From positions 1 to 64,000 of the forward strand of contig JACRDD010000017.1 in assembly GCA_016218685.1 (NCBI GenBank): a stretch of DNA of 64,000 bases. The letters are read 5' to 3'. The notes below the pieces were generated by a model. It did no database searches, was not told where the DNA came from, and saw only the letters and a program-made list of their open reading frames with translations. The number at the start of each line of letters is the position of its first letter. Position 1 is the first letter of the stretch. Shown piece by piece: positions 1-64,000 of the stretch. The translations under genes were made by a program, and so were the position numbers. Origin of the DNA: Desulfobacterales bacterium. GTDB lineage: Bacteria > Desulfobacterota > Desulfobacteria > Desulfobacterales > Desulfosarcinaceae.

Positions 1-363
1 GGAGTGTCTGTACATAATTTTCTCGTCGGAAGGTGCAAGGTTTTTAATGGAAAAAGCTTGATTTGCTTGCGTTTACGACGAATCCCATAACACTTTAAAC
101 TCGTTATATCAAGATGTTAATTGTTATTCAGGAACCTCTAAATATAATCGAATCCGCCGCGCCATCGAAATAGATCTGGACAATTGGCAACTCGTTTTGT
201 TAATAGGCGATGCATTCGGCAGGTTCGTTTCTGTCCTTACAGCACAAATTCGTATTTAAATCAAACTCATTTCCAATGCTTTGCTTACGCTTCGGCCGCT
301 GCCGCATCCGGCTTGTATTAAAATCTGCCCCATTCTCTGGTCCGGGTTTTCCGGTAATTATCG
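1..363. other. AT-rich leader without a recognisable gene
   Basis: The first 260 bases are clearly AT-richer than the rest of the window and hold no convincing reading frame. I looked for integron cassette recombination sites (attC-like paired cores) because an integron-type integrase follows, and found none. The stretch may be the attachment side or the promoter region of the recombinase, or the edge of an inserted element that continues off the left end. Confidence 0.4.
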
Positions 364-366
364 GTG

Positions 367-386
367 TTATGCGGACGTCCGCATAA
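367..386. repeat. Perfect 20-bp palindrome upstream of the recombinase gene
   Basis: Each half reads TTATGCGGAC or its exact complement, giving a 20-bp palindrome with no spacer. It lies 4 bp before the GGAAAGGA ribosome binding site of the recombinase gene. A symmetric site directly upstream of a site-specific recombinase could be its recombination core, its autoregulatory operator, or both. The symmetry is seen directly; the role is inferred. Confidence 0.7.
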
Positions 387-405
387 TTCGGGAAAGGAAT
401 TATGC

Positions 406-1647
406 ATGGTTTTGTTGGAATTCGGTAACTATTTGGAAACTTGTAAAAATGTGCCCAAAAAGCATCGTTCCTTTTACATTCGCTGGGTGGAGGCGTTTGT
501 CCGGTTCTGCGAGACTCACGGAGGGCATTCCGAACCTGAAAAGCGCATCGATCCCTTCTTGCAGGCGTTCGGCCGGCGCCGCGAGCAGTGGCAGGTTGAC
601 CAGGCCAAGGAGGCGGTCCGGCTCTACTGCTATTTTGTCAATATGGCGGGAAAGGCGGCGGACGATCAAGTCCGGGTGAGCGTCGAGGATTGGAAAAGCG
701 CGGGCGAGGGCATGGCACGCATGCTCAGATTGAAGCAAAGATCCTACCGCACCGAGCAAAGCTACATGACATGGCTGAGACAATTCTACCTTCATGCCCG
801 GCAGCTTTCGCCTGCCGAGTTGACGGACCGGCAGATTGTCGATTTTCTCTCTTATCTGGCCGTGGAGCGGCGCGTGGCCAAATCCACCCAGAATGTGGCA
901 TTCAACGCGATCCTTTTCTTTTATCGCCATGTTCTCGAGAAGCAGGTCGGGGATATACAGGGTGCCGTCAGGTCCAAACCGAAGATGCGCCTTCCCACCG
1001 TGCTCGGTCAGGGAGAAGTATTGAGACTGATCGAAAAGCTCGATGGCGTGCATGCCTTGATGGCCAAAGTGATCTATGGCGGCGGTTTGCGCCGCGATGA
1101 GTGCCTGCGTTTGCGAGTTCAAGATCTGGACTTCGAAAGATATACGATCACGATCCGAGCGGGCAAAGGGGATAAGGATCGCCAGACCCTCTTTCCGGTA
1201 TCGGTGGCCGAGGAGATGCGGGCGCATCTGGAGAAGGTGCGGCGGCTGTACGAGGGTGATCGCAAGGCCGGACTTGCCGGCGTGTATCTGCCCAACGCCC
1301 TGGATCGGAAGTATCCCAAGGCGCCCACGGAGTGGATTTGGTACTGGGTTTTCCCTTCGGAGAAGGTGTCGCTTGACCCGCGGGCGAATGTGGTGCGCCG
1401 GCACCATGCGTCGGCGGACATGCTGCGCAAGGCCATGCGCCGGGCAGTGCTGGCCGCCGGCTTGGACAAGCGGGCGACGACCCACACCTTACGGCATTCG
1501 TTTGCAACGCACCTATTGGAAAGCGGCACCGACATCCGCACCATCCAGCAGTTGCTGGGGCATGTCGATCTGGAGACCACGATGATCTACACCCATGTGG
1601 CGAAGAAGAATGTGCTGGGGGTGCGCAGTCCATTGGATAAGAATTAG
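406..1647 (+). CDS. Integron-integrase-type tyrosine recombinase with extended N-terminus
   Basis: A 413-residue site-specific tyrosine recombinase. The catalytic set is visible: R229, K254, H360-x-x-R363, H386 and nucleophile Y395. The segment at about 294-350, with its RKYPKAP, EWIWYWVFPS and RRHHAS pieces, is the extra patch that separates integron integrases from ordinary phage or Xer recombinases, and the GVRSPLD tail also fits that group. Integron integrases usually have about 320-340 residues; the extra ~100 here are an additional N-terminal helical region (about 1-105) ahead of the usual core-binding domain. ATG 406 is chosen because GGAAAGGA lies 7 nt upstream; a GTG at 364 would run through the palindrome. 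No cassette array is visible, so this may be a lone or mobile-element recombinase. The gene ends 30 bp from the convergent DUF423 gene. Confidence 0.85.
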   Translation: MVLLEFGNYLETCKNVPKKHRSFYIRWVEAFVRFCETHGGHSEPEKRIDPFLQAFGRRREQWQVDQAKEAVRLYCYFVNMAGKAADDQVRVSVEDWKSAGEGMARMLRLKQRSYRTEQSYMTWLRQFYLHARQLSPAELTDRQIVDFLSYLAVERRVAKSTQNVAFNAILFFYRHVLEKQVGDIQGAVRSKPKMRLPTVLGQGEVLRLIEKLDGVHALMAKVIYGGGLRRDECLRLRVQDLDFERYTITIRAGKGDKDRQTLFPVSVAEEMRAHLEKVRRLYEGDRKAGLAGVYLPNALDRKYPKAPTEWIWYWVFPSEKVSLDPRANVVRRHHASADMLRKAMRRAVLAAGLDKRATTHTLRHSFATHLLESGTDIRTIQQLLGHVDLETTMIYTHVAKKNVLGVRSPLDKN

Positions 1648-1677
1648 CGGCTATTTTGTTCCGGCGGGATCGAAGAA

Positions 1678-2049
1678 CTATTTCCCGGACGCGGCGAGGG
1701 CCAGCATCAGCCAGGCGACGATTAGGGCCGTGCCGCCCAGGGGGGTGACGGCACCCAGGGCCGTGAGGCTGGAGATGGCGAGCAGGTAGAGCGAACCGGA
1801 GAAGAGCAGCAGGCCGGCGAGCATGGTCAAGCCGGCGGCCCGGGCCAGGCGGGAGTGGGGTTTGAGCGAGCAGACGAAGGCCGCCGCGAAGAGCCCGAGG
1901 CTGTGCGTCAGGTGGTAGAAGACGGCGGTGTGGTAGATCTCGAGCATGCGGGGCGCCAGCGTGGCGCGCAGGGCGTGGGCCCCGAAGGCGCCCAGGCCGA
2001 TGGCCGCGGCGGCGCTGAGCGCGCCGATTACGATGAAGGTTCGGACCAT
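1678..2049 (-). CDS. DUF423 family small inner-membrane protein
   Basis: A 123-residue protein with about four hydrophobic helices and the family hallmark LGAFGAHAL near the N-terminus, followed by the YHTAVFYHLTHSLGL helix. This matches the YgdD/DUF423 family, whose function is unknown. Its ATG overlaps the stop of the preceding 70-residue gene by 3 bases (ATGA arrangement), so the two are translationally coupled at the 3' end of the molybdopterin oxidoreductase run. The link to that redox operon may only be positional. Confidence 0.85.
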   Translation of the reverse strand: MVRTFIVIGALSAAAAIGLGAFGAHALRATLAPRMLEIYHTAVFYHLTHSLGLFAAAFVCSLKPHSRLARAAGLTMLAGLLLFSGSLYLLAISSLTALGAVTPLGGTALIVAWLMLALAASGK

Positions 2050-2261
2050 CAGGCCTCCAGCACCCGCAGGCAGTCCTGGGGCAGGCGGTGGGTGCCCATG
2101 CCGTCCAGGCTGACTTCCACCAGGGACTCAGGGTCGTTGATGGAAGTATCCGGGTCGGTGATGATGCCGTGACGGCCGATGAATTTGTCCATGTAAGGTT
2201 CCCAGGATTCATCGCCGCTGCGGCGGAAGACTTCTACTTTTTGTCCTTTGCGAAGGGCCAT
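2049..2261 (-). CDS. Small hypothetical protein, possibly SH3-like
   Basis: A 70-residue soluble protein rich in charged residues. It begins with a basic stretch (ALRKGQKVEVFRR) and contains short beta-prone segments around a GRHGIITDPD motif, which suggests a small SH3- or KOW-like barrel. I do not recognise a named family. The start is supported by GGAGATCCC directly before the ATG. It begins 19 bp after the GltD-like gene and overlaps the DUF423 start, so it is probably co-transcribed with both. A role as a small accessory protein of the oxidoreductase is conceivable but not shown. Confidence 0.7.
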   Translation of the reverse strand: MALRKGQKVEVFRRSGDESWEPYMDKFIGRHGIITDPDTSINDPESLVEVSLDGMGTHRLPQDCLRVLEA

Positions 2262-2280
2262 GGGATCTCCTTTTACGGTT

Positions 2281-4440
2281 TCAGTCCATCGGATGGACGT
2301 CATGGGCGTCGAGGATCGACTGGCGGCGGCCGCAGGCCTCGCAGTAAACGCGGTTGCCGGTGACCGGCGCGATGCGTTGGGTGCGCTGGCGCACGAATGC
2401 GTTGTACCGGTCGGTGCCGATGGCCTGGCCGCAGCCGTCGCAGTAGCGCACGGGCTGGCGGGAGAGGATCGTGCCGCACAGGTGCACGATGCGCTCGCCC
2501 TTGCGATCTTCCATCTGCATGGCGTCGTTGGGGCAGTTGGCCGCGCAGGCGCCGCAGGCAATGCAGTGCTCCTGGGTCCAGCGGAAGTCGGTGGGTCCGG
2601 GGTGATCGAAATCCAGGTAGCCCAGGCGCAGGGCGTCGACCTTCATCTTGTCGCGGCAGATGGTGACGCACAGGCCGCAGCGCCGGCAGATGTCGCAGCG
2701 CAGGCAGCGGCGCGCCTCTTCGCGCACCATGTTCTCCGATAAGCCCAATTCCACTTGTTGAAAGGTGGTGCGCCGGCGGTCCATGTTGAGCAGCGGCATG
2801 GGCTGGCGCTTGAGGGCCATTTTCGTGGCCGCCGGCACCTCGGTCCAGGCGGCCCGGTGGTGGCGCACGGGCACGGGCGGCATGCTCGGCTGGGGCAGGC
2901 CGTTGAGATAGCGGTCGATGGCCGCCGCGGCGCGCTTGCCGCCGCCGATGGCTTCTACCACGGTGGCCGGGCCGGTCACGGCGTCGCCGGCCGCGAAGAT
3001 GCCGGGCAGGTCGGTGGCCATGGTGGCGGTGTGTACCTGGATCGTGTCGCGCCGGGTCCAGGCCAGGGTCTGGAGTTCTTCCAGACCCTTTTTTTCTACC
3101 CGCTGGCCGATGGCGCTGATGACGGCGTCGGCGCGCAGGATAAATTCGCTGCCCTTGATGGGTTCGGGCACCATGCGTTTGGAACCGGCCTGGGCGATCA
3201 TCTGGGCCTTGAGACTGCGCAGGCCGATGACCCGGCCCTGCTCGCCTTCCACGGCCACGGGAATGGTCAAAAAGGAGAACTGCACGCCCTCTTCTTCGGC
3301 CTGCTCGATCTCTTCCACGTCGGCCGGCATCTCCGACAGGGTGCGGCGGTAGGCCATGGTGACGCTGGCGCAGCCCAGGCGCAGGCAGGTGCGGGCGGCA
3401 TCGACGGCCACGTTGCCGCCGCCGATGACGATCACTTCCTGGCCCGGCAGACGACGGTCGCCCAGGGCCACGCGTTTCAAGAAGTCGACGGCCTGGGTCA
3501 CCTGGGGAAAGTCGTTTTCGCCCGGGATGTTGAGCCTGAAGGAGGCATGGGCGCCGATGGCCAGGAAAAAGGCTTCGAAACCCTCGGCGCGCAGTTGTTC
3601 GAAGGTGACATCCGTTCCCAGGCGGGTGTTGAAGCAAAACTCTACACCCAGGGCCTCGATCATGGCCACTTCGCGGTCGATCACTTCCCGGGGCAGGCGG
3701 TAGCGGGGAATGCCCACCATCATCATGCCGCCGGCCATGGGCAAAGCCTCGAGGACGCGCACGGTGTAGCCGTTGAGGGCCAGGTAGTAGGCTGCGCTCA
3801 TGCCGCCCGGGCCGGCGCCGACGACGCACACCTTGCGGTGCTTGGGCGGCGCCTGGGGCGGGTTGACGTAGTGGCCCAGGGAGAGGGCGCGCTCGGCGGC
3901 AAAGGCCTTGAGGGTCTTGATCGCGACCGGCTGGTCGATGCGGCCGCGCACGCACATGAACTCGCAGGGCCGGGTGCACACCAGGCCGCACACCCAGGGG
4001 AAAGGATTGTCCCGCCGGATGGTTTCGATGGCTTCGGCATCGCGGCCTTCGCCGATCAGGGCCACATAGGTGGGAATGTCGATGCCCGCCGGGCAGGCCA
4101 TCTGGCAGGGGGAGGGCGCCAGGCGGTCGCAGGCGCCGGCGGCGCAGTTCTGGGTCTCGATGTGGCTGGCAAACACTTCGTGGTTCGCCGTCAGCGAAAG
4201 GCGCACCTCGGTTCCCAGGGCCATGCCGGTCGCTTCGGCCGCAAAGCCGGCCAGCTCGTCGGCCAGGCGCTCCAGGGTGGGCAGATGCTCGGACCCCGCC
4301 CGGCCGCTGGCCACGTCTTCGATCATGGCGATCAACTGGCCCGCGATGCGCCGGCTGCGTGGGTGCTGCAGGCGGTTTTCTTCCATGGCCCCGCAAAGCA
4401 AGGCCAGGGTCTGGTCCACCGGGCATTGAGTCAAGGTCAT
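2281..4440 (-). CDS. GltD-like FAD/NAD(P)H oxidoreductase with N- and C-terminal iron-sulfur domains
   Basis: A 719-residue flavoprotein of the glutamate synthase small-subunit family. It starts with a helical region (about 1-95), then a cysteine-rich iron-sulfur domain (C99, C104, C112, C116 and C151, C155, C159, C163), an FAD-binding VGAGPGG at about 207-213 and an NAD(P)H-binding IGGGNVAVDAAR further on. Near the C-terminus are two ferredoxin motifs (CLRCDICRRCGLC and CIACGACAANCP) and a final CDGCG/CEACG four-cysteine knuckle. Such proteins pass electrons between NAD(P)H and iron-sulfur partners. No glutamate synthase large subunit is nearby; the upstream partners are a ferredoxin and a molybdopterin oxidoreductase, so this is probably the pyridine-nucleotide module of that complex. 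ATG 4440 follows AGGAGCG, 8 bp after the ferredoxin gene. Confidence 0.85.
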   Translation of the reverse strand: MTLTQCPVDQTLALLCGAMEENRLQHPRSRRIAGQLIAMIEDVASGRAGSEHLPTLERLADELAGFAAEATGMALGTEVRLSLTANHEVFASHIETQNCAAGACDRLAPSPCQMACPAGIDIPTYVALIGEGRDAEAIETIRRDNPFPWVCGLVCTRPCEFMCVRGRIDQPVAIKTLKAFAAERALSLGHYVNPPQAPPKHRKVCVVGAGPGGMSAAYYLALNGYTVRVLEALPMAGGMMMVGIPRYRLPREVIDREVAMIEALGVEFCFNTRLGTDVTFEQLRAEGFEAFFLAIGAHASFRLNIPGENDFPQVTQAVDFLKRVALGDRRLPGQEVIVIGGGNVAVDAARTCLRLGCASVTMAYRRTLSEMPADVEEIEQAEEEGVQFSFLTIPVAVEGEQGRVIGLRSLKAQMIAQAGSKRMVPEPIKGSEFILRADAVISAIGQRVEKKGLEELQTLAWTRRDTIQVHTATMATDLPGIFAAGDAVTGPATVVEAIGGGKRAAAAIDRYLNGLPQPSMPPVPVRHHRAAWTEVPAATKMALKRQPMPLLNMDRRRTTFQQVELGLSENMVREEARRCLRCDICRRCGLCVTICRDKMKVDALRLGYLDFDHPGPTDFRWTQEHCIACGACAANCPNDAMQMEDRKGERIVHLCGTILSRQPVRYCDGCGQAIGTDRYNAFVRQRTQRIAPVTGNRVYCEACGRRQSILDAHDVHPMD

Positions 4441-4448
4441 GGGCGCTC

Positions 4449-4964
4449 CTAAAAGGCGCTGTGCTCCAGCGACGCTACTGCCTGGGCGTGCCGTTCCCGC
4501 TTTACTTCCGGCATCTGATCGGCGTTCCCGAACTGCAGGCAGTGGGTGATGCAGGTGGTGACGCAGGCGGGCTTCAGGCCCTGGTCGACGCGCTCCATGC
4601 AGTAATCGCACTTGACCACTTTCTTGCTCTGGGGATTCCATTGGGGCGCGCTCCAGGGGCAGGCCCGAATACAGGTTTTGCAGCCCACGCACAGATCGCT
4701 CTGCACGAAGACGATGCCGTCCTTTTCGCGCTTCTGCATGGCGCCGGTGGGGCAGGCCTCCACGCACCAGGGCTTTTCGCAGTGAAAACAGGGCATGAAG
4801 ATAAACGCGCTGCGCGGCAGGCCGCCGACCATTTTGGGACCCACCTGGACGATTTTGCACGGCTTGGGCCCGGGCGGCAGATTCTTGTTGGCTTTACATT
4901 GTACTTCGCAGGCCTGGCAGCCGATGCATTTGCGCGTATCTTGGAAGAGGTAGTATTGGCTCAT
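4449..4964 (-). CDS. Four-cluster ferredoxin subunit (DmsB/PhsB/HycB type)
   Basis: A 171-residue electron-transfer subunit with four cysteine motifs: CIGCQACEVQC, CFHCEKPWCVEACP, CVGCKTCIRACP and CDYCMERVDQGLKPAC. These should bind four [4Fe-4S] clusters, as in the beta subunits of DMSO, thiosulfate or polysulfide reductases. There is no signal peptide. It lies between the catalytic molybdopterin subunit (11 bp upstream) and the GltD-like flavoprotein (8 bp downstream), so it most likely wires the two together. No membrane anchor subunit of the DmsC/NrfD type is present in the operon, which argues against direct quinone coupling. Confidence 0.92.
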   Translation of the reverse strand: MSQYYLFQDTRKCIGCQACEVQCKANKNLPPGPKPCKIVQVGPKMVGGLPRSAFIFMPCFHCEKPWCVEACPTGAMQKREKDGIVFVQSDLCVGCKTCIRACPWSAPQWNPQSKKVVKCDYCMERVDQGLKPACVTTCITHCLQFGNADQMPEVKRERHAQAVASLEHSAF

Positions 4965-4975
4965 GCGATTCTCCT

Positions 4976-7114
4976 TTACGAGCGCTTGGCGGCGTGTTTT
5001 TTCTTGGCTGCCGGCGGCGCTTCATCGGCTTTGGCGGGCGCTACGGTGACAAAGGTGTCGTGCAGGGCCGGGCTGCCGCCCACCGGGTCGGTGAGGCAGG
5101 CCTGCAGCACGCTGTCGGAAACGCCGCGGTTGAAGGTGCGCGCGGCCAGGCGGGCCTCGTGGCCGAAACCGTGCACCATGAAGACCGCTTCGGGATGAAT
5201 CAGGTCGGTGACAAAGGCCTTGATCTGGCCCTGGCCCTGGGCCGAGGTGACCAAAACCGTCTGCCCGTCCTTGATCCCCAGGGCCGCGGCCCGCCGGGTG
5301 TGAATCCACAAGAGGTTTTCAGGGTACAGCTCGTTCAGATAGGGATTGTTCTGCGTGGAGACATGGGTGTGGGCCGCCACCCGCCCCACCACCAGCCGGA
5401 AGCGGTCCCCCTCGGGCCGTTGCATGGCCGCGTAGGGCGGGAACGAGGCAAAGCCGGCTTTTTCCAGCAGGGAGGAGCGCAGCTCGATCTTGCCCGAGGG
5501 GGTCTTGAGCTTCAGGCCGTCCAGGCGGTTCCAGAAGAGCTGCTCCTTGGCATAGGCCACGAACCCCTTGGCGTCGAAATCCTGGCGCGTGAACCCGGTG
5601 GGTTCGAGCTGCCAGTCCACCAGTTCGTCCATGGTGGTATAGGGGAAGTACTTTTCGATGCCCATGCGCTCAGCCAACTGGCGCATGATGATGGCGTACT
5701 CGCGCGTGTCGTGAATCGGCGGGATGGCCTGGGGCCGCAGGAAGATCTGGGGCTTCAAGCCATTGGCCTGCTGCACGCAGTCGGTGCGTTCGAAGAAGGT
5801 GGATTCGGGCAGCACCACGTCGGCATACCAGGCCGAGTCGCTGAAGTTAACGTCGATGGCCACGATCAGGTCGAGCTTTGCGAAGGCCTGCTTGGTGCGG
5901 TGGGTGTCGGGGATCGATTTGAGCGCGTCGAAGCGGTTGATGAACAGGGCCTTCAGCGGGTAGGGCGTTTGCGTCAGGATGGCATCCACCAGGCTCTGGG
6001 GCACCCCATGGGCCGGATCGGGCAGGGGCAGCTTGGCCGTGCCCACCTGGTCGGCGCGCGGTTCGCTGACCTTGGGCAGCTCCTGGTCGGTGAGCTTGCG
6101 CGCCGGCTTGCGATCGACGGCGCCGGGGCCTTTTTTGAAAAAGAGCCCGCCGGGGGCTTCGATGGACCCCATGAGGATGTTGAGGATCAGCAGGGAGCGG
6201 CGCAGGTAGATTTCGTTGACATGATGGGCGCCTCGGTAGCCGAAATGAAAGATCACCGAGGGTTTGTCCCGGCTCACTTCCCGGGCCAGGGCGGTGATCT
6301 CCGCGGCCCGGATGCCGGTTTCGGCTTCGGCCCACGCGGGGGTATAGGGCCGCACGAAATCGCGCAGTTCGGGCAGGCCCTCTACCCAGCGCTCCACGAA
6401 GGCCGCGTCGTAGAGCCGCTCTTCCAGAATCACGTGCATCAAAGCGTAGTTGAGCGCCAGGTCGGTGCCCGGCCGGATCATCCAGTAGCGGTGGGCTTTG
6501 GTGGCCGTGACCGTGACCCGCGGATCGATGTAGGTCATCTTGGCGCCGTTGGACAGGGCGGTCATCAGGTTGTTCACTTCGCGCACGGCCACGGCCTCGA
6601 AGATGTTGCGCCCATATAAAATGATGTGCTTGGTTTTGTCGTACTGCATGCCCATGTCGGCGTCGGTATAGCCGAACAGGCTGCGGCAGGCGGTGTTGAC
6701 CGAGCCCTTGCACAGGGCGTCGTGGGTCACATGGTTGGGCGAACCGATGGCCTTTAAAAAGGTTTTGCTCACATGGGTGGCCAGGTTGGCGCGCTCCATG
6801 AGGGCCACGCTGCGGCCGCCATGGGTGTCCACGACTTTTTTGAGCCCCTCGGCTATATAATCCAGGGCTTCGTCCCAGGAAGCCTTGCGCCACTGGCCGG
6901 CGCCGCGTTCGCCCACCCGGATCAGCGGGGTTTGCAAGCGTTGCTCGTCATACAAAAACGAGGTGCCGGCCGCGCCTTTGGGGCACAGGCTGCCCTCCAT
7001 GCCGGGCACGTGGGGATTGCCCTGGACCCACCGGACCTGGCCGTTCTCCACTTCCACCTGGATGGGGCAGCGCACGGAGCACATGAAACACATCGTATAA
7101 AGAGTTTTTTTCAC
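4976..7114 (-). CDS. Molybdopterin oxidoreductase, catalytic subunit (PhsA/PsrA-like), no Tat signal
   Basis: A 712-residue bis-MGD enzyme of the DMSO reductase superfamily. The N-terminus carries the [4Fe-4S] motif C9-x2-C12-x3-C16-x27-C44. The probable molybdenum or tungsten ligand is C135 in a THDALCKGSVN segment, which places it with the Cys-ligated thiosulfate, polysulfide and arsenate reductase branch rather than the Ser or Sec enzymes. The C-terminal dinucleotide-binding domain includes a THVSTQNNPYLNEL segment. GTG 7114 is preferred because GGGGGAGG sits 6 nt upstream; starting there leaves no twin-arginine leader, so the enzyme should be cytoplasmic. The substrate cannot be read from sequence. 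It heads a probable operon with the ferredoxin, flavoprotein and two small genes, behind a candidate sigma-54 promoter at 7232-7247. Confidence 0.88.
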   Translation of the reverse strand: MKKTLYTMCFMCSVRCPIQVEVENGQVRWVQGNPHVPGMEGSLCPKGAAGTSFLYDEQRLQTPLIRVGERGAGQWRKASWDEALDYIAEGLKKVVDTHGGRSVALMERANLATHVSKTFLKAIGSPNHVTHDALCKGSVNTACRSLFGYTDADMGMQYDKTKHIILYGRNIFEAVAVREVNNLMTALSNGAKMTYIDPRVTVTATKAHRYWMIRPGTDLALNYALMHVILEERLYDAAFVERWVEGLPELRDFVRPYTPAWAEAETGIRAAEITALAREVSRDKPSVIFHFGYRGAHHVNEIYLRRSLLILNILMGSIEAPGGLFFKKGPGAVDRKPARKLTDQELPKVSEPRADQVGTAKLPLPDPAHGVPQSLVDAILTQTPYPLKALFINRFDALKSIPDTHRTKQAFAKLDLIVAIDVNFSDSAWYADVVLPESTFFERTDCVQQANGLKPQIFLRPQAIPPIHDTREYAIIMRQLAERMGIEKYFPYTTMDELVDWQLEPTGFTRQDFDAKGFVAYAKEQLFWNRLDGLKLKTPSGKIELRSSLLEKAGFASFPPYAAMQRPEGDRFRLVVGRVAAHTHVSTQNNPYLNELYPENLLWIHTRRAAALGIKDGQTVLVTSAQGQGQIKAFVTDLIHPEAVFMVHGFGHEARLAARTFNRGVSDSVLQACLTDPVGGSPALHDTFVTVAPAKADEAPPAAKKKHAAKRS

Positions 7115-7231
7115 TCGAATCCTCCCCCGGTTAGGCATGCATGCCGGAACGGTTGCCATGGCCGCCCAGGCCGGCCTGGCTCTTCACATCGCGGACCGGT
7201 TGCCTGGTTCTGTTGCGATCCGCGATGATTT

Positions 7232-7247
7232 AGCAATATCCATACCA
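7232..7247 (-). promoter_or_regulatory. Candidate sigma-54 promoter for the molybdopterin oxidoreductase operon
   Basis: Read on the minus strand the site is TGGTATG, four bases, TTGCT. The invariant GG and GC are exactly 10 bases apart, and the -12 element is perfect. The -24 element differs from TGGCACG at two positions. Transcription would start near 7221, about 107 nt before the GTG start. It lies in the same gap as an even better sigma-54 site facing the other way. Confidence 0.5.
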
Positions 7248-7360
7248 TCCAAAGGGACGGCTGGATAGCTGAAATTCTGGCGAACCGGTCAAGAGCATCC
7301 AATATTTCCAAGGAGATGGAAAAGATGGGCCTCCAGCGGAACCCTCCGGGCCGGGACCGG

Positions 7361-7406
7361 ATGCAATAATAAATTTGCATGCCATCAAAAACCAGCTTAT
7401 TTGCAT
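7361..7406. promoter_or_regulatory. Candidate activator binding site between the divergent sigma-54 promoters
   Basis: An inverted repeat ATGCAA-N8-TTGCAT occupies 7361-7380 and a further TTGCAT half-site lies at 7401-7406. The inverted repeat is about 130 bp from the minus-strand -12 element and about 225 bp from the plus-strand -24 element, distances usual for sigma-54 enhancers. The NtrC-family regulator encoded at 11478-12872 is the obvious candidate ligand. Repeats are visible; binding is inference. The rest of 7115-7716 shows no gene. Confidence 0.3.
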
Positions 7407-7604
7407 CCTTGCGGAATCAAATCCTTTTTGCCATAGTGCCGCCATGTGCCATATTTTAATTGCGCCGCCGCTTTGATGCGCTGGCCGGCCCTAAGGGCGG
7501 GGAACCGCTCCACGCGAAGCGCTTCTGTCAGGCAACCTATTGGAACTATGAGTAATAATTCGGTGGCAGGCGTGGAGACCACTTGGCTCTGATTTTAAGG
7601 CCCC

Positions 7605-7621
7605 TTGGCATACCGATTGCT
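7605..7621 (+). promoter_or_regulatory. Sigma-54 promoter for the TauE-like/two-component operon
   Basis: The site reads TTGGCATA, CCGA, TTGCT. It has the invariant GG (7607-7608) and GC (7619-7620) separated by 10 bases, and only small departures from the TGGCACG-N4-TTGCW consensus. Transcription should begin near 7632, about 85 nt before the transporter start. The operon it serves ends with a sigma-54-dependent activator, so positive autoregulation is likely. Confidence 0.7.
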
Positions 7622-7716
7622 GTGTATCCCGCATCGGTTTGAAAGCCGACCATGGGCAAGTGCCTTGCGCGGTGTCCCAGCGGCGGCCTCACTTACTAAC
7701 TTTTTGGAGGATGAAT

Positions 7717-8865
7717 ATGTCCCGTAAATTTACGTTCTGTCTCATCATGCTTCTGCTGGCGGGCGTCCTGGTCGGCGCCTGGGGTGCGGCCACACCGGTT
7801 CAGGCGGGCAAGCTGGAAGAGGCCATTGCCAAAGCGCCCCAGGGGACGGGCAAGGGTCAGATCGACCCTGCGGCACCAGCCGGCTATCTCGGCATTCCCG
7901 GTGGCAAGCAGGTCAACCTGGTGCTGGCCTTCTTCTGGGCTCTGTGGGTGGGCTGGGTTTTTTCCACCGTGGGCGCCTTCGGCGGCGTCATGGCTGGTGT
8001 CGGCCACATCTCGGTCTTCGGCCTGGGGGCCTATGCCAAGACTTTCAAGGACACCGCGCCGGAGCTCAATAAGTTCATCACCGACAGCGTCCGCGTCTCC
8101 AACCAGTGGCTGGTGGGTTTGTCGGCCCTGGTCTCCAGCGTCAACTACGGCAAGCAAAAACGGCTGATCGTGCCCTTGGGTCTTTCGCTGGGCCTGGGCT
8201 CCCTTTTGGCCGCCTTCCTGGTGGTCTACACCACCATGGGCAAGGTCAAATTTTCCGAGTACCAGGGCTGGTTCGGCCTGATCGTCTTCATCATCGGCGG
8301 TTTCATGATTTATGAAATGACCCCCCGGGGCCAGGCCTCCAAGAAAAAGTCCAAGGAGGCGGTCAAGGCGTTCGAAGCCGCCGTCAAGCAAAAGGGCGAC
8401 ATTACCCAGCAGGGCGTCAAGACCAACAAGTTCACCCTGACCCATGCCGAGATCTCCTTTTTCGGCCAGACCTTCACCTTCAACCCTATCTGGGCTTTTG
8501 TGGGCGGTTTCTTCATCAGCGCCATCTCTTCGTTCATCGGCGTGGGCGGCGGCTTCCTGTACGTGCCCTTCCTGACCAGCGTGGTGGGCCTGCCCATGTT
8601 CGTGGCCGCCGGCACCTCGGCCCTGGCGGTGTTGATCAGCATGATTCTGTCGATCTTCAACTTCATGATCAAGGGCGTCACCGTGTACTGGATCTTCATC
8701 GGTGTCGAACTGGTGGGCATCTTCATCGGCTCCATGATCGGGCCGCGCACCGGCAAGTACATCCCGGAAAAGGGCCTGAAATGGTTCTTCATCGCCTTGG
8801 CCTGCTACGTCGGTCTGGATTACACGTTGAAGGGCTTTTTCAATATCACGCTCATCGGCGGATAG
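7717..8865 (+). CDS. TauE/SafE-type transporter (sulfite/organosulfonate exporter family)
   Basis: A 382-residue multi-spanning membrane protein. A cleavable-looking leader (hydrophobic residues 8-25, then a TPVQAGK cleavage region) is followed by two blocks of membrane helices. The blocks are separated by a soluble loop of about 60 residues with a lysine-rich KKKSKEAVKAFEAAVKQK segment. The second block carries the glycine-rich family motif ISSFIGVGGGFLYVPFL. TauE/SafE proteins move sulfite, sulfonates or other small anions; the substrate here is unknown. ATG 7717 is chosen over ATG 7711 because GGAGG (7706-7710) touches the earlier codon but is 6 nt from the later one. It is the first gene of the sigma-54-controlled operon and lies divergent to a PhsA-like oxidoreductase, which hints at sulfur oxyanion handling. 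Confidence 0.85.
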   Translation: MSRKFTFCLIMLLLAGVLVGAWGAATPVQAGKLEEAIAKAPQGTGKGQIDPAAPAGYLGIPGGKQVNLVLAFFWALWVGWVFSTVGAFGGVMAGVGHISVFGLGAYAKTFKDTAPELNKFITDSVRVSNQWLVGLSALVSSVNYGKQKRLIVPLGLSLGLGSLLAAFLVVYTTMGKVKFSEYQGWFGLIVFIIGGFMIYEMTPRGQASKKKSKEAVKAFEAAVKQKGDITQQGVKTNKFTLTHAEISFFGQTFTFNPIWAFVGGFFISAISSFIGVGGGFLYVPFLTSVVGLPMFVAAGTSALAVLISMILSIFNFMIKGVTVYWIFIGVELVGIFIGSMIGPRTGKYIPEKGLKWFFIALACYVGLDYTLKGFFNITLIGG

Positions 8866-8874
8866 TCCCCATGC

Positions 8875-8910
8875 AACGGCCGGGCCCCTGTTTCGGCGGG
8901 CCCGGCCGTT
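8875..8910 (+). terminator. Strong intra-operon hairpin, no T-tract
   Basis: A perfect 13-bp GC-rich stem (8875-8887 with 8898-8910) closes a 10-nt loop 9 bp after the transporter stop. No run of T follows, so full intrinsic termination is doubtful. It more likely stabilises the upstream message or reduces expression of the regulatory genes relative to the transporter. Confidence 0.55.
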
Positions 8911-8943
8911 CCGAACCAGGTACGCCAGGGAAATATAAAGTTG

Positions 8944-9495
8944 ATGGACCAAATGATCGTCCAATTCAAGCAGGCGGCCGACGCGCTGCTGATCGCGCCC
9001 TTCCGGCTGCCCCAGGATGCCTTGTTCGGGTTTTTGCTCGGCGCTTTCTGCCTGGCCATGCTCTGTGTGGTGCTGGGCGAATTGATGCTTTCGGTCGCCA
9101 TCCGCTTCAATCAAAAGCACTTGCAGAACCTGAGGACCGAGATCTCCCAGCACGAGCGGCTCAGCATGCAGGCTTACGAATTCGGCGACCGCGACGGGTA
9201 CAGGGCGCTCAACAAGCAGGCCAACGATGCCTGGGGCCGCCATTTCTTCACCATGGCGGCCTACTCGGCGGGCATGCTCTGGCCGGTGCCCTTTGCCCTG
9301 GCTTGGCTGCACAGCCGCTTCGCGGAGGTCGCCTTCGAGCTGGCCTGGCCCCTGTCGTTGGTCGTCGGCCAGACCGTGGGGTATCCCTTCATCTTCATAC
9401 CGATGTATATCCTGGCCCGCATTCTCTTCGGGCACCTGCGCCGCTGGCTGCCCTATTTCAAAGGGGTGCAGCGCCGATTAGACGAACAGTCCTGA
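8944..9495 (+). CDS. Small membrane protein of unknown function
   Basis: A 183-residue protein with one hydrophobic helix near residues 25-50, a charged helical middle (about 55-100, with QKHLQNLRTEISQHERL) and two or three C-terminal helices (about 105-175). The layout of membrane helix, coiled-coil-like middle and further helices recalls DUF106/EMC3-like proteins, but I see no decisive motif. ATG 8944 has only a weak upstream AGGGA; TTG 8941 is an alternative. It sits between the transporter and the sensor kinase of the same sigma-54 operon, so it may be a transporter partner or part of the sensing apparatus. Confidence 0.75.
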   Translation: MDQMIVQFKQAADALLIAPFRLPQDALFGFLLGAFCLAMLCVVLGELMLSVAIRFNQKHLQNLRTEISQHERLSMQAYEFGDRDGYRALNKQANDAWGRHFFTMAAYSAGMLWPVPFALAWLHSRFAEVAFELAWPLSLVVGQTVGYPFIFIPMYILARILFGHLRRWLPYFKGVQRRLDEQS

Positions 9496-9519
9496 ACGCT
9501 CGCCCATAAAGGAGCAACG

Positions 9520-9969
9520 TTGGTCGTGAAGTTACTGCTGATCAGCCTCATGATGGCACTGTTGTGCCGGCCGTCAGCAGCCTGGGCCATTCAGGCTCAT
9601 GGCGGCGTGGAAGGGGTCTATGTCCACCAGATGGCCCACCTCTTTTTCGCCTTCTCCATGGGGTTGCTCATCTACTGGCTGCGCCGGCGGCGTCTGGTTT
9701 CCCTGAAGGGGTGGCGTTATATCCAGTATGCCGCTCTCTGGTTCATCGCCTGGAACGGCGATGCCTTCCTGGGCCATTGGCTGGAAGAGCAGTCGGGGCT
9801 GATGGACAGCCAGCGCATCGGCCTGATGCACATCAGCCTGAACATGGCCCAGGGCTTTGAGTGGCTGGCCCCGGTGTACTATCTGGTCAAGCTGGATCAC
9901 CTGCTGTGCGTGCCGGCCATGCTTTGCCTCTTTCTGGGGCTGCGTCGGCTGCTGCGGGAGCCCTCATGA
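9520..9969 (+). CDS. Small membrane protein with leader peptide and several histidines
   Basis: A 149-residue protein. A hydrophobic leader ends at SAAWA (about residue 23), followed by three or four membrane helices. Six histidines fall in or next to helices (H27, H36, H40, H86, H104, H127), including a HGGVEGVYVHQMAH cluster, so heme or metal binding is possible. I do not recognise a family. The TTG start at 9520 is preferred because AAAGGAG is 5 nt upstream; the later GTG 9526 would be 11 nt away. Its stop overlaps the start of the sensor kinase gene (ATGA), so the two are translationally coupled, which suggests a shared sensing function. Confidence 0.72.
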   Translation: MVVKLLLISLMMALLCRPSAAWAIQAHGGVEGVYVHQMAHLFFAFSMGLLIYWLRRRRLVSLKGWRYIQYAALWFIAWNGDAFLGHWLEEQSGLMDSQRIGLMHISLNMAQGFEWLAPVYYLVKLDHLLCVPAMLCLFLGLRRLLREPS

Positions 9970-11474
9970 ACGTCACTTTTCTACCTATCTGGATCGTGGA
10001 CGTGGGCGGCTCGGTGCTGATGATCGTGCTGGCCTTCGTCTGCGTGCGCTATGTCCGGCGGCTGCGGCGGCGCGATACCGAAAATATCGTCTGGGCCTAC
10101 ATGCTTTGGGTCTGCCTGGCCCTGGCCCTGTTTGCGGTATCGCGTTCGGTGGGCCACATCGTCAAGCAGATGCTGATCATCAGCGGCCACCAGGCCACCT
10201 GGGCCCTGATCAAACCCTACAGCGGCGCCATCAACTCCTTTGCCTTCGTCATGGTGGGGGCCGTGACCCTCTTCTTCGAGCGCACCTGGACGCTTTACGA
10301 GAGCATCGTCCAGGGCCGCGCGGCCCTGGAGGTGGCCCACGGCGAGTTGTCCCATTTGAACCAGAACCTGGAACGGCTGGTGGATGAGCGCAGCAAGGCC
10401 CTGGCGCGCAGCGAGCACAAGTACCAGCGCATCTTCCAGGAGTCCAAGGACATGCTGCTGGTCACCGACCGCCAGGGCCGCATCCAGGATCTCAATCCGG
10501 CCGGCCGGATGCTGTTGGGCCTGGAGGCCATCGGATCTCGGAATCCCTCGGCGGTGTGCTTTGCCGAGTTCCTAAGCCTGGAGGATTGGCAGACCATCAC
10601 GCGCAGCATCGCCGCCCAGGGCTTTATTTCCAGCGCCGAAATGGATCTGAAGACCGGCGACGGCGGACGGCGACGCGTGCTGCTCAGCGGCGGCCTGGTG
10701 GCCGGCGAGGGCGAGCCCGATACGCTGCACTTTCTGGTCAAGGATATCGAGCAGCAGCACATCGCCCGCGAGCAGATGGCCCAGGCCGACAAGCTGGCCA
10801 GCATCGGCGCCTTTTCTTCGGGCATCGCCCACGAGATCAACAACCCCCTGGGGATCATTCTGGGGTATACCCAGTTGATGCTGCGCAACGAAGAAAAGGC
10901 GTCCGCCCGCGCGGCCGACTTGAAGACCATCGAAAAACAGGTGCGCCACTGCAAATCCATCGTGGAAGATCTGCTCAACTTCGCCCGCACCTCGGCGCCC
11001 AAGAAGGAGCTGTGCGATGTCCACGCGGTCATCGAGGATGTGCTCCATTTCTTCCGGCAGCACGCCAAGCTGGAAAGCATCCGCATCGACACCAACTACG
11101 ATGGCCGCATCTGCCGGCTGCTGCTGGACGAAAAGAAGATCAAGCAGGTCCTGCTCAATCTGCTGATGAACGCCCACTACGCCGTGGGGCGGGAAGGCGC
11201 GATCGCCACCGCCACCGAACTTTTGCCCAACGGGCAGCAAGCCTGTATCAAGGTGCGCGACAGCGGCCCGGGCATAGAACCCAAGAATCTGTCGCGCATC
11301 TTTGATCCCTTCTTTACCACCAAGCCCACGGGCCAGGGCACCGGCCTGGGGCTGTCGGTGAGTTACGGGATCATCAAAAATCACGGCGGCGAGATCTGGG
11401 CCGAAAGTATTCCGGGCCAGGGCGCCACCTTCATCATCGTTCTGCCCTTGCCGGCGGATCAGCGCGGGAGATAA
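9966..11474 (+). CDS. Membrane sensor histidine kinase (PAS-HisKA-HATPase)
   Basis: A 502-residue sensor kinase. Three membrane helices (about 12-30, 42-60 and 88-106) form a sensor region with no large periplasmic domain. They are followed by a coiled coil (about 115-150), a PAS domain (about 150-262), a HisKA domain with phosphoacceptor H289 in SSGIAHEINNPLG, and a HATPase domain with the NLLMNAHYAV N-box and DSGPGI. The FFTTKPTGQGTGLGLSVSYGI segment is typical of the NtrB-like class that partners sigma-54 activators. It is translationally coupled to the upstream membrane protein and lies 3 bp before the NtrC-type regulator, its evident partner. The signal is unknown; the membrane-embedded sensor and the histidine-rich neighbour suggest a redox or membrane signal. 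Confidence 0.93.
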   Translation: MNVTFLPIWIVDVGGSVLMIVLAFVCVRYVRRLRRRDTENIVWAYMLWVCLALALFAVSRSVGHIVKQMLIISGHQATWALIKPYSGAINSFAFVMVGAVTLFFERTWTLYESIVQGRAALEVAHGELSHLNQNLERLVDERSKALARSEHKYQRIFQESKDMLLVTDRQGRIQDLNPAGRMLLGLEAIGSRNPSAVCFAEFLSLEDWQTITRSIAAQGFISSAEMDLKTGDGGRRRVLLSGGLVAGEGEPDTLHFLVKDIEQQHIAREQMAQADKLASIGAFSSGIAHEINNPLGIILGYTQLMLRNEEKASARAADLKTIEKQVRHCKSIVEDLLNFARTSAPKKELCDVHAVIEDVLHFFRQHAKLESIRIDTNYDGRICRLLLDEKKIKQVLLNLLMNAHYAVGREGAIATATELLPNGQQACIKVRDSGPGIEPKNLSRIFDPFFTTKPTGQGTGLGLSVSYGIIKNHGGEIWAESIPGQGATFIIVLPLPADQRGR

Positions 11475-11477
11475 GCC

Positions 11478-12872
11478 ATGCCCCCCACCCTTCTGATCGT
11501 GGACGACGAACCGGATATGCTCCAACTGCTCAAACGCAGCCTGGAGCCCGATCTGCACTGCGAGGTGTGCACGGCCGATTCGGGCGAATCCGCGCTGCAC
11601 CTGCTGGCCAATACTTCCTTCGATCTGGTGCTGGCCGACATCAAGATGCCCGGCATGGACGGTCTGGCGCTGCTGGAAGTGATCCGGCGCAACCACCCCG
11701 GGCTGACCGTGGTAATGATGACCGCTTACGGCCACATCGACTTGGCCGTGGAGGCCATGCGCGCCGGGGCCTACGACTTCATCACCAAGCCCTTCGAGCA
11801 CGACACCCTGGTGCTGCGTCTGGAAAAAGCCCTGGAACGCCAGCGCCTGATCCAGGAGAACCAGCGCCTGCAGCGCCAATGCAACGGCGGCGAGGAGAGT
11901 TTCCAGCGCATGATCGGCAAAAGCCCGGCCATGCAGCGGGTGTTCGAAACCGTCCAGATGGTGGCCAAAAACGATCTCACTGTGCTCATCACCGGCGAAT
12001 CGGGCACCGGCAAGGATCTCACCGCCCGGGCCGTGCACCGGCTGAGCCACCGGCAGAAGGGACCCTTCGTGGCCGTCAACTGCCCCACGGTGCCGGAAAA
12101 CATCCTGGAAAGCGAGCTGTTCGGCTACAAGAAGGGCGCCTTCACCCACGCCACCCAGAACCGTACCGGACTTTTCCAGGAAGCCCACGGCGGCACGATC
12201 TTCCTGGACGAGATCGGCGACATCAGCCCGAGCATTCAAACCAAGCTGCTGCGCGTGTTGCAGGAAAAGGAGATCAAGCCCCTGGGCGATGTGCATTCGA
12301 TCCAGGTGGATGTGCGCATCGTGGCCTCCACCAATCAGGATTTGAAAGCCAAGATCCGGCGCCAGGAGTTCCGCGAAGATTTCTTCTACCGCCTCAACGT
12401 GCTGCCCATCCACCTGCCGCCGCTGCGCGAGCGTGTGCAAGACATCCCGCTGCTGGCCGATCATCTGCTGGAAAAGCACTGCCGGGAGCTGAACAAGCCG
12501 CGCAAGTCCATCTCCGCCGAGTTGATGGGGATTTTTCAGGAGCGCTACTGGGAGGGCAACATCCGCGAACTGGAAAACGTCATCGTGCAGGGCATTCTCT
12601 TCTCTCCGGAAGAGACGATCCAGCCCCGGGACGTGGGCTGGCATGCGGAACAGGCAAGGGCCGCGATCCTGGAGACCGGCCTCAAAGGCCTCGCCTACAA
12701 GGCCGCCAAGGAGAAGAACTTACAGCACTTCAACCACGCCTACATCGGCCACGTCCTGACCCAGTATCAGGGCAACGTCTCCCAGGCCGCCCGCTTCTGC
12801 GGCCTGGAGCGCCAGGCGTTGCAGCAGATCATGCGGCGCTACGGCATCCGGGCGGAGAAGTTCAGGACCTGA
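11478..12872 (+). CDS. NtrC-family sigma-54-dependent response regulator
   Basis: A 464-residue activator. The receiver domain (1-118) has the acidic pocket DDE at 9-11, phosphoacceptor D54 and K104. The AAA+ domain (about 140-375) has Walker A GESGTGKD at 173-180 and Walker B TIFLDE at about 240-245, and ends in a Fis-type helix-turn-helix (about 420-460, YQGNVSQAARFCGLERQALQQ). The sigma-54-contacting loop reads GAFTHA at 220-225 rather than the usual GAFTGA. Such variants occur in some family members, but the change may alter contact with sigma-54. Its target is probably the pair of sigma-54 promoters at 7232-7247 and 7605-7621, the latter heading its own operon. Confidence 0.93.
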   Translation: MPPTLLIVDDEPDMLQLLKRSLEPDLHCEVCTADSGESALHLLANTSFDLVLADIKMPGMDGLALLEVIRRNHPGLTVVMMTAYGHIDLAVEAMRAGAYDFITKPFEHDTLVLRLEKALERQRLIQENQRLQRQCNGGEESFQRMIGKSPAMQRVFETVQMVAKNDLTVLITGESGTGKDLTARAVHRLSHRQKGPFVAVNCPTVPENILESELFGYKKGAFTHATQNRTGLFQEAHGGTIFLDEIGDISPSIQTKLLRVLQEKEIKPLGDVHSIQVDVRIVASTNQDLKAKIRRQEFREDFFYRLNVLPIHLPPLRERVQDIPLLADHLLEKHCRELNKPRKSISAELMGIFQERYWEGNIRELENVIVQGILFSPEETIQPRDVGWHAEQARAAILETGLKGLAYKAAKEKNLQHFNHAYIGHVLTQYQGNVSQAARFCGLERQALQQIMRRYGIRAEKFRT

Positions 12873-12884
12873 CCGCCGGAACGC

Positions 12885-13937
12885 TCAGCGCCTCGCCGGC
12901 CGCATGGAGTCCAGCAAGGCATCCCAGATAGCCAGCTTCTCTTCCAGATGGCCGTCCCGGCCCATCATGGTGATGATCATGTTGGGGGCGTGGGCCGAAT
13001 TCTTTTCGCCGGGAAAGTCCCACATGAAGTAGAGTGCCTGCTCGCCGTCCTCCTCCTTGCCGCGGTAAACCACCTCTTCACCCTTGAGGCCGGCCACGGT
13101 GCGCTTGCGGGTTCGAAACTTTTCGGCCTTGAATCCCATCCCGGCCGTGCTGGCGAGCATTTCGCCCAGCCTTTCCATCAGCCCGACCTTGTACACCTCT
13201 TCCACTACCTTGGTTTCCACGGTGATTAACAGTTCCTCGTCCAGCGGGTGCCCCTTGAAGACGATATCCACGCTCTCTTCGTACTCGAAGGGCAGATCGA
13301 TGGCCCCATAGCGCAGGTAAAAGGCATCCTTGCCCGGAATAACTTCGGCCCGGCCGTTGGGCTGGGTGGGGGGGCGGTAAGCTCGGGCCAGATCGGTAGA
13401 TTTATTGTACATAAAGTCTTTACCCGTAACTTTGCCGAAGCTTGTTATCCATAGATCACATGATCCGGTGTGCCTCAGAATATCCAAATAGCCTTTTAAA
13501 GGGATTCCATCAATTTCTATGTCGTTGGGATCGCCATAGTAGAAAGCCGCCTTAGACCATTTGGATAGACCATTCAGATCGCGCACCTCAATGAGCGCTT
13601 TCTCTTTACCTTCAGGGGGTTTCATCTGTTGTATTTCAGTAAGGCGCTCTTCCCATGAAGTTTTTGAGGGCTTTTGGGGGTCACCTTCAGACCAGACAAC
13701 TTCTTTTAGGTTTCGATTCCGCATGCTATACCCACCGCTAAATCCCATGCTGGCGGGAATTTCGGTAACAAAACGGCCCGCGCCGTAGGTGATGTAGTGC
13801 TCGGTGCTGTTGGGCATGGCTTTCTTCTCCATGTTCTGAGTGCATCCCGCGGCCGGGATGAGGATTGTGAACAGTACGATGATGACCCATTGGTGGGCCC
13901 TTATATGCCGGTCTCTTTTTTGATTTTGAATTTGCAT
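12885..13937 (-). CDS. Tli4-like type VI immunity lipoprotein
   Basis: A 350-residue predicted lipoprotein. A basic N-terminus and hydrophobic helix end in a lipobox (IPAAGC), so it should be anchored in the periplasm-facing membrane. The body resembles the Tli4 immunity family: an early GAGRFVTEIPASMGFSGG segment and, near the C-terminus, a FRTRKRTVAGLKGEEVVYRG segment followed by a YFMWDFPGE strand. Tli4 proteins neutralise periplasm-targeted lipase effectors, and the gene overlaps the 3' end of a lipase gene by 37 bp, as expected of an effector/immunity pair. The N-terminal part (about 13390-13740) is AT-richer than the C-terminal part. The start ATG 13937 has only a weak GAGA upstream, fitting translational coupling to the lipase. 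Confidence 0.8.
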   Translation of the reverse strand: MQIQNQKRDRHIRAHQWVIIVLFTILIPAAGCTQNMEKKAMPNSTEHYITYGAGRFVTEIPASMGFSGGYSMRNRNLKEVVWSEGDPQKPSKTSWEERLTEIQQMKPPEGKEKALIEVRDLNGLSKWSKAAFYYGDPNDIEIDGIPLKGYLDILRHTGSCDLWITSFGKVTGKDFMYNKSTDLARAYRPPTQPNGRAEVIPGKDAFYLRYGAIDLPFEYEESVDIVFKGHPLDEELLITVETKVVEEVYKVGLMERLGEMLASTAGMGFKAEKFRTRKRTVAGLKGEEVVYRGKEEDGEQALYFMWDFPGEKNSAHAPNMIITMMGRDGHLEEKLAIWDALLDSMRPARR

Positions 13938-15499
13938 AGGTTCTCGATCGCTCTCAGGGTTATTTGCTGGGCCGTGCGGGTGTTGTAAATCTTGTCATGG
14001 CCCCGGGCAGCCGCTTTTTCATCGCCATCATTTATTTCTACCGTGCCATCCGGTCCCTTGGTGTAGCTTTGGGGCTTAGCCGTAAGCGCCCGTCCCGAAT
14101 TGTCGGGTACTGTGCCGTCACCCAAGCCCGTGGGTGGCGTGACGCTGTAGGCATAGACGGTTTTATCGGCATACTTTGATCTTTCGGCCATCATGGGATC
14201 TTTCGGCCAGGGGTCTTCGTCCCAATCGATTGGCTGGTTATTGTCGTCCCGCAGGTCGAAATAGATTTTGCCTTCGGCCCTTTCCATATAGGGCAGGTGT
14301 TGCCCAGGATGCTTGCGACAAGTAATGGTTACCTGGTCGGAAGTATGGATACCGGTTGCATAGAATTGGTACATTTCCTTATGGCCATAGCCTGCGAGCT
14401 TATGATGGAAATTTTTCGCTTGTTCTAGATTTTTGATGTATGCTTCCCATGAAGCATAAGACTCCTCATCATACCCATTTCCCTTTTTCACAACCAACCA
14501 TTTTGGATTGACCAAGCGCCAAGCTGCGTTTTGCTCTTTATAGATTTCGCTGTAAGGATCGCTTCGGGGCAACGTCACTTGAGCGCCGCGATGGTCGGTG
14601 CAATGCAGCCACTGGGCCGAGCCGTCATTGGTGGTGTAGAGCTGGTTGGGCAGCAGTTCCAGGCCGCCGGGCATGTTGGCCAGCAGGATGGTGACCGCCT
14701 TGCCGTTGTTGCCCAGCACCCGCTGGGCGATCTTGTCCACCGGCTTGACGAGCCAATCCCACATGGAGCCGTTGAGATCCCGGAACCCGTGCTTCATGCG
14801 CTGGTAGGCGGCCGGTGCGCCATAGGCCGGCTGGGCGCCATGCACCACCCCCAGCACCTTGCCTTCGGCACTGTGCAGCTTGCAGGCCGAGCGCGCCACC
14901 AGGCCGCCCATGGAGTGGGTGACCAGAATGACCTGGCGGCACACGGTCCAGGTGTTGTTCTCCTCGATGACCGCGTCGATGAATTTGCTCAACTCCCGGC
15001 CGGAGTCGTGGTTGGAACAGGTCCAGTTGTAACCGAAGGCATACACCGGCAGGTCGAAGCACAGCTCGATGGGGCTGGGCCAGGGCTGGCCGGCCAGGGT
15101 TTTGAGGATGTTGCCGTAAAAGCCCCAGGCCACGCCGTCCCAGCCGAGGTTCTTCTTGTTCTCCGGTACCTTCTTGCTGTTCTGGTCCACCTCGAGATAG
15201 TCGATGCGATGGGCTTTGTCTCCCACGAGCAGGGATTTGCGCTTTTCCGGCGGGCAGCGCAGGCCGAACCTAAAGCCCATGAAGCCGACGGCATCCGGGT
15301 CCCAGGCCTTGCCATCCTTGGCGGTGTATCTGAGCCGGCTGCCCATGATCCCCGGTACGAAGATGATGGGCACGATTTCGGGGATGACGACGACCTCGTT
15401 GGTCAGCGGATCTTCCCGGGGGCCGGTTTTGAGCCCCTGGATCGGCTTGAACAGATCCTGCCATTGGACTTCGACGCGGTGGGTGCGGGTGGCGCTCAT
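13901..15499 (-). CDS. LCAT-like alpha/beta-hydrolase, probable type VI lipase effector
   Basis: A 532-residue lipase-like protein without a signal peptide. An oxyanion-region IIFVPGIMGSRL (about 45-56) leads to the nucleophile elbow THSMGG with S196. A GDGTVP motif supplies the likely acid D461, and a GHDKIYN motif supplies H501; this is the LCAT/PGAP1-like arrangement. Absence of a leader and the overlapping Tli4-like immunity gene point to a phospholipase effector delivered by a type VI system (Tle class, probably nearest Tle4), acting on membrane lipids of a rival cell. No VgrG, Hcp, PAAR or sheath gene is in the window, so this would be an orphan effector module. Composition changes sharply near 14,560: the C-terminal third is AT-rich while the N-terminal two thirds are GC-rich, suggesting a mosaic gene. 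Confidence 0.78.
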   Translation of the reverse strand: MSATRTHRVEVQWQDLFKPIQGLKTGPREDPLTNEVVVIPEIVPIIFVPGIMGSRLRYTAKDGKAWDPDAVGFMGFRFGLRCPPEKRKSLLVGDKAHRIDYLEVDQNSKKVPENKKNLGWDGVAWGFYGNILKTLAGQPWPSPIELCFDLPVYAFGYNWTCSNHDSGRELSKFIDAVIEENNTWTVCRQVILVTHSMGGLVARSACKLHSAEGKVLGVVHGAQPAYGAPAAYQRMKHGFRDLNGSMWDWLVKPVDKIAQRVLGNNGKAVTILLANMPGGLELLPNQLYTTNDGSAQWLHCTDHRGAQVTLPRSDPYSEIYKEQNAAWRLVNPKWLVVKKGNGYDEESYASWEAYIKNLEQAKNFHHKLAGYGHKEMYQFYATGIHTSDQVTITCRKHPGQHLPYMERAEGKIYFDLRDDNNQPIDWDEDPWPKDPMMAERSKYADKTVYAYSVTPPTGLGDGTVPDNSGRALTAKPQSYTKGPDGTVEINDGDEKAAARGHDKIYNTRTAQQITLRAIENLCKFKIKKETGI

Positions 15500-15511
15500 T
15501 TCTTTTCCTGA

Positions 15512-16711
15512 CTATTTCAAGATCCGGTCTTCGATAACCGGCTTGAGCAGATTGAACATGTAGCTTCCCGGCGCGATATCGCGATGACTTACTTGAGGGT
15601 CGGTTTGCGCCCCCGTTTTAAGCTCGGGACCGGCCAACTGGTAGGCCATGGGCAAAGCAAGCGTGCGCTCGGCCTCAGCCGTTTTGCGCAAGAAGCTGGC
15701 CAGAAGATCGTAGATCGGTTTGATGCGGGCCGGGGCCTGGGAATCGGAGGTTTGCGTCTCGGCCGGGCGCTTGTACGACCGGTGGCGCTCGCCCACGCGC
15801 TTCAACTCGGCGGAAAGCTTCTGGGATCGTTCAGCCGCGCCGGCCAGGGCAGGGGTGACGGCCGCGGCGTGGACGGCCATGCCGCCGTGCACGGCCAGGA
15901 GAGCCAGCATCAGCAGTGTGATGACATCGCCGGTCGAGGAGACACCCAGTCGAGATAGTTCGGCCCTGGGAACGGCTTTCTGGTAGTGGCGGGCGAAATC
16001 CTGGAGGCCCTCCATGGTGTCGCGGTCGGCCATCATCGCCAGGAGCATGGATTTGTATTGGTCGGCCCGCATGGGGTCCGTCGTTACGGATCGCGCCATG
16101 CGGTTGAGCTCGGGGATTAAGGGCTCCTGGGTGCAAGCGGCGAGGTAATGAGGCTGGGTAAAGCCCTGGCCGATGGTGGGCAGGCTCTTGACCAGGCCCG
16201 GCGAAAATCCCGGGAAGGTCTTGGCCGCAGCCGCCACGGCGTTCGGCGCGCCTTGGGCCGGCACCAGGTTCGCCAGTTCCAACGTCAGGCCGTCCAGCAG
16301 ACCGTCCACATCGGCCGGAGGCGCTACGCTGACGGGGATGGCAGGCCGGCTGTCGCCGTCGTCCAGGGCCACGGCCCAGCCGAGCCGGGGCATAATGACC
16401 ACCTTGTACGACCACCGGACCAGCTCCAGGGCCACGGCCCGGATCACGGTCCGGTCGTCCATACGGAAGATTCTATGGTAGCCGGTGCAATCGTCGGCGA
16501 GAAACGATCGCAACAGACTGCACGTCCTGTTTGCTTCGTACGCCATGCATTGCAGCAGCCACTGCTCTGCATCCTCTTCCATGAGGAACGCGACCCATTC
16601 CACGTCCAGGATCTCCTCGTGGCACCAGGCCCGGTGCTGGACGAAGTATTCGCAAAGGCCGTCGTCCAGTACCATGGTGGATTGCAGGGAGTAGCGCATA
16701 AAGCTTCCCAT
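15512..16711 (-). CDS. Unknown protein encoded upstream of the lipase effector
   Basis: A 399-residue protein I do not recognise. The N-terminal half is acidic and aromatic (VEWVAFLMEEDAEQWLLQ, then VVIMPRLGWAVALDD). A hydrophobic alanine-rich segment at roughly 275-305 (VITLLMLALLAVHGGMAVHA) could be a membrane or chaperone-bound helix, and the C-terminal region is basic and helical. ATG 16711 follows GGAAGGA; upstream in-frame sequence looks non-coding. It ends 12 bp before the lipase gene, so it is very probably in the same operon. By analogy with other type VI effector loci it could be an effector-loading adaptor or a second effector component; neither is shown by motif. Confidence 0.72.
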   Translation of the reverse strand: MGSFMRYSLQSTMVLDDGLCEYFVQHRAWCHEEILDVEWVAFLMEEDAEQWLLQCMAYEANRTCSLLRSFLADDCTGYHRIFRMDDRTVIRAVALELVRWSYKVVIMPRLGWAVALDDGDSRPAIPVSVAPPADVDGLLDGLTLELANLVPAQGAPNAVAAAAKTFPGFSPGLVKSLPTIGQGFTQPHYLAACTQEPLIPELNRMARSVTTDPMRADQYKSMLLAMMADRDTMEGLQDFARHYQKAVPRAELSRLGVSSTGDVITLLMLALLAVHGGMAVHAAAVTPALAGAAERSQKLSAELKRVGERHRSYKRPAETQTSDSQAPARIKPIYDLLASFLRKTAEAERTLALPMAYQLAGPELKTGAQTDPQVSHRDIAPGSYMFNLLKPVIEDRILK

Positions 16712-16832
16712 GGCAGCGATCCTTCCAGGAAGTTTTGAAACCTTCAGTAGTATTTGGGAAGAGGCAGGTGCGAGGGGATCGACCCTTATCCCGGCAGGGG
16801 AATGGGAAGCCATGGGGGCAGGGGAAGAAGGT

Positions 16833-16910
16833 GAATCGCCATCGCGTAAATCACACCGTTCATACAAACGGGTCCATCGCTTGTCAAGGCAAACGTTCCG
16901 ATGGCGATTC
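16833..16910. repeat. 12-bp inverted repeats 54 bp apart
   Basis: GAATCGCCATCG at 16833-16844 is matched by its exact complement at 16899-16910. The pair lies in the gap between the 50-aa gene and the lipase-partner gene. It could fold as an RNA stem with an internal domain, mark the ends of a small insertion, or be an operator pair. The remaining part of the 213-bp gap shows nothing else. Confidence 0.5.
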
Positions 16911-16924
16911 CCGGAAGACCGCCG

Positions 16925-17077
16925 CTATCCGGCGCGGCCGTCGTCGCACGGCTCGTCCAGGTCGTCTGCGCGGACGTGCTCGGGGGTGCTGGAAAGCGTG
17001 CATTGGTCCAGGGGTTCGGCTGCTTTGGGGGGCGTTTTTTCTTCCGCCTTGTTAACTTTCTTTTTTACTTCGGTCAT
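16925..17077 (-). CDS. Small hypothetical protein (50 aa)
   Basis: A 50-residue, highly charged peptide: a lysine-rich start (TEVKKKVNKAEEK) followed by an acidic C-terminus with two cysteines (about 29 and 46). AAGGAG is placed 9 nt before ATG 17077, and the gene begins 13 bp after the cupin stop, which supports real translation despite its size. No family recognised; probably disordered. Confidence 0.5.
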   Translation of the reverse strand: MTEVKKKVNKAEEKTPPKAAEPLDQCTLSSTPEHVRADDLDEPCDDGRAG

Positions 17078-17090
17078 ATCGCTGCTCCTT

Positions 17091-17438
17091 CTATTGATGG
17101 CCTTCCTTGGGCACGATGCAGATGAAACGGAACTTGCCCGGTCCGGTATTTTTGAACTGGTGGTGGCTGCCGGCCGGCACGTAGGCGTAGCCGCCGGCCT
17201 GCACGGCATGGGGCTGTCCCTCGATGGTCAGGGTGCCCTGGCCTTCGAGCATGTAGTTGATGTGGGGCCAGGGGTGGGCATGGGCCGGCGAATAGCCGTC
17301 GGCATCCAGCTCGATGACACGCATCACGTAGTCGTTCCAACCTTGCTGGGGGCCGACGAGCACCTTGATGGCCGCGGCCTTGACCATGGGGTTGTCGATG
17401 TGGATGGCGGCGAGCTCTTTTTCATTGGCGACGATCAT
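17091..17438 (-). CDS. Cupin-domain protein
   Basis: A 115-residue single-domain cupin. Metal-binding positions are visible in the pattern YSPAHAHPWPHINYMLEGQG (two histidines, then glutamate) and in the second motif around PAGSHHQFKN. The family covers small dioxygenases, isomerases and ligand-binding regulators, so the substrate cannot be assigned. The start ATG 17438 has AAAGGAG upstream. It probably heads a transcript with the 50-aa gene and is divergent from larA across a 142-bp gap. Confidence 0.85.
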   Translation of the reverse strand: MIVANEKELAAIHIDNPMVKAAAIKVLVGPQQGWNDYVMRVIELDADGYSPAHAHPWPHINYMLEGQGTLTIEGQPHAVQAGGYAYVPAGSHHQFKNTGPGKFRFICIVPKEGHQ

Positions 17439-17580
17439 GGGGACTCCTTTAATATCGGGATGGGGCGGGCATGCTGCTGCGGGGTCGACGTCCGGCCCGG
17501 TGTGCGACTATAAGGCCTTCCCTTATGGGAATCAAGGGCAGCAGAGCGGGTGTTGATGTTTCGGTGGATTACGGTTATGG

Positions 17581-18828
17581 ATGCCCATGCTTTATACCTT
17601 CGACCTGGCCTATGGCCGTGAAACCGTACCCTTTACCTGCACCGCGCCGCCGGAAATACTGCGCGTGAGCGATCCGGCCCCTGCGGTGGATGCACCCCTG
17701 TTTCGCCGGCGGGTGTGCGCCTTCCTGGACGCGGCGCGGCTGGACCTGAAGCGACCGGCCGTGGTGGTGGCCGACAAAACGCGCCTGTGCGGCTACGCCA
17801 GCTTTCTGCCGGTGCTGTTGGAGGCGTTGCTGGAACGGGGGGCCCCGGACGATGGGCTGACCCTGTTCATCGCCTACGGCACCCACGGCCGCCAGAGCGA
17901 GGTGGAAAGCCGCTCGGCCTACGGCGAAGCCTATGAGCGTTTCCGCTGGGTGCACCACGGGTGCGAAGACCGCGCGCTCTTTGTGCAGATGGGGCACACC
18001 GGCCGGGGAACGCCGGTGCGGCTGCGGGCCGATATTCTAGAGGCCAGTTGCCTGATCACCTTCGGCGCGATCTCCCACCACTATTTCGCCGGCTTCGGCG
18101 GCGGGCGCAAGCTGGTCTTTCCCGGCTTGGGCGAACGGGACGCCATCTACGCCAATCACGGCCTTTTCCTGGACCGCGCGCGCCGCGCGCTTGCGGCCGG
18201 CTGCCGGCCCGGTCAAGTTGCGGGCAACCCCCTGGCCGAGGATCTGGCCGAGGTGGAACGCTTCAAGCCGGCCGACATGGCCGTGCATGCCATTCTGGAC
18301 AGCCATGGCCGGGTGTGCGATTTGACGGTGGGCCGGGGCCAAACCCATTTCGAGGCGGCCTGCCGGCGGCACGCATCCCACTGCGAGGCGGGCGGCGGGC
18401 CCTTTGCGCAGGTGATTGCCTCCTGCGGCGGCGCGCCCAAGGACATCAACTTCATCCAGAGCCACAAGGCGGTGCACAACGCCGCGGCCTTCGTGGCCGA
18501 CGGCGGCCGCCTCATCGTCCTGGCCCGTTGCCCGGACGGCATCGGCTCGGCCACCTTCCTGCCCTGGTTCGGTCTGGGCGGTTTCCAGGTGGCCTTCGAC
18601 CGCCTGGCCCAGGGGTATGTGGGCAACGGCGGCACGGCCCTGGCCATGATGGAGAAAACCCGGCGCATCCGCATCGCCCTGGCGACCGACCTGGACGAGG
18701 CCGCGGTGCGCGCCATGGGCTGCGAGAAGATTTCCGTGGACCAGGCGCGCCAAGAATTTGTGGCCGGCGGCCCCTGGGCTGTGATCCCCAACGCCTCCTT
18801 GCTGGTGCGCAAACAGGGCGACGCATGA
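17581..18828 (+). CDS. larA: LarA-type nickel-pincer lactate racemase homologue
   Basis: A 415-residue protein of the LarA family, which racemises lactate or related 2-hydroxyacids using a nickel-pincer nucleotide cofactor. Conserved blocks are present: an IAYGTHG segment with a cofactor-binding histidine, and the hallmark ISHHYFAGFGGGRKLVFPG containing the histidine and the lysine that normally anchors the cofactor. A later QSHKAVHNAA block also fits. The cofactor genes larB, larC and larE are not in the window, so maturation must be encoded elsewhere. LarA relatives act on several 2-hydroxyacids, so lactate specificity is not certain. ATG 17581 lacks a clear ribosome binding site; ATG 17587 is an alternative. 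The stop overlaps the ubiG start (ATGA), implying coupled translation. Confidence 0.85.
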   Translation: MPMLYTFDLAYGRETVPFTCTAPPEILRVSDPAPAVDAPLFRRRVCAFLDAARLDLKRPAVVVADKTRLCGYASFLPVLLEALLERGAPDDGLTLFIAYGTHGRQSEVESRSAYGEAYERFRWVHHGCEDRALFVQMGHTGRGTPVRLRADILEASCLITFGAISHHYFAGFGGGRKLVFPGLGERDAIYANHGLFLDRARRALAAGCRPGQVAGNPLAEDLAEVERFKPADMAVHAILDSHGRVCDLTVGRGQTHFEAACRRHASHCEAGGGPFAQVIASCGGAPKDINFIQSHKAVHNAAAFVADGGRLIVLARCPDGIGSATFLPWFGLGGFQVAFDRLAQGYVGNGGTALAMMEKTRRIRIALATDLDEAAVRAMGCEKISVDQARQEFVAGGPWAVIPNASLLVRKQGDA

Positions 18829-19556
18829 ATCCATCCACCCAACCCAATGTCGATCCCCAAGAGGTGGCCAAGTTCGCCGCCATGGCCGATTTGTGGTGGC
18901 GGCCCGAAGGGGAGTTCAAGGCCCTGCATGAAATCAACCCGGTGCGTCTGGCCTACGTGGCGGGCCGGGCCGCCGGACTGGCCCGCCGCAGGGTGCTCGA
19001 TGTGGGTTGCGGCGGCGGCCTGCTGGCCGAAGCCATGGCTCGCCAGTCGGCGAAGGTGACCGGCATCGACATGGTGCCCGCGGCCCTGGCCGTGGCCCGC
19101 CGGCACGCGGCCTTGGAAGATGTGCGCCTGGATTACCAGGAGGGCAGCGCGGAGGAATGGGCGCAGGCCCACCCGGCGGCTTACGATGTGGTCACCTGCA
19201 TGGAGCTGGTCGAGCATGTGCCCGATCCGGCCTCCCTGGTGGCGGCCTGCGCCCGGTTGGCAAGGCCCGGCGGCGACATCTTCTTTGCCACCGTCAATCG
19301 CACGCCCCTGGCCGGCCTGCTGGTGATCGGCGTGGCCGAGTATGTGCTGGGCATCGTGCGCAAGGGCACCCACCGCTACGCAAAGTTCGTGCGGCCCGAA
19401 GAGTTGATCGCCTGGGGCGCCGCCGCCAGCTTGAGCGTGGCCGGCCTTACAGGGTTGCGCTATCTGCCGTTTGTGGGGCATGCGCGTTTGTGCCGGAGCG
19501 TGACGATGAATTATATGATTCATTTTAAAAAGGATAGAATAGAGGTTATCACGTAG
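18825..19556 (+). CDS. ubiG: UbiG-type polyprenyl O-methyltransferase
   Basis: A 243-residue class I SAM-dependent methyltransferase that follows UbiG closely along its length. The N-terminal NVDPQEVAKFAAMADLWW and EGEFKALHEINPVRL segments, motif I LDVGCGGGLLAEAMA, the VVTCMELVEHVPDP block and the C-terminal NYMIHF all match the family. UbiG performs both O-methylations of ubiquinone synthesis at the membrane. It overlaps larA by 4 bases and precedes ubiE by 66 bp, so the three look like one transcript. If the host is a menaquinone-using anaerobe, a true UbiG is unexpected; it could act on another quinone or have been acquired. Confidence 0.85.
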   Translation: MNPSTQPNVDPQEVAKFAAMADLWWRPEGEFKALHEINPVRLAYVAGRAAGLARRRVLDVGCGGGLLAEAMARQSAKVTGIDMVPAALAVARRHAALEDVRLDYQEGSAEEWAQAHPAAYDVVTCMELVEHVPDPASLVAACARLARPGGDIFFATVNRTPLAGLLVIGVAEYVLGIVRKGTHRYAKFVRPEELIAWGAAASLSVAGLTGLRYLPFVGHARLCRSVTMNYMIHFKKDRIEVIT

Positions 19557-19622
19557 CCACAATCGTACTTGTACGCTTACGAGCACGAATAGTATCCGAG
19601 GGAGAAGAGGAGAACGGTTCAC

Positions 19623-20441
19623 ATGGCGTTATGGCAAAATCCAGACTGGTTCGACGCCGGACGGCGGCAGGAGCAGTTGGACGATCATATCGTAAAGACC
19701 GGCAAGGCCCGCTTCGGGCTCCGCACGTTTCAGGAAAACGAAAAGGTCCAGGCCGTGATGCGCCACTTCAACCGGGTGGCGCCCAAATACGACTTCATGA
19801 ACTCACTGCTCAGCCTGGGCATCCAGCACGTCTGGAAGCGGGCCGCTATCCGCATGCTTGGATTGCAGCCGGGCGCGAAGGTCCTGGATGTGTGCGGCGG
19901 CACCGGCGACCTGGCCATCCTGGCGGCCCAACGCACCGGGCCGGCTGGCCGCGTGGTCATCTACGACATCAACTGGGCCATGATCGCCGCGGGCCGTCCC
20001 AAGATCGATCCTTTTCCGGATCTGGCCCACATCGCCTATGTCCAGGGCGACGCCGAGCAGATCAGCTTCCCGGACCACAGCTTCGATGCCGCCATGGTGG
20101 GCTTCGGCATCCGCAACCTGACCCATCTCCAGCGCGGCTTTGCCGAGATGCACCGGGTGCTCAAGCCCGGCGGCCGCTTGCTGTGCCTGGAATTCTCCCG
20201 GCCGGCCCACGCCTGGTTTCGAACGCTTTACGATTTCTACTCGTTCAACATCATGCCCTTCCTGGGCCAACTGCTCGCCGGATCGGCCGAATCCTACGCC
20301 TGCCTGCCCGAGACCATCCGCATGTTTCCCCTGCCCGACGAGCTGGCGACCATGCTGGCGCAAATCGGGTTCAGGGACGTGACTTACCGCGCCTTCACGG
20401 ACGGCATCGCCGTGGCCCATGTGGGGGTAAAGCAAGGATAG
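19623..20441 (+). CDS. ubiE: UbiE/MenG quinone C-methyltransferase
   Basis: A 272-residue methyltransferase of the UbiE/MenG family, which C-methylates demethylmenaquinone and the ubiquinone precursor. Diagnostic segments are FNRVAPKYDFMNSLLSLGI, the SAM motif VLDVCGGTGDLA, GFGIRNL and LKPGGRLLCLEFSRP. About 20-40 extra N-terminal residues (ALWQNPDWFDAGRRQEQL) precede the usual start of the family. Near-identical spacing to ubiG suggests the two supply quinone modification together. The next gene, a lipase, starts 4 bp after the stop but differs in composition. Confidence 0.88.
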   Translation: MALWQNPDWFDAGRRQEQLDDHIVKTGKARFGLRTFQENEKVQAVMRHFNRVAPKYDFMNSLLSLGIQHVWKRAAIRMLGLQPGAKVLDVCGGTGDLAILAAQRTGPAGRVVIYDINWAMIAAGRPKIDPFPDLAHIAYVQGDAEQISFPDHSFDAAMVGFGIRNLTHLQRGFAEMHRVLKPGGRLLCLEFSRPAHAWFRTLYDFYSFNIMPFLGQLLAGSAESYACLPETIRMFPLPDELATMLAQIGFRDVTYRAFTDGIAVAHVGVKQG

Positions 20442-20445
20442 ACGT

Positions 20446-21291
20446 ATGTATTTTCCCAGCCGGTTCAATCTCGATCTTTCGATTCAACTCGGCAAATTGA
20501 TCGAACAGGCCTATGAACAGTTCGATGCCTTTGAAACGAATAGAGAGTGGTGCCTGCCGGCGGACTATCGGCTCATCAAAGAGATAAAATACGCCTCGAT
20601 CGGAACGGGGATCATCGATGAGGACAATATAATCGGCAACTACATCCTGAAGCTGCCTTTTCTCAAGGGAAGAAAAATAGCGGCAATTCCCATAGGCTTC
20701 ATTGCCCAGAAAGGCAAAGAAGCATTCATCGTTTTCAGGGGGACGCAAACGCCGACGGAATGGATCAACAATTTAAATGCAAAGCTGGCGCCCTTCTTCG
20801 TTGCCGGCTTTGGCAATGTTCACGATGGCTTCCTCGGCATATATCTCAATGTCAGAAGCCAAATTCTAGACCTTGTGAAAGAATTCGAAGAAGTAAAAAA
20901 AATATATGTCGCGGGGCATAGTCTTGGTGCAAGCTTTGCGGCCTTCGCCGCTTGCGATATCGAAAAAACCTTGGGAATCAAGATCAACGCCCTTTATACC
21001 TATGGATCGCCGAGAATCGGCGACAAAGAGTTTGTGGCGGCCTTTAATACGGCCTTCTCGCACAAGTCATTTCGAATCCTGAATACTTCGGATATGGTCA
21101 CCGAGGTTCCGTTTCCTACTACTTTCGCGGGATTCTTGGGAGCCTATTTTTCTCATATCGATACTCCCGTGGTATTCACGATCCAGGAAAACGACATCGA
21201 AAAGAATCACCATATGTCCACCTACGTCGCGGCTTTAGCCCAAGGCAAGAAAAGCATCGTTCAAAAACTAGCGGAACTTTTCGTCCGATAG
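20446..21291 (+). CDS. Class 3 (triacylglycerol) lipase-like protein
   Basis: A 281-residue alpha/beta-hydrolase of the fungal-type class 3 lipase family. It has the FIVFRGTQTPTEWINNL strand region, the nucleophile motif GHSLGASFAAF (serine near residue 167), the following YGSPRIGDKEF segment with the likely acid region, and a late histidine in NHHMSTY. No signal peptide is seen, so it is either cytoplasmic or exported by a non-classical route. The gene is clearly AT-richer than larA, ubiG and ubiE just upstream, pointing to separate acquisition. It lies within a few kilobases of a probable type VI lipase effector, but no immunity gene is adjacent. Confidence 0.82.
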   Translation: MYFPSRFNLDLSIQLGKLIEQAYEQFDAFETNREWCLPADYRLIKEIKYASIGTGIIDEDNIIGNYILKLPFLKGRKIAAIPIGFIAQKGKEAFIVFRGTQTPTEWINNLNAKLAPFFVAGFGNVHDGFLGIYLNVRSQILDLVKEFEEVKKIYVAGHSLGASFAAFAACDIEKTLGIKINALYTYGSPRIGDKEFVAAFNTAFSHKSFRILNTSDMVTEVPFPTTFAGFLGAYFSHIDTPVVFTIQENDIEKNHHMSTYVAALAQGKKSIVQKLAELFVR

Positions 21292-21460
21292 CCGCTTCGA
21301 CGCGCATCGGGCGTACCGGCCGCTTTCTTAAGTCAACGCTATCGCCGTGGCCCCCCGTGGCGTCAAGAAAGGGTAAGTTTTTTAAATTCTTATGGTTGAT
21401 TTTTTTCCCCGGGCCACGTTAAGGTTTTGCATCGAACCGCTTTCATGAGGTATCGCGACG

Positions 21461-24400
21461 ATGACCTTCAGGGGCCTTTTTTTGTTTTTAATCTTTCTCG
21501 CAATGGCTGCGGTTGCGCCGGATGCCGGCGCTAGCGAGAATGCGGCAACCCCCAACTTGACCATAAGCTCGGCCGCCGAGATCGATTACCCGCCTTTTTG
21601 CATCGTGGATGCGGATGGCCGCGCCAGCGGCTTTTCGGTGGAACTGATGCGCGCCGCCCTGGCCGCCATGGGGCGCCCGGTCACCTTCCGCACCGGCCCC
21701 TGGGCCGAGGTCAAAAGCTGGCTGGCGCGCGGCGAGATCCAAGCCCTGCCCCTGGTCGGCCGCACCCCAGAACGGGAGGCGGTTTTCGACTTCACGGTGC
21801 CTTATATGACGCTGCACGGCGCCATCGTCGTGCGCAAAGAGACGGCCGACATCCGGAGCCTGGACGATCTGAACGGGCGCCGGGTGGCGGTCATGGAGAA
21901 CGACAATGCCGAAGAGTTTTTACGGCGCGAAGATCGCGGCATCGAGATTCATACCACCGCCACCTTCCAAGAGGCGTTGCGCGAGCTTTCCCAGGGCCGC
22001 CATGATGCCGTAGTTATTCAGCGGCTCGTGGCCTTGCGGCTGATTCAGGAGAGCGGGCTCTCCAACCTGCAGATCCTCAACCAGCCCATCGAAGGCTTCC
22101 GCCAGGATTTCTGCTTTGCCGTGCGCGAAGGAGACAGGGAAACGCTGGCCTTGCTCAACGAAGGGCTCGCCCTGGTCATTGCGGACGGGACCTACCGCTA
22201 CCTGTATGCCAAGTGGTTCGCCGCCCTGGAACCGCCCAATCGCCGCATCGTGATCGGCGGTGACCAAAACTATCCCCCTTATGAATATCTTGATGAGGAT
22301 GGCCGGCCGGCCGGTTACAACGTCGATCTGACGCGGGCCATCGCCGCGCAAGTCGGCTTGGACATCGAGATCCGCCTCGGACCCTGGCATGAGATCCGGG
22401 ATGCGCTGGCCCGTGGTGAGATCGATGCCCTGCAAGGCATGTTTTACTCGGCTGAACGCGATTTGACCTTCGACTTTACGGCGCCGCATGTGGTCAACCA
22501 CAACGTCAGCGTGGTGCGCCAGGGTGAAGGTCCTCCCCCGGCGACTCTGGCCGAGCTGGCCGGCAAGCGCCTGATCGTGGAGCAGGGCGATATCATGCAC
22601 GATTTTGCGGTGGCGCAAGGCCTTTCAGAGCGGCTTGCGGTGGCCAGGACCCAGGAAGGCGCTCTGGCGGAACTGGCCGCTGGTCGGTACGATTGCGCGC
22701 TCGTGTCGCGGCTTACGGCCCTTTACTGGATCGAAAAGAACGGTTGGAAGAATTTAACGGTCGGCAAGCAGCCGTTGCTCTCCTCCGAATACTGCTATGC
22801 CGTTCCGCAGAACCACAAAGCCCTTCTGGCCCAACTCGCCGAAGGGTTGAAGGTGCTCGACGGGAACGGCGAATACCGGCGCATCTACGAAAAGTGGATG
22901 GGCGTCTACGAGGAGACCTCCCCCGGCTTCATGGTTATTTTCCGGTATCTGGCCCTCGTCGCCGGCCCCCTGCTCTTGCTGCTCTTGGGTTTCTCCCTGT
23001 GGTCCTGGTCCCTGCGCAAGGAGGTGGGGCGGCGGACGCTGGAACTGGCCAGCGTTTCCAACCGGCACCTGGCGATTCTCGCTGCGGTTCCGGACATCAT
23101 CATGGAGGTCGATGGGAATAAAATTTATACCTGGGCCAACCAGGCCGGGTTGGACTTCTTCGGCGAAGATGTCGTCGGCAAGGAGGCGGCCGACTACTTC
23201 ATCGGTGAACAGGAGACCTATGAACGGGTGGATCGCCTCTTCGGTGGCGATGAAAGCGTGATCTATGTCGAGAGTTGGCAACGGCGCAAGGATGGCGCAA
23301 CGCGCCTGCTGGCCTGGTGGTGCCGCGTGCTCAAGGACAAGGCGGGCACGGTGACCGGCGCGCTCTCCACGGCCAGGGACATCACCGATCGAAATCAGGC
23401 TGAAAAGGCTGCCGTTCAGGCGGCGCGGGAGTGGCAGACAACTTTCGATGCGACCAAGGATGCCATTTGGGTCCTGGATCGCGACCACCGGGTGCTGCGT
23501 TCCAACCAGGCCGCCGAGCGACTCTTCGGGCTATCCAAGGAGCAGATGCTTGGCAGGCATTGCTGGGAAATCATGCACGGCACCAATCAGGCGATCCACG
23601 AATGTCCGACGCGGCAAGCCAAGCAGAGCCTGACCCGCGAAACCCTGGAGCTTAAACACGGCGCCAGTTGGTTCTCCGTGACCTCCGACCCCATCCTGGA
23701 CGCGGAGGGCCGATATACCGGCACGGTGCATATTATCAGCGACATTACCGAGCGCAAGCGGGAAGAGATCGAGCGGGAGAAAATGCAGGCCCAGTTCCTG
23801 CAAGCCCAGAAAATGGAGTCGGTCGGTCGCCTGGCGGGCGGCGTGGCGCACGATTTCAACAACATGCTCAGCGTCATCCTGGGCTATACCGAAATGGCGC
23901 TGGAGAATTTGGCGCCGTCCGAACCGATGCATGCCGACCTGATGGAAATCTACAAGGCCGCGAATCGCTCCTCGGCCGTCACTCGGCAGTTGCTGGCCTT
24001 TGCCCGCAAGCAAACCATCGCCCCTCTGGTCATCGACCTGAACGAGACCATCGAAGGCATGCTCAAAATGCTGCGACGGCTCATCGGCGAAGATATTGAA
24101 CTGCAGTGGAAACCGGGTAGGGCCCGCTTGTTCGTGAAGATGGACCCATCCCAGATCGACCAGGTGCTGGCCAATCTGTGCGTCAACGCGCGCGATGCCA
24201 TCAAGGACGTCGGCCGGATCACCATCGAGACCAACAAGGCAACCTTGGATGAAACCGATTGCGCCGATCGTGCCGGATTCCGGCCCGGCGATTTCGTCCT
24301 GTTGAGCGTGAGCGACAACGGCCACGGCATGGACGCGCAGATGTTGGCCAACATCTTCGAGCCGTTCTTTACGACCAAAGGCGTGGGTCAGGGCACGGGG

Positions 24401-24937
24401 CTGGGATTATCCACGGTCTACGGCATCGTCCAACAGAACAACGGCTTTATCGAAGTCGGCAGCGAACCGGGCAAGGGGACGGACTTTAAGATCTACCTGC
24501 CCCGGCACGCCGCTCAACCGACAGAGCTCCTCCCGGAGAGCGCCCAGGAGATGCCGTTGAGTCAGGGCGAAACGATCCTGCTGGCCGAAGACGATGCCTC
24601 TCTGCTGAACCTGTGCGAAAGGATGCTCAAGGAGTTGGGCTACACGGTCCTTTCGGCGAAAACCCCGGCTGGAGTGCTGCGCGTGGCCGAAATGCACGGC
24701 GGCCCCATCGAATTGCTCGTCACCGACGTGATCATGCCCGAAATGAACGGTCGGGATCTGTCCAAGCAGTTGCACAGCCGCCGCCCGGGTCTTAAAACCC
24801 TCTTCATGTCCGGTTACACCGCCGATGTCATCGCCCACCGGGAAGTACTGGACGAAGACGTGTGCTTCATTCCCAAACCGTTCACGAAAAGGGACCTGGC
24901 CGTCAAGATCCGGGAGGCGCTGGCGCAAGAACATTAA
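21461..24937 (+). CDS. Hybrid histidine kinase with two fused solute-binding domains
   Basis: A 1158-residue hybrid sensor of BvgS/EvgS-like design. A signal peptide (1-24) is followed by two tandem family-3 periplasmic binding domains (about 33-260 and 263-485), each with an IDYPPF- or QNYPPYEYL-type ligand-pocket start. After one membrane helix (about 492-515) come two PAS domains (about 540-650 and 660-775), a HisKA domain with H797, a HATPase domain (FFTTKGVGQGTGLGLSTVYGI) and a C-terminal receiver with D1089. The binding domains suggest sensing of amino acids or similar small polar compounds. No DNA-binding regulator is adjacent, and the receiver ends the protein. TGAGGT is a modest ribosome binding site before ATG 21461. 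Confidence 0.93.
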   Translation: MTFRGLFLFLIFLAMAAVAPDAGASENAATPNLTISSAAEIDYPPFCIVDADGRASGFSVELMRAALAAMGRPVTFRTGPWAEVKSWLARGEIQALPLVGRTPEREAVFDFTVPYMTLHGAIVVRKETADIRSLDDLNGRRVAVMENDNAEEFLRREDRGIEIHTTATFQEALRELSQGRHDAVVIQRLVALRLIQESGLSNLQILNQPIEGFRQDFCFAVREGDRETLALLNEGLALVIADGTYRYLYAKWFAALEPPNRRIVIGGDQNYPPYEYLDEDGRPAGYNVDLTRAIAAQVGLDIEIRLGPWHEIRDALARGEIDALQGMFYSAERDLTFDFTAPHVVNHNVSVVRQGEGPPPATLAELAGKRLIVEQGDIMHDFAVAQGLSERLAVARTQEGALAELAAGRYDCALVSRLTALYWIEKNGWKNLTVGKQPLLSSEYCYAVPQNHKALLAQLAEGLKVLDGNGEYRRIYEKWMGVYEETSPGFMVIFRYLALVAGPLLLLLLGFSLWSWSLRKEVGRRTLELASVSNRHLAILAAVPDIIMEVDGNKIYTWANQAGLDFFGEDVVGKEAADYFIGEQETYERVDRLFGGDESVIYVESWQRRKDGATRLLAWWCRVLKDKAGTVTGALSTARDITDRNQAEKAAVQAAREWQTTFDATKDAIWVLDRDHRVLRSNQAAERLFGLSKEQMLGRHCWEIMHGTNQAIHECPTRQAKQSLTRETLELKHGASWFSVTSDPILDAEGRYTGTVHIISDITERKREEIEREKMQAQFLQAQKMESVGRLAGGVAHDFNNMLSVILGYTEMALENLAPSEPMHADLMEIYKAANRSSAVTRQLLAFARKQTIAPLVIDLNETIEGMLKMLRRLIGEDIELQWKPGRARLFVKMDPSQIDQVLANLCVNARDAIKDVGRITIETNKATLDETDCADRAGFRPGDFVLLSVSDNGHGMDAQMLANIFEPFFTTKGVGQGTGLGLSTVYGIVQQNNGFIEVGSEPGKGTDFKIYLPRHAAQPTELLPESAQEMPLSQGETILLAEDDASLLNLCERMLKELGYTVLSAKTPAGVLRVAEMHGGPIELLVTDVIMPEMNGRDLSKQLHSRRPGLKTLFMSGYTADVIAHREVLDEDVCFIPKPFTKRDLAVKIREALAQEH

Positions 24938-24940
24938 AAA

Positions 24941-25810
24941 CTATCGGTTCGCCTGCGGAGGCATTTGCGTGGATTGCAGGATTTCCAACAAGTAGCCGTC
25001 GATGTCCTTGGCCAATCCATAGGTCGCGGGGGTGAAATTGGCCTTGCCTTTGGGGGCGACCAGGATCTCCAGGCCTTCTTCTTCAATGGCGCCGAGCGTG
25101 GCTCTGGGATCGTTCATCGCAAAGGTCAGTTTGAGCGGCAGGTCGGCATAATTCTTGGGCGCCAGGTAGTGCATCAGCACCACGGCCGAACCGCCGCCTT
25201 CATGGGCGTACTGTAGGATGATCTCATCCATGAGATAGGGGATCTTCAAGCGATACTGCTCGGTCATGCCCATCACGCGCGTGTAGAAATCGGCCGATGC
25301 TTCCAGGTCGTTGACGCCGATCCCCACGGCGCCCAGATAAGCGACGGTCAGCGTGGGGTCCTGCACCATTTCGATCCAATAGCCATCGGGGTCCGTGGCG
25401 ATGCCGACCACGACATTGCCCATGGTGGGCTGGGCTTTGGGTGGGGATACGATCCGCAGTCCCTCGGCGGCAATGGCCGCGGCCAGGGCGTACGCGTCCG
25501 GTACGTAGAACACCAGTTTGTCGGGATTGTTGGTGTAGTTGGGATGGCTATCGTCGGTATAGTGCAGCAGGACCACATCCGAGCCCTTGCTGTCGACAAA
25601 TTCCAGCACCACCTGTTCCAGGCCCTTTTGCCGCACGCAGGTTTTTACTTTCATGCCCATGACCCGGGTGTAGAAGTCGGTGGACTTCTCCAGATCGCTG
25701 ACGCCGATACCCGCCGCGACCAGCTTGGAGTCGGCCGGATGACAGCCAAAACACGCCAACATCATTGCCAAAAAAACCATTCCCAAAATCCAAAATTGTT
25801 TTGATTTCAT
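24941..25810 (-). CDS. Lipoprotein with two glyoxalase/VOC domains
   Basis: A 289-residue predicted lipoprotein: hydrophobic leader ending in a lipobox (ACFGC), then two tandem VOC domains (about 33-150 and 157-280). Both share a repeated IGVxDLExSxDFYTRVMGM start, evidence of internal duplication. Each repeat ends with an aspartate-glycine-tyrosine-(x)-x-E strand (DPDGYWIEM, DIDGYLLEI), the usual metal-ligand glutamate position. VOC proteins include glyoxalases, dioxygenases and binding proteins; an envelope-anchored version is unusual. ATG 25810 is chosen because AAGGAG is 8 nt upstream; ATG 25816 would be only 2 nt away. It converges with the upstream hybrid kinase, 3 bp apart. Confidence 0.85.
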   Translation of the reverse strand: MKSKQFWILGMVFLAMMLACFGCHPADSKLVAAGIGVSDLEKSTDFYTRVMGMKVKTCVRQKGLEQVVLEFVDSKGSDVVLLHYTDDSHPNYTNNPDKLVFYVPDAYALAAAIAAEGLRIVSPPKAQPTMGNVVVGIATDPDGYWIEMVQDPTLTVAYLGAVGIGVNDLEASADFYTRVMGMTEQYRLKIPYLMDEIILQYAHEGGGSAVVLMHYLAPKNYADLPLKLTFAMNDPRATLGAIEEEGLEILVAPKGKANFTPATYGLAKDIDGYLLEILQSTQMPPQANR

Positions 25811-26113
25811 CCTCATCTCTCCTTTTCAGCGTCATCGGTAGAATGCGGTGCGATTGCCCTCCGAGCCAAAGTCGGACGGCGCACCCTCGCGCACCTTTCA
25901 CCTTGAATCCAATCCGTTTTAGGGGAACTACCTCCGGGTGAGTCCCTTCAATCTAAGCAAGGAATATGCCTTGAAACAGAATGGCCCCTGTCCCAAGGCT
26001 ACGTGAAGATTCTGAAGATCGAAGCCTATGAGGGGTGTGTCATGGCACATCCAGCTTGTGGCACGTTCGTGTGCCGTGTCACAGGGGGGGCAGGACCGCG
26101 GCGGTGCGGCGAT
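25811..26113. other. 303-bp gap with small GGCAC/GTGCC palindromes, no gene
   Basis: The gap holds the upstream region of the VOC lipoprotein gene (minus) and the 3' flank of the hybrid kinase gene. Around 26040-26085 several short overlapping palindromes built on TGGCAC and GTGCC occur, for example GGCAC-N6-GTGCC. They resemble sigma-54 -24 elements but none has a GC at the required distance. No reading frame or clear terminator was found. Confidence 0.35.
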
Positions 26114-28276
26114 TCACCTCCGGCATGAGTCCAGCGCCTCGCGCACCTTTGCGGCCAGGGCTTTGATCATGAACGGTTTGTGCAGGAAGTGGACGCCCGG
26201 GGCCAGGACCCCGTGATGGGCAATGACGTTGGCGGTGTAGCCGGAGATAAACACGACGCCGATGTGGGGATAGATCGACCGTAAGCGCTGGGCCAGCTCA
26301 CGGCCGTTCATTTCGGGCATGATCACGTCTGTGATGAGCAGGTCGATCGTTCCGGCCTGGGCCGCGGCCAGGCGCAGGGCCTCCCCCGGCATGGTCGCTG
26401 CCAGCACGCGATAACCGAGCTTTTCGAGCATCCTTTGGTCCAGTGTCAGCAAGGACGGCTCGTCTTCCACCACCAGCAAGGTCTCGTGGCCGCCGGGGAT
26501 CGAGGCGTTCGGTTCTTCCTTCGGGGGTTGGGCTTTTTTGCTGCCGTGGCGCGGCAGGTAAATGGTGAAGGTGGCGCCTTTTCCCGGCTCGCTGGCGACA
26601 TCGATGTGGCCGCGGTTCTGTTTGATGATGCCGTAGATCATAGGCAACCCCATGCCCGTGCCTTTGTTGACGCCCTTGGTGGTGAAGAAGGGCTCGAAAA
26701 GGAGATTCTTGGTCTGCTCAGTCATGCCGCAGCCATTATCGCTGACAGTAAGCACGACATAATCGCCGGGAATGGCGCCTTCGGGGGGGCAGCTATTCTC
26801 CGCGTCGACCGTCGCATTGCCGGTTTTGATGGTGACGGTGCCGACCCCCTCGATGGCATCCCTGGCATTGGCGCACAGGTTGGTCAAAATCTGATCCACC
26901 TGGGAAGGGTCCATATGGACCGGCCAGATGTTCATGCCCGGCAGCCAGATCAACTGAATCTGCTCGCCGATGAGGCGCCGCAGCATGTTGAGCATGCCTT
27001 CCACGGCCTCGTTCAAGTCCAGCACCTGGGGCACGATCATCTGTTTGCGGGCAAAAGAGAGCAACTGACTGGTTAGGTCGGCGGAGAGCTGGGCGGCCTG
27101 CTGGATCTCTTTTAAAAAGTGGCGCGCGGATGGCGGCAGTTCCCCGCCGGCCAGGGCCAATTCGGCGTTGCCCAGGATGATGCTCAGCTTGTTGTTAAAA
27201 TCGTGGGCCACGCCGCCGGCCAGGCGGCCGATGGATTCCATCTTGCGCGCTTGCCGCAGTTGTTCTTCCGCCTGCTTGCGTGCGGTAATGTCGCGCCAGG
27301 TGACGATCCCGCCGATGATGTCGCCTGCGCCGTCGCGGATCGGCCCGGCCGAACAGAGTAACGGCAGGCTTTCGCCGCGCGCGTTGAGCCGAACGATTTC
27401 GACGTCCTTGATTACCTCGCCATGCCGAATGGCCCGCACCAGCGGCAGTTGCTCGAACGGCAAGGGGGTTTGGCCGTCGGTCTGGAACACCTCCCATTGC
27501 GCGGTGGCCTCTTCGATGGAGCGGGGCGCATAGGCAGCGCCGCGCAACGATTGACCGTATCGGCTGATGCGCATCACCTTCAGCGCTTTGTCCGCGATGG
27601 TGATGCCTTCCGGAACATGCTCCATCAGCGCCGAGAGCAGCCGGTCGCCCTTTTCGGCCTCGGCCAGCGCCTGGCGCAGGCCTTCTTGCGTGCGAAGCAG
27701 ATTTCTACCGGTGAAATACGAGATGGCGGCGTTGCTGGCAAGCAGCGCGAAGACCAATATCAGTGCCAATGCGAGGGCCTGGCGCCGTGCATCGGCGACG
27801 CGGGCCCGGCTGATACCGATGAGCTGCTGGGTATCGTCGGAGATGAATTGGGTCTTCATCCACAGCTGGGAGACGAAAACCGCATGCCGCTCGGCGCGCA
27901 TCTCGGTGGACACCGACGGGTCCAGGGCGCTGGTGATCAGTTTCTGGAGCGAGGTTGCAAGATCCTGCGCATTTTTTCTGATCTGGCGCACAAAATACTC
28001 TTCGCGGGCGTCCGTGAACGTCATCCCTTGAAGCAGGGCATCCAAGGAAACGCTCAGCGCCTTGATCTGGTGAATGGCGGTTGCATCCGACCTGATTTGA
28101 ACCCTGGTGGCGGTAACATGAAGGGCATGGATCTTGTTTTCAATCTCCTGATAGGTGCGGCCGCGCGCGGCTTCACGATCCAGATGCTGGAGGACCATGA
28201 AGACAACAGCGATAACCGCCATGGAAACCATGAGGGGGATGATAACGTTCAGCGCGAGTTTGGTTTCCGTTCGCAT
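26114..28276 (-). CDS. Membrane hybrid histidine kinase (PAS-HisKA-HATPase-REC)
   Basis: A 720-residue hybrid kinase. Two membrane helices (about 8-30 and 165-185) bracket a helical periplasmic domain of about 130 residues of the four-helix type. They are followed by a PAS domain (about 215-335), HisKA with H358 in GGVAHDFNNKLS, a HATPase domain (DNGCGM, then FFTTKGVNKGTGMGLPMIYGI) and a receiver with D650. It starts 4 bp after a substrate-binding lipoprotein gene, so that protein is probably its periplasmic ligand-presenting partner. No output regulator is adjacent. Confidence 0.92.
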   Translation of the reverse strand: MRTETKLALNVIIPLMVSMAVIAVVFMVLQHLDREAARGRTYQEIENKIHALHVTATRVQIRSDATAIHQIKALSVSLDALLQGMTFTDAREEYFVRQIRKNAQDLATSLQKLITSALDPSVSTEMRAERHAVFVSQLWMKTQFISDDTQQLIGISRARVADARRQALALALILVFALLASNAAISYFTGRNLLRTQEGLRQALAEAEKGDRLLSALMEHVPEGITIADKALKVMRISRYGQSLRGAAYAPRSIEEATAQWEVFQTDGQTPLPFEQLPLVRAIRHGEVIKDVEIVRLNARGESLPLLCSAGPIRDGAGDIIGGIVTWRDITARKQAEEQLRQARKMESIGRLAGGVAHDFNNKLSIILGNAELALAGGELPPSARHFLKEIQQAAQLSADLTSQLLSFARKQMIVPQVLDLNEAVEGMLNMLRRLIGEQIQLIWLPGMNIWPVHMDPSQVDQILTNLCANARDAIEGVGTVTIKTGNATVDAENSCPPEGAIPGDYVVLTVSDNGCGMTEQTKNLLFEPFFTTKGVNKGTGMGLPMIYGIIKQNRGHIDVASEPGKGATFTIYLPRHGSKKAQPPKEEPNASIPGGHETLLVVEDEPSLLTLDQRMLEKLGYRVLAATMPGEALRLAAAQAGTIDLLITDVIMPEMNGRELAQRLRSIYPHIGVVFISGYTANVIAHHGVLAPGVHFLHKPFMIKALAAKVREALDSCRR

Positions 28277-28280
28277 GGGC

Positions 28281-29285
28281 CTACCTGAAGAGGGTGATCA
28301 ATTGGGGTGCTGCCGCCTCCAGCGCGCCCGTATCCAGGAACGCCAATACATCGACCGAATTTGGGTTCCCGCCCGTTTTGCGCAGGTGCCACTGGAAAAA
28401 ATTGTCCAGGGAAATGACAATGGACTGGCCGAAGGATACGCTGATGCGGGTTCCCGGCCAGGTTTCTCTCAAGAATGCGGGGTCCAAGCCCCAATGGCGG
28501 GCAAGGATCGCTTGTGCCCCCGCCTCGTTGGCCACGGCAAACGTTTCGGCCTCGATGAGCGCCTCCATGAGCCTTCGCAACGGTTCGGAGGCGCCGGCGG
28601 GCGCTTGCCTGGCGGCCAGAAGGCAATGATAGGCGAGGTTGTTTTGGGGATCCCACAAGGTGGCGTTTGCTCCCAGGCGTTTTCTGGCGGTGAAGGCATC
28701 GCGGGCAAATGCGCAAACTGCGTCCACCTCGCCACTCACCACGGCCTCGGCTTGCCGTGCCGCGGGAATATTTACGGCCATGATCTCTGCGGGCGCTATA
28801 TTTTCCATGATTAGAAAAGCGTAGAGGAAATAGTCGGTTGTGGTGCCAGCGCTGAATCCCACGCGCTTGCCTTTAAGGTCCGAGGGGGTCCGAATGCCGC
28901 GGTCTTTGCGGGCCACGATCTGGCTCACGGTGGTCGAGCCGATGGAAGCCAAGACTCGCAGGGAGGGTTCTCCAAGGGCTTTCACGGCGAATGAGGCATC
29001 CGACACCGTGGCCGCCTGGGCTTGCCCGCGCAACACCGCTTCCATGGCATCCCGTCCGGAAGGATAAGGATCCATGGACACGGCCAAGCCCGCTGCCTTG
29101 AAATGGCCCTGATCATGGGCGATGGCGATGAGCCCCGAGTAAGGGGCCGGGTGCACGGCCAGGGAAAGCTTGATGGGCGGGCTTTGGGGTGGGCGCTTTT
29201 CGCCGGACGGGCATCCATGGAGGATCGGTATTGCGATCAGCAACAGCAGTGTACGCAGAGTTGTGTGATGGGGGCGGTTCCGCAT
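28281..29285 (-). CDS. NMT1/SsuA-like substrate-binding lipoprotein
   Basis: A 334-residue predicted lipoprotein (hydrophobic leader, lipobox ILHGC) of the nitrate/sulfonate/thiamine-precursor binding family. Typical elements are the FKAAGLAV segment, a GRDAMEAVLRGQAQAATVSDASFAV ligand-loop region and DLKGKRVGFSAGTTTDYF. ATG 29285 is selected because GGAG lies 6 nt upstream. No ABC permease or ATPase gene is present; instead a hybrid kinase follows 4 bp downstream, so the protein most likely works as a sensor subunit rather than in uptake. The ligand is unknown; sulfonates, nitrate and pyrimidine-type compounds are all possible for the family. Confidence 0.85.
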   Translation of the reverse strand: MRNRPHHTTLRTLLLLIAIPILHGCPSGEKRPPQSPPIKLSLAVHPAPYSGLIAIAHDQGHFKAAGLAVSMDPYPSGRDAMEAVLRGQAQAATVSDASFAVKALGEPSLRVLASIGSTTVSQIVARKDRGIRTPSDLKGKRVGFSAGTTTDYFLYAFLIMENIAPAEIMAVNIPAARQAEAVVSGEVDAVCAFARDAFTARKRLGANATLWDPQNNLAYHCLLAARQAPAGASEPLRRLMEALIEAETFAVANEAGAQAILARHWGLDPAFLRETWPGTRISVSFGQSIVISLDNFFQWHLRKTGGNPNSVDVLAFLDTGALEAAAPQLITLFR

Positions 29286-29405
29286 AAGTGCTCCAATTTG
29301 GGAGAGGCCCGGCATGCGGATATTTATTTAAAACTTTATCAGCAACATGCTCTGTGGAGCAACCCATATTCACGGTTCGTTGGGATCTGGTTGCCGCGGC
29401 CATCG

Positions 29406-29849
29406 TCACTGCTTGACCACCAGAACGGCGGTTCCCTCCAACGCCCGCACCAGGCGGATGCTGGTGTCGCCCAGCACGAACTCTTCGGCCTTGGACATGC
29501 GTTTGCGGCCCAGGACCACCAGATTGTAGTTCCCTTTGCGGACTTGATCGATGATGCCGTCGGCCACGGTGGGGTAGGGGGTGTCGACGATCGTAAGCAA
29601 GACCTGGTCCGGCCCGAACCCGGCCGCGATGAGCTGCTGGCGCGCCTTCTCCATCGCTTCGCGGATGCGGGTCGGCGCCGTCTGCATGAATTTCTTGCCC
29701 ATCATCTCCTCGCTGCCGGTGGGTTTGCGGAAGATGTGCAGCAAGGTGATGGCGCTCTGCTCGGGGCAGGCGGACATGCGCATCAGGCAATCCAAGGCTG
29801 CGTTGGAGCTATCGGAGTCGTTAAAGGCCATTAAAATCGAGCATTTCAT
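29406..29849 (-). CDS. UspA-family universal stress protein
   Basis: A 147-residue universal stress protein with a Rossmann-like fold. It has the N-terminal ILMAFNDSDSS strand-loop, the GIIDQVRKGNYNLVVLGRKRMS segment and a C-terminal VLVVKQ strand. The glycine-rich ATP loop is present in altered form (GRKRMSKAEEFVLGDTSIRLV). GGGGAGG precedes ATG 29849. It is the last gene of a four-gene operon behind a kinase-like protein, a GAF protein and VKOR-DsbA, which suggests a stress or redox signalling role. Confidence 0.88.
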   Translation of the reverse strand: MKCSILMAFNDSDSSNAALDCLMRMSACPEQSAITLLHIFRKPTGSEEMMGKKFMQTAPTRIREAMEKARQQLIAAGFGPDQVLLTIVDTPYPTVADGIIDQVRKGNYNLVVLGRKRMSKAEEFVLGDTSIRLVRALEGTAVLVVKQ

Positions 29850-29868
29850 GTCACGCCTCCCCTTGACC

Positions 29869-30780
29869 TCATAGCGAGTCAAGATACCCTTCCAGGTCTT
29901 CGACGATTTCCTGGGCGTTTTCATAAAAGACATCGGCTCCCCTGGCGAAATGGAGCAGCACGTTGTTGAGCATCGGCGGGATGTAGGGGTAGAGTTTGCG
30001 CAGGTTCACCAGGCGCGCCTTATGCAAAATGGAGAAATCCTCGTCCGTCAGTTGGTGGATGAGATCGCCGTAGGTGTAGTGGTCGGTGGCGAGCATGTAC
30101 TGATCGTGAAACCCTTTGCCGATGGAGTAGATCAGCAGATTGCCCAGTCCGATGATGTCCAGCCCGAAAGGATTCTCCTTGAGCTCGAAGTCATAGTCGA
30201 AATCGATCCACACATAGCGTCCGTCGTCGTAGGTCACGTAGACATGGTCGTTGCGCAGGTCGCCATGGCGGAATCCGTGCTGGTGCAAAAAACCGATGGC
30301 CTTGATGGCCGGGATCAGGCGCCGCAGGATATCCGGCAGGGCGGTCTGGAAGTAGATTTCGTGGGGCATGCGGAAGTTCTCCACCACATGGATGAGGAAA
30401 TTGACCCCGCGCACGATGTCCAGCACGCGCACGATATTGCCCCGGCTGTCGGTATAGGCCCTGCCTTGCATGAACTCCGGGCGTCCCGCCACCAGTTTCA
30501 GAATGGCGGCCTCCTTGGCCGGATCGCGGAAGCAGTGCACCGGCACGTTGCCTAGATTGGTCATGAACGATTCGGCAAACGAGAGCTTGAGGATCTTGCG
30601 CTCCCGGGTCTGCTGGTCCACGGCCTTTTTGACCCAGAACTTGGGATCTTCGATGCCGAAACGATACTCGCGCTCTTCGCCGGTCACCAGAAAACTGCGG
30701 CCGCCCAACTGGATTTCATCGCCGGGGCCGATGTCGTAGTAGTCGCTGGTATCGGTGAAGATGCGTCCGGTGGGTTCCAT
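29869..30780 (-). CDS. Eukaryotic-like protein kinase, atypical
   Basis: A 303-residue cytoplasmic protein with a protein-kinase fold. K65 sits in an ILKLSF strand where the ATP-binding lysine belongs. The catalytic loop reads HGDLRNDH with D174 and N177, and the metal-binding motif is DFD at 193-195. The usual glycine-rich loop is not obvious, and the C-lobe is short, so activity on proteins versus small molecules is open. About 40 N-terminal residues form a small beta-rich segment (DIGPGDEIQLGGRSFLVTG). It starts 6 bp after the GAF gene and ends 19 bp before UspA. Confidence 0.8.
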   Translation of the reverse strand: MEPTGRIFTDTSDYYDIGPGDEIQLGGRSFLVTGEEREYRFGIEDPKFWVKKAVDQQTRERKILKLSFAESFMTNLGNVPVHCFRDPAKEAAILKLVAGRPEFMQGRAYTDSRGNIVRVLDIVRGVNFLIHVVENFRMPHEIYFQTALPDILRRLIPAIKAIGFLHQHGFRHGDLRNDHVYVTYDDGRYVWIDFDYDFELKENPFGLDIIGLGNLLIYSIGKGFHDQYMLATDHYTYGDLIHQLTDEDFSILHKARLVNLRKLYPYIPPMLNNVLLHFARGADVFYENAQEIVEDLEGYLDSL

Positions 30781-30786
30781 GGTCCA

Positions 30787-31353
30787 TCATCCGCCCTGGC
30801 GCATGCGCGACGGCAGGTTGGCCATGGCGCCGCTGACTGTCATCAAGAAGTTGCGCAGGCCGTTGCCTTCGATCACCAGCCCGAGGTGCAGCGACATCAC
30901 CGAGATGGAATCCGCATCGTCGGGGTGCAGGGCGATGGTCTCTGCGTGATAGATGCGCAGCACCCCCACCACCGCGTTGCGGCTCTTGATGGGAAAGGAG
31001 TACATGGAACGGATCTTTTCGGCCCGGGCGGCTTCGGGGTACTGGATGCGCGGATCGCTCTGCATGTCTGGGACGAGGAAGGGCTCGCCCTTGACAAAGG
31101 CGTTGTCCTGCTCGCCCAGCAGCAGCGGCCCCTTCTTCAGGTAGCTCTCGCTGAGGCCGTAGCTGGCCACGCGGAAGAGCTGCCGTTCGGTTTCATCGTA
31201 GAGCATGATGCTCGCCCCCTTGATTTTGAAGGTGCGGGCGATGCCTTCCACCATGTGGTTCATGAGGATGTTCAGGTCCTCGTAGGTGGAGATGGCGCGG
31301 CTGATGGCCTTGAACTCCCTCAGGTCGAACCTTCTTTGGATCGCGTCGCTCAT
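30787..31353 (-). CDS. GAF-domain sensor protein
   Basis: A 188-residue protein that is essentially one GAF domain (about 20-165), with the LNILMNHMVEGIARTFKIKG helix and an FPIKSRNAVVGVLRIYHA strand. No output domain is attached, so it may act through its operon partner, the kinase-like protein 6 bp downstream. Its start overlaps the VKOR-DsbA stop (ATGA), so it is translationally coupled to a thiol-oxidation enzyme; a redox ligand is plausible but not visible. Confidence 0.85.
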   Translation of the reverse strand: MSDAIQRRFDLREFKAISRAISTYEDLNILMNHMVEGIARTFKIKGASIMLYDETERQLFRVASYGLSESYLKKGPLLLGEQDNAFVKGEPFLVPDMQSDPRIQYPEAARAEKIRSMYSFPIKSRNAVVGVLRIYHAETIALHPDDADSISVMSLHLGLVIEGNGLRNFLMTVSGAMANLPSRMRQGG

Positions 31354-32624
31354 GGCTTTTTTGCCTCCGCGGATTGGGTTTCCATATCGACGATCTTCTG
31401 GAGCGCTTCCAGACTCAGGCGCCCCTGGAATTTTTTCCGATTGATGAACACCGTGGGCGTACTGGTGATGCCGTAGCGGTGGGTCTGTTCGATCTGGTCC
31501 TGGAGTGTGCGGACCGTTTCGGGCCGTTGCAGGCATTGGATGAATGCTTCTTCGGACAATCCGGCCCGGAGCACCACCGAGCGGAAATCCTCGGGGGTCG
31601 GTTGGGGTTTGCGCAAGGCGAAGGCTTCCTTCTGGTAGGCATCCAGTCCGTCCTGCTCGGCGGCGCAGATGGCCCCGATGGCCAGATCGCAGGCTCCCCG
31701 GTGCATGGGGTTCTGCATGAAGCGGTTGCAGGCCATGTCCAGGGGCAGGTTTACGAAGCGGATGTTGATCTTGCCTGGGTTGGCTGCGGCCAGTTGATCC
31801 ATGAGATCGGCGGTATGGCCGCAATAAGGGCAGAGAAAGTCGGAGATTTCGATGACGGTCACCGGCGCGTCGGCCGGTCCGTGGACATGCAGGGTAGTGA
31901 AGGCGACCTGCTCGGGCTTCTGGCGGGCAAAGGCTTCCACGGCGCGCCGAACCTCTTTCTCTTTGTGCTCGGCGACAAACCGGGTTTTGCTTTGCTTCAG
32001 GTAGGCGTTGGCCTCCCGGGCCACTCCGGCGGCGGCCAGCACGACGATCAGGAGGGCCAGGGTGGCCGCGGCGGGAACGCGGCGAGCCGTCGGCGTGTTT
32101 TGGGGATTGCCCGGGGCCAAGGGCCGGAGCGGGTGGATGCGGGCGCGGAAGAGAAAACGGACGATGGCGGCGAAGAGCAGCAGGTTGAGGATGTAGGTCA
32201 ACAGGCACAGGGGGCACATGGCCTTGACAGCGCCCAGGGTGATGGCCAGCAGCACGAGTGCCTCGAGCACACCCAGCAGCGTTACCCAGAAGAGCGGGAC
32301 AGCGGCCGTTGGGCGCAGGCGGTCGGGGGTAAAAGCCAGGGCGCAGGCCAGCCAGAGGACGACCAGGTAGAAAAAGAGGCCGTAGATGGCCAGGGGCACC
32401 CCGAACAGGGCGGCGTAGCGGGATTTGGCGACGGTGGCGCAACTGAAGAAGGCGTTTTGGTCGCCGCAGGCCTGGGCGCTGAGGCGGTGGAAGATGGCCG
32501 GGCTGGCTTCGTCTACCTTGGGAAGATCGAGGTAGTAATACTCCTCGGCCAGGGTAAAGCTGGCGATTAACCCGATCAGGCAGAGTAGAATGAGGATCGC
32601 TGGGAAGATGGCTCGTTTGAACAT
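31350..32624 (-). CDS. VKOR-DsbA fusion, disulfide-forming enzyme
   Basis: A 424-residue membrane protein. The N-terminal vitamin K epoxide reductase domain (about 5-160) has four or five helices, loop cysteines C53 and C62, and active-site CPLC at 137-140. After a further helix (about 185-202), a DsbA/thioredoxin-fold domain (about 240-420) carries CPYC at 265-268 and the cis-proline TPTVF segment. The fusion should oxidise periplasmic thiols and hand the electrons to quinone. ATG 32624 is taken as the start since the first helix begins 10 residues later; the upstream ribosome binding site is weak. It heads the operon with GAF, kinase and UspA genes. Confidence 0.9.
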   Translation of the reverse strand: MFKRAIFPAILILLCLIGLIASFTLAEEYYYLDLPKVDEASPAIFHRLSAQACGDQNAFFSCATVAKSRYAALFGVPLAIYGLFFYLVVLWLACALAFTPDRLRPTAAVPLFWVTLLGVLEALVLLAITLGAVKAMCPLCLLTYILNLLLFAAIVRFLFRARIHPLRPLAPGNPQNTPTARRVPAAATLALLIVVLAAAGVAREANAYLKQSKTRFVAEHKEKEVRRAVEAFARQKPEQVAFTTLHVHGPADAPVTVIEISDFLCPYCGHTADLMDQLAAANPGKINIRFVNLPLDMACNRFMQNPMHRGACDLAIGAICAAEQDGLDAYQKEAFALRKPQPTPEDFRSVVLRAGLSEEAFIQCLQRPETVRTLQDQIEQTHRYGITSTPTVFINRKKFQGRLSLEALQKIVDMETQSAEAKKP

Positions 32625-32740
32625 GGCGTCACTTTTGGTTTTTGGTTGTCGTGGGCTGGGATGCTTGCCCGATGAAGCGCAATTGAGCTCTAATATGTGA
32701 TAATCGTTTGGGGAAATCAATATCCCAATCGGTGCTCGCC

Positions 32741-32776
32741 GGCAAATCCGGCCACAGGCCTGTGGCCGGATTTGCC
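32741..32776. repeat. 36-bp perfect palindrome in a divergent promoter region
   Basis: The 18-bp left arm beginning GGCAAATCCGG is followed directly by its exact complement, with no spacer. It lies 117 bp from the VKOR-DsbA start and 70 bp from the recD2 start, both reading away from it, so it does not end either gene. Candidates are a large operator, a cruciform-forming element or a REP-like dispersed repeat. Confidence 0.75.
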
Positions 32777-32845
32777 TCATTCCGTGCTAATTTAGATATA
32801 TCCCAGTTGATTTTGAACCGGCAGCCGTGAAATAGTCGCTCCGCT

Positions 32846-35338
32846 ATGCAACCGCCTGTCCTTCAAACCCCCGGCGCCATTACCGAAACGGTGCGCGGGA
32901 TCGTGGATCGGGTCACCTACCACAATCCCGACAACGGCTGGTCGGTGCTGCGCGTAATCCCTTTCGACACGCCCCATCAGCAGGAGACGGTGGTGGTGCA
33001 TCAGACCCGGGTGTTCGCGGGCGCCACCATGGAGTTCCACGGTAACTGGACGGTGCACCCGCGCCACGGCCGGCAGTTCAATGCCACGCGGGCGGTGGAG
33101 AAAAAGCCGGCCACCCAGGCGGCCCTGGAGCGCTATCTGGGCTCGGGTCTGATCAAGGGCGTGGGGCCCAAGACAGCCGCCAAGATCGTGCGGCACTTCG
33201 GCGCCGATACGCTGGCGGTGTTCGAAGGGGCCATGGATCGGCTCGTTGAGGTGCCGGGCATCGCCGAGAAAAAGCTTGCGGCCATCCAACTGGCCTGGCA
33301 GGCGCATCGCGCTATCCGGGATGTGATGATGTTCCTGCAATCCCACGGCATCAGCACCCTGTTTGCCGTGCGCATCTACAAGGCCTACGGCGATCAGGCC
33401 ATCGCCATTGTCTCCGAAGATCCCTACCGTCTGGCCGCCGATATCTATGGGATTGGTTTTTTTTCGGCCGACAAGGTGGCCCTGAGTTTCGGTCTGGCCG
33501 TGGACAGTCCCCAGCGCATCACGGCCGGCATCAAGCATGTGCTGGCCGCCAGCCGGCAGTTCGGCCACTGTTACCTCACCGCCGCCCAGATCCAGTCCCA
33601 GGTGGATGAATTGCTGGGCCTGACGCTGGGCGAGCGCCTGGGGCCGCTGCTGGCGGGCATGGTGGCGGAGGGGCAGGTGATGGTGCGGCGCCTGGCCGGG
33701 CCGTCCGATGTGGAAGAGAGCTGCTACTATGCCAAGTCCCTGTACTACGACGAGCTGTACGTGGCCCGGCGCATCGCGGCCATGGGGCCGGCGCCGGCCG
33801 CGGACCCGGTGCGGGCGGAGCGCTGGATCGCCCTCTACTGCAAGGCCCAGGCGATCCAGTTGAGCGCCGAGCAGGCCGCCGCCATCCAGGGGATCGTGGG
33901 CCATTGCTTTGCCGTGCTCACCGGCGGTCCGGGGTGCGGCAAGACCACGGCCACGCGCATCCTGGTGCGGCTGCTTGCGGCCATGGGCCGCCGGGTGCTG
34001 CTGGCCGCGCCCACCGGTCGGGCGGCCCAGCGCATGCTGGATGTGATCGGCCAGGAGGCCAAGACCATCCACCGGTTGCTCGAGTGGCAGCAGAACGGGT
34101 TTAAGAAGAACGAAGAGAACCCCCTGAAGGTGGATTTTCTGATCGTGGACGAATGCTCCATGCTGGATATCGGCCTGACCGCCGATCTGCTCAAGGCGGT
34201 GCCCGAGGATGCCCAGGTGCTGTTCATCGGCGATGCCGATCAGTTGCCGTCGGTGGGCGCCGGCAACGTGCTCCGGGATATCATCGCCTCGGGCGTCGTG
34301 CCCTGCTTCCGGCTGACCCAGGTCTTCCGCCAGGCCGAGCAGTCGCTCATCGTGCGCTACGCCCACCAGATCAATGCCGGCCAATTGCCGGCCATCGATT
34401 CGCCCTTTAAGAAGCCCGGTATCTGGCAGTCGGGGGCCGACTGCCTCTTCATGGATTCGGACGAGGCCACCCAGGAGCAGCTCGGCTTCGTCGCCCGGGT
34501 CAAGCGCTTTTACGGATCGGCGGCCGCCTATGCCGACGGGGACGAAGGGCTCGATCCGTATGCTTTCCGGGTGGGCGAGCCCCTGATGCGCTACGGCAGC
34601 GAGTTGACCATTCCCAAAAAGTTCGCCCACGTGGATCTGGGCCAGGTGCACCACTCCCAGACTCAGGTGGAAGAGCTGCTGGCCGTGGTCAAGCAGGTGC
34701 ATCCCTGGTCATCGCTGCACTATGGCCTTTCGGCGGTGGACATTGTTAGCAAGCTTTACCTGGAGTGGATTCCCAAGTACCTGGGCAAGGGGTGCGAGAT
34801 CCAGATTCTGGCCCCCATGGTGCGCGGCACCCTGGGCACAGCCGGCCTCAACACCCTGATCCAGGCCCAGGCCAATCCGCCGGCCGAGGGCCGGCATCAG
34901 TTGGCCGTGGGCGAACGGATCTTCCGGGACGGCGACCGGGTGATCCACCGCCGCAACAACTACGATCTGGGGGTGTTCAACGGCGATATCGGCGTCATCG
35001 ACCGGATCGACACGGTGGATCTGACGGCGGTGGTCTGCTTTCCCGACGGCCGCCAGGTGCTCTACCAGCGGGAGGATATCGTGGAGTTGGAGCTGGCCTA
35101 TGCCATCACCATCCACAAATCCCAGGGCAGCGAATTCGCGGCCGTGATCATCCCCGTGCTGAGCCAGCATTTCAAAATGCTCTTCCGCAACCTGATCTAC
35201 ACCGGCCTGACCCGAGCGCGTAAGCTGGCCGTGCTGGTGGGCACCCGCAAGGCCCTGGCCATGGCGGTCGCCAACGCCGACACCAGCCGGCGCCAGACCG
35301 CCCTGGGGACGCTGCTGGCCTCTTTGCGCAATGGTTGA
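32846..35338 (+). CDS. recD2: RecD2-type ATP-dependent DNA helicase
   Basis: An 830-residue superfamily 1B helicase. The N-terminal region has an OB-like start (about 10-90) and helix-hairpin-helix repeats (GLIKGVGPKTAAKI, LVEVPGIAEKKL). The motor core begins with Walker A GGPGCGKTTAT (about 362-372), then FLIVDECSML, GDADQLPSVGAGNVL and VFRQA, and ends with motif VI YTGLTRARKL. Long N-terminal regions and absence of RecB/RecC partners identify RecD2, a 5'-3' helicase linked to DNA repair and mutation avoidance. It appears monocistronic, divergent from the VKOR-DsbA operon, and its length is slightly above the family norm. Confidence 0.92.
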   Translation: MQPPVLQTPGAITETVRGIVDRVTYHNPDNGWSVLRVIPFDTPHQQETVVVHQTRVFAGATMEFHGNWTVHPRHGRQFNATRAVEKKPATQAALERYLGSGLIKGVGPKTAAKIVRHFGADTLAVFEGAMDRLVEVPGIAEKKLAAIQLAWQAHRAIRDVMMFLQSHGISTLFAVRIYKAYGDQAIAIVSEDPYRLAADIYGIGFFSADKVALSFGLAVDSPQRITAGIKHVLAASRQFGHCYLTAAQIQSQVDELLGLTLGERLGPLLAGMVAEGQVMVRRLAGPSDVEESCYYAKSLYYDELYVARRIAAMGPAPAADPVRAERWIALYCKAQAIQLSAEQAAAIQGIVGHCFAVLTGGPGCGKTTATRILVRLLAAMGRRVLLAAPTGRAAQRMLDVIGQEAKTIHRLLEWQQNGFKKNEENPLKVDFLIVDECSMLDIGLTADLLKAVPEDAQVLFIGDADQLPSVGAGNVLRDIIASGVVPCFRLTQVFRQAEQSLIVRYAHQINAGQLPAIDSPFKKPGIWQSGADCLFMDSDEATQEQLGFVARVKRFYGSAAAYADGDEGLDPYAFRVGEPLMRYGSELTIPKKFAHVDLGQVHHSQTQVEELLAVVKQVHPWSSLHYGLSAVDIVSKLYLEWIPKYLGKGCEIQILAPMVRGTLGTAGLNTLIQAQANPPAEGRHQLAVGERIFRDGDRVIHRRNNYDLGVFNGDIGVIDRIDTVDLTAVVCFPDGRQVLYQREDIVELELAYAITIHKSQGSEFAAVIIPVLSQHFKMLFRNLIYTGLTRARKLAVLVGTRKALAMAVANADTSRRQTALGTLLASLRNG

Positions 35339-35580
35339 CACCATCACCTACCTTCAGGGCGGCGGCATCGTCGATATCGCCAAATGCTCCTCCGAACCTT
35401 CCGCGTAGCCGGCGGTCCGACCCATTCAATTCCCATTAAATTGCACCCCACATTCGCTCTTGGTTGACAAGGCGTAACCCTGCAAGGTAGGTTCCGCCTC
35501 CGGGATACTGCTCCAAGGTCGTCCATGGACCCGGGAACCGATATGGATCTCACATTCTACTATGATGGAGGAGAGAGAGC

Positions 35581-36615
35581 ATGAAAAGAGGTTTGCTGCG
35601 TTTTGCAATGGTACTGGTGTTTTTAGGCATGGGCTTGGGATTGGCCATGACCAACACGGCTCCTGCCGCGGCGGGCAATGTGACCCTGACCTACAGCAAT
35701 TTCTTTCCACCAACCCACATTCAGAGTCAACTGGCCGAAAGCTGGTGCCAGGAGGTCGAGAAGCGCACCGAAGGTCGCGTCAAGGTGCAATACTTCGCCG
35801 GCCAGACCCTAACCAAGGCCAACCAGACGTACGACAGCGTGGTCAACGGCATCGCCGACGTCGGCATGTCGGCCTTTGCTTATACCCGGGGCCGCTTTCC
35901 GGTGATGGGCGCCGTGGACATGCCCATGGGCTACCCAGACGGCGTGACCGCCACCGCCGTGGCCAATCGGATCTTCGAGGGCTATGCCGCCAAGGAGCTG
36001 GGCGACACCCAGGTGATGTACCTGCACGCCCATGGTCCCGGTTTGCTGCATACCCGCAAGAATGCCGTGCGCACCCTGGAAGAGCTCAAGGGCCTGAAAA
36101 TACGCTCCACCGGCATCAGCGCCGAGTTGATTACGGCCCTGGGCGGCTCGCCCGTGCCCATGCCCATGCCCGAATCCTACCAGAGCCTTCAGAAGGGGGT
36201 GGTGGACGGCAGCGTGCATCCCCTGGAAACCAACAAGGGCTGGAAGCTGGCCGAGGTGGTGGATTATGTCACCATGGCCAACTCCGTGGCTTACACCACG
36301 AGCTTCTTCGTGGTCATGAACAAGGCCAAGTGGAACGCCCTGGAGGCCAAGGACCAGGCGGCCATCGCGGCCCTCAATAAGGAATTTTCGGTCAAGCACG
36401 GCCAGGCCTGGGACAGCAGCGACGCCGATGGCCTGAAGGCGTTCAAGGAGAACGGCAAGACGGTCGTCGAGCTCACCCCCCAGGAGATGGCTCGCTGGTC
36501 GGCGGCCGCGGCCCCCATGATCCAAGCCTATGCCCAGAAGCTGGATCAGGATGGGCTCAAGGGTACGGAGGTCGTGACGGCCATCCGCAAAGAACTGGCC
36601 AAAGGCGCCAAATAA
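35581..36615 (+). CDS. dctP: TRAP transporter substrate-binding protein DctP
   Basis: A 344-residue periplasmic binding protein with a signal peptide (cleavage near APAAAGN). Family features include the LTYSNFFPPTHIQ start, the IADVGMSAFAY ligand-loop segment, LKGLKIRSTG with the carboxylate-binding arginine (about residue 174) and a W/H-rich ligand region at VHPLETNKGW. It should bind a small organic acid for the DctQM permease encoded next. GGAGGAGAGAGC precedes ATG 35581, and a possible -35 box TTGACA lies at 35464-35469 although the matching -10 is poor. Confidence 0.92.
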   Translation: MKRGLLRFAMVLVFLGMGLGLAMTNTAPAAAGNVTLTYSNFFPPTHIQSQLAESWCQEVEKRTEGRVKVQYFAGQTLTKANQTYDSVVNGIADVGMSAFAYTRGRFPVMGAVDMPMGYPDGVTATAVANRIFEGYAAKELGDTQVMYLHAHGPGLLHTRKNAVRTLEELKGLKIRSTGISAELITALGGSPVPMPMPESYQSLQKGVVDGSVHPLETNKGWKLAEVVDYVTMANSVAYTTSFFVVMNKAKWNALEAKDQAAIAALNKEFSVKHGQAWDSSDADGLKAFKENGKTVVELTPQEMARWSAAAAPMIQAYAQKLDQDGLKGTEVVTAIRKELAKGAK

Positions 36616-36635
36616 TCCAAGGGAACCGTTAAGAG

Positions 36636-37121
36636 ATGAACCATTTGTGGAAAGCGACGGCATTCCTGTCGCGGATGATGAAGTCCGCCGCGGCGGCCTG
36701 TCTGGTGATTATGAGCGCCCTGACCTGCGTGGATGTGGTCGGGCGCTTTTTCAAGCACCCGTTGTTCGGGTCGGTGGAACTGGTGGGTTTCATGGGCGTG
36801 CTGGCATTGGCCTTTTCCCTGCCGTTCACCCATGAGACCAACGGCCACATCGGCGTGGAAATCCTGATGCGCCGCTTTTCGTCCCGGACGCAGAAGATCG
36901 TGGAGGCGATCACCGGGCTGCTGGGGTTCGTGCTTTTCGCCCTGGTGGCCTGGCGCATGGGGATGCATGCCCACGGACTGAAGCAAGCGGGAGAGGTCTC
37001 CATCAACCTGCAACTGCCTGAATACTTAGTCGTATGGGTGGTGGCCGGCTGCTGCCTGGTGCTGGCCGCCGTCATCCTCAAGGGCGTCATCGACCGGTTC
37101 GGTCCCTCGGAAAACAAATGA
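36636..37121 (+). CDS. dctQ: TRAP transporter small permease DctQ
   Basis: A 161-residue inner-membrane protein with four helices (about 10-35, 45-65, 90-110 and 128-150), the expected DctQ size and layout, including a SVELVGFMGVLALAFSLPF second helix. It joins DctM to form the sodium-driven permease. It starts 20 bp after dctP and its stop overlaps the dctM start (ATGA). Confidence 0.9.
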   Translation: MNHLWKATAFLSRMMKSAAAACLVIMSALTCVDVVGRFFKHPLFGSVELVGFMGVLALAFSLPFTHETNGHIGVEILMRRFSSRTQKIVEAITGLLGFVLFALVAWRMGMHAHGLKQAGEVSINLQLPEYLVVWVVAGCCLVLAAVILKGVIDRFGPSENK

Positions 37122-38434
37122 ATCCCACGCTGATCGGTATCCTCGGTATCGTCCTCATGGTCCTGATGTTCCTGACCCGCATGCCGGTTTCGTACGTCAT
37201 GGCGCTCATGGGTTTTCTAGGCTTCGGTGTGGTGGCCTCGTTTCAGGGCGGCCTCAACCTGCTGGCCAAGGACCTGTATGCGGTCTTCTCCTCCTACGAC
37301 CTGACCACGATTCCCATGTTCATCCTCATGGGCCAATTGGCCTTCAACAGCGGCATCAGCCGCCGGCTTTACGATACGGCCTACAAATACCTGGGCAGCA
37401 CCCGGGGCGGGCTGGCCATTGCCACGGTGTCGGCCTGCACGGCCTTCGGCGCGGTGTGCGGCTCCAGCCCGGCCACGGCGGCCACCATGGCCACGGTGGG
37501 GCTTCCCGAGATGCGCCGTTTCAAGTATGCCGACGAACTGGCGGCCGGCGCCGTGGCCTCGGGCGGCGGCCTGGGCATGATTATGCCGCCCAGTGTGGTG
37601 CTGCTGGTCTATGGGGTGCTCACCGAACAATCCATCGGCAAACTCTTCGTGGCCGGGATCATCCCGGCCATTCTGGTCACGATTCTCTTCTGCGCCACGG
37701 TTCTGGTGTGGTGCACGCTGGCTCCGGAACAGGGACCCCGGGGCGAGACCTTCTCCTGGCGCGCCCGGTTGGTTTCGTTGCGCGATCTGGGCGAAACCAT
37801 GGCAGTGTTTCTGCTGGTGATGAGCGGCCTGTTCTTCGGCTGGTTCACGCCCACCGAGGCCGCCGCCGTGGGCGTTTTCGGCGTCTTGGCCGTGTCGCTG
37901 ATCCGGCGGCAGTTGAGCTGGAAACGCTTCGTCTCCTCTTTGTACGAGACATTGCGTACGTCATGCATGGTGATGATGCTCATCGGCGGCGCCGTGGTCT
38001 TCGGCAAATTCCTGGCCGTGACGCGCATCCCCTTCAACATCGCCGGTTGGATCGAAAGCCTGAACATGGCCCCGGTGGTGATCCTGGGGTTGGTGGTGCT
38101 GGTCTATTTCATCGGCGGCTGCTTCATGGATTCGCTGGCCCTGGTGATGCTCACCGTACCGATTTTCTATCCTTTGATTACCAGCCTGGGCTACGATCCC
38201 ATCTGGTTCGGCGTGATCATCGTCATGGTGACCGAGATGGGGGTCATCACCCCGCCGGTGGGAATCAATGTCTACGTGGTCTACGGGGTGGCCTTGAGCC
38301 TGAAGCAGAATATCACCCTGGAGTCGATCTTCAAGGGCATCATGCCGTTTCTGCTGGCCGTCATCGTGGGCATCGTCCTGATCACGCTGTTTCCCCAACT
38401 GGTCCTCTTTTTGCCCGATCTGATGTATCGGTGA
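37118..38434 (+). CDS. dctM: TRAP transporter large permease DctM
   Basis: A 438-residue permease with about 12 helices. It shows the family segments TIPMFILMGQLAFNSGISRRLYD, the CGSSPATAATMATVG re-entrant loop, LGMIMPPSVVLLVYG and VTEMGVITPPVGINVYVV. Co-translated with dctQ through an ATGA overlap. The three genes form a complete secondary uptake system for an organic acid or similar solute, not assigned further. Confidence 0.93.
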   Translation: MNPTLIGILGIVLMVLMFLTRMPVSYVMALMGFLGFGVVASFQGGLNLLAKDLYAVFSSYDLTTIPMFILMGQLAFNSGISRRLYDTAYKYLGSTRGGLAIATVSACTAFGAVCGSSPATAATMATVGLPEMRRFKYADELAAGAVASGGGLGMIMPPSVVLLVYGVLTEQSIGKLFVAGIIPAILVTILFCATVLVWCTLAPEQGPRGETFSWRARLVSLRDLGETMAVFLLVMSGLFFGWFTPTEAAAVGVFGVLAVSLIRRQLSWKRFVSSLYETLRTSCMVMMLIGGAVVFGKFLAVTRIPFNIAGWIESLNMAPVVILGLVVLVYFIGGCFMDSLALVMLTVPIFYPLITSLGYDPIWFGVIIVMVTEMGVITPPVGINVYVVYGVALSLKQNITLESIFKGIMPFLLAVIVGIVLITLFPQLVLFLPDLMYR

Positions 38435-38438
38435 ACGA

Positions 38439-39311
38439 ATGGGCCCGGCGCACAGCCAAAAAACCAGATGGTGGGGCGATCTGTCTATTTTCGCCTCGGC
38501 CTTTTTCTTTTATCTCTCCACGGCCGTGGTGCGCTGGGGCGCGGGCCGTGTGGAGATCGACGCGGCCTACTATGTCTTTGCCCGGTTTCTCTTTGGGATC
38601 GTGACCGTCATGGCGGTCATGGCCGTCGGCCGCACCGGCCTCAGGGTGCGCAGCTACCACCTGCTGATCGGCCGGGCCGTCTTCAACACCATCGCGGTCT
38701 ATTGCTTCTACAAAGCGGTGGCCCTGACCACGGTGGCCGAAGGCAATATCCTCAACATGACCTTTCCCTTGTTCGTGGCTGTGTTCTCGTGGCTTTTTCT
38801 GAAAAAGCAGCGCGAAGCGATGGCCAGCCTCATGGTGGTGGTGGCCTTCGTGGGGGTCTGGATAGTACTGGCGCCCGATTTGACCCATTTTAAATCCGGC
38901 AGTTTGTGGGGCCTGGCATCGGGGGTCACCGCCGCCGCGGCGATTCTCTACCTCAACCTGAGCCGGCGCGACCACGACACCAACACCATTCTCTTCTTCA
39001 TGTTCGGCATCGGCGCCATCGCGATCTACGCCGTTTACCACCGCCACATCTTCTGGCCCAACCCCACGGAGATCTTCTACCTGACGCTGTGCGCCGGACT
39101 CGGGGTGATCGGTCAATATCTTCTGACCATCGGTTTTCGCTATGTGTCGGCCGTGGAGGGCAGCATTGTCTCCTGCGCGCGCATCCTCATGGCCGCGCTG
39201 CTGGGACCCTATATGGTGGGCGATCCGGCGTTGACGCCGGCCGGCTGGATCGGCGCCTTTCTGATTCTGGGAGCCAATGTCTATTTGGCGGTGCGCCGGG
39301 TCGGGGGATGA
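38439..39311 (+). CDS. EamA/DMT-family permease
   Basis: A 290-residue membrane protein with ten predicted helices arranged as two EamA repeats (about 12-145 and 155-285). Characteristic pieces are FARFLFGIVTVMAVM, YKAVALTTVAEGNILNMTFPLFVAVFSWLFL and GAFLILGANVYL. It starts 4 bp after dctM and probably shares its transcript, which suggests export of the same class of compound or its product. It is followed by a strong terminator. Confidence 0.88.
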   Translation: MGPAHSQKTRWWGDLSIFASAFFFYLSTAVVRWGAGRVEIDAAYYVFARFLFGIVTVMAVMAVGRTGLRVRSYHLLIGRAVFNTIAVYCFYKAVALTTVAEGNILNMTFPLFVAVFSWLFLKKQREAMASLMVVVAFVGVWIVLAPDLTHFKSGSLWGLASGVTAAAAILYLNLSRRDHDTNTILFFMFGIGAIAIYAVYHRHIFWPNPTEIFYLTLCAGLGVIGQYLLTIGFRYVSAVEGSIVSCARILMAALLGPYMVGDPALTPAGWIGAFLILGANVYLAVRRVGG

Positions 39312-39324
39312 ACGCTTTGGGATG

Positions 39325-39358
39325 AAAAGCCCGGCATCTCATGGGATGCCGGGCTTTT
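39325..39358. terminator. Bidirectional intrinsic terminator
   Basis: A 14-bp perfect stem (39325-39338 with 39345-39358) with a 6-nt loop is flanked by T6 on the plus strand and T4 on the minus strand. It ends the TRAP/EamA transcript and could also end the convergent FecR/DUF6600 gene, whose stop is 9 bp away. Confidence 0.9.
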
Positions 39359-39366
39359 TTGCTGTG

Positions 39367-41676
39367 CTATAACTCCCGGAAAGCGCGGCCGCTGGGCCGG
39401 CCTTCCGGACGGAATTCGTTGCGCTGGAAGGAGCGATTGCCCCCGGGCGCCTGTTGCTGCTGCTGGTAGATGCGCTGCTGGCCCCCGCCGCCGTTGCCCG
39501 GCGCGTTTTGCGGGGGTGGCGCGATGCGCTGTTGCTCCTGGCGCGGCTGGATGACCTGCTGCTGTCCGCCGCCGTTGCCTGGAACATTTTGGGTCGGGCG
39601 GCTGGGCGCTACCCGGGGCACCTGCTCGATGCGTTGCTGGAAAAAGCGCTGCTGTTGTCCATCGCCGCCGCTTGGGGCCTGACGCTGGGGAGCCTGTTGG
39701 ATGCGCGGCTGACTGCTCCTGGGACTTGCCGGCGCATTCTGCGTCGGACGCGCCGGCGCGGTGCGCGGCGCCTGCTCGATGCGCTGTTGGAAAAAGCGTT
39801 CCGGCCCCTTGTTTCCATTGTTCTCCCTGCGCGCATCGTCCAGCGACCTGCGTTCGGGTGATGGATCGGACGGGGTGACGCGCGATGGTTGCAACCGCTC
39901 CCGCTCCCTGGGCGACAGGGCATTGGCCGGTCTGCCCGGCAGGGCGGTCGTCGGTCGGGCCTCCTGCCCGGCGTCGCGTTCCTGTGGCTGGAGTCTGCCC
40001 GGCAAGTTCTCCTTGCCGTCGCGGCGTTCACCGGTTATGGCTGTGGCCGGTTTGTCGCCCCCCACTTCCCGTTGGTGATTGCGTTGCTCCGTGCCCGGAG
40101 GCGTATTCGACCGCCGCTGGGGTATGGGACGGTCATCCTCCCCCTGGCCTATGGCCGGGCGCCTCACCGCCGAGGGCACCCCTCCTTTTTTGGGCGCCGA
40201 CACCAGACGGGTCATGGGCTGCTCGATGCGTTCCCGCCCGCTCTGGCGGGGCTCCTGCATGTGGGTATATTGCTTGGGTTCCACATGCGGCCGGCGTGTG
40301 GCCACCACCGGACGGTGGAAGGATTCCTGGGGCGGCCGTTGGCCCTTTTTGTCATGGGGCACGAAGCTGGCCGGCGTGGCATGCTTGCTGGAAACCGCCT
40401 GATGCAGCCTCAGTTGTTTGCTATCGACACGGTCCACATGCATCGGATGCATCGGGCCGCGGCCGAAATTTTTTTCATGCACGGCCATGACGCCGCGGCC
40501 TTGCTTCATATGATGGTAGTGATGGATGTCATCCACATGCACCACATGATGGTGATGAACGACCACATCGTTGACATAATGCGGCCCGCCCCAGCCACCC
40601 CACCAGGGCCGATGAATGAATCCCGGCCGGCCCCACCAGGGAACGCAGGGCTCGCCCCATCCCAGGGCCACCCAGCCCACGGTGGGGGCGCTGCCGAAGC
40701 TCATGCTGACGCTTAATCCCGGGCCGCCCACGAAGGCCACCAGGGCAGGCGCATAGACCGGTCGGACCACCACCGGTCCCGGCGCCCAGGCCCAGTATCC
40801 GCTGACACTAACCCAGCGGCCATAGTGGTAAGGCGCCCAGCCCCAGGGGGCCCGGTCCACCCAGGTCCAACCATAGTAAGGGTCCATAATCCAGGTGCCG
40901 TCGCTGTAGGGGGCCCAGCCGGCCGCCACGCCGCCCGGAAACCATACCGACCCGTAGGTGGGCACCACCCGCCAGGCGCCGTGCCGGTCCAAATCATCGG
41001 TGCCGTAGGCCTGGGGAGAAACATAGCGGGCGCTGACGGCCTCGATGAGGTCATTGGTGCGATCGTAGTTCCATTGATCCCACACATCTGGCTCCGGGGC
41101 CGCATAGGCGCTGATGGATGGATCGTTGGTGCCGTCCAGCACCACCTCCTCGCTGGGCGCGATGGTCAGGCTTCGGCCGCCCACGGGCGTGGCCACGGCA
41201 GATCCGCCCTTGCGGGTGATGAACGTGGTGCGCTCGCCATCCACATTCACCCGATAGTAGCCCGGATTGTTGATGGTAAAGGCCGCGTTGGGCGTATCCA
41301 CCTCCACGGTGTTGCCCGCGGGCAGATCGCGCAGGTCGAAGGCCGCATAGCCCGAGGTCACCTTGAACTGCAGAAAATCGGGGTCGTGATTTTCCAATCC
41401 AATTTGAGTGTTGGCCCATCCGCGCACAAAGGCGCGGGCGCCGATCTGCAGCTCGATATTGCCGGGCGAACCGGTGTAAAGCTGGTCTCCCGGGGCCAGG
41501 GGGGTGTTGACCTGGGCCTCGACCCAATCCGGAGCGCCGGGTCGATAGAACGATACCTGGCCGTCCGCGAAGCTCAAGCGGGGCGGCGTGCGCCCGATCT
41601 CTTCCGAGATGGCAGGGGATACGCCCAAAATTAAGGTCAAAATCAATCCCAACAGGATAAAAGATTTGGCGCGCAT
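39367..41676 (-). CDS. FecR/DUF6600-type secreted protein with His-rich and Q/P/R-rich regions
   Basis: A 769-residue exported protein. A signal peptide (about 1-25) is followed by a FecR-like beta domain (about 40-190) and a DUF6600 region (about 195-340) with tandem tryptophan/tyrosine motifs (WAPYSDGTWIMDPYYGWTWV). Next comes a histidine cluster (HHHHVVHVDDIHHYHH, about 380-395) that could bind metal. The C-terminal third is low-complexity, rich in Gln, Pro and Arg, with repeats of FFQQRIEQ type. ATG 41676 has GGAGG 7 nt upstream; ATG 41682 is too close to it. Function is unknown; an envelope or extracellular structural role fits. The glycine-zipper lipoprotein gene lies 31 bp upstream. 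Confidence 0.8.
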   Translation of the reverse strand: MRAKSFILLGLILTLILGVSPAISEEIGRTPPRLSFADGQVSFYRPGAPDWVEAQVNTPLAPGDQLYTGSPGNIELQIGARAFVRGWANTQIGLENHDPDFLQFKVTSGYAAFDLRDLPAGNTVEVDTPNAAFTINNPGYYRVNVDGERTTFITRKGGSAVATPVGGRSLTIAPSEEVVLDGTNDPSISAYAAPEPDVWDQWNYDRTNDLIEAVSARYVSPQAYGTDDLDRHGAWRVVPTYGSVWFPGGVAAGWAPYSDGTWIMDPYYGWTWVDRAPWGWAPYHYGRWVSVSGYWAWAPGPVVVRPVYAPALVAFVGGPGLSVSMSFGSAPTVGWVALGWGEPCVPWWGRPGFIHRPWWGGWGGPHYVNDVVVHHHHVVHVDDIHHYHHMKQGRGVMAVHEKNFGRGPMHPMHVDRVDSKQLRLHQAVSSKHATPASFVPHDKKGQRPPQESFHRPVVATRRPHVEPKQYTHMQEPRQSGRERIEQPMTRLVSAPKKGGVPSAVRRPAIGQGEDDRPIPQRRSNTPPGTEQRNHQREVGGDKPATAITGERRDGKENLPGRLQPQERDAGQEARPTTALPGRPANALSPRERERLQPSRVTPSDPSPERRSLDDARRENNGNKGPERFFQQRIEQAPRTAPARPTQNAPASPRSSQPRIQQAPQRQAPSGGDGQQQRFFQQRIEQVPRVAPSRPTQNVPGNGGGQQQVIQPRQEQQRIAPPPQNAPGNGGGGQQRIYQQQQQAPGGNRSFQRNEFRPEGRPSGRAFREL
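39622..39798. repeat. Direct repeats coding for the C-terminal FFQQRIEQ units
   Basis: Two 27-bp near-identical copies start at 39622 and 39772, 150 bp apart. They begin CTGCTCGATGCG and end GAAAAAGCG. Related shorter repeats occur around 39488 and 39569 (CCGCCGTTGCC...). They encode the repeating low-complexity tail of the FecR/DUF6600 protein and could let its length vary by slippage or recombination. Confidence 0.6.
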
Positions 41677-41707
41677 GGCCATTCCTCCTTAATTACAATC
41701 CAGTGCG

Positions 41708-42304
41708 TTAATTCTTGGCTTCTTGCGGCGGCGGCGGTGGTGGCGGCGGCAGTGATTGCGCCGGCCGCTCAGCGCCGGGCGGCGGTGGTGGATACGGCCA
41801 TGGCGCGGAAGCCGGGGGCGGTGGTGGCGGTCTGCGCATATGGACACTGGCGGCAGGTGCCGTCGCATGGCGCAGGTTTTGAGTATCATGGCCCTTGGCG
41901 TACATGCACTGCTCGTAGGCCATGTCGTAGCGGCGCTGGGCCTCGGTGCCGGCCGCATTGGCCGGTCCGCTGGCCACGGCCGCGCCGCCCACCAGGCCGG
42001 TGCCGGCGCCGATGGCGGCACCGGCGCCCACATTCCCCGATGCGGCGCCGACCATGGCGCCCACGGCCGCGCCGGCCACCGCGCCGACGGCCATGCCGGT
42101 GCCCAGGGTCTCGTTGGCCGCTTCGTCCGGCGATGCGCCGGCCTGACCTTCAGCCCATTGACGGCAAACACCATCGTCTTGCTGGAAGGTATCGAAGGCC
42201 TGGCCCGGCCCGGGCCAGGCCATGACGCTGGGGCCGGCGGGCAAAGTGGCGCAGCCGGACAAGAGCGCCACCGTCAGGGCGGATAGGAACAATCGGGTTT
42301 TCAT
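41708..42304 (-). CDS. Glycine-zipper lipoprotein with proline-rich tail
   Basis: A 198-residue predicted lipoprotein: leader ending in lipobox LLSGC, then a soluble segment, then a glycine/alanine zipper of about 55 residues (GMAVGAVAGAAVGAMVGAAS and following) able to insert in membranes. The C-terminal tail has long proline runs. Similar proteins occur in the outer membrane of many proteobacteria. GGAGAAAAAACCG precedes ATG 42304. It probably shares a transcript with the FecR/DUF6600 gene, 31 bp downstream. Confidence 0.82.
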   Translation of the reverse strand: MKTRLFLSALTVALLSGCATLPAGPSVMAWPGPGQAFDTFQQDDGVCRQWAEGQAGASPDEAANETLGTGMAVGAVAGAAVGAMVGAASGNVGAGAAIGAGTGLVGGAAVASGPANAAGTEAQRRYDMAYEQCMYAKGHDTQNLRHATAPAASVHMRRPPPPPPASAPWPYPPPPPGAERPAQSLPPPPPPPPQEAKN

Positions 42305-42408
42305 CGGTTTTTTCTCCAAAAGGCCGCGGGGTACCGCATCGATTCATGGGCTTCGCGGATGAATCTCCTTATACTGCTCCCCATGCGGTCTTGCCAACTT
42401 GGGACGAA

Positions 42409-42437
42409 GGCGGATTGTGAAATGTTTACAATCCGCC
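42409..42437 (-). terminator. Hairpin after the enoyl-CoA hydratase gene
   Basis: A perfect 10-bp stem (42409-42418 with 42428-42437) closes a 9-nt loop, 30 bp past the enoyl-CoA hydratase stop and about 105 bp before the glycine-zipper lipoprotein start. There is no T-run, so termination would be partial; an operator role is an alternative. Confidence 0.45.
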
Positions 42438-42467
42438 GTGGCAGCCCCATCCCTGGAGAAAATACAG

Positions 42468-43235
42468 CTATTCGCCCTTGAACACCGGCTCGCGTTTTTC
42501 GAAGAAGGCGGTCATGCCCTCCACGGCGTCCTTGCTGGCGCCCAGCTTGGTGGACCACTCGCGATCGACCTTCAAGCCTTCCATCAGGCCTTTTTCCAAT
42601 CCGGTGCTCATGCCCTCCAGCACGGCGCGCACGGCCAGGGGTGGCCGCTTGCTCAGGGCCACGGCCATGGCCATGGCCTCCTTCATCAGATCGGCCGCGG
42701 GCACCACACGATCCACCAGGCCGATGGCCAGGGCCTCCTGGGGTTGCAAGCGTTTGCTGAAAAGGATCATGTCCAGGGCCTTGGACTTGCCGATCACCCG
42801 GGGCAGGCGCTGGATGCCGCCCCAGCCGGGGGTGATGCCCAGGTTCACCTCGGGCAATCCCATGATGGTGCGGGGCGTATCGGCAATCAGGCGGAAGTGG
42901 CACACCAGGGCCAGTTCGCAGCCGCCGCCCAGAGCATAGCCGTTGATGGCGGCGATGACCGGCTTGGACAGGCGCTCGATGCGGTTGAACACGTCGTTGC
43001 CGTTGGGGCCTTTGGCGATGTTGGCCAGGTCCGACACATCCATGCCCGCGCAGAAGCCTTTTTCACCGGCGCCGGTGATGATGACGGCGCGGGTCTCGCG
43101 GCTCTTTTCGATCTCGGTGATGGCGTGGTCCAGCTCTTCCCGGATGCCGAGGTTCACCGAATTTGTCGGGGGCCGGTTGAGGGTGATGGTGGTGACATAA
43201 TCCTGGGTGGCCACGATGATGTTCTTGTACTGCAT
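42468..43235 (-). CDS. Enoyl-CoA hydratase/isomerase (crotonase family)
   Basis: A 255-residue crotonase. The oxyanion-hole segments GFCAGMD and NGYALGGGCELALV are present, as are both catalytic glutamate positions (in GGGCELA and in GLPEVNLGITPGWGGIQRL). It should hydrate enoyl-CoA in fatty acid or aromatic degradation, though family members vary in reaction. AGGAGG lies before ATG 43235. No other beta-oxidation gene is adjacent, so the pathway cannot be fixed from context. Confidence 0.9.
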   Translation of the reverse strand: MQYKNIIVATQDYVTTITLNRPPTNSVNLGIREELDHAITEIEKSRETRAVIITGAGEKGFCAGMDVSDLANIAKGPNGNDVFNRIERLSKPVIAAINGYALGGGCELALVCHFRLIADTPRTIMGLPEVNLGITPGWGGIQRLPRVIGKSKALDMILFSKRLQPQEALAIGLVDRVVPAADLMKEAMAMAVALSKRPPLAVRAVLEGMSTGLEKGLMEGLKVDREWSTKLGASKDAVEGMTAFFEKREPVFKGE

Positions 43236-43360
43236 GCCGAACCTCCTTGCTGATCTTTGATGGGTGAACGCCGCGCTTTGAAAGGCTAAAGGGCGATGAT
43301 TGCAACGGGCGCACTATTTCACGGGCTCGAGGTGGTGTCAAGCCGCTGCCGGCCCAAAGA

Positions 43361-43393
43361 AAACAGGCGGTTCCAGCTTGGAACCGCCTGTTT
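43361..43393 (-). terminator. Terminator of the dodecin gene
   Basis: A perfect 15-bp stem (43361-43375 with 43379-43393) with a 3-nt loop lies 42 bp downstream of the dodecin stop. The stem ends in TTT on the minus strand. The short T-run but very stable stem make it a probable intrinsic terminator. Confidence 0.75.
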
Positions 43394-43434
43394 GATTGCA
43401 GCAATGTCTTGCCGATGACGGCAAGGTGCGTGCG

Positions 43435-43647
43435 TCAGTCGTTGGCATATTTAAATGAAAGTTTGACCCGCGCGCGGAAGGCGACCACCTTGCCCTCCTC
43501 CACCTTCATATCCAAGAGTCCTATCTCAGCGATGCGCAGGTCCCTGAGGCTCTTGCTGGCAGTGGTCACCGCATTGCGGGCGGCATCTTCCCAGGACTTG
43601 GGGCTGGTTCCGATGACTTCGATCACTTTGTAGACACTGTCGGGCAT
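43435..43647 (-). CDS. Dodecin, flavin-storage protein
   Basis: A 70-residue protein with the dodecin signature: VYKVIEVIGTSPKSWEDAARNAVTTASKSLRDLR, here cited by its start VYKVIEVIGTS and helix SWEDAARNAV, then EVEEGKV-like turn and a final RVKLSFKY strand. Dodecins form hollow dodecamers that bind riboflavin or FMN in the cytoplasm and buffer free flavin. AAAGGAGGAGCTT before ATG 43647 is a near-ideal ribosome binding site. It is monocistronic and ends in a strong hairpin. Confidence 0.9.
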   Translation of the reverse strand: MPDSVYKVIEVIGTSPKSWEDAARNAVTTASKSLRDLRIAEIGLLDMKVEEGKVVAFRARVKLSFKYAND

Positions 43648-43981
43648 AAGCTCCTCCTTTGGTTGTGGGTGGCGTTGGCTTCGAATGGTTGTCCGGATAG
43701 ACAGGCACAACCGGTTTTCAAGATACGTATCACTTCCGAAAAAGCATCAGCGGCGGTTCAATAGCAGCGACAACCCATACAGATACGGAGAGTGGCTTCG
43801 GGTCGGTGCAAGGGAGATTCGGCGGTATTGGCCGGAGAACGTGCTACAAGATAGATCACCTTTGGTGCAGGCTGTCAACCGGCAACTCGAATCCGTGAGC
43901 CAGGCTTTTGATTGCAACCCTCGCCATGGACCTGCTAAATTACCTCCATCGGTCGGACCCTCAAACGCCAAGGAGCAGAAA
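43648..43981. other. 334-bp divergent intergenic region
   Basis: The region separates dodecin (minus) from a membrane protein gene (plus). An open frame runs through from 43685, but its composition is poor and only the part from ATG 43982, with AAGGAG 6 nt upstream, looks coding. No conserved promoter box or repeat stood out. Confidence 0.4.
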
Positions 43982-44638
43982 ATGCCTACCGCCGCTTCCC
44001 AACGCGCACTGGACGGACTGCGCGACCTGTCCAACCTTCAATGGTATGTCATCCCCATGCTCGCCGTGGTCTTCTACATCTACACCGCCGAGATCAGGAA
44101 GGCGCGCGCCAGCGGCAACTGGGACGCCATCATCGCCGGTCTGACCCTGTTCGGCATGGATTTCATCAACGAGACCTGGAACGGTTGGGTCTTTCACTGG
44201 ACGCAGCACTCGGCCTTCTGGACCGCGCCGGGTCCCTCGGCCCTGCGCACCATGATCGGCTGGAACATCGAGATCATGTTCATGTTCGCCATCGCCGGCA
44301 TCATCTTTTACAACTCCCTGTCCGAAACCCCCGGCGCCAAGATCCTGGGCCTGCCCGACCGCTGGTTCTGGGCCATCGGCTATTCGATCTTCTGTGTTTT
44401 CATCGAGTGCCTTCTCAACATGGGCGGCCTGCTCGTCTGGGAGTACCCCTGGTGGACGCGCACCTTGGGCGGCGTCTGGCTCATCTTCCTCTTCGGCTAC
44501 TTTCACTTCTACGTGGCCATCATTCTTGTGCTGGGACTCAAAACCCTGCGTGCCCGGATCGTTGCCGTGGCCAGCCTGTATGCTATTGCAGCCATGGCGA
44601 ACATCGTTTGCCTGGGGTTTCTGGGGTGGGTGTACTAG
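43982..44638 (+). CDS. Polytopic membrane protein of unknown function
   Basis: A 218-residue protein with six predicted membrane helices, starting after a short amphipathic N-terminus. Aromatic and acidic residues sit within helices (FINETWNGWVFHWTQHSAFW, then GYFHFYVAIILVLG). I do not recognise a family; the size and layout recall small carotenoid-cyclase-like or heme-copper-like membrane proteins, without their motifs. GGAG 6 nt before ATG 43982 fixes the start. It converges with the thioesterase gene 17 bp away. Confidence 0.75.
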   Translation: MPTAASQRALDGLRDLSNLQWYVIPMLAVVFYIYTAEIRKARASGNWDAIIAGLTLFGMDFINETWNGWVFHWTQHSAFWTAPGPSALRTMIGWNIEIMFMFAIAGIIFYNSLSETPGAKILGLPDRWFWAIGYSIFCVFIECLLNMGGLLVWEYPWWTRTLGGVWLIFLFGYFHFYVAIILVLGLKTLRARIVAVASLYAIAAMANIVCLGFLGWVY

Positions 44639-44655
44639 CGTTCTACATTGGCCGG

Positions 44656-45099
44656 TTACTTCTTGGGGATGATCATGTAGGTGGCCAGCCCCATGGCGAT
44701 CAGGCCGTTGGTGTCGGTGGTGACGCGCACCTCGCCCAGGGCCGCGCGGGCGCCCTTCTGGACGACGCGTGCTTCGGCCCGCAAGGTGCCGCCGGTGAAA
44801 GGCTTGAGGTAGTTGAGCTTCATCTCCAGGGTGACCAGGGTTTCGTCGCGGCCGATCAGGCCGACCAGGGCCATGGCCACGGCGGCGTCGGCGGCCGAGA
44901 AGGTCGCGCCGCCATGGGCGATGCCGTCGGCCTGGGTCAATTTGGGATCGAAGGGCAGTTGGACCACGGCCCATCCTTTTTTAATGTCCGAAAGGCGCAT
45001 GCCCAACAGGGTCCAGAAGGGGTGGGCGGTGTGCGCCTTTGCGATCAAAGCCTTTTTGAAATTGGGGGAGAGTTCCTCGAATTCGATGGGTTCGGTCAT
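44656..45099 (-). CDS. PaaI-family hotdog thioesterase
   Basis: A 147-residue hotdog-fold protein with the PaaI hallmark GIAHGGATFSAADAAVAMA, which bears the catalytic region, and the LNYLKPFTGGTLRAEARVVQKG strands. It likely hydrolyses aryl- or acyl-CoA thioesters in the cytoplasm. It follows the S4-domain gene by 20 bp on the same strand, so they may be co-transcribed. Confidence 0.85.
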   Translation of the reverse strand: MTEPIEFEELSPNFKKALIAKAHTAHPFWTLLGMRLSDIKKGWAVVQLPFDPKLTQADGIAHGGATFSAADAAVAMALVGLIGRDETLVTLEMKLNYLKPFTGGTLRAEARVVQKGARAALGEVRVTTDTNGLIAMGLATYMIIPKK

Positions 45100-45119
45100 C
45101 GTATGGCCTTCATATTGGC

Positions 45120-45329
45120 TTAAGCGACTTCAATGGTATTGCCTTCCAGAACGACCACTTGGCCCTTTCTGAGTTTACACTGCCGGCGTCGCTCCACCTG
45201 GCCGTCCACGGTCACGCGGCCTTCGGCAATCAGGATCTTGGCCGTGCCGCCGGTGGGACAGAGGCCGGTGGCTTTGAGCAGCTTGCTCAGTTCGATGTAT
45301 TCGCCCTGGATTTCGAATGTGGTTTGCAT
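45120..45329 (-). CDS. Small S4-domain RNA-binding protein (YbcJ-like)
   Basis: A 69-residue protein consisting of one S4 domain: the IELSKLLKATGLCPTGGTAK helix-turn region, then AEGRVTVDGQVERRRQCKLR and a VVVLEG strand. YbcJ-like proteins bind structured RNA and are linked with ribosome assembly or quality control. It lies 20 bp upstream of the thioesterase gene. Confidence 0.88.
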   Translation of the reverse strand: MQTTFEIQGEYIELSKLLKATGLCPTGGTAKILIAEGRVTVDGQVERRRQCKLRKGQVVVLEGNTIEVA

Positions 45330-45445
45330 TCCGGTCTTTTAACCAAGAATGGGCCGCAACGCACGCAAATTTTATTCTCCTTGCCTAAGTGTCTGGATTC
45401 AGGCTACATAACGCCCTTATCGATAACCCGTTAGCGGTGAGATCC

Positions 45446-47017
45446 ATGGGCGGCAGTCTCTATCGAAAAGTGGGTGTGGCGGCGGCCATCATGATGGCCT
45501 CCATCTTTCTGAGCCGCGTGCTGGGCGTTCTGCGCGAGTCGGTCCTGGCAGCCCTGTGCGGCGCCGGCACCGCGGTGGACGCCTATAAGGCGGCCTTCGT
45601 GCTGCCCGAAATCCTCAATCACATCACGGCCAGCGGCTTTTTCGCCATCACCTTCATTCCCATCTTTTCCAAATACCTGGCTCAAAAAGACGAGGCCGGC
45701 GCCTGGCGCATCTTCTCCATCATCCTGAGCATCTTCGGCCTGGCGCTGGGCCTGCTGATCGCGGCGGCCATGCTGCTGACCCCTGAATTGATGGCCCTGT
45801 TGACCCCGGGCCGGCCCGACCCGCTCTTCCAGGCCATGGCCGTGCGCATGACCCGTATCCTGCTGCCGGCCCAACTCTTCTTCTTCGTGGGCGGCATCCT
45901 GATGGCCACCCAGTATGCCCGGGCGCAGTTCTTCAAGCCGGCCCTGGCGCCGCTGATTTACAACCTGGGCATCATCGTGGGCGGCGTGGCGCTGGTCAAG
46001 CCCCTGGGCGTGGAAGGCTTTGCCTGGGGGGCACTGGGCGGCGCCTTTATCGGCCATTTCGTCGTGCAGATCCTGGGCGGCGGCCGGCAGGGCATGCGCT
46101 TTCGTCCGGCCTTCGATTGGCGCCACCCCGATGTGCGGCGCTACCTGCTGCTGACCCTGCCGTTGATGCTGGGCCTGACCATGACCTTTTCCACCGAGAT
46201 CTTCTCCAAATTCTTCGGAAGCTATCTGCCGGCCGGCGCCATCACCCATATCGATTTCGCCTGGCGTATCATCCTGATGTTGGTGGGCTTTTTCGGCCAG
46301 GCGGTGGGGGTGGCGGCCTATCCCTTTCTGGCGCGCCTGGCCGCCGAGCAGCGCCTGGACGAGATGAACCGTTTGTTCAACAATACCTTGCGCTACCTGG
46401 CCCTGGTGATTCCGGTGTCGCTGCTGGTGTTCGTGGTGCGCCGCGAGATCGTGGCCGTGCTCTTCCAGCGTTGGGACTTTACCGCTGCCGACACCCAGGC
46501 CACGGCCCTGGCCCTGGCGGGCATGACCGTGGGGGCCGTGGCCTTCTCGGCCCAGACCGTGGTCAACCGGGGTTTTTACGCCCTGCAAAACACGTTGCTG
46601 CCGACGGTTTATGGATCGCTGGCCGTGCTTTTGAGCCTGCCGCTTTACTGGCTCGGGCTCAAAGCCCTGGGGGTGCTGGGTATCGGCCTGGCCATCTCGG
46701 CTTCGGCCCTGGCCCAGGTAGGGGTGCTCTACGCGGTCTGGAACCGGCGTAGTCGCAACACGGGCAGCGGCGCGGTCTATCGTTTTTACTTCAAGAGCCT
46801 GTTGATTTCCCTGCCGGTGGCCGGGGTGTTGCTGGCGAGCCAGCGCTTTTTGCTCGCCTGGATCGGCGGCCGGTCGCTGTGGGCAGCGCTTGTGCTGATC
46901 GCCATCCAAACCCTGCTCTTCTTACTGCTGATGGCCGGGGCCACCTGGCTGTTTAAGATCGAAGAGGCCCGCGCGCTCTGGCGCAAGCTGGCGGGCCGCT
47001 TTTCTACTGCAACGTAA
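45446..47017 (+). CDS. murJ: MurJ/MviN lipid II flippase
   Basis: A 523-residue membrane protein with about 14 helices. The N-terminus carries SRVLGVLRESVLAALCGAGTAVDAYKAAFVLPE, of which SRVLGVLRE is diagnostic, with the basic residues lining the MurJ cavity. Further on come ASGFFAITFIPIF and the GQAVGVAAYPFLARLA motif. It moves lipid II across the inner membrane for peptidoglycan synthesis. ATG 45446 is preferred over an upstream start at 45389 because GGTGAG sits just before it. The 3' end overlaps the convergent DUF362 gene by 14 bp. Confidence 0.92.
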   Translation: MGGSLYRKVGVAAAIMMASIFLSRVLGVLRESVLAALCGAGTAVDAYKAAFVLPEILNHITASGFFAITFIPIFSKYLAQKDEAGAWRIFSIILSIFGLALGLLIAAAMLLTPELMALLTPGRPDPLFQAMAVRMTRILLPAQLFFFVGGILMATQYARAQFFKPALAPLIYNLGIIVGGVALVKPLGVEGFAWGALGGAFIGHFVVQILGGGRQGMRFRPAFDWRHPDVRRYLLLTLPLMLGLTMTFSTEIFSKFFGSYLPAGAITHIDFAWRIILMLVGFFGQAVGVAAYPFLARLAAEQRLDEMNRLFNNTLRYLALVIPVSLLVFVVRREIVAVLFQRWDFTAADTQATALALAGMTVGAVAFSAQTVVNRGFYALQNTLLPTVYGSLAVLLSLPLYWLGLKALGVLGIGLAISASALAQVGVLYAVWNRRSRNTGSGAVYRFYFKSLLISLPVAGVLLASQRFLLAWIGGRSLWAALVLIAIQTLLFLLLMAGATWLFKIEEARALWRKLAGRFSTAT

Positions 47018-48071
47018 TCGCCTTTTCCGGGCAGATCTCCTGGCAGCAAAAGCACACGATGCACTTGTCAGCGTCCACCCGGGGCAGCTCTTCGGGGATG
47101 GACAGGGCCTGGGCCGGGCACTGGGCCACGCAGGTGCCGCAGCCTGTGCACAGTTCGGGATCAGCCTTGGGCCGCAGCACGGTCTTGCTGTGCAGAAAGG
47201 CTTGGATGGTGGCGTTGCTGGCGATGGCTTCGCCGCCCAGGGAAGGCAGCTTGAAATTGGGGATCTGGCGCAGCTCGCCGTCGATCTCGATTGCGGCCAG
47301 GTCGTAATCGCCCAACCCCAGGGCTTTGGCCTTTTGCAGGAACGGCAGGCGCTCCGGCGGGCAGCCCATCATGTGGGCCATGACCGCGTCCATGGCCACG
47401 GCGTTGTCGGCGGCCATGATGACGCCGATGTCGCGCAAGTCGGGCGAAGCCGGGCCGTTGCCCTCCATGCCCACCACCGCATCCATGATGAACAGGTCCG
47501 GCACGCGCAGGCGAAATACTTCCACTACGGCTTCCTGAAAGCGCCGCGGGTTGCCGGCGGCCTTGTGGATCATGGCCTTCTGGGCTCCCGGCAGCATGCC
47601 ATAGCTGTTCTTGATGGCGCCGGTGATCACCGTCAGTCCATGGGTCTTGAACTTGGGCAGGCTGATCACCACATCGGCGTCGAGCACGGCCTGGGAGATG
47701 CTCACCTGGGGCACAAAATCCGGATTGAAGGCCATGCCGCGGCCATCGTTGCCGATGTTGCGGTAGTAGCCCTTGGCCGCCTCCATCAGGCCGGTCTGCT
47801 GGAAGCACTGTTCGTTGGCGCCGTAGCCGAAGAGCCCGGGGTTGTCGCCCACGACGATTTGCGCCGGCCCCATGGTTTCAACCTTCTCCACCACGGCGCG
47901 CAGCACGGCCGGATGGGTCACCACCCCTTCTTCGGCCCGGGACCCCCGGAGCAGGTTGGGTTTGAGCAGTACTTTTTTGCCCTTGAGATCCAGGGGGAAG
48001 AGTTCGAAGGCGCGTTCCACCGCGGGGCGCACATCGGCATAGGTGGCCGGATGGATCATGACTTTGGACAT
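47004..48071 (-). CDS. DUF362 protein with C-terminal two-cluster ferredoxin
   Basis: A 355-residue cytoplasmic protein. The DUF362 domain (about 20-280) has KGKKVLLKPNLL, VVGDNPGLFGYG and LPKFKTHGLTVITGAIKNSYG. The C-terminus has two [4Fe-4S] motifs, CTGCGTCVAQCP and CIVCFCCQEICP. DUF362-ferredoxin proteins are frequent in strict anaerobes, function unknown, presumably redox. GGAGACCCC precedes ATG 48071. It begins 11 bp after the CoA-disulfide reductase gene and probably shares its transcript. Confidence 0.9.
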   Translation of the reverse strand: MSKVMIHPATYADVRPAVERAFELFPLDLKGKKVLLKPNLLRGSRAEEGVVTHPAVLRAVVEKVETMGPAQIVVGDNPGLFGYGANEQCFQQTGLMEAAKGYYRNIGNDGRGMAFNPDFVPQVSISQAVLDADVVISLPKFKTHGLTVITGAIKNSYGMLPGAQKAMIHKAAGNPRRFQEAVVEVFRLRVPDLFIMDAVVGMEGNGPASPDLRDIGVIMAADNAVAMDAVMAHMMGCPPERLPFLQKAKALGLGDYDLAAIEIDGELRQIPNFKLPSLGGEAIASNATIQAFLHSKTVLRPKADPELCTGCGTCVAQCPAQALSIPEELPRVDADKCIVCFCCQEICPEKAITLQ

Positions 48072-48082
48072 GGGGTCTCCTT

Positions 48083-49750
48083 TTATAAGTACTTGTGGCC
48101 TTCGTGCAGTAAAAAGCTTTTGAATCCGCCGCTGATGTTCTTGACCTCGAACCCATATTGGGAGAGGGCCCGGGCCGCGAAATAAGCGCGCTGGCCCACG
48201 TAGCAATAGGTCCAGATCTCCCGGTCGTTGGGCAGTTCGTTCATGCGGCGGCGCAGCTCGTCCAGGGGGATGTTGACCGCCTCCTCCAGATGATCCTGGT
48301 TGAACTCCATGGGGTCGCGCACATCCAGCAGGAAGGCGTCGCTCTGCTCCACCTCCTCCCAGTGGGCCACCTTCACGTCGCCGCGCAGTACATTGGCGGC
48401 GATCATGCCCGCCATGTTGATGGGGTCCTTGGCCGAGCCGAACTGGGGTGCGTAGCACAGCTCGGTCTCTTCCAGGTCGAAGACCGTGGCCTGCTTCTGG
48501 ATGGCCATGGCGATGACGTCGATGCGCTTTTCCACCCCCTTCTGGCCCACGGCCTGGGCGCCCACGATGCGCCCGTCGGCCCTGGCGAAGATCAATTTGA
48601 AACTGATCGGTTCGGCGCCGGGGTAGTAGCCGGCGTGGTGGCCGGGGTGCAGGTAGACCTTCTCCATCTGCTCCCACATGCCTAAACGCCTTAATGTTTT
48701 TTCGCTGGCGCCGGTGAAAGCCACCACGTGATCCAGCACCCCTACCACCGAGGTGCCCTGGACCCCGCGGAAAGAGCTGTCGCGGCCCATGATGGTGTCG
48801 GCGGCGATGCGGCCCTGGCGGTTGGCCGGCCCAGCCAGGGGCACGGCCCCGCGCTGGCCGGTGATCACGTCTTCCACCTCGACGGCATCGCCCACGGCCC
48901 AGATGTAAGGGTCGCTGGTGCGCATGCGGGCATCCACCTGGATGCCGCCGCCCTGGCCGATGGTCAGTCCGGCATTCTGGGCCAGGCTGATGTGGGGTTT
49001 GACCCCGATGCACAGGATCACCAGGTCGGTTTCGACGTGCTTGCCGTCGTTGAGGGTCACCCGCAGGCGGTGGCCCTCGCCTTTTTCGAAGCGCGCCACG
49101 CCGTTGTTTAAATAGAGGTCGATGCCGTGCTTGATCAGGGTGTCGTGGATGGGGGCCACCATCTCCGGGTCGAGCAGGGGCATGACCTGGGGCAGCCGTT
49201 CCACCACGGTCACCTGGATGCCCCGGGCATGCAGGTTTTCGGTCATCTCCATGCCGATGTAGCCGCCGCCCACCACCACCGCCTGGCGCGCCTGGTACTG
49301 TTCGATCCACTGCACGATCTCGCGGCTGTCGGGAATGGTGCGCAGGGAGAAGATGCCGGGCAGGTCGATGCCCGGCAGCTCCGGCCGAATGGGCCGCGCG
49401 CCGGGGGAGAGCACCAGGGCGTCATAATCTTCGGTATACGTGGTGCCCCGTTCCAGGTCGTTGACCTGGATGCGGCGGTTGGCGCAATCGATGGACTTGA
49501 CGTTGCTGCGCAGGCGTACGTCGATGTTGAAGCGCTGGCGGAACAGATCGGGGGTGGCGACCAGCAGATCTTCCTCTTTTTTGATGACATTGCCCACGTA
49601 GTAGGGCAGGCCGCAGTTGGCAAAGGAGACATACGGCCCGCGGTCGAAGATGACGATATCGGCCGATTCGGACAGGCGCCGGGCCCGGGCCGCGCAAGAA
49701 GCGCCACCGGCCACGCCGCCGACGATGAGGATGCGTTTTCTGTCTGCCAT
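48083..49750 (-). CDS. CoA-disulfide/persulfide reductase with C-terminal rhodanese domain
   Basis: A 555-residue FAD- and NAD(P)H-dependent thiol oxidoreductase. Its FAD motif is IVGGVAGGASCAARARR, and the single catalytic cysteine C46 sits in SFANCGLPYYVG. An NAD-binding GGGYIGMEM segment and a dimerisation domain follow, then a rhodanese domain (about 455-555) with active-site C516 in CYVGQRAY. The CoADR-rhodanese fusion reduces CoA persulfides or disulfides and can move sulfane sulfur, which fits a sulfur-metabolising anaerobe. It precedes the DUF362-ferredoxin gene. Confidence 0.92.
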   Translation of the reverse strand: MADRKRILIVGGVAGGASCAARARRLSESADIVIFDRGPYVSFANCGLPYYVGNVIKKEEDLLVATPDLFRQRFNIDVRLRSNVKSIDCANRRIQVNDLERGTTYTEDYDALVLSPGARPIRPELPGIDLPGIFSLRTIPDSREIVQWIEQYQARQAVVVGGGYIGMEMTENLHARGIQVTVVERLPQVMPLLDPEMVAPIHDTLIKHGIDLYLNNGVARFEKGEGHRLRVTLNDGKHVETDLVILCIGVKPHISLAQNAGLTIGQGGGIQVDARMRTSDPYIWAVGDAVEVEDVITGQRGAVPLAGPANRQGRIAADTIMGRDSSFRGVQGTSVVGVLDHVVAFTGASEKTLRRLGMWEQMEKVYLHPGHHAGYYPGAEPISFKLIFARADGRIVGAQAVGQKGVEKRIDVIAMAIQKQATVFDLEETELCYAPQFGSAKDPINMAGMIAANVLRGDVKVAHWEEVEQSDAFLLDVRDPMEFNQDHLEEAVNIPLDELRRRMNELPNDREIWTYCYVGQRAYFAARALSQYGFEVKNISGGFKSFLLHEGHKYL

Positions 49751-49854
49751 GGATGAACCTTTCTGGGAGCTGGATTGGGCTCAAGGCTGATGGGTGAAGG
49801 GGAGGGTGCCGTCAGCGCTTAGCCTTTGGTTTATCTGATGATTTATCTCAGCTT

Positions 49855-49871
49855 ATGGGCCTATAGCCCAT
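49855..49871. promoter_or_regulatory. Inverted repeat upstream of the CoADR-rhodanese gene
   Basis: ATGGGC-CTATA-GCCCAT is a perfect 6-bp inverted repeat with a 5-bp spacer, 105 bp upstream of the oxidoreductase start, in a 169-bp gap that otherwise shows nothing. It has the size of a dimeric repressor operator. The role is a guess. Confidence 0.3.
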
Positions 49872-49919
49872 CGACGGGCGCCTGTAAAGTCGCCCGCCCG
49901 CCGGAAAATCGCGGCCGGA

Positions 49920-50135
49920 TCAGGGTTTGGGCGGTATCCTTTTGTTCTTGAACGAACTCAGAATCATGGTGGTCAATCCGAGCAGGATCTCATCGGCAAA
50001 GGGGATAGCGTCCGGCACGAGCAGATCGATGCCAAACAAAATGGCCGTCAACAGCACCAGTTTGGGGAATCGCAGCCGTGCGGCATATTCCATTAAACGA
50101 TTGCGGACCGAGCCGCCTTGCTTTAATGTCGTCAT
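49920..50135 (-). CDS. DUF6116-like small membrane protein
   Basis: A 71-residue protein with a basic N-terminus and two hydrophobic stretches. The AARLRFPKLVLLTAILFGID and IPFADEILLGL segments match the DUF6116 family, whose role is unknown. CGGAG lies 5 nt before ATG 50135, so the shorter start is preferred to an in-frame extension. Confidence 0.75.
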   Translation of the reverse strand: MTTLKQGGSVRNRLMEYAARLRFPKLVLLTAILFGIDLLVPDAIPFADEILLGLTTMILSSFKNKRIPPKP

Positions 50136-50548
50136 GTTGCTCCGATTACGGATGTTAACGATGGTTGCAAAGATAAATAGCCGAGCCGTCATGGCAAGTA
50201 CGGAATCAAAGGCCACCAGCAATCCGCCAATGGCCTCATCGACACCTGGAGGTGACGGGGCGGGCTGCGCTTGCGGCGCGCATCCGACCGGCACGGCGGC
50301 CCTGGACCCGATTTTGCGCGAGCTTCAGCAGTTCAACCTGGATCTGGCTGAACTGCTGCGCGTCTATCGTTAACACGCGGATATCGTTCGCGAGTCGAGG
50401 GCCTTGGGCGAAATCTGCGCAGGTTCGATGTAACGCCTTGCAATGCCAGTCCTTTTTGTGCTATTTGCGGCCAGTTGCCGGCGGCTGGGCTGCCGGCGTT
50501 TCGTTTCATGGTCCCATCGTCCGCTAAAGGGGTTATGCAGGAACAGCG
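50136..50548. other. 413-bp intergenic region with a possible gene remnant
   Basis: A frame from ATG 50230 to a stop at 50373 would encode 47 residues ending ALDPILRELQQFNLDLAELL and four more. That tail looks protein-like, but no ribosome binding site precedes it, and most of the upstream sequence is antisense to the DUF6116 gene. It may be the 3' scrap of a lost gene. Promoter boxes for the downstream acetyltransferase were not clear. Confidence 0.3.
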
Positions 50549-51550
50549 ATGCCACGGCTCTTTATCGAAGAGTATACCCGCGCGCTCACGGGCAAAACGG
50601 TTTGCATCGCATGCCGCGAGGGGATCCTGCGCGACAATTTCAAGGCCGTGATCGACGATATCAAGCTGCTCAACCGGCTTAAAATCAAGACCGCCCTCTA
50701 CCACAACATCGCCAACCGCTTCGCCAATCAGAAATATTTCCGGCTGCTCACCGAGCGGCTGCCCGAGACGCGCATCGTACGCGTGCAGCCGGACGTGGAT
50801 TTTTACACCTTCGTGCTCGATCATGAGGAAAAGGTCCACAAGCTGATCTTTCTGGAGCGCAAAGCCCTCATCGATCAACTCGGCCAGAAGATCAACGCCG
50901 TCACCACCCAGTATGTGCGCCAGAGCATCGGCGCCTGGGGCGATCTGATCGCCAACACCAATTTCAAGGGCGTGATGGAACGTATTTGCGCCCGCATCGA
51001 CAGCGGCTACTACGACCGCGTGCATATCTTGCAGGCCGGCAAGGATGCCATCAAATACGAACTGTTCACCATCGAAGGTTTCGGCACCCTTATCGCCAAT
51101 AACTTTGTAGAGCGTTTCCAACAGGTTTCCAGCGAGAACGATGTGCGCATCATCGAGGGCATTCTCAATCTATACAAGGCCGAAGGTTTCCTCAAACCGC
51201 GAACCCAGGCCTATCTGATGGAGAAGCGTAACCAGTTTTTCGTCACCCTGATCGACGACATTGTGGTGGGGTGCGTGGAAAAAAAGAGCATCGATGCCCG
51301 CACGGTGGAGATCGCCGCCCTGGCCATCTCCACCAAATTCCGCAATCAGCGCGTGGGCGTATTCACGGTCCAGGCGTTCATGGAGACCATGCGCAAGCAA
51401 GGCTTCACCCATTTTATCTCCCTGACCAAGAATCCCAACCTGGAGCATTTGTACCAAACCCTGGGGTTCGAGCCGTGCCGCCGGCCCGAGTACGCCGAGC
51501 GTCAGGCCGCCTCGCCGGGCGTGGCCATGTATTTCAAGCAAATTCCTTGA
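50549..51550 (+). CDS. N-acetylglutamate-synthase-like protein (reduced kinase-fold domain plus GNAT)
   Basis: A 333-residue protein. Residues 1-205 resemble a shrunken amino-acid-kinase-fold domain; its end, DRVHILQAGKDAIKYELFTI followed by EGFGTLI, matches the junction of N-acetylglutamate synthases. Residues about 215-330 are a GNAT acetyltransferase domain with the acetyl-CoA loop ISTKFRNQRVGVFTV. Classical ArgA proteins have about 440 residues and an intact kinase fold; here the N-terminal domain is shorter and lacks the glycine-rich nucleotide loop. N-acetylglutamate formation for arginine synthesis is likely but not proven, since no arg genes are adjacent. Confidence 0.72.
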   Translation: MPRLFIEEYTRALTGKTVCIACREGILRDNFKAVIDDIKLLNRLKIKTALYHNIANRFANQKYFRLLTERLPETRIVRVQPDVDFYTFVLDHEEKVHKLIFLERKALIDQLGQKINAVTTQYVRQSIGAWGDLIANTNFKGVMERICARIDSGYYDRVHILQAGKDAIKYELFTIEGFGTLIANNFVERFQQVSSENDVRIIEGILNLYKAEGFLKPRTQAYLMEKRNQFFVTLIDDIVVGCVEKKSIDARTVEIAALAISTKFRNQRVGVFTVQAFMETMRKQGFTHFISLTKNPNLEHLYQTLGFEPCRRPEYAERQAASPGVAMYFKQIP

Positions 51551-51566
51551 GCGCAAAGCGACGATT

Positions 51567-53807
51567 CTAGTGCCGCGGCAGCACCGCGCTGAGTTTCCGG
51601 GCCAGGTCATCCAGCGAAAAAGGCTTTTGTAGGAAGCCGTCGGCGCCGGCATCCATCAAGGCTTGGGTGGGACCGTCCAGGGCGTAGCCGCTGCAAACGA
51701 TCACCTTGGCGTCCGGGCGTCGCTCCCGGCTGGCGGGATAGAGGGCGGCGCCATCCATGTCCGGCAGCTTGATGTCCAACAAGACGGCGTCGATGGCGGT
51801 GCGGCTGTTGCCGAGGTGGTCCAGGGCTTCCCGGCCGTTGCAGGCCGTGACGACTTGGTAGCCCAGGCGTTTTAAAATGCGCTCGTTCACTTCCAGAACC
51901 AGGGGCTCGTCTTCGACCAACAGAACCGTGCCGTTGGCTTTGGGCGGCGCTTGTGGTTTTGCGGCCGCGGCGGCCCGCGGCGCCTCCGTTTCCGGTAGAT
52001 AGAGGGTCACCTGGGTGCCCTGTCCGGGCTGCGACGCAATGGCCACATGGCCGCCGTGGTTGCGCACGATGCCGTATACGGCCGCCATGCCAAGGCCCCG
52101 GCCCTGGAACTTGGTGGTGAAAAAGGGCTCGAAGATCCGCTGCAACGTCTGGGCGTCCATGCCGATGCCTTCATCGCTGACGGACAGGGCCACGTAAGCG
52201 CCCGGCACCACACCGCCATAGAAAGCGCTTTGGGACGCCTCGATCTTGTGGGGCCGGCAGGCGACCAGAATGCGACCGCCCTGGGTCAGGGCTTCCACGG
52301 CATTGGCCATGATGGCCGAAAGCACCATTTGCATTTGGGTGACATCCATTTTGACAAACGGTTGGCCGCACGCCAGGGCCGAGGCCACCGAGACGTTGGC
52401 CGGGATGGTGTGCTCCAGCAGCGCCAGCGTCTCGGCTACGAAAGCGTGCAAAGGGGTCGGTTTGGCTTTGTATTTGCCGCCTTTGGCATAGGCCAGAAGT
52501 TGCCCGGTCATTTTGGTCATTTGGGTCGCGGCTTGCAGGATGGGATCGACGAACCGCAGGATGCGCTCGGTGTGATTGCCTTCATATCGCAGCAGTTCGG
52601 CGTTGCCCATGATGACCGCCAGCGCGTTGTTGAACTGATGGGCCATGCCGCCGGCCAGGGTGGCCACCGCCTCCAATTTGCGCGCCTCTTCCAGTTGCAG
52701 GGCCGCCGACTGTTTCTCCTCCTGGGCTTTTTTCAGGTCGGTGATTGGCAGCACCAGCTCCAAGGCTGCCGTGACCCGTCCGCCGCCGTCCCGGATGGGC
52801 GTGGTGATGGTCTGGGACCAGATGGGATTGCCTTGGGCGTCATGGCCGGCGTGCTCCTGGATGGCTTTTTCGTATCCATCGGCGAGCACCTGGCGGGCGT
52901 TGCAGCTTTCCGGCGCGATATCCTTATAGACGGTGTCGAAACACGAGCGGCCTTCCACTTCCCCGAAGATCGCTTTTAGAACCCGGTTGGCCCACAGGAT
53001 CTTGTAATCGAGGGAAATAACGGCCAGGCCGGCGCCGATGTTGCCGGTGATGGTCTCCAGGCGGTCCCGCTCCTGGCGCAACTGTTCTTCCATGCGGATG
53101 CGGTGGCGATTTTCGGCCTTGAGCCGGGCATTGGTCTTTTCCAGCTCGGCGGTGCGTTGGACGACGCGATCGGCCAGATGCTCTTTCATTTGCAGCAGCT
53201 TCAGGCGGGTCCGGCGATAGTTACCGGCAACCAGAAAGGTCAAGCCCCAGAAAAGCAGGGAGATCAGGCTGATGAAAAAATGGACCTCCCCCGCGTCCGG
53301 AAGGGTGAGCAGGCGCAGGCACAGCGCCAGCGTGGTTGGAATCGAATAGGCAAAAAAAGCCCGCAGCATGGCGGCAAAAGCCATGGCCGCACCGGCCACC
53401 ATGCCGTACAGCACCACGATGAGAAATACCTGATGCAGCACGGAGTGGATCGGAAAGAGCAGCCAGGCGCCGGCGCCCCACAAGATGCCGGAGATCGCCA
53501 GGGACGCGATGTTCCAGTGCGCCCAGCGCCGCGCACCGTCCAAGGAAAATCGATGGCGGGGAAAGTAGTATACCAACAGCGCCCGGGCGGTCGAAAGCAG
53601 AATCACCGCCGCCAGCCATGCGGCCAGCAGCTCCGGAGCGATCTGAGCGCGCAGCAAATAAGCCAGAAGAAAAGCGTTGACGACCGATGCCAGGATACCG
53701 ACCCAGGATTGTTTGTGAAGCAGGTTGATGCGCTCCTGTTCGAGGTGTCCCCTGCGGCTTGCGGCCGTGCGTTCGGACTGTCCGGTGCGGCGAAGTTCCT
53801 TGACCAT
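51567..53807 (-). CDS. Hybrid histidine kinase with multi-helix membrane sensor
   Basis: A 746-residue hybrid kinase. The N-terminal region (about 30-195) has five or six membrane helices of the MASE type, with short loops and a conserved-looking PRHRFSLDGARRWAHWN segment. Next come a coiled coil, a PAS domain (about 245-360), HisKA with H390 in GGMAHQFNNALAVI, HATPase (FFTTKFQGRGLGMAAVYGIV) and a receiver with D678. No output regulator is adjacent. The N-box lies in a VLSAIMANAVEAL segment. Confidence 0.92.
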   Translation of the reverse strand: MVKELRRTGQSERTAASRRGHLEQERINLLHKQSWVGILASVVNAFLLAYLLRAQIAPELLAAWLAAVILLSTARALLVYYFPRHRFSLDGARRWAHWNIASLAISGILWGAGAWLLFPIHSVLHQVFLIVVLYGMVAGAAMAFAAMLRAFFAYSIPTTLALCLRLLTLPDAGEVHFFISLISLLFWGLTFLVAGNYRRTRLKLLQMKEHLADRVVQRTAELEKTNARLKAENRHRIRMEEQLRQERDRLETITGNIGAGLAVISLDYKILWANRVLKAIFGEVEGRSCFDTVYKDIAPESCNARQVLADGYEKAIQEHAGHDAQGNPIWSQTITTPIRDGGGRVTAALELVLPITDLKKAQEEKQSAALQLEEARKLEAVATLAGGMAHQFNNALAVIMGNAELLRYEGNHTERILRFVDPILQAATQMTKMTGQLLAYAKGGKYKAKPTPLHAFVAETLALLEHTIPANVSVASALACGQPFVKMDVTQMQMVLSAIMANAVEALTQGGRILVACRPHKIEASQSAFYGGVVPGAYVALSVSDEGIGMDAQTLQRIFEPFFTTKFQGRGLGMAAVYGIVRNHGGHVAIASQPGQGTQVTLYLPETEAPRAAAAAKPQAPPKANGTVLLVEDEPLVLEVNERILKRLGYQVVTACNGREALDHLGNSRTAIDAVLLDIKLPDMDGAALYPASRERRPDAKVIVCSGYALDGPTQALMDAGADGFLQKPFSLDDLARKLSAVLPRH

Positions 53808-53965
53808 GCAGATATCCCACGTTCCGTGCCGGCAGAACCGGCTCGCGGTTATTCATCACCGTTTCGATGGTTCAAACGGATTATTGCGTTTCGGTATGGA
53901 ACCGTAACTCGGGGTGGATCGGACTCATGGTGGTGGAAAATAACGGAATGCAGACGACGTTCAAT

Positions 53966-54511
53966 TCAGGTAGCGGTTATTTCCTCATCCCCCTGCGGAA
54001 CAGCCCTTTTCAATACATAGTCTATAAAATAGGCCACATTCGCAGCGACATAATGCACACCGCATCGGTGGGCCATATCCGGGTCATGGCGAAAGGCCGG
54101 TCCGCCCGCGATCAGGCACGTGCCGGCCGGCAGGCGATGTCCCACGCGTGCCAGTTCTTCCTCGGAATCGAGTTGCAGGACCGTCAGCCCTACATATTCG
54201 GGGCGGTGCTCGAGGCAAGCGGCCACGATGGCTTCGGCCGGCCGAACCAACCCCACCGGTATGATCTGCATGCCCATCACCTCGGCAAACAGGTGGATGA
54301 TCTCGATCCCTTGGCCGATGCCGTCATCCAGCGTGGCGGTCAGCAGGCGCGGACTTTTAGACCAGAGGCCCTGATTGCCGCTCTCTTGCTTCCAGCGGAT
54401 CAAATCCCGGCCGCTGCGAACAACCTGCTCCCGCGAGGGAAGCCCTTGCGCGAGCCATGCGCGACTCAAATTTTCCAGGTGTTGGCTGAGAGCTGTCATC
54501 ACCTTTTCCAT
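53966..54511 (-). CDS. Cobalamin-binding-like domain protein lacking the lower-ligand histidine
   Basis: A 181-residue protein that resembles a B12-binding module: a helical cap (about 1-55), then a Rossmann-like domain with TLDDGIGQGIEIIHLFAEV, a GLTVLQLDSEEEL segment and a CLIAGGPAF strand. In corrinoid proteins the DxHxxG motif supplies the cobalt-ligating histidine; here the equivalent is DDGIG, with no histidine. It may bind corrinoid without that ligand, or have lost the cofactor. The start is uncertain: ATG 54511 is used, ATG 54499 is close, and TTG 54625 would give 219 residues and a fuller cap domain. Confidence 0.65.
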   Translation of the reverse strand: MEKVMTALSQHLENLSRAWLAQGLPSREQVVRSGRDLIRWKQESGNQGLWSKSPRLLTATLDDGIGQGIEIIHLFAEVMGMQIIPVGLVRPAEAIVAACLEHRPEYVGLTVLQLDSEEELARVGHRLPAGTCLIAGGPAFRHDPDMAHRCGVHYVAANVAYFIDYVLKRAVPQGDEEITAT

Positions 54512-55000
54512 GGAGTGGGTCGACCCTTGGCGGCAGAGATCTGCGCCAGTACTGCCATGAAGATGTGCCCTGATGTCCAGAAAACGACGATATGCGCCTA
54601 TAGTTGGAAAATCTGCCGCTGTCAAAAGGGAAATGGGCCGGTATTGAACGATTTGGGCGTCTGCCTGCTGCCCGGCGTTCCGGCTTGTCCGCTTAAATGC
54701 CCAAGACGCAAAGCAATTTTTTCAAAGCAGGGCGCCACGCTGTCGGCGGTACGGGCCAATTGGTCCCATTTTTAAAGGTTTCAGCAAAAGTTTTGGGCTT
54801 GTATATTTTGAACGGCCCGGTTATGGTTTACTCGCTTTGCCTATCGCCCTGGTCCATGAGGGGCGCCTTATCTTGCCACTGAAATGGTTTGCACGCCCCT
54901 TTGAAAAGCGGTGTGCGCCCTAAACGGCATGGCCGATTGCGGATTCGACCATTGCCCTCAAGAACACCCAAACGCACGTACCAAAGAAGGAGGAACATCG
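54512..55000. other. 489-bp intergenic region upstream of HU
   Basis: No gene is supported apart from a possible N-terminal extension of the B12-like protein. A TATATT box at 54802-54807 within an AT-rich patch could be a -10 element for HU, but its -35 is poor. The long untranslated distance to the HU start may hold regulation not visible by eye. Confidence 0.35.
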
Positions 55001-55270
55001 ATGAACAAAACCGATCTGATTGCTAAAGTCGCCACGGTGGTGGGTACTCAAAAGATGGCCAAGGAAGCGGTCGATTGCGTGCTGGACGCGATTACCAAAG
55101 CCATGGCCGATAGTGACACGGTTCAAATCGCCGGTTTCGGCAGCTTCAAGGTGAGCGAACGCAAGGCCCGCACGGGCCGAAATCCCCAGAGCGGCGCTTC
55201 CATCAACATCCCGGCCCGCAAGGTACCCAAATTCATCGCTGGAAAAGCGCTCAAAGACGCCGTTAACTAA
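55001..55270 (+). CDS. HU-family DNA-binding protein
   Basis: An 89-residue nucleoid protein. It has the N-terminal helix region NKTDLIAKVATVVGTQKM, the GFGSFKVSERKARTGRNPQ beta-arm with the family's RxxRxGRNP pattern, and a VPKFIAGKALKDAV C-terminal helix. It bends DNA as a dimer. GAAGGAGG before ATG 55001 is a strong ribosome binding site, and the gene has its own terminator, as expected of an abundant protein. Confidence 0.93.
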   Translation: MNKTDLIAKVATVVGTQKMAKEAVDCVLDAITKAMADSDTVQIAGFGSFKVSERKARTGRNPQSGASINIPARKVPKFIAGKALKDAVN

Positions 55271-55389
55271 CCCGCAGGGCCAACAACCAAGCGACCCTTC
55301 ACCGAAGTAAAGACAGGCCCTGAAATGGATCAATTGGGGTCAGGTTAAAATTACGGCGGCGCGGTTAAAAGCAGATAGGTAAAGATAAA

Positions 55390-55430
55390 GAGGCAACGTC
55401 TACTCACAGGGCGTTGCCTCTCTTTTTTTT
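55390..55430 (+). terminator. Intrinsic terminator downstream of HU
   Basis: An 11-bp stem (55390-55400 with 55410-55420, one G-U pair) with a 9-nt loop is followed by TCT8. It terminates plus-strand transcription about 120 bp after the HU stop and, with a TTTATCTTT tract on the other strand, may also end the ydbH-ynbE-ydbL transcript, whose last stop is 6 bp away. Confidence 0.85.
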
Positions 55431-55436
55431 GCCGTA

Positions 55437-55811
55437 TTACTTCTGGCGCCATTTTCCCGAGCCGTCCTGGAGCCACTCCCCGGGGGCAGCCTTTTCGGCA
55501 ATCTGGATGGCCCGGCGCTGACCGACCACCTGGATGTCCGTCCCGGTTTGCTGCGCGATCTGGGCATAGATGGTCTTGCGGTCCTGGTTTTCGGCGGCCA
55601 CCACATTCTGCTTTTCGGTCTGCCCCTTGAGCAGCTCCAGGAAGCCTTGATTGTTTTCGCCCACCACCCCCCGGGCCTTCAGGTCGACCAGAATCGGCAG
55701 GCGCTCGCGCATGCGCGCCTTCACGTCCTCGGACCAGCCGGTGCCCGCCAAGGTGACCGCGGCCACTATGAACAACACGGTGAGTATGATTTGCTTTGCT
55801 CTTACATGCAT
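55437..55811 (-). CDS. ydbL: YdbL-family (DUF1318) periplasmic protein
   Basis: A 124-residue exported protein with a hydrophobic leader (about 7-24) and the DUF1318 body: RLPILVDLKARGVVGENNQG, cited by its core ARGVVGENNQGFLE, then VAAENQDRKTIYAQIAQQTG. AGGAG lies 8 nt before ATG 55811; an upstream in-frame GTG overlaps that site. In enterobacteria YdbL works with YdbH and YnbE in phospholipid transport between the membranes, and the same three genes stand together here. Confidence 0.88.
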   Translation of the reverse strand: MHVRAKQIILTVLFIVAAVTLAGTGWSEDVKARMRERLPILVDLKARGVVGENNQGFLELLKGQTEKQNVVAAENQDRKTIYAQIAQQTGTDIQVVGQRRAIQIAEKAAPGEWLQDGSGKWRQK

Positions 55812-55859
55812 GGGTGTCACTCCTTTAATTTGCGGCTGCCTTGGGCCGCTTATTTGCTT

Positions 55860-56075
55860 CTAGTTGCCTTTGGGCTGGATTTTTTCCTCGGCCTGGTCCA
55901 GATCGTCGAAAAAATCGTCCAAGGCGCGATCCACCCGAACATTGACATCGATGGTGATGTGCATGGGCGCCACTTCAACCCGATGCACACTTTCCACCTT
56001 GTGCTGTGTCTGGCAGCTTGAAAGCAGTCCCGTGAGTGCTGCCATCAGCATGATCCATGGAATTCTTTTCTTCAT
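55860..56075 (-). CDS. ynbE: YnbE-like lipoprotein
   Basis: A 71-residue lipoprotein: leader with lipobox LLSSC, then VAPMHITIDVNVRVDRALDD and an acidic helical end. The beta-strand following the lipobox is the part by which YnbE is thought to extend the YdbH bridge at the outer membrane. AAGGAG lies 7 nt before ATG 56075. It sits between ydbH and ydbL, as in other genomes. Confidence 0.88.
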   Translation of the reverse strand: MKKRIPWIMLMAALTGLLSSCQTQHKVESVHRVEVAPMHITIDVNVRVDRALDDFFDDLDQAEEKIQPKGN

Positions 56076-56111
56076 GCGCGGCTCCTTCATAAAAGGTTGG
56101 GATGGGAATCC

Positions 56112-58769
56112 CTATTTGTGCTTCGGTGCCATCATTTGCCGGTAATGCAAGATCTCGCGCAAAGGCGTTTTGAAATTCAGATCGAGGTTGATCCCTTGAA
56201 ATTCGGCCTGGCCCTCGCCGCTGAAGCGTTTGAACGCGCCCGATTGCGGGTCGTAAGCAAACGGCAGCCGGCGGTTGGGCTTGCCGTTCAGCTTCAGGCT
56301 CACCAGCAAGAGGTCGGCTTCACTGCGCAGATCCACCCGGGCCCAATTGTAGCTATAGTCTTTCAAGGCTTCGCTGGCAATATCCAACTGGGTATACTGG
56401 GGCGTGCCGGACGCCAGGCCATCGAGCAAGGTCTGAGTGCCGCTGAGCCTGATGGTGCCGGTTTGTCCGGGCGTAGAGTAGAGAAAGCCGTTATCGAAAC
56501 GCAGTTCTCCATTCTTCCAGAGCAGGGGGATGCGGCCGTTGACGGCACCCTCCCCACTGCCCTGGGCAACCCCGAGCTGATCCAGCAGCATGGCCAGGTT
56601 GAGCCGGTCGCCATACACGGTGACTTCGACTTCGTTCTTGCCGGGCATGAGGCGGAAGGCCTGGGTCTGCATGCTTCCCTTGCACCACTGGATGCCGGCC
56701 TTTTCGATGAACAGGGTCGTGTCGGATTCCAACTGAAAATCGATGCTGAGCGCCTGGGCCTTGAGTTTGCCCATGGATAGGTTGGCCACCAGCAACTGCT
56801 GCCGGGGCCGGCTGCGCAGGCGGATCAGATCTTCCAGGTCCAAGACACAGGCAATGCCTGCCAAGTCCAATTTCATGGAAGCATGGCGCAGGCTGCCCTG
56901 ATCCACGCGAATCCGCCCCAGGCTTTGGATGGCATCTGCCTTGACGCGCGCCTCGGCCTGGGCCTCCAGCCTGCCTTGGAAGAGAAGACCTTCCGCGGCC
57001 GGCATGAAGTTCCCCAGATCCACGGCCGAGGCGGACCTAAACGCCGGGATCGAAAGGGTAGCAAAGACCCCGTCGCTGCCCACTTCGGTGCGCATCCGCA
57101 CGTTCATCCCCGGAACGAGTCGATTGGCATGCCGCAGCTCGGCCCAGAAGCCGGCCGCGCCCAGACCGATCTTGCCTTGCAGGGTCCCCAGGGCACGCGA
57201 TTGCCACAGCATTTGGCCCACGGATAGATCGCCCGCCGGCGCCTGGGCGGTGAAGGGGTAGCGCACTGGCAGTCGCACCGCGATCTGGCGCACCTGCACA
57301 TCCTGGGCGGTGTACTGCGCGTGACCATCGGCGATCGTCAATTCCGCGCCGATGCTTCCGTGGGGGCCGGTGAGATCCGCGGTGGATTGGGTGGCCTGTT
57401 CGGGAGAATTCTGGAATGTTCCGTCCAGCGTCACGAGCGGCAGCTTTACGGTGACCGCGGGGTGCTGCGCGGAGAGTTCGGCAATGCTCACTAGAAAGCG
57501 TCCGGTCATGCCCTGCGGGGTGACTTCGCCGGCCGCCTCGATGCGCGGCGGCGGGCTCTCCACCTGCCACGAGCCCTGTCGCAGGCAGAACCGATTCTCG
57601 GTTTTGGCCATGACTTCCGGTGAACGCACTTCCCATTGGAGCGCCCGGCCCTTCTCTTGCCGGCCTGAAAGCGACAGGTCGAGGGCCAAGGGTTGAATCA
57701 AGGCAAAGGTGTTGGCGGGTGCGAGCGCATACGCTTGACCCGGTAGTACTACGCGTGCCAGGGCTTCGGTGTGCCATGCCTGTGCTTCCAGGGCAAATCG
57801 GCCTTCCACGCCCTCCACCTGGAGCGTGGCCGGTCCCTGGAAGCCGAACGGCCCCAGCGACCAGAGAAAGCTTCGGCCGTCATCGGACTTGCAGCGCAAG
57901 ACGATGGGCATCGCTTCGGCCCCGGGGCTGGGGCGCGGGACCACGCGGCCGGAGGCCAGGGCAAGATTCAGGGCCGTGAGGCGGATTTCGCCCGCCATCG
58001 AGGTTAGGGCCAACGGTTGCAGCCGGGCGCGGGCCTGGCCCTCCAAATCCACTCGGCCCCCTATCGGCAGCTCGATGAACAGCCCCAGGAGATCGGCGAA
58101 GCGTTCGATCCGCAGATCCTGGGCGGTCATGGTCAGGGCCAGGGTGTTGGCGTTGGTCTCCAGATCGCCCATGAGATGAATGGGGCTGCCCCGGGGCGAC
58201 AGCAGGGCCGTGCCTTGCAGGCGCCCCCGATCCAGTCGGCTGGTATCCAGATCCATCTCCAGGGGAATCTCCAGGGAGCGGCCGCGCCAATGCACCCTGA
58301 CCAGGGCGTTGCGCAGCGTCAGGCGTTTGAGCCCGACGGGTAATTTTCGGGGTAGATCGGCGATTGACATCGCCGGGTGGTCCGACTTTTCCGTGCCGGG
58401 CGGCTTCCAGCCGGCGAGGGCGTTGCCGGCCTCATTGAGGGTCAGGGAAAGGTTCAGGCCGCTGAGAACGACGGTGTTGATCCGCCCGGCCGCAAGCGAG
58501 GCCGGCGAGTAATCGATCTGGATGGCATCCACCTGGCCGGAGGAAAGAGCGCCCAGGTTCAAGCGGATGGGACCGGTGTCCGTGCCGCGCCACCCGATGC
58601 GCCGCAGTCGGATCATTTGCGGGTCCAAGCCGGCTTCCTTGGCCCAGCGCGGCAACAGGCGCGTTTCGAGATAGACGGGTAGAAAATGAGCAAAGACCAG
58701 GAGTCCGCCCAGGCAGAACACGAACCCGGCGAGGAGCAGAATCCATTTGTGGGAACGCGACAGTGGCAT
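56112..58769 (-). CDS. ydbH: YdbH-type AsmA-like intermembrane lipid transport protein
   Basis: An 885-residue protein with one N-terminal membrane helix (about 9-31) and a very long beta-rich periplasmic body, the expected shape of the YdbH/AsmA-like bridge family. The C-terminal region (LAMLLDQLGVAQGSGEGAVNGRIPLLW, cited by GEGAVNGRIPLLW, then FLYSTPGQTGTIRLSG) is the most conserved YdbH block. It should span the periplasm from the inner membrane and carry phospholipids to the outer membrane with YnbE and YdbL, encoded directly downstream. Size is close to the enterobacterial protein (about 880). Confidence 0.88.
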   Translation of the reverse strand: MPLSRSHKWILLLAGFVFCLGGLLVFAHFLPVYLETRLLPRWAKEAGLDPQMIRLRRIGWRGTDTGPIRLNLGALSSGQVDAIQIDYSPASLAAGRINTVVLSGLNLSLTLNEAGNALAGWKPPGTEKSDHPAMSIADLPRKLPVGLKRLTLRNALVRVHWRGRSLEIPLEMDLDTSRLDRGRLQGTALLSPRGSPIHLMGDLETNANTLALTMTAQDLRIERFADLLGLFIELPIGGRVDLEGQARARLQPLALTSMAGEIRLTALNLALASGRVVPRPSPGAEAMPIVLRCKSDDGRSFLWSLGPFGFQGPATLQVEGVEGRFALEAQAWHTEALARVVLPGQAYALAPANTFALIQPLALDLSLSGRQEKGRALQWEVRSPEVMAKTENRFCLRQGSWQVESPPPRIEAAGEVTPQGMTGRFLVSIAELSAQHPAVTVKLPLVTLDGTFQNSPEQATQSTADLTGPHGSIGAELTIADGHAQYTAQDVQVRQIAVRLPVRYPFTAQAPAGDLSVGQMLWQSRALGTLQGKIGLGAAGFWAELRHANRLVPGMNVRMRTEVGSDGVFATLSIPAFRSASAVDLGNFMPAAEGLLFQGRLEAQAEARVKADAIQSLGRIRVDQGSLRHASMKLDLAGIACVLDLEDLIRLRSRPRQQLLVANLSMGKLKAQALSIDFQLESDTTLFIEKAGIQWCKGSMQTQAFRLMPGKNEVEVTVYGDRLNLAMLLDQLGVAQGSGEGAVNGRIPLLWKNGELRFDNGFLYSTPGQTGTIRLSGTQTLLDGLASGTPQYTQLDIASEALKDYSYNWARVDLRSEADLLLVSLKLNGKPNRRLPFAYDPQSGAFKRFSGEGQAEFQGINLDLNFKTPLREILHYRQMMAPKHK

Positions 58770-58878
58770 GCATTCCTTAAGATGAAGGTAGACGCTTGTC
58801 TTTCACTTACTGCAAAAGGGATGCCCCTGGCAAGGCGGTAAGGGGTTGCCTCAAACCCGACGGCCCGGATATCCTCCA

Positions 58879-58907
58879 TTGCTTCCGCGGGTGGGTTCTT
58901 GTATAGG
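58879..58907 (+). promoter_or_regulatory. Candidate sigma-70 promoter for pheA
   Basis: TTGCTT and TATAGG are separated by 17 bp, ending 56 bp before the pheA start in a 193-bp divergent gap. Spacing is ideal; each box matches the consensus at three to four of six positions. No attenuator-type leader peptide with phenylalanine codons was seen. Confidence 0.4.
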
Positions 58908-58962
58908 GCTGCACTAGGCATGATCGCTCAACACCCTCCATGGCCGTCGAAGGAAAACCATC

Positions 58963-60030
58963 ATGAAATTGGATGAAATCCGCCACAGAATAGACAAGAT
59001 CGATCGCGAACTGCTGGTGCTGCTGCAGGAGCGCATGAGCCTGGCCATCCGCTCCAAGAAATTCAAGAGCACGGTGGTCGATCCAGGCCGGGAAGAGGTG
59101 GTGCTCTCCCGGGCCGAGCGCATGAACCTGGCCCTGGTGCAAAGCTCCTTTGCCCGGCAGTTGCTGGGCACCATCATCGAAGAGAGCCGGCGCTTGCAGC
59201 AGGAAGACCGCAGCCTGGTGGCCTTCCAGGGCGAGCCCGGCGCTTACAGCGAAGTGGCCTGCCGGCGCCTGGTGCCCGGCCATGCCTTCATTCCGTGCAT
59301 GGAGTTCGTGCATGTGTTCGAAGGGGTGCAAGAGGGGTATCTGGATCTGGGGGTCGTGCCGGTGGAAAATTCCCTGGAAGGGGCGGTGACCCAGGTGAAC
59401 GATCTGTTGACCACCACCGATTTGAAGGTGATCGGCGAGGCGCGCGTGGCTGTGAATCACTGCCTGCTGGCCACCGAGGCCGTGGATGTGAGCGATCTGC
59501 GGGTGGTCTACTCCCACCCCCAGGCCTTGGCCCAGTGTCAGCGGTTCTTGATCCGCAACAAGCTCGAGGCGCGTCCGTATTACGATACAGCCGGCGCGGC
59601 CAAGATGCTGGCCCGGGAGAACCCTCGCGCGGCGGCCGCCATTGCCAGCCCCTTATGCGCCGAACTGTACGATATGGAGATCGTGGCCCAGGGCATTGCC
59701 GACGGCGCCGCCAATTCCACGCGTTTTTTGCTGCTCTCCCGGCAGCCCTACCCTGGGCGCGGGGACAAAACCTCCATCATCTTCGCCACCGCCCACCAGG
59801 CCGGCCGGCTCTTCAATGTGCTGCGCCTGTTCGCCGAGGCCAACATCAACCTGACGCGCATCGCCTCCATGCCCTTGCGCTCCGATCCGGGCAACTACAG
59901 CTTTTTCCTCGACTTTGAAGGCGACATGGGCGATGCCCACGTGGCGCGGGTCTTCCAAGAACTGGAGCGGATGGGCATTGCTGTCAAGTGTTTGGGCAGT
60001 TACCCGGCGGACAAATCCTCGCCCTATTGA
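58963..60030 (+). CDS. pheA: Bifunctional chorismate mutase/prephenate dehydratase
   Basis: A 355-residue enzyme of phenylalanine synthesis. The AroQ-type chorismate mutase domain (about 1-85) starts LDEIRHRIDKIDRELLVLLQ. The prephenate dehydratase domain (about 92-270) has FQGEPGAYSE, VPVENSLEGAV and the catalytic ANSTRF motif. The C-terminal ACT domain (about 280-350, LRLFAEANINLTRIASMPLR) gives phenylalanine feedback control. It is monocistronic, divergent from ydbH, and converges with a GAF gene 11 bp away. Confidence 0.95.
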   Translation: MKLDEIRHRIDKIDRELLVLLQERMSLAIRSKKFKSTVVDPGREEVVLSRAERMNLALVQSSFARQLLGTIIEESRRLQQEDRSLVAFQGEPGAYSEVACRRLVPGHAFIPCMEFVHVFEGVQEGYLDLGVVPVENSLEGAVTQVNDLLTTTDLKVIGEARVAVNHCLLATEAVDVSDLRVVYSHPQALAQCQRFLIRNKLEARPYYDTAGAAKMLARENPRAAAAIASPLCAELYDMEIVAQGIADGAANSTRFLLLSRQPYPGRGDKTSIIFATAHQAGRLFNVLRLFAEANINLTRIASMPLRSDPGNYSFFLDFEGDMGDAHVARVFQELERMGIAVKCLGSYPADKSSPY

Positions 60031-60041
60031 TGCATCAAGGC

Positions 60042-60848
60042 TCAGACTTCGTTCTGATTTTTGGATACAATCTCGGCCACCCGCTGTTCCAGTTCGGCAT
60101 TGAGCTGCCGGATTTGGTCCATGGCGCATTTGTGCTCGGTGATTTCGCGCTCCAGGTGCGCCACGGTCTGCGTCAGGGCAAGGTTGCGCTGGCGCACCTC
60201 TCCATGCAACTGGGCATTGTGCAGGGCCGATGCAATCTGGGCGGCCATGGTTTCGAGAAAGCGCGACTGGGCGCTGAAATCCCGTGCCTGGTTCTGGGAG
60301 GCCAGGGTCAGCACTCCTAAGGAGCGATTTTCGCAGCAAAGGGGCAAGGCCACGCAGGAGATGACACCTGCCCGCAGGCACTCCTCCATGGTGCAGCGCG
60401 GATCGTCACAAATATCCTTGGAGTAGACCGGCTGGCGTTTCTCGATGGCCAGGCCGCACAGGCATTGCCCGACATGGTGCAGGCGGACGCTGACCGCCCG
60501 TCCCCCGCCATGGCGGGGGGACTGCTTTTTAAGGATCAGGCGATCGCCGTTTTGGATGAAGAGCAGGGCCACATCGGGTTGAACCGCCTCCATGACGATT
60601 TGCAGGGAGATGGCGGCCACTTCATCCAGCTCCAGGCTCTGGTTTATGTGTTGCCCCAGCCGGTAAAGGCAGGCCAGTTCGGTATCCGATCGTCGCCGGC
60701 GCTGGTGGCTCGGTGCGCCATCGGGTGAAACGGGGTGTCGTGCAGACACCGCTCCGTCGTCTTCTCTTGGACCAGAGGCCCCCCGGGGGTAGATAGCGAC
60801 TCTGGCACAGGGTGCATAGGCCGATATGGCATTGCGCTTGGTAGTCAT
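60042..60848 (-). CDS. GAF-domain protein with C-terminal coiled coil, no output domain
   Basis: A 268-residue soluble protein. About 50 poorly conserved, arginine-rich residues precede a GAF domain (about 65-205) containing LLFIQNGDRLILKK and cysteines in CLCGLAIEKR and DDPRCTMEECLRAG. A coiled coil follows (about 210-268, LTQTVAHLEREITEHK). It looks like the sensory half of a histidine kinase without HisKA or HATPase, and may feed signals to another protein. GAGGAGGG precedes ATG 60848. A good promoter lies 230 bp upstream. Confidence 0.82.
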   Translation of the reverse strand: MTTKRNAISAYAPCARVAIYPRGASGPREDDGAVSARHPVSPDGAPSHQRRRRSDTELACLYRLGQHINQSLELDEVAAISLQIVMEAVQPDVALLFIQNGDRLILKKQSPRHGGGRAVSVRLHHVGQCLCGLAIEKRQPVYSKDICDDPRCTMEECLRAGVISCVALPLCCENRSLGVLTLASQNQARDFSAQSRFLETMAAQIASALHNAQLHGEVRQRNLALTQTVAHLEREITEHKCAMDQIRQLNAELEQRVAEIVSKNQNEV

Positions 60849-61084
60849 GTGCTATCCCTCCTCTAAAAAAGCGAATAGAGCGAAAACCTGCTTTGCCCTT
60901 TTCGGCGCCGTCAGGTGCGGAGGTCTATTTGCCGGCCAACTAAATGCGAGCGTCGGAGAAATATCCTGGTACTAAGCACATGGGGCAGTCGCAAAAAATG
61001 CCGTACCACTCAAAACAGAACGACTGATAACGCGTGGGTGGTGATGGATGGTCGATTCTGGAACCGGAACGTGCAGCTTGCAAA

Positions 61085-61114
61085 ACTATAATGTAAAAAA
61101 GAGACCCAAGTCAA
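61085..61114 (-). promoter_or_regulatory. Sigma-70 promoter for the GAF gene
   Basis: On the minus strand TTGACT (61109-61114) and TATAGT (61085-61090) are separated by 18 bp; each matches the consensus at five of six positions. Transcription should start near 61078, giving a leader of about 230 nt before the GAF protein start. This is the best housekeeping promoter seen in the window. Confidence 0.55.
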
Positions 61115-61170
61115 TTGGCATGGTAGCGTTTTTGCCAAGGCAAGAAACATTATCAAAGGCGCTTCAATTG

Positions 61171-61196
61171 CAAGGGGCGACCGAAGCCGCCCCTTG
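61171..61196 (-). terminator. Hairpin downstream of ppdK
   Basis: A 9-bp stem (61171-61179 with 61188-61196) with an 8-nt loop lies 30 bp after the ppdK stop. There is no T-run, so it would be a weak or Rho-assisted terminator. Confidence 0.45.
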
Positions 61197-61225
61197 ATCC
61201 ATAAATCGAGTTTGATTCCTTTCGG

Positions 61226-63961
<2,736 letters not shown>

Positions 63962-64000
63962 GCGCTCCTTCTCCCGGTGTTCTTCGGCTTTGATTTAAAA

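Follow-up and report, generated by a model that had tools for sequence, protein, structure and literature searches.

The genetics of thiosulfate use in sulfate reducers are unsettled. For strain G20, Price 2014 describes PhsAB as only slightly important on thiosulfate, with DsrAB probably acting as the other thiosulfate reductase. With regard to uptake, the 'nitrate cluster' of Desulfovibrio (DVU0251-DVU0245 / Dde_0597-0605) is proposed in Korte 2014 (PMC4001038) to be a thiosulfate importer; four isolated mutants in this cluster were nitrate-resistant, and mild thiosulfate sickness of G20 mutants is given there as unpublished data. A mutant in DVU0250, which occupies the position of the gene termed M1 below, had a pooled nitrate fitness of -5.82, yet the isolated mutant resisted (PMC4001038); this low value and the mildness of the thiosulfate defect count against the model proposed below.

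Here we describe a divergent locus within a window of 64,000 nucleotides, the whole stretch of DNA analysed, from a member of the Desulfosarcinaceae (Table 1). In this and other sulfate reducers, the TauE-M1 transporter genes and a molybdopterin oxidoreductase gene, MOLY, appear to be placed under one shared sigma-54 control region.

Gene content and the nature of MOLY

Table 1. Features of the locus, numbered from the first nucleotide of the window
Feature	Position	Strand	Remarks
Small conserved protein, ~70 aa	2049..2261	-	3' of GLTD in several relatives
GLTD: GltD/Nfn-like FAD-NAD(P) subunit, C-terminal Fe-S, 719 aa	2281..4440	-	
FER: 4Fe-4S ferredoxin-type subunit, 171 aa	4449..4964	-	Pfam Fer4_11
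MOLY: PhsA/PsrA-like molybdopterin oxidoreductase, 712 aa	4976..7114	-	GTG start at 7114, without Tat signal
Sigma-54 site towards MOLY, TGGTATGGATATTGCT	7232..7247	-	Exact GG-N10-GC; conserved in relatives
Enhancer-like dyad 1, TGCAATAATAAATTTGCA	7362..7379		
Dyad 2, weaker, TGCCATATTTTAATTGCG	7447..7464		2 mismatches; 85 bp from dyad 1
Sigma-54 site towards TauE, TGGCATACCGATTGCT	7606..7621	+	Exact GG-N10-GC; conserved in relatives
TauE: TauE/TSUP-family membrane transporter	7711..8865	+	Start ~7711; Pfam TauE E 1e-22
M1: conserved partner of TauE	8941..9495	+	Predicted fold nearest TMCO1 (weak)
M2: small membrane protein	9520..9969	+	Conserved His, Gln, Glu, Cys; adjoins kinase gene in loci examined
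HK: histidine kinase with PAS, 502 aa	9966..11474	+	ATG overlaps M2 stop
RR: sigma-54 activator; receiver, AAA+, Fis-type HTH	11478..12872	+	GAFTHA variant

The gene content was as the original prediction had described it, a molybdopterin enzyme with ferredoxin and GltD-like subunits facing a TauE-like transporter, two membrane proteins, a kinase and a sigma-54 activator, with the starts of MOLY, GLTD, TauE and the kinase now refined; the minus-strand genes extend to the left of the interval 4976-12872 originally assigned to the module. MOLY scored 594 bits against the NCBIfam PhsA model (NF012032), below the curated cut-off of 694, and its best solved relative in the PDB was the Thermus complex 2vpw (E 2.4e-117), which we take to be a polysulfide reductase and whose PDB entry is labelled thiosulfate reductase. 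For FER, the nearest NCBIfam model was of the DmsB type, with a score under the cut-off. The GTG start of MOLY is common to relatives, and no Tat signal was found. In 28 of 41 rows at most 25 residues precede the first Cys, even when the most upstream start is taken; in the other 13 the open frame extends further upstream (31-126, with an RR pair in three), ahead of apparently the same conserved start. In a tree of 38 rows, three of them (L222, L227 and L230) obtained by tblastn, 34 formed one group (support 98/97) adjoined by plasmid PhsA, the two together standing at 99/98 against three molybdenum-enzyme paralogues of the window's own genome; PhsA and L222 are long branches. Judged by database scores, starts without a Tat signal and the tree, the proposal of a cytoplasmic PhsA/PsrA-like enzyme holds, MOLY being a predicted cytoplasmic branch beside PhsA, within a broadly defined PhsA/PsrA clade. 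The cassette genes showed no sign of a quinone-reactive membrane subunit, and the GltD/Nfn-like subunit makes NAD(P)H a plausible source of electrons for MOLY.

On the plus strand, TauE scored 81.4 bits against Pfam PF01925, above the cut-off of 32.6. Of 64 M1 rows, 8 matched the Pfam model EMC3_TMCO1 of the Oxa1 superfamily, with a best E of only 0.0063, and a profile search against the PDB gave no match. The top match of its predicted fold was TMCO1 (E 0.038, probability 0.97, TM 0.41), none reaching E<=0.001; a second TMCO1 entry gave TM 0.54 at E 0.53, and ABC exporters followed closely in the ranking by E-value. Another, distant TauE found in the same setting is paired with an M1-like protein of its own (hhalign pairwise E 2.9e-5, probability 74%). 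M2, for which a fold search gave no usable match, is a candidate sensor. The regulator fits an NtrC-type activator, with receiver, AAA+ domain with a GAFTGA-type loop and HTH all present. Its loop read GAFTHA in 49, GAFTNA in 6 and GAFTGA in 5 of 62 rows (duplicate genomes included) and was not found in 2; GAFTHA was dismissed as an unusual feature, being a known loop variant that has already been published.

Paired sigma-54 sites and the dyad between them

The two outward-facing sigma-54 sites of the original prediction are both real, although the plus-strand site begins at 7606 and not at 7605. A loose scan of the window, allowing up to 2 mismatches, gave 29 matches against 40.7 expected and was thus not above chance. 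Across the 3.8-Mb genome, TGGYAYN5TTGCW occurred 46 times versus 8 for the reversed pattern, and two of the 46 matches fall in this gap, pointing apart. Among 39 non-redundant divergent gaps of relatives, in which close relatives count as separate gaps, exact sites were present both ways in 32, towards TauE in 34 and towards the other gene in 33, compared to both ways in 36 of 7187 control windows from the same loci, an upper bound because some control windows may partly overlap the gap. One or both exact sites were missing from L076, L079, L090, L117, L159, L184 and L185; the two Bacillota loci among them, L159 and L184, have a separate FER-like gene across the gap. On this comparison, the divergent sigma-54 arrangement is real and stronger than first reported.

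Between the two sites lies a dyad, TGCA-N10-TGCA, that the original prediction had not mentioned. It was observed 61 times in 27 gaps versus 10.3 expected, 10 being the commonest spacer, and dyad pairs were spaced 86-89 bp apart in 11 of the 27. In its own genome the dyad has just five places, two of them in this gap, which, together with the paired sites, points to a single local regulon belonging to M2, the kinase and the regulator. Among 22 hand-picked rearranged loci, a sigma-54 site plus dyad preceded TauE or M2 in 7 of the 11 with M2, and preceded TauE in none of the 11 without it; the other 4 loci with M2 showed no exact pairing of site and dyad, which counts against the model.

Linkage across genomes and association with dsrA

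TauE-M1 and MOLY lay at most 10 kb apart in 26 of the 38 genomes with both, 13 times divergently and 13 times on the same strand; in the other 12 genomes M1 and MOLY were far apart or on other contigs, which counts against the model. In two Desulfofundulus loci TauE-M1-MOLY-FER-GLTD are co-oriented, and no exact sigma-54 site was found there, where TauE-M1 and MOLY still stay together. In a sample of 297 genomes, 143 of them with dsrA, all 51 carriers of M1 and 70 of the 72 with MOLY at E<=1e-160 had dsrA, counts that ignore phylogeny. The original prediction would have fallen had relatives kept one operon without the other at no unusual rate. In this sample it was not refuted: a close enzyme (at least 57% identity) was present in 28 genomes, of which 21 had M1, within 10 kb in 19. 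Counting against it, 7 of the 28 had no M1 match, and among 40 wide regions the MOLY gene was missing in 6, with FER facing TauE there, and TauE-M1 stood without a near enzyme in 7; likewise, many loci show TauE-M1 with no MOLY in view. Taken together, the paired conserved sites, the shared dyad and the linkage across rearrangements lend good support to a single regulon.

No sat, apr or dsr neighbours of TauE-M1 were seen in the cluster representatives inspected by eye. Desulfosarcina-type loci have acetyl-CoA synthase-like genes nearby, and some have a rhodanese gene, too weak as evidence.

Possible function and comparison with described systems

Starting from the shared control, conserved linkage, cytoplasmic location and restriction to dsrA genomes obtained by sequence comparison, and inferring the dyad-binding protein, substrate, transport direction, electron donor and signal, we propose, with about even confidence, one local sigma-54 regulon for the import and cytoplasmic reduction of a sulfur oxyanion, most likely thiosulfate. 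An extracytoplasmic sulfur or redox signal would be sensed by M2 and the kinase, whereupon the regulator would bind the paired dyads and fire both promoters; TauE and M1 would bring in the anion, and MOLY-FER-GLTD would convert thiosulfate to sulfide and sulfite with electrons from NAD(P)H or ferredoxin, the sulfite passing to DsrAB. TSUP proteins can also export, which counts against import. More tentatively, the locus may encode a thiosulfate reductase of the cytoplasm that draws on NAD(P)H or ferredoxin and has a dedicated transporter and a one-locus regulator. This would be a second, import-coupled route of thiosulfate respiration or disproportionation in sulfate reducers, with an Oxa1-like transporter partner.

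A possible, less favoured explanation is that TauE-M1 transports sulfate or sulfur anions in general, that MOLY acts on other species such as polysulfide or tetrathionate, and that the state of sulfur acceptors brings about their co-control. The presumed polysulfide reductase activity of 2vpw, the closest solved relative, would suit this division of labour, as would the many loci in which TauE-M1 is seen without MOLY; moreover, according to Marietou 2018 (PMC5840216), one clade of TSUP proteins, present in 25 of 44 sulfate reducers, could be a primary sulfate transporter in some. However, tight TauE-M1-MOLY arrangements occur in distant groups and therefore argue for a single substrate route. 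The classical Pfam annotation of TauE would fit a sulfite exporter protecting the cell from sulfite, which MOLY acting on thiosulfate, or other reactions, would produce. We regard this as unlikely, since loss of the matching Desulfovibrio cluster relieved nitrate inhibition, which its authors explain by barred entry (Korte 2014, PMC4001038), and since DsrAB uses sulfite as a substrate.

Improbable to a slightly greater degree is detoxification, in which a toxic oxyanion (nitrate, selenate, chlorate or arsenate) entering through the transporter would be reduced by MOLY. Ions of this sort are reduced by known molybdenum-enzyme families related to MOLY. The matching cluster has a nitrate phenotype, but when intact it sensitises rather than protects (Korte 2014, PMC4001038), and MOLY is found almost exclusively in genomes with dsrA. 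It is very improbable that MOLY, as the acetyl-CoA synthase-like neighbours would suggest, serves the Wood-Ljungdahl pathway as a formate dehydrogenase or another carbon enzyme: the cassette is also kept without such neighbours, and PhsA/PsrA scores so far exceed formate dehydrogenase scores that the latter identity was rejected. Under the preferred reading, thiosulfate import and reduction, the module provides, for many sulfate reducers, definite gene candidates for all three steps of uptake, reduction and control, and it bears on the nitrate resistance that follows loss of the Desulfovibrio nitrate cluster.

With PhsABC and the Thermus 2vpw complex the window shares the catalytic-subunit family and a ferredoxin-type subunit; unlike them, its set has no Tat signal, includes a GltD/Nfn-like subunit and has no quinone-reactive membrane subunit that we could find. 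The Moly cluster of sulfur disproportionators (PMC12998232), to whose name our label MOLY is unrelated, also features an enzyme of the wider molybdopterin oxidoreductase family, again from Desulfobacterota, but on the published description that enzyme is probably extracellular and has a Tat chaperone, in contrast to MOLY as predicted here. TSUP proteins likewise occur across sulfate-reducing phyla in clade B of Marietou 2018 (PMC5840216), whose sections 19-20 tie it to no molybdoenzyme, and nine sigma-54 operons with TSUP/PSE transporters are reported for D. vulgaris in Kazakov 2015 (PMC4641369), whose main text does not name DVU0251 and whose passages on these operons mention neither the enzyme nor a paired gap carrying the dyad. 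The complete set was not found in the literature searched by its parts, mainly titles and abstract openings; the statement that no named system has this composition therefore stands for the whole, but not for the pair of TauE and a small membrane protein, which matches the nitrate cluster by gene order. That cluster likewise has TauE, an M1-sized protein and then a signalling set, and L185 combines its gene order with TauE- and M1-family proteins. Where the window has M2 and a sigma-54 activator, the nitrate cluster, as described in Korte 2014 (PMC4001038), whose main text lacks the word molybdopterin, has a 119-aa regulator consisting of a receiver only, a protein of the phosphonate-binding type, and PPDK-like and phosphatase proteins. 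The separate parts are of known kinds; it is for their combination that no counterpart was found in the literature searched.

Linkage of the transporter and enzyme genes

A molybdopterin oxidoreductase (MOLY) and a TauE/TSUP-family transporter (TauE) are encoded divergently, each followed by further genes, within the window, 64 kb at the start of a contig of 92.8 kb; the genome amounts to 3.8 Mb and is 64.6% complete. Neither M1 nor M2 matched a Pfam family at E ≤ 0.001. The integron integrase gene at the extreme contig start scores 400 bits against TIGR02249, over the cut-off, and any cassette array would fall past the contig end; the same integrase (98% over 177 aa) is likewise close to a contig end in a near relative, L066 (L-numbers denote loci from other genomes).

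Features of the divergent cassette and the contig start
Feature	Coordinates	Strand
Integron integrase	364-1647	plus
GLTD, GltD/Nfn-like FAD-NAD(P) subunit	4440-2281	minus
FER, 4Fe-4S ferredoxin-type subunit	4964-4449	minus
MOLY, PhsA/PsrA-like oxidoreductase	7114 (GTG) to 4976	minus
TauE, transporter	about 7711-8865	plus
M1, conserved TauE partner	8941-9495	plus
M2, small membrane protein	9520-9969	plus
HK, histidine kinase with PAS	9966-11474	plus
RR, sigma-54 activator	11478-12872	plus

The sequence comparisons make a shared regulon very likely, and it is likely that transporter and enzyme have a joint function. M1 was found in 29 of 60 relatives. In 40 wide regions, chosen for containing M1 or MOLY matches and with arrangements counted by hand, TauE closely faces MOLY in 14 and faces FER, with MOLY absent, in 6, a distant TauE (about 30%) occupies the same setting in 8, and TauE-M1 has no near close MOLY in 7; the other five are spaced differently (L082, L091), incomplete (L103) or hold 54% paralogues only (L104, L105). 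In the last two, as judged by eye, the 54%-identical MOLY with FER adjoins Rnf-operon-like genes.

Across a phylum sample of 297 genomes, M1 occurs in 51, MOLY (E ≤ 1e-160) in 72 and both in 38. In 26 of these 38 they lie at most 10 kb apart (13 divergent, 13 on one strand, where M1 precedes MOLY in 10 and follows it in 3), possibly an undercount, since at most three candidates per genome were scored and one place used. DsrA exceeded its cut-off in 51/51 M1 genomes and 70/72 MOLY genomes, versus 143/297 overall (hypergeometric 2e-19 and 6e-25, respectively, uncorrected for phylogeny). A genome-collection scan gave 184 M1 relatives; among the best 80, 64 record titles contain 'Desulf', and other titles read Deltaproteobacteria, Proteobacteria, Syntrophobacteraceae, Nitrospiraceae, Peptococcaceae or just 'bacterium'.

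Co-oriented arrangements also exist: TauE-M1-MOLY-FER-GLTD in Desulfofundulus (L159, L184), TauE-M1-MOLY with the FER start visible up to the locus end in Desulfovirgula (L164), and TauE-M1-MOLY-FER in all eight loci (L234-L241) retrieved for same-strand cases of the 297-genome sample, five with a GLTD match. Elsewhere (L156, L163, L167, L175), a DUF1847-type protein (Pfam, on L167 only), TauE and M1 directly precede genes judged by eye to be energy-converting-hydrogenase-like. Several of L077, L083-L086 and L099-L101 carry acetyl-CoA synthase- or corrinoid methyltransferase-like genes near the cassette, and in several GLTD is followed by a CBS-domain protein and a 2Fe-2S/4Fe-4S protein (neighbours checked by Pfam on L077).

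Sigma-54 sites and an enhancer-like dyad

The original prediction had placed two sigma-54 sites in the divergent gap, and a motif scan of the window found both. A loose scan of the window alone gave 29 matches versus 40.7 expected, not above chance. The pattern TGGYAYN5TTGCW occurs at 46 places genome-wide versus 8 for the backwards-read pattern, and two of the 46 exact places lie in this gap, facing apart. Among 39 non-redundant divergent gaps of relatives, which are not independent because close relatives were counted separately, an exact site points towards TauE in 34, towards the other gene in 33 and both ways in 32, the last being true of 36/7187 control windows. Of the seven failing gaps, three contain a near match (facing TauE in L076 and L079, facing MOLY in L117), and the two from Desulfofundulus contain none. 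The sites are retained where FER instead of MOLY is the first gene (e.g. L078, L083-L086).

Alignment of ten gaps revealed a repeated TGCA...TGCA element. With at most one mismatch, the dyad TGCA-N10-TGCA occurs 61 times in 27 gaps of 500-800 bases, versus 10.3 expected from first-order simulations; twelve other spacers in the range 4-16 gave 8 to 37 occurrences each, and those at spacers 14 (25) and 15 (37) may originate in neighbouring dyad copies. Two copies stand 86-89 bp apart in 11 of the 27 gaps. An AT-rich form (≤2 mismatches) has five places (six rows) in the window's genome, with 2 for the control; two of the five lie in the gap described here, 85 bp apart.

We also picked 22 rearranged loci by hand, 11 with and 11 without M2. 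An exact site plus dyad precedes TauE or M2 in seven of those with M2 (L093, L111, L137, L139, L157, L158, L180; not in L130, L131, L133, L183) and TauE in none of those without, where one has the site alone and three the dyad alone. The dyad is probably bound by RR. This activator reads GAFTHA instead of GAFTGA, as do 49 of 62 regulator rows, a loop variant that appears in the published record on sigma-54 activators.

The enzyme and the membrane proteins

MOLY aligns with the Thermus enzyme 2vpw along almost its full length and scores higher against PhsA than against formate dehydrogenase, yet under the PhsA cut-off. In a 38-row tree with long branches for PhsA and L222, 34 MOLY rows form one group (98/97) with PhsA adjacent (99/98), splitting into a subgroup with the window's protein (99/98) and a second (99/94); TauE-M1 cassettes contain members of both (second e.g. 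L080, L133, L234-L236). In 28 of 41 extracted MOLY relatives at most 25 residues lie ahead of the first cysteine, counted from the most upstream start, which leaves a Tat signal no space; the other 13 have longer upstream open frames and a shared start just ahead of the cysteines. Plasmid PhsA has a twin-arginine stretch at its N-terminus. The best solved relatives of GLTD are chains of 9bov (labelled molybdopterin oxidoreductase) and 8oh5 (labelled formate dehydrogenase-O major subunit), along with NfnA and glutamate-synthase small chains.

The predicted M1 structure (pLDDT 92) has human TMCO1 as top fold match (weak E of 0.038, probability 0.97), with ABC exporters close behind by E-value at lower probability; Pfam EMC3_TMCO1 weakly matches 8 of 64 M1 rows. 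In L095-L102, the position of TauE-M1 next to the same M2-HK-RR and MOLY-FER-GLTD genes is taken by a distant TauE of ~570 aa whose N-terminal part looks periplasmic and which, in most of these loci, is accompanied by an M1-like protein and a further small membrane protein. The M1-like partner in L095-L101 has remote profile similarity to M1 (six rows), and in L101 it reads with M2 as a single 352-aa frame. M2 (predicted structure at pLDDT 90) begins with a signal-like stretch, and across 32 rows its residues Q25, H27, E31, H36, Q37, H40, H86, D126, H127 and C130 are (near-)invariant; we suggest that it acts as the sensor.

Candidate substrate and related systems

Thiosulfate is the best-supported, if unproven, candidate substrate. 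Unpublished data quoted in Korte 2014 (PMC4001038) describe G20 mutants as mildly sick on thiosulfate. Price 2014 assigns PhsAB only slight importance for growth on thiosulfate. For the nitrate cluster, Korte 2014 reports nitrate resistance for isolated DVU0246, 0247, 0250 and 0251 mutants, none for the DVU0245 mutant, and a pooled fitness of -5.82 for DVU0250. In gene order and annotation, this D. vulgaris cluster, DVU0251-DVU0245, corresponds to the uncultured Desulfovibrio locus L185, where TauE and M1 come first, followed by one more small frame and then by genes for a phosphonate-binding-type protein, a kinase, a 119-aa receiver, a PPDK-like protein and a phosphatase (families assigned via Pfam of L170 members).
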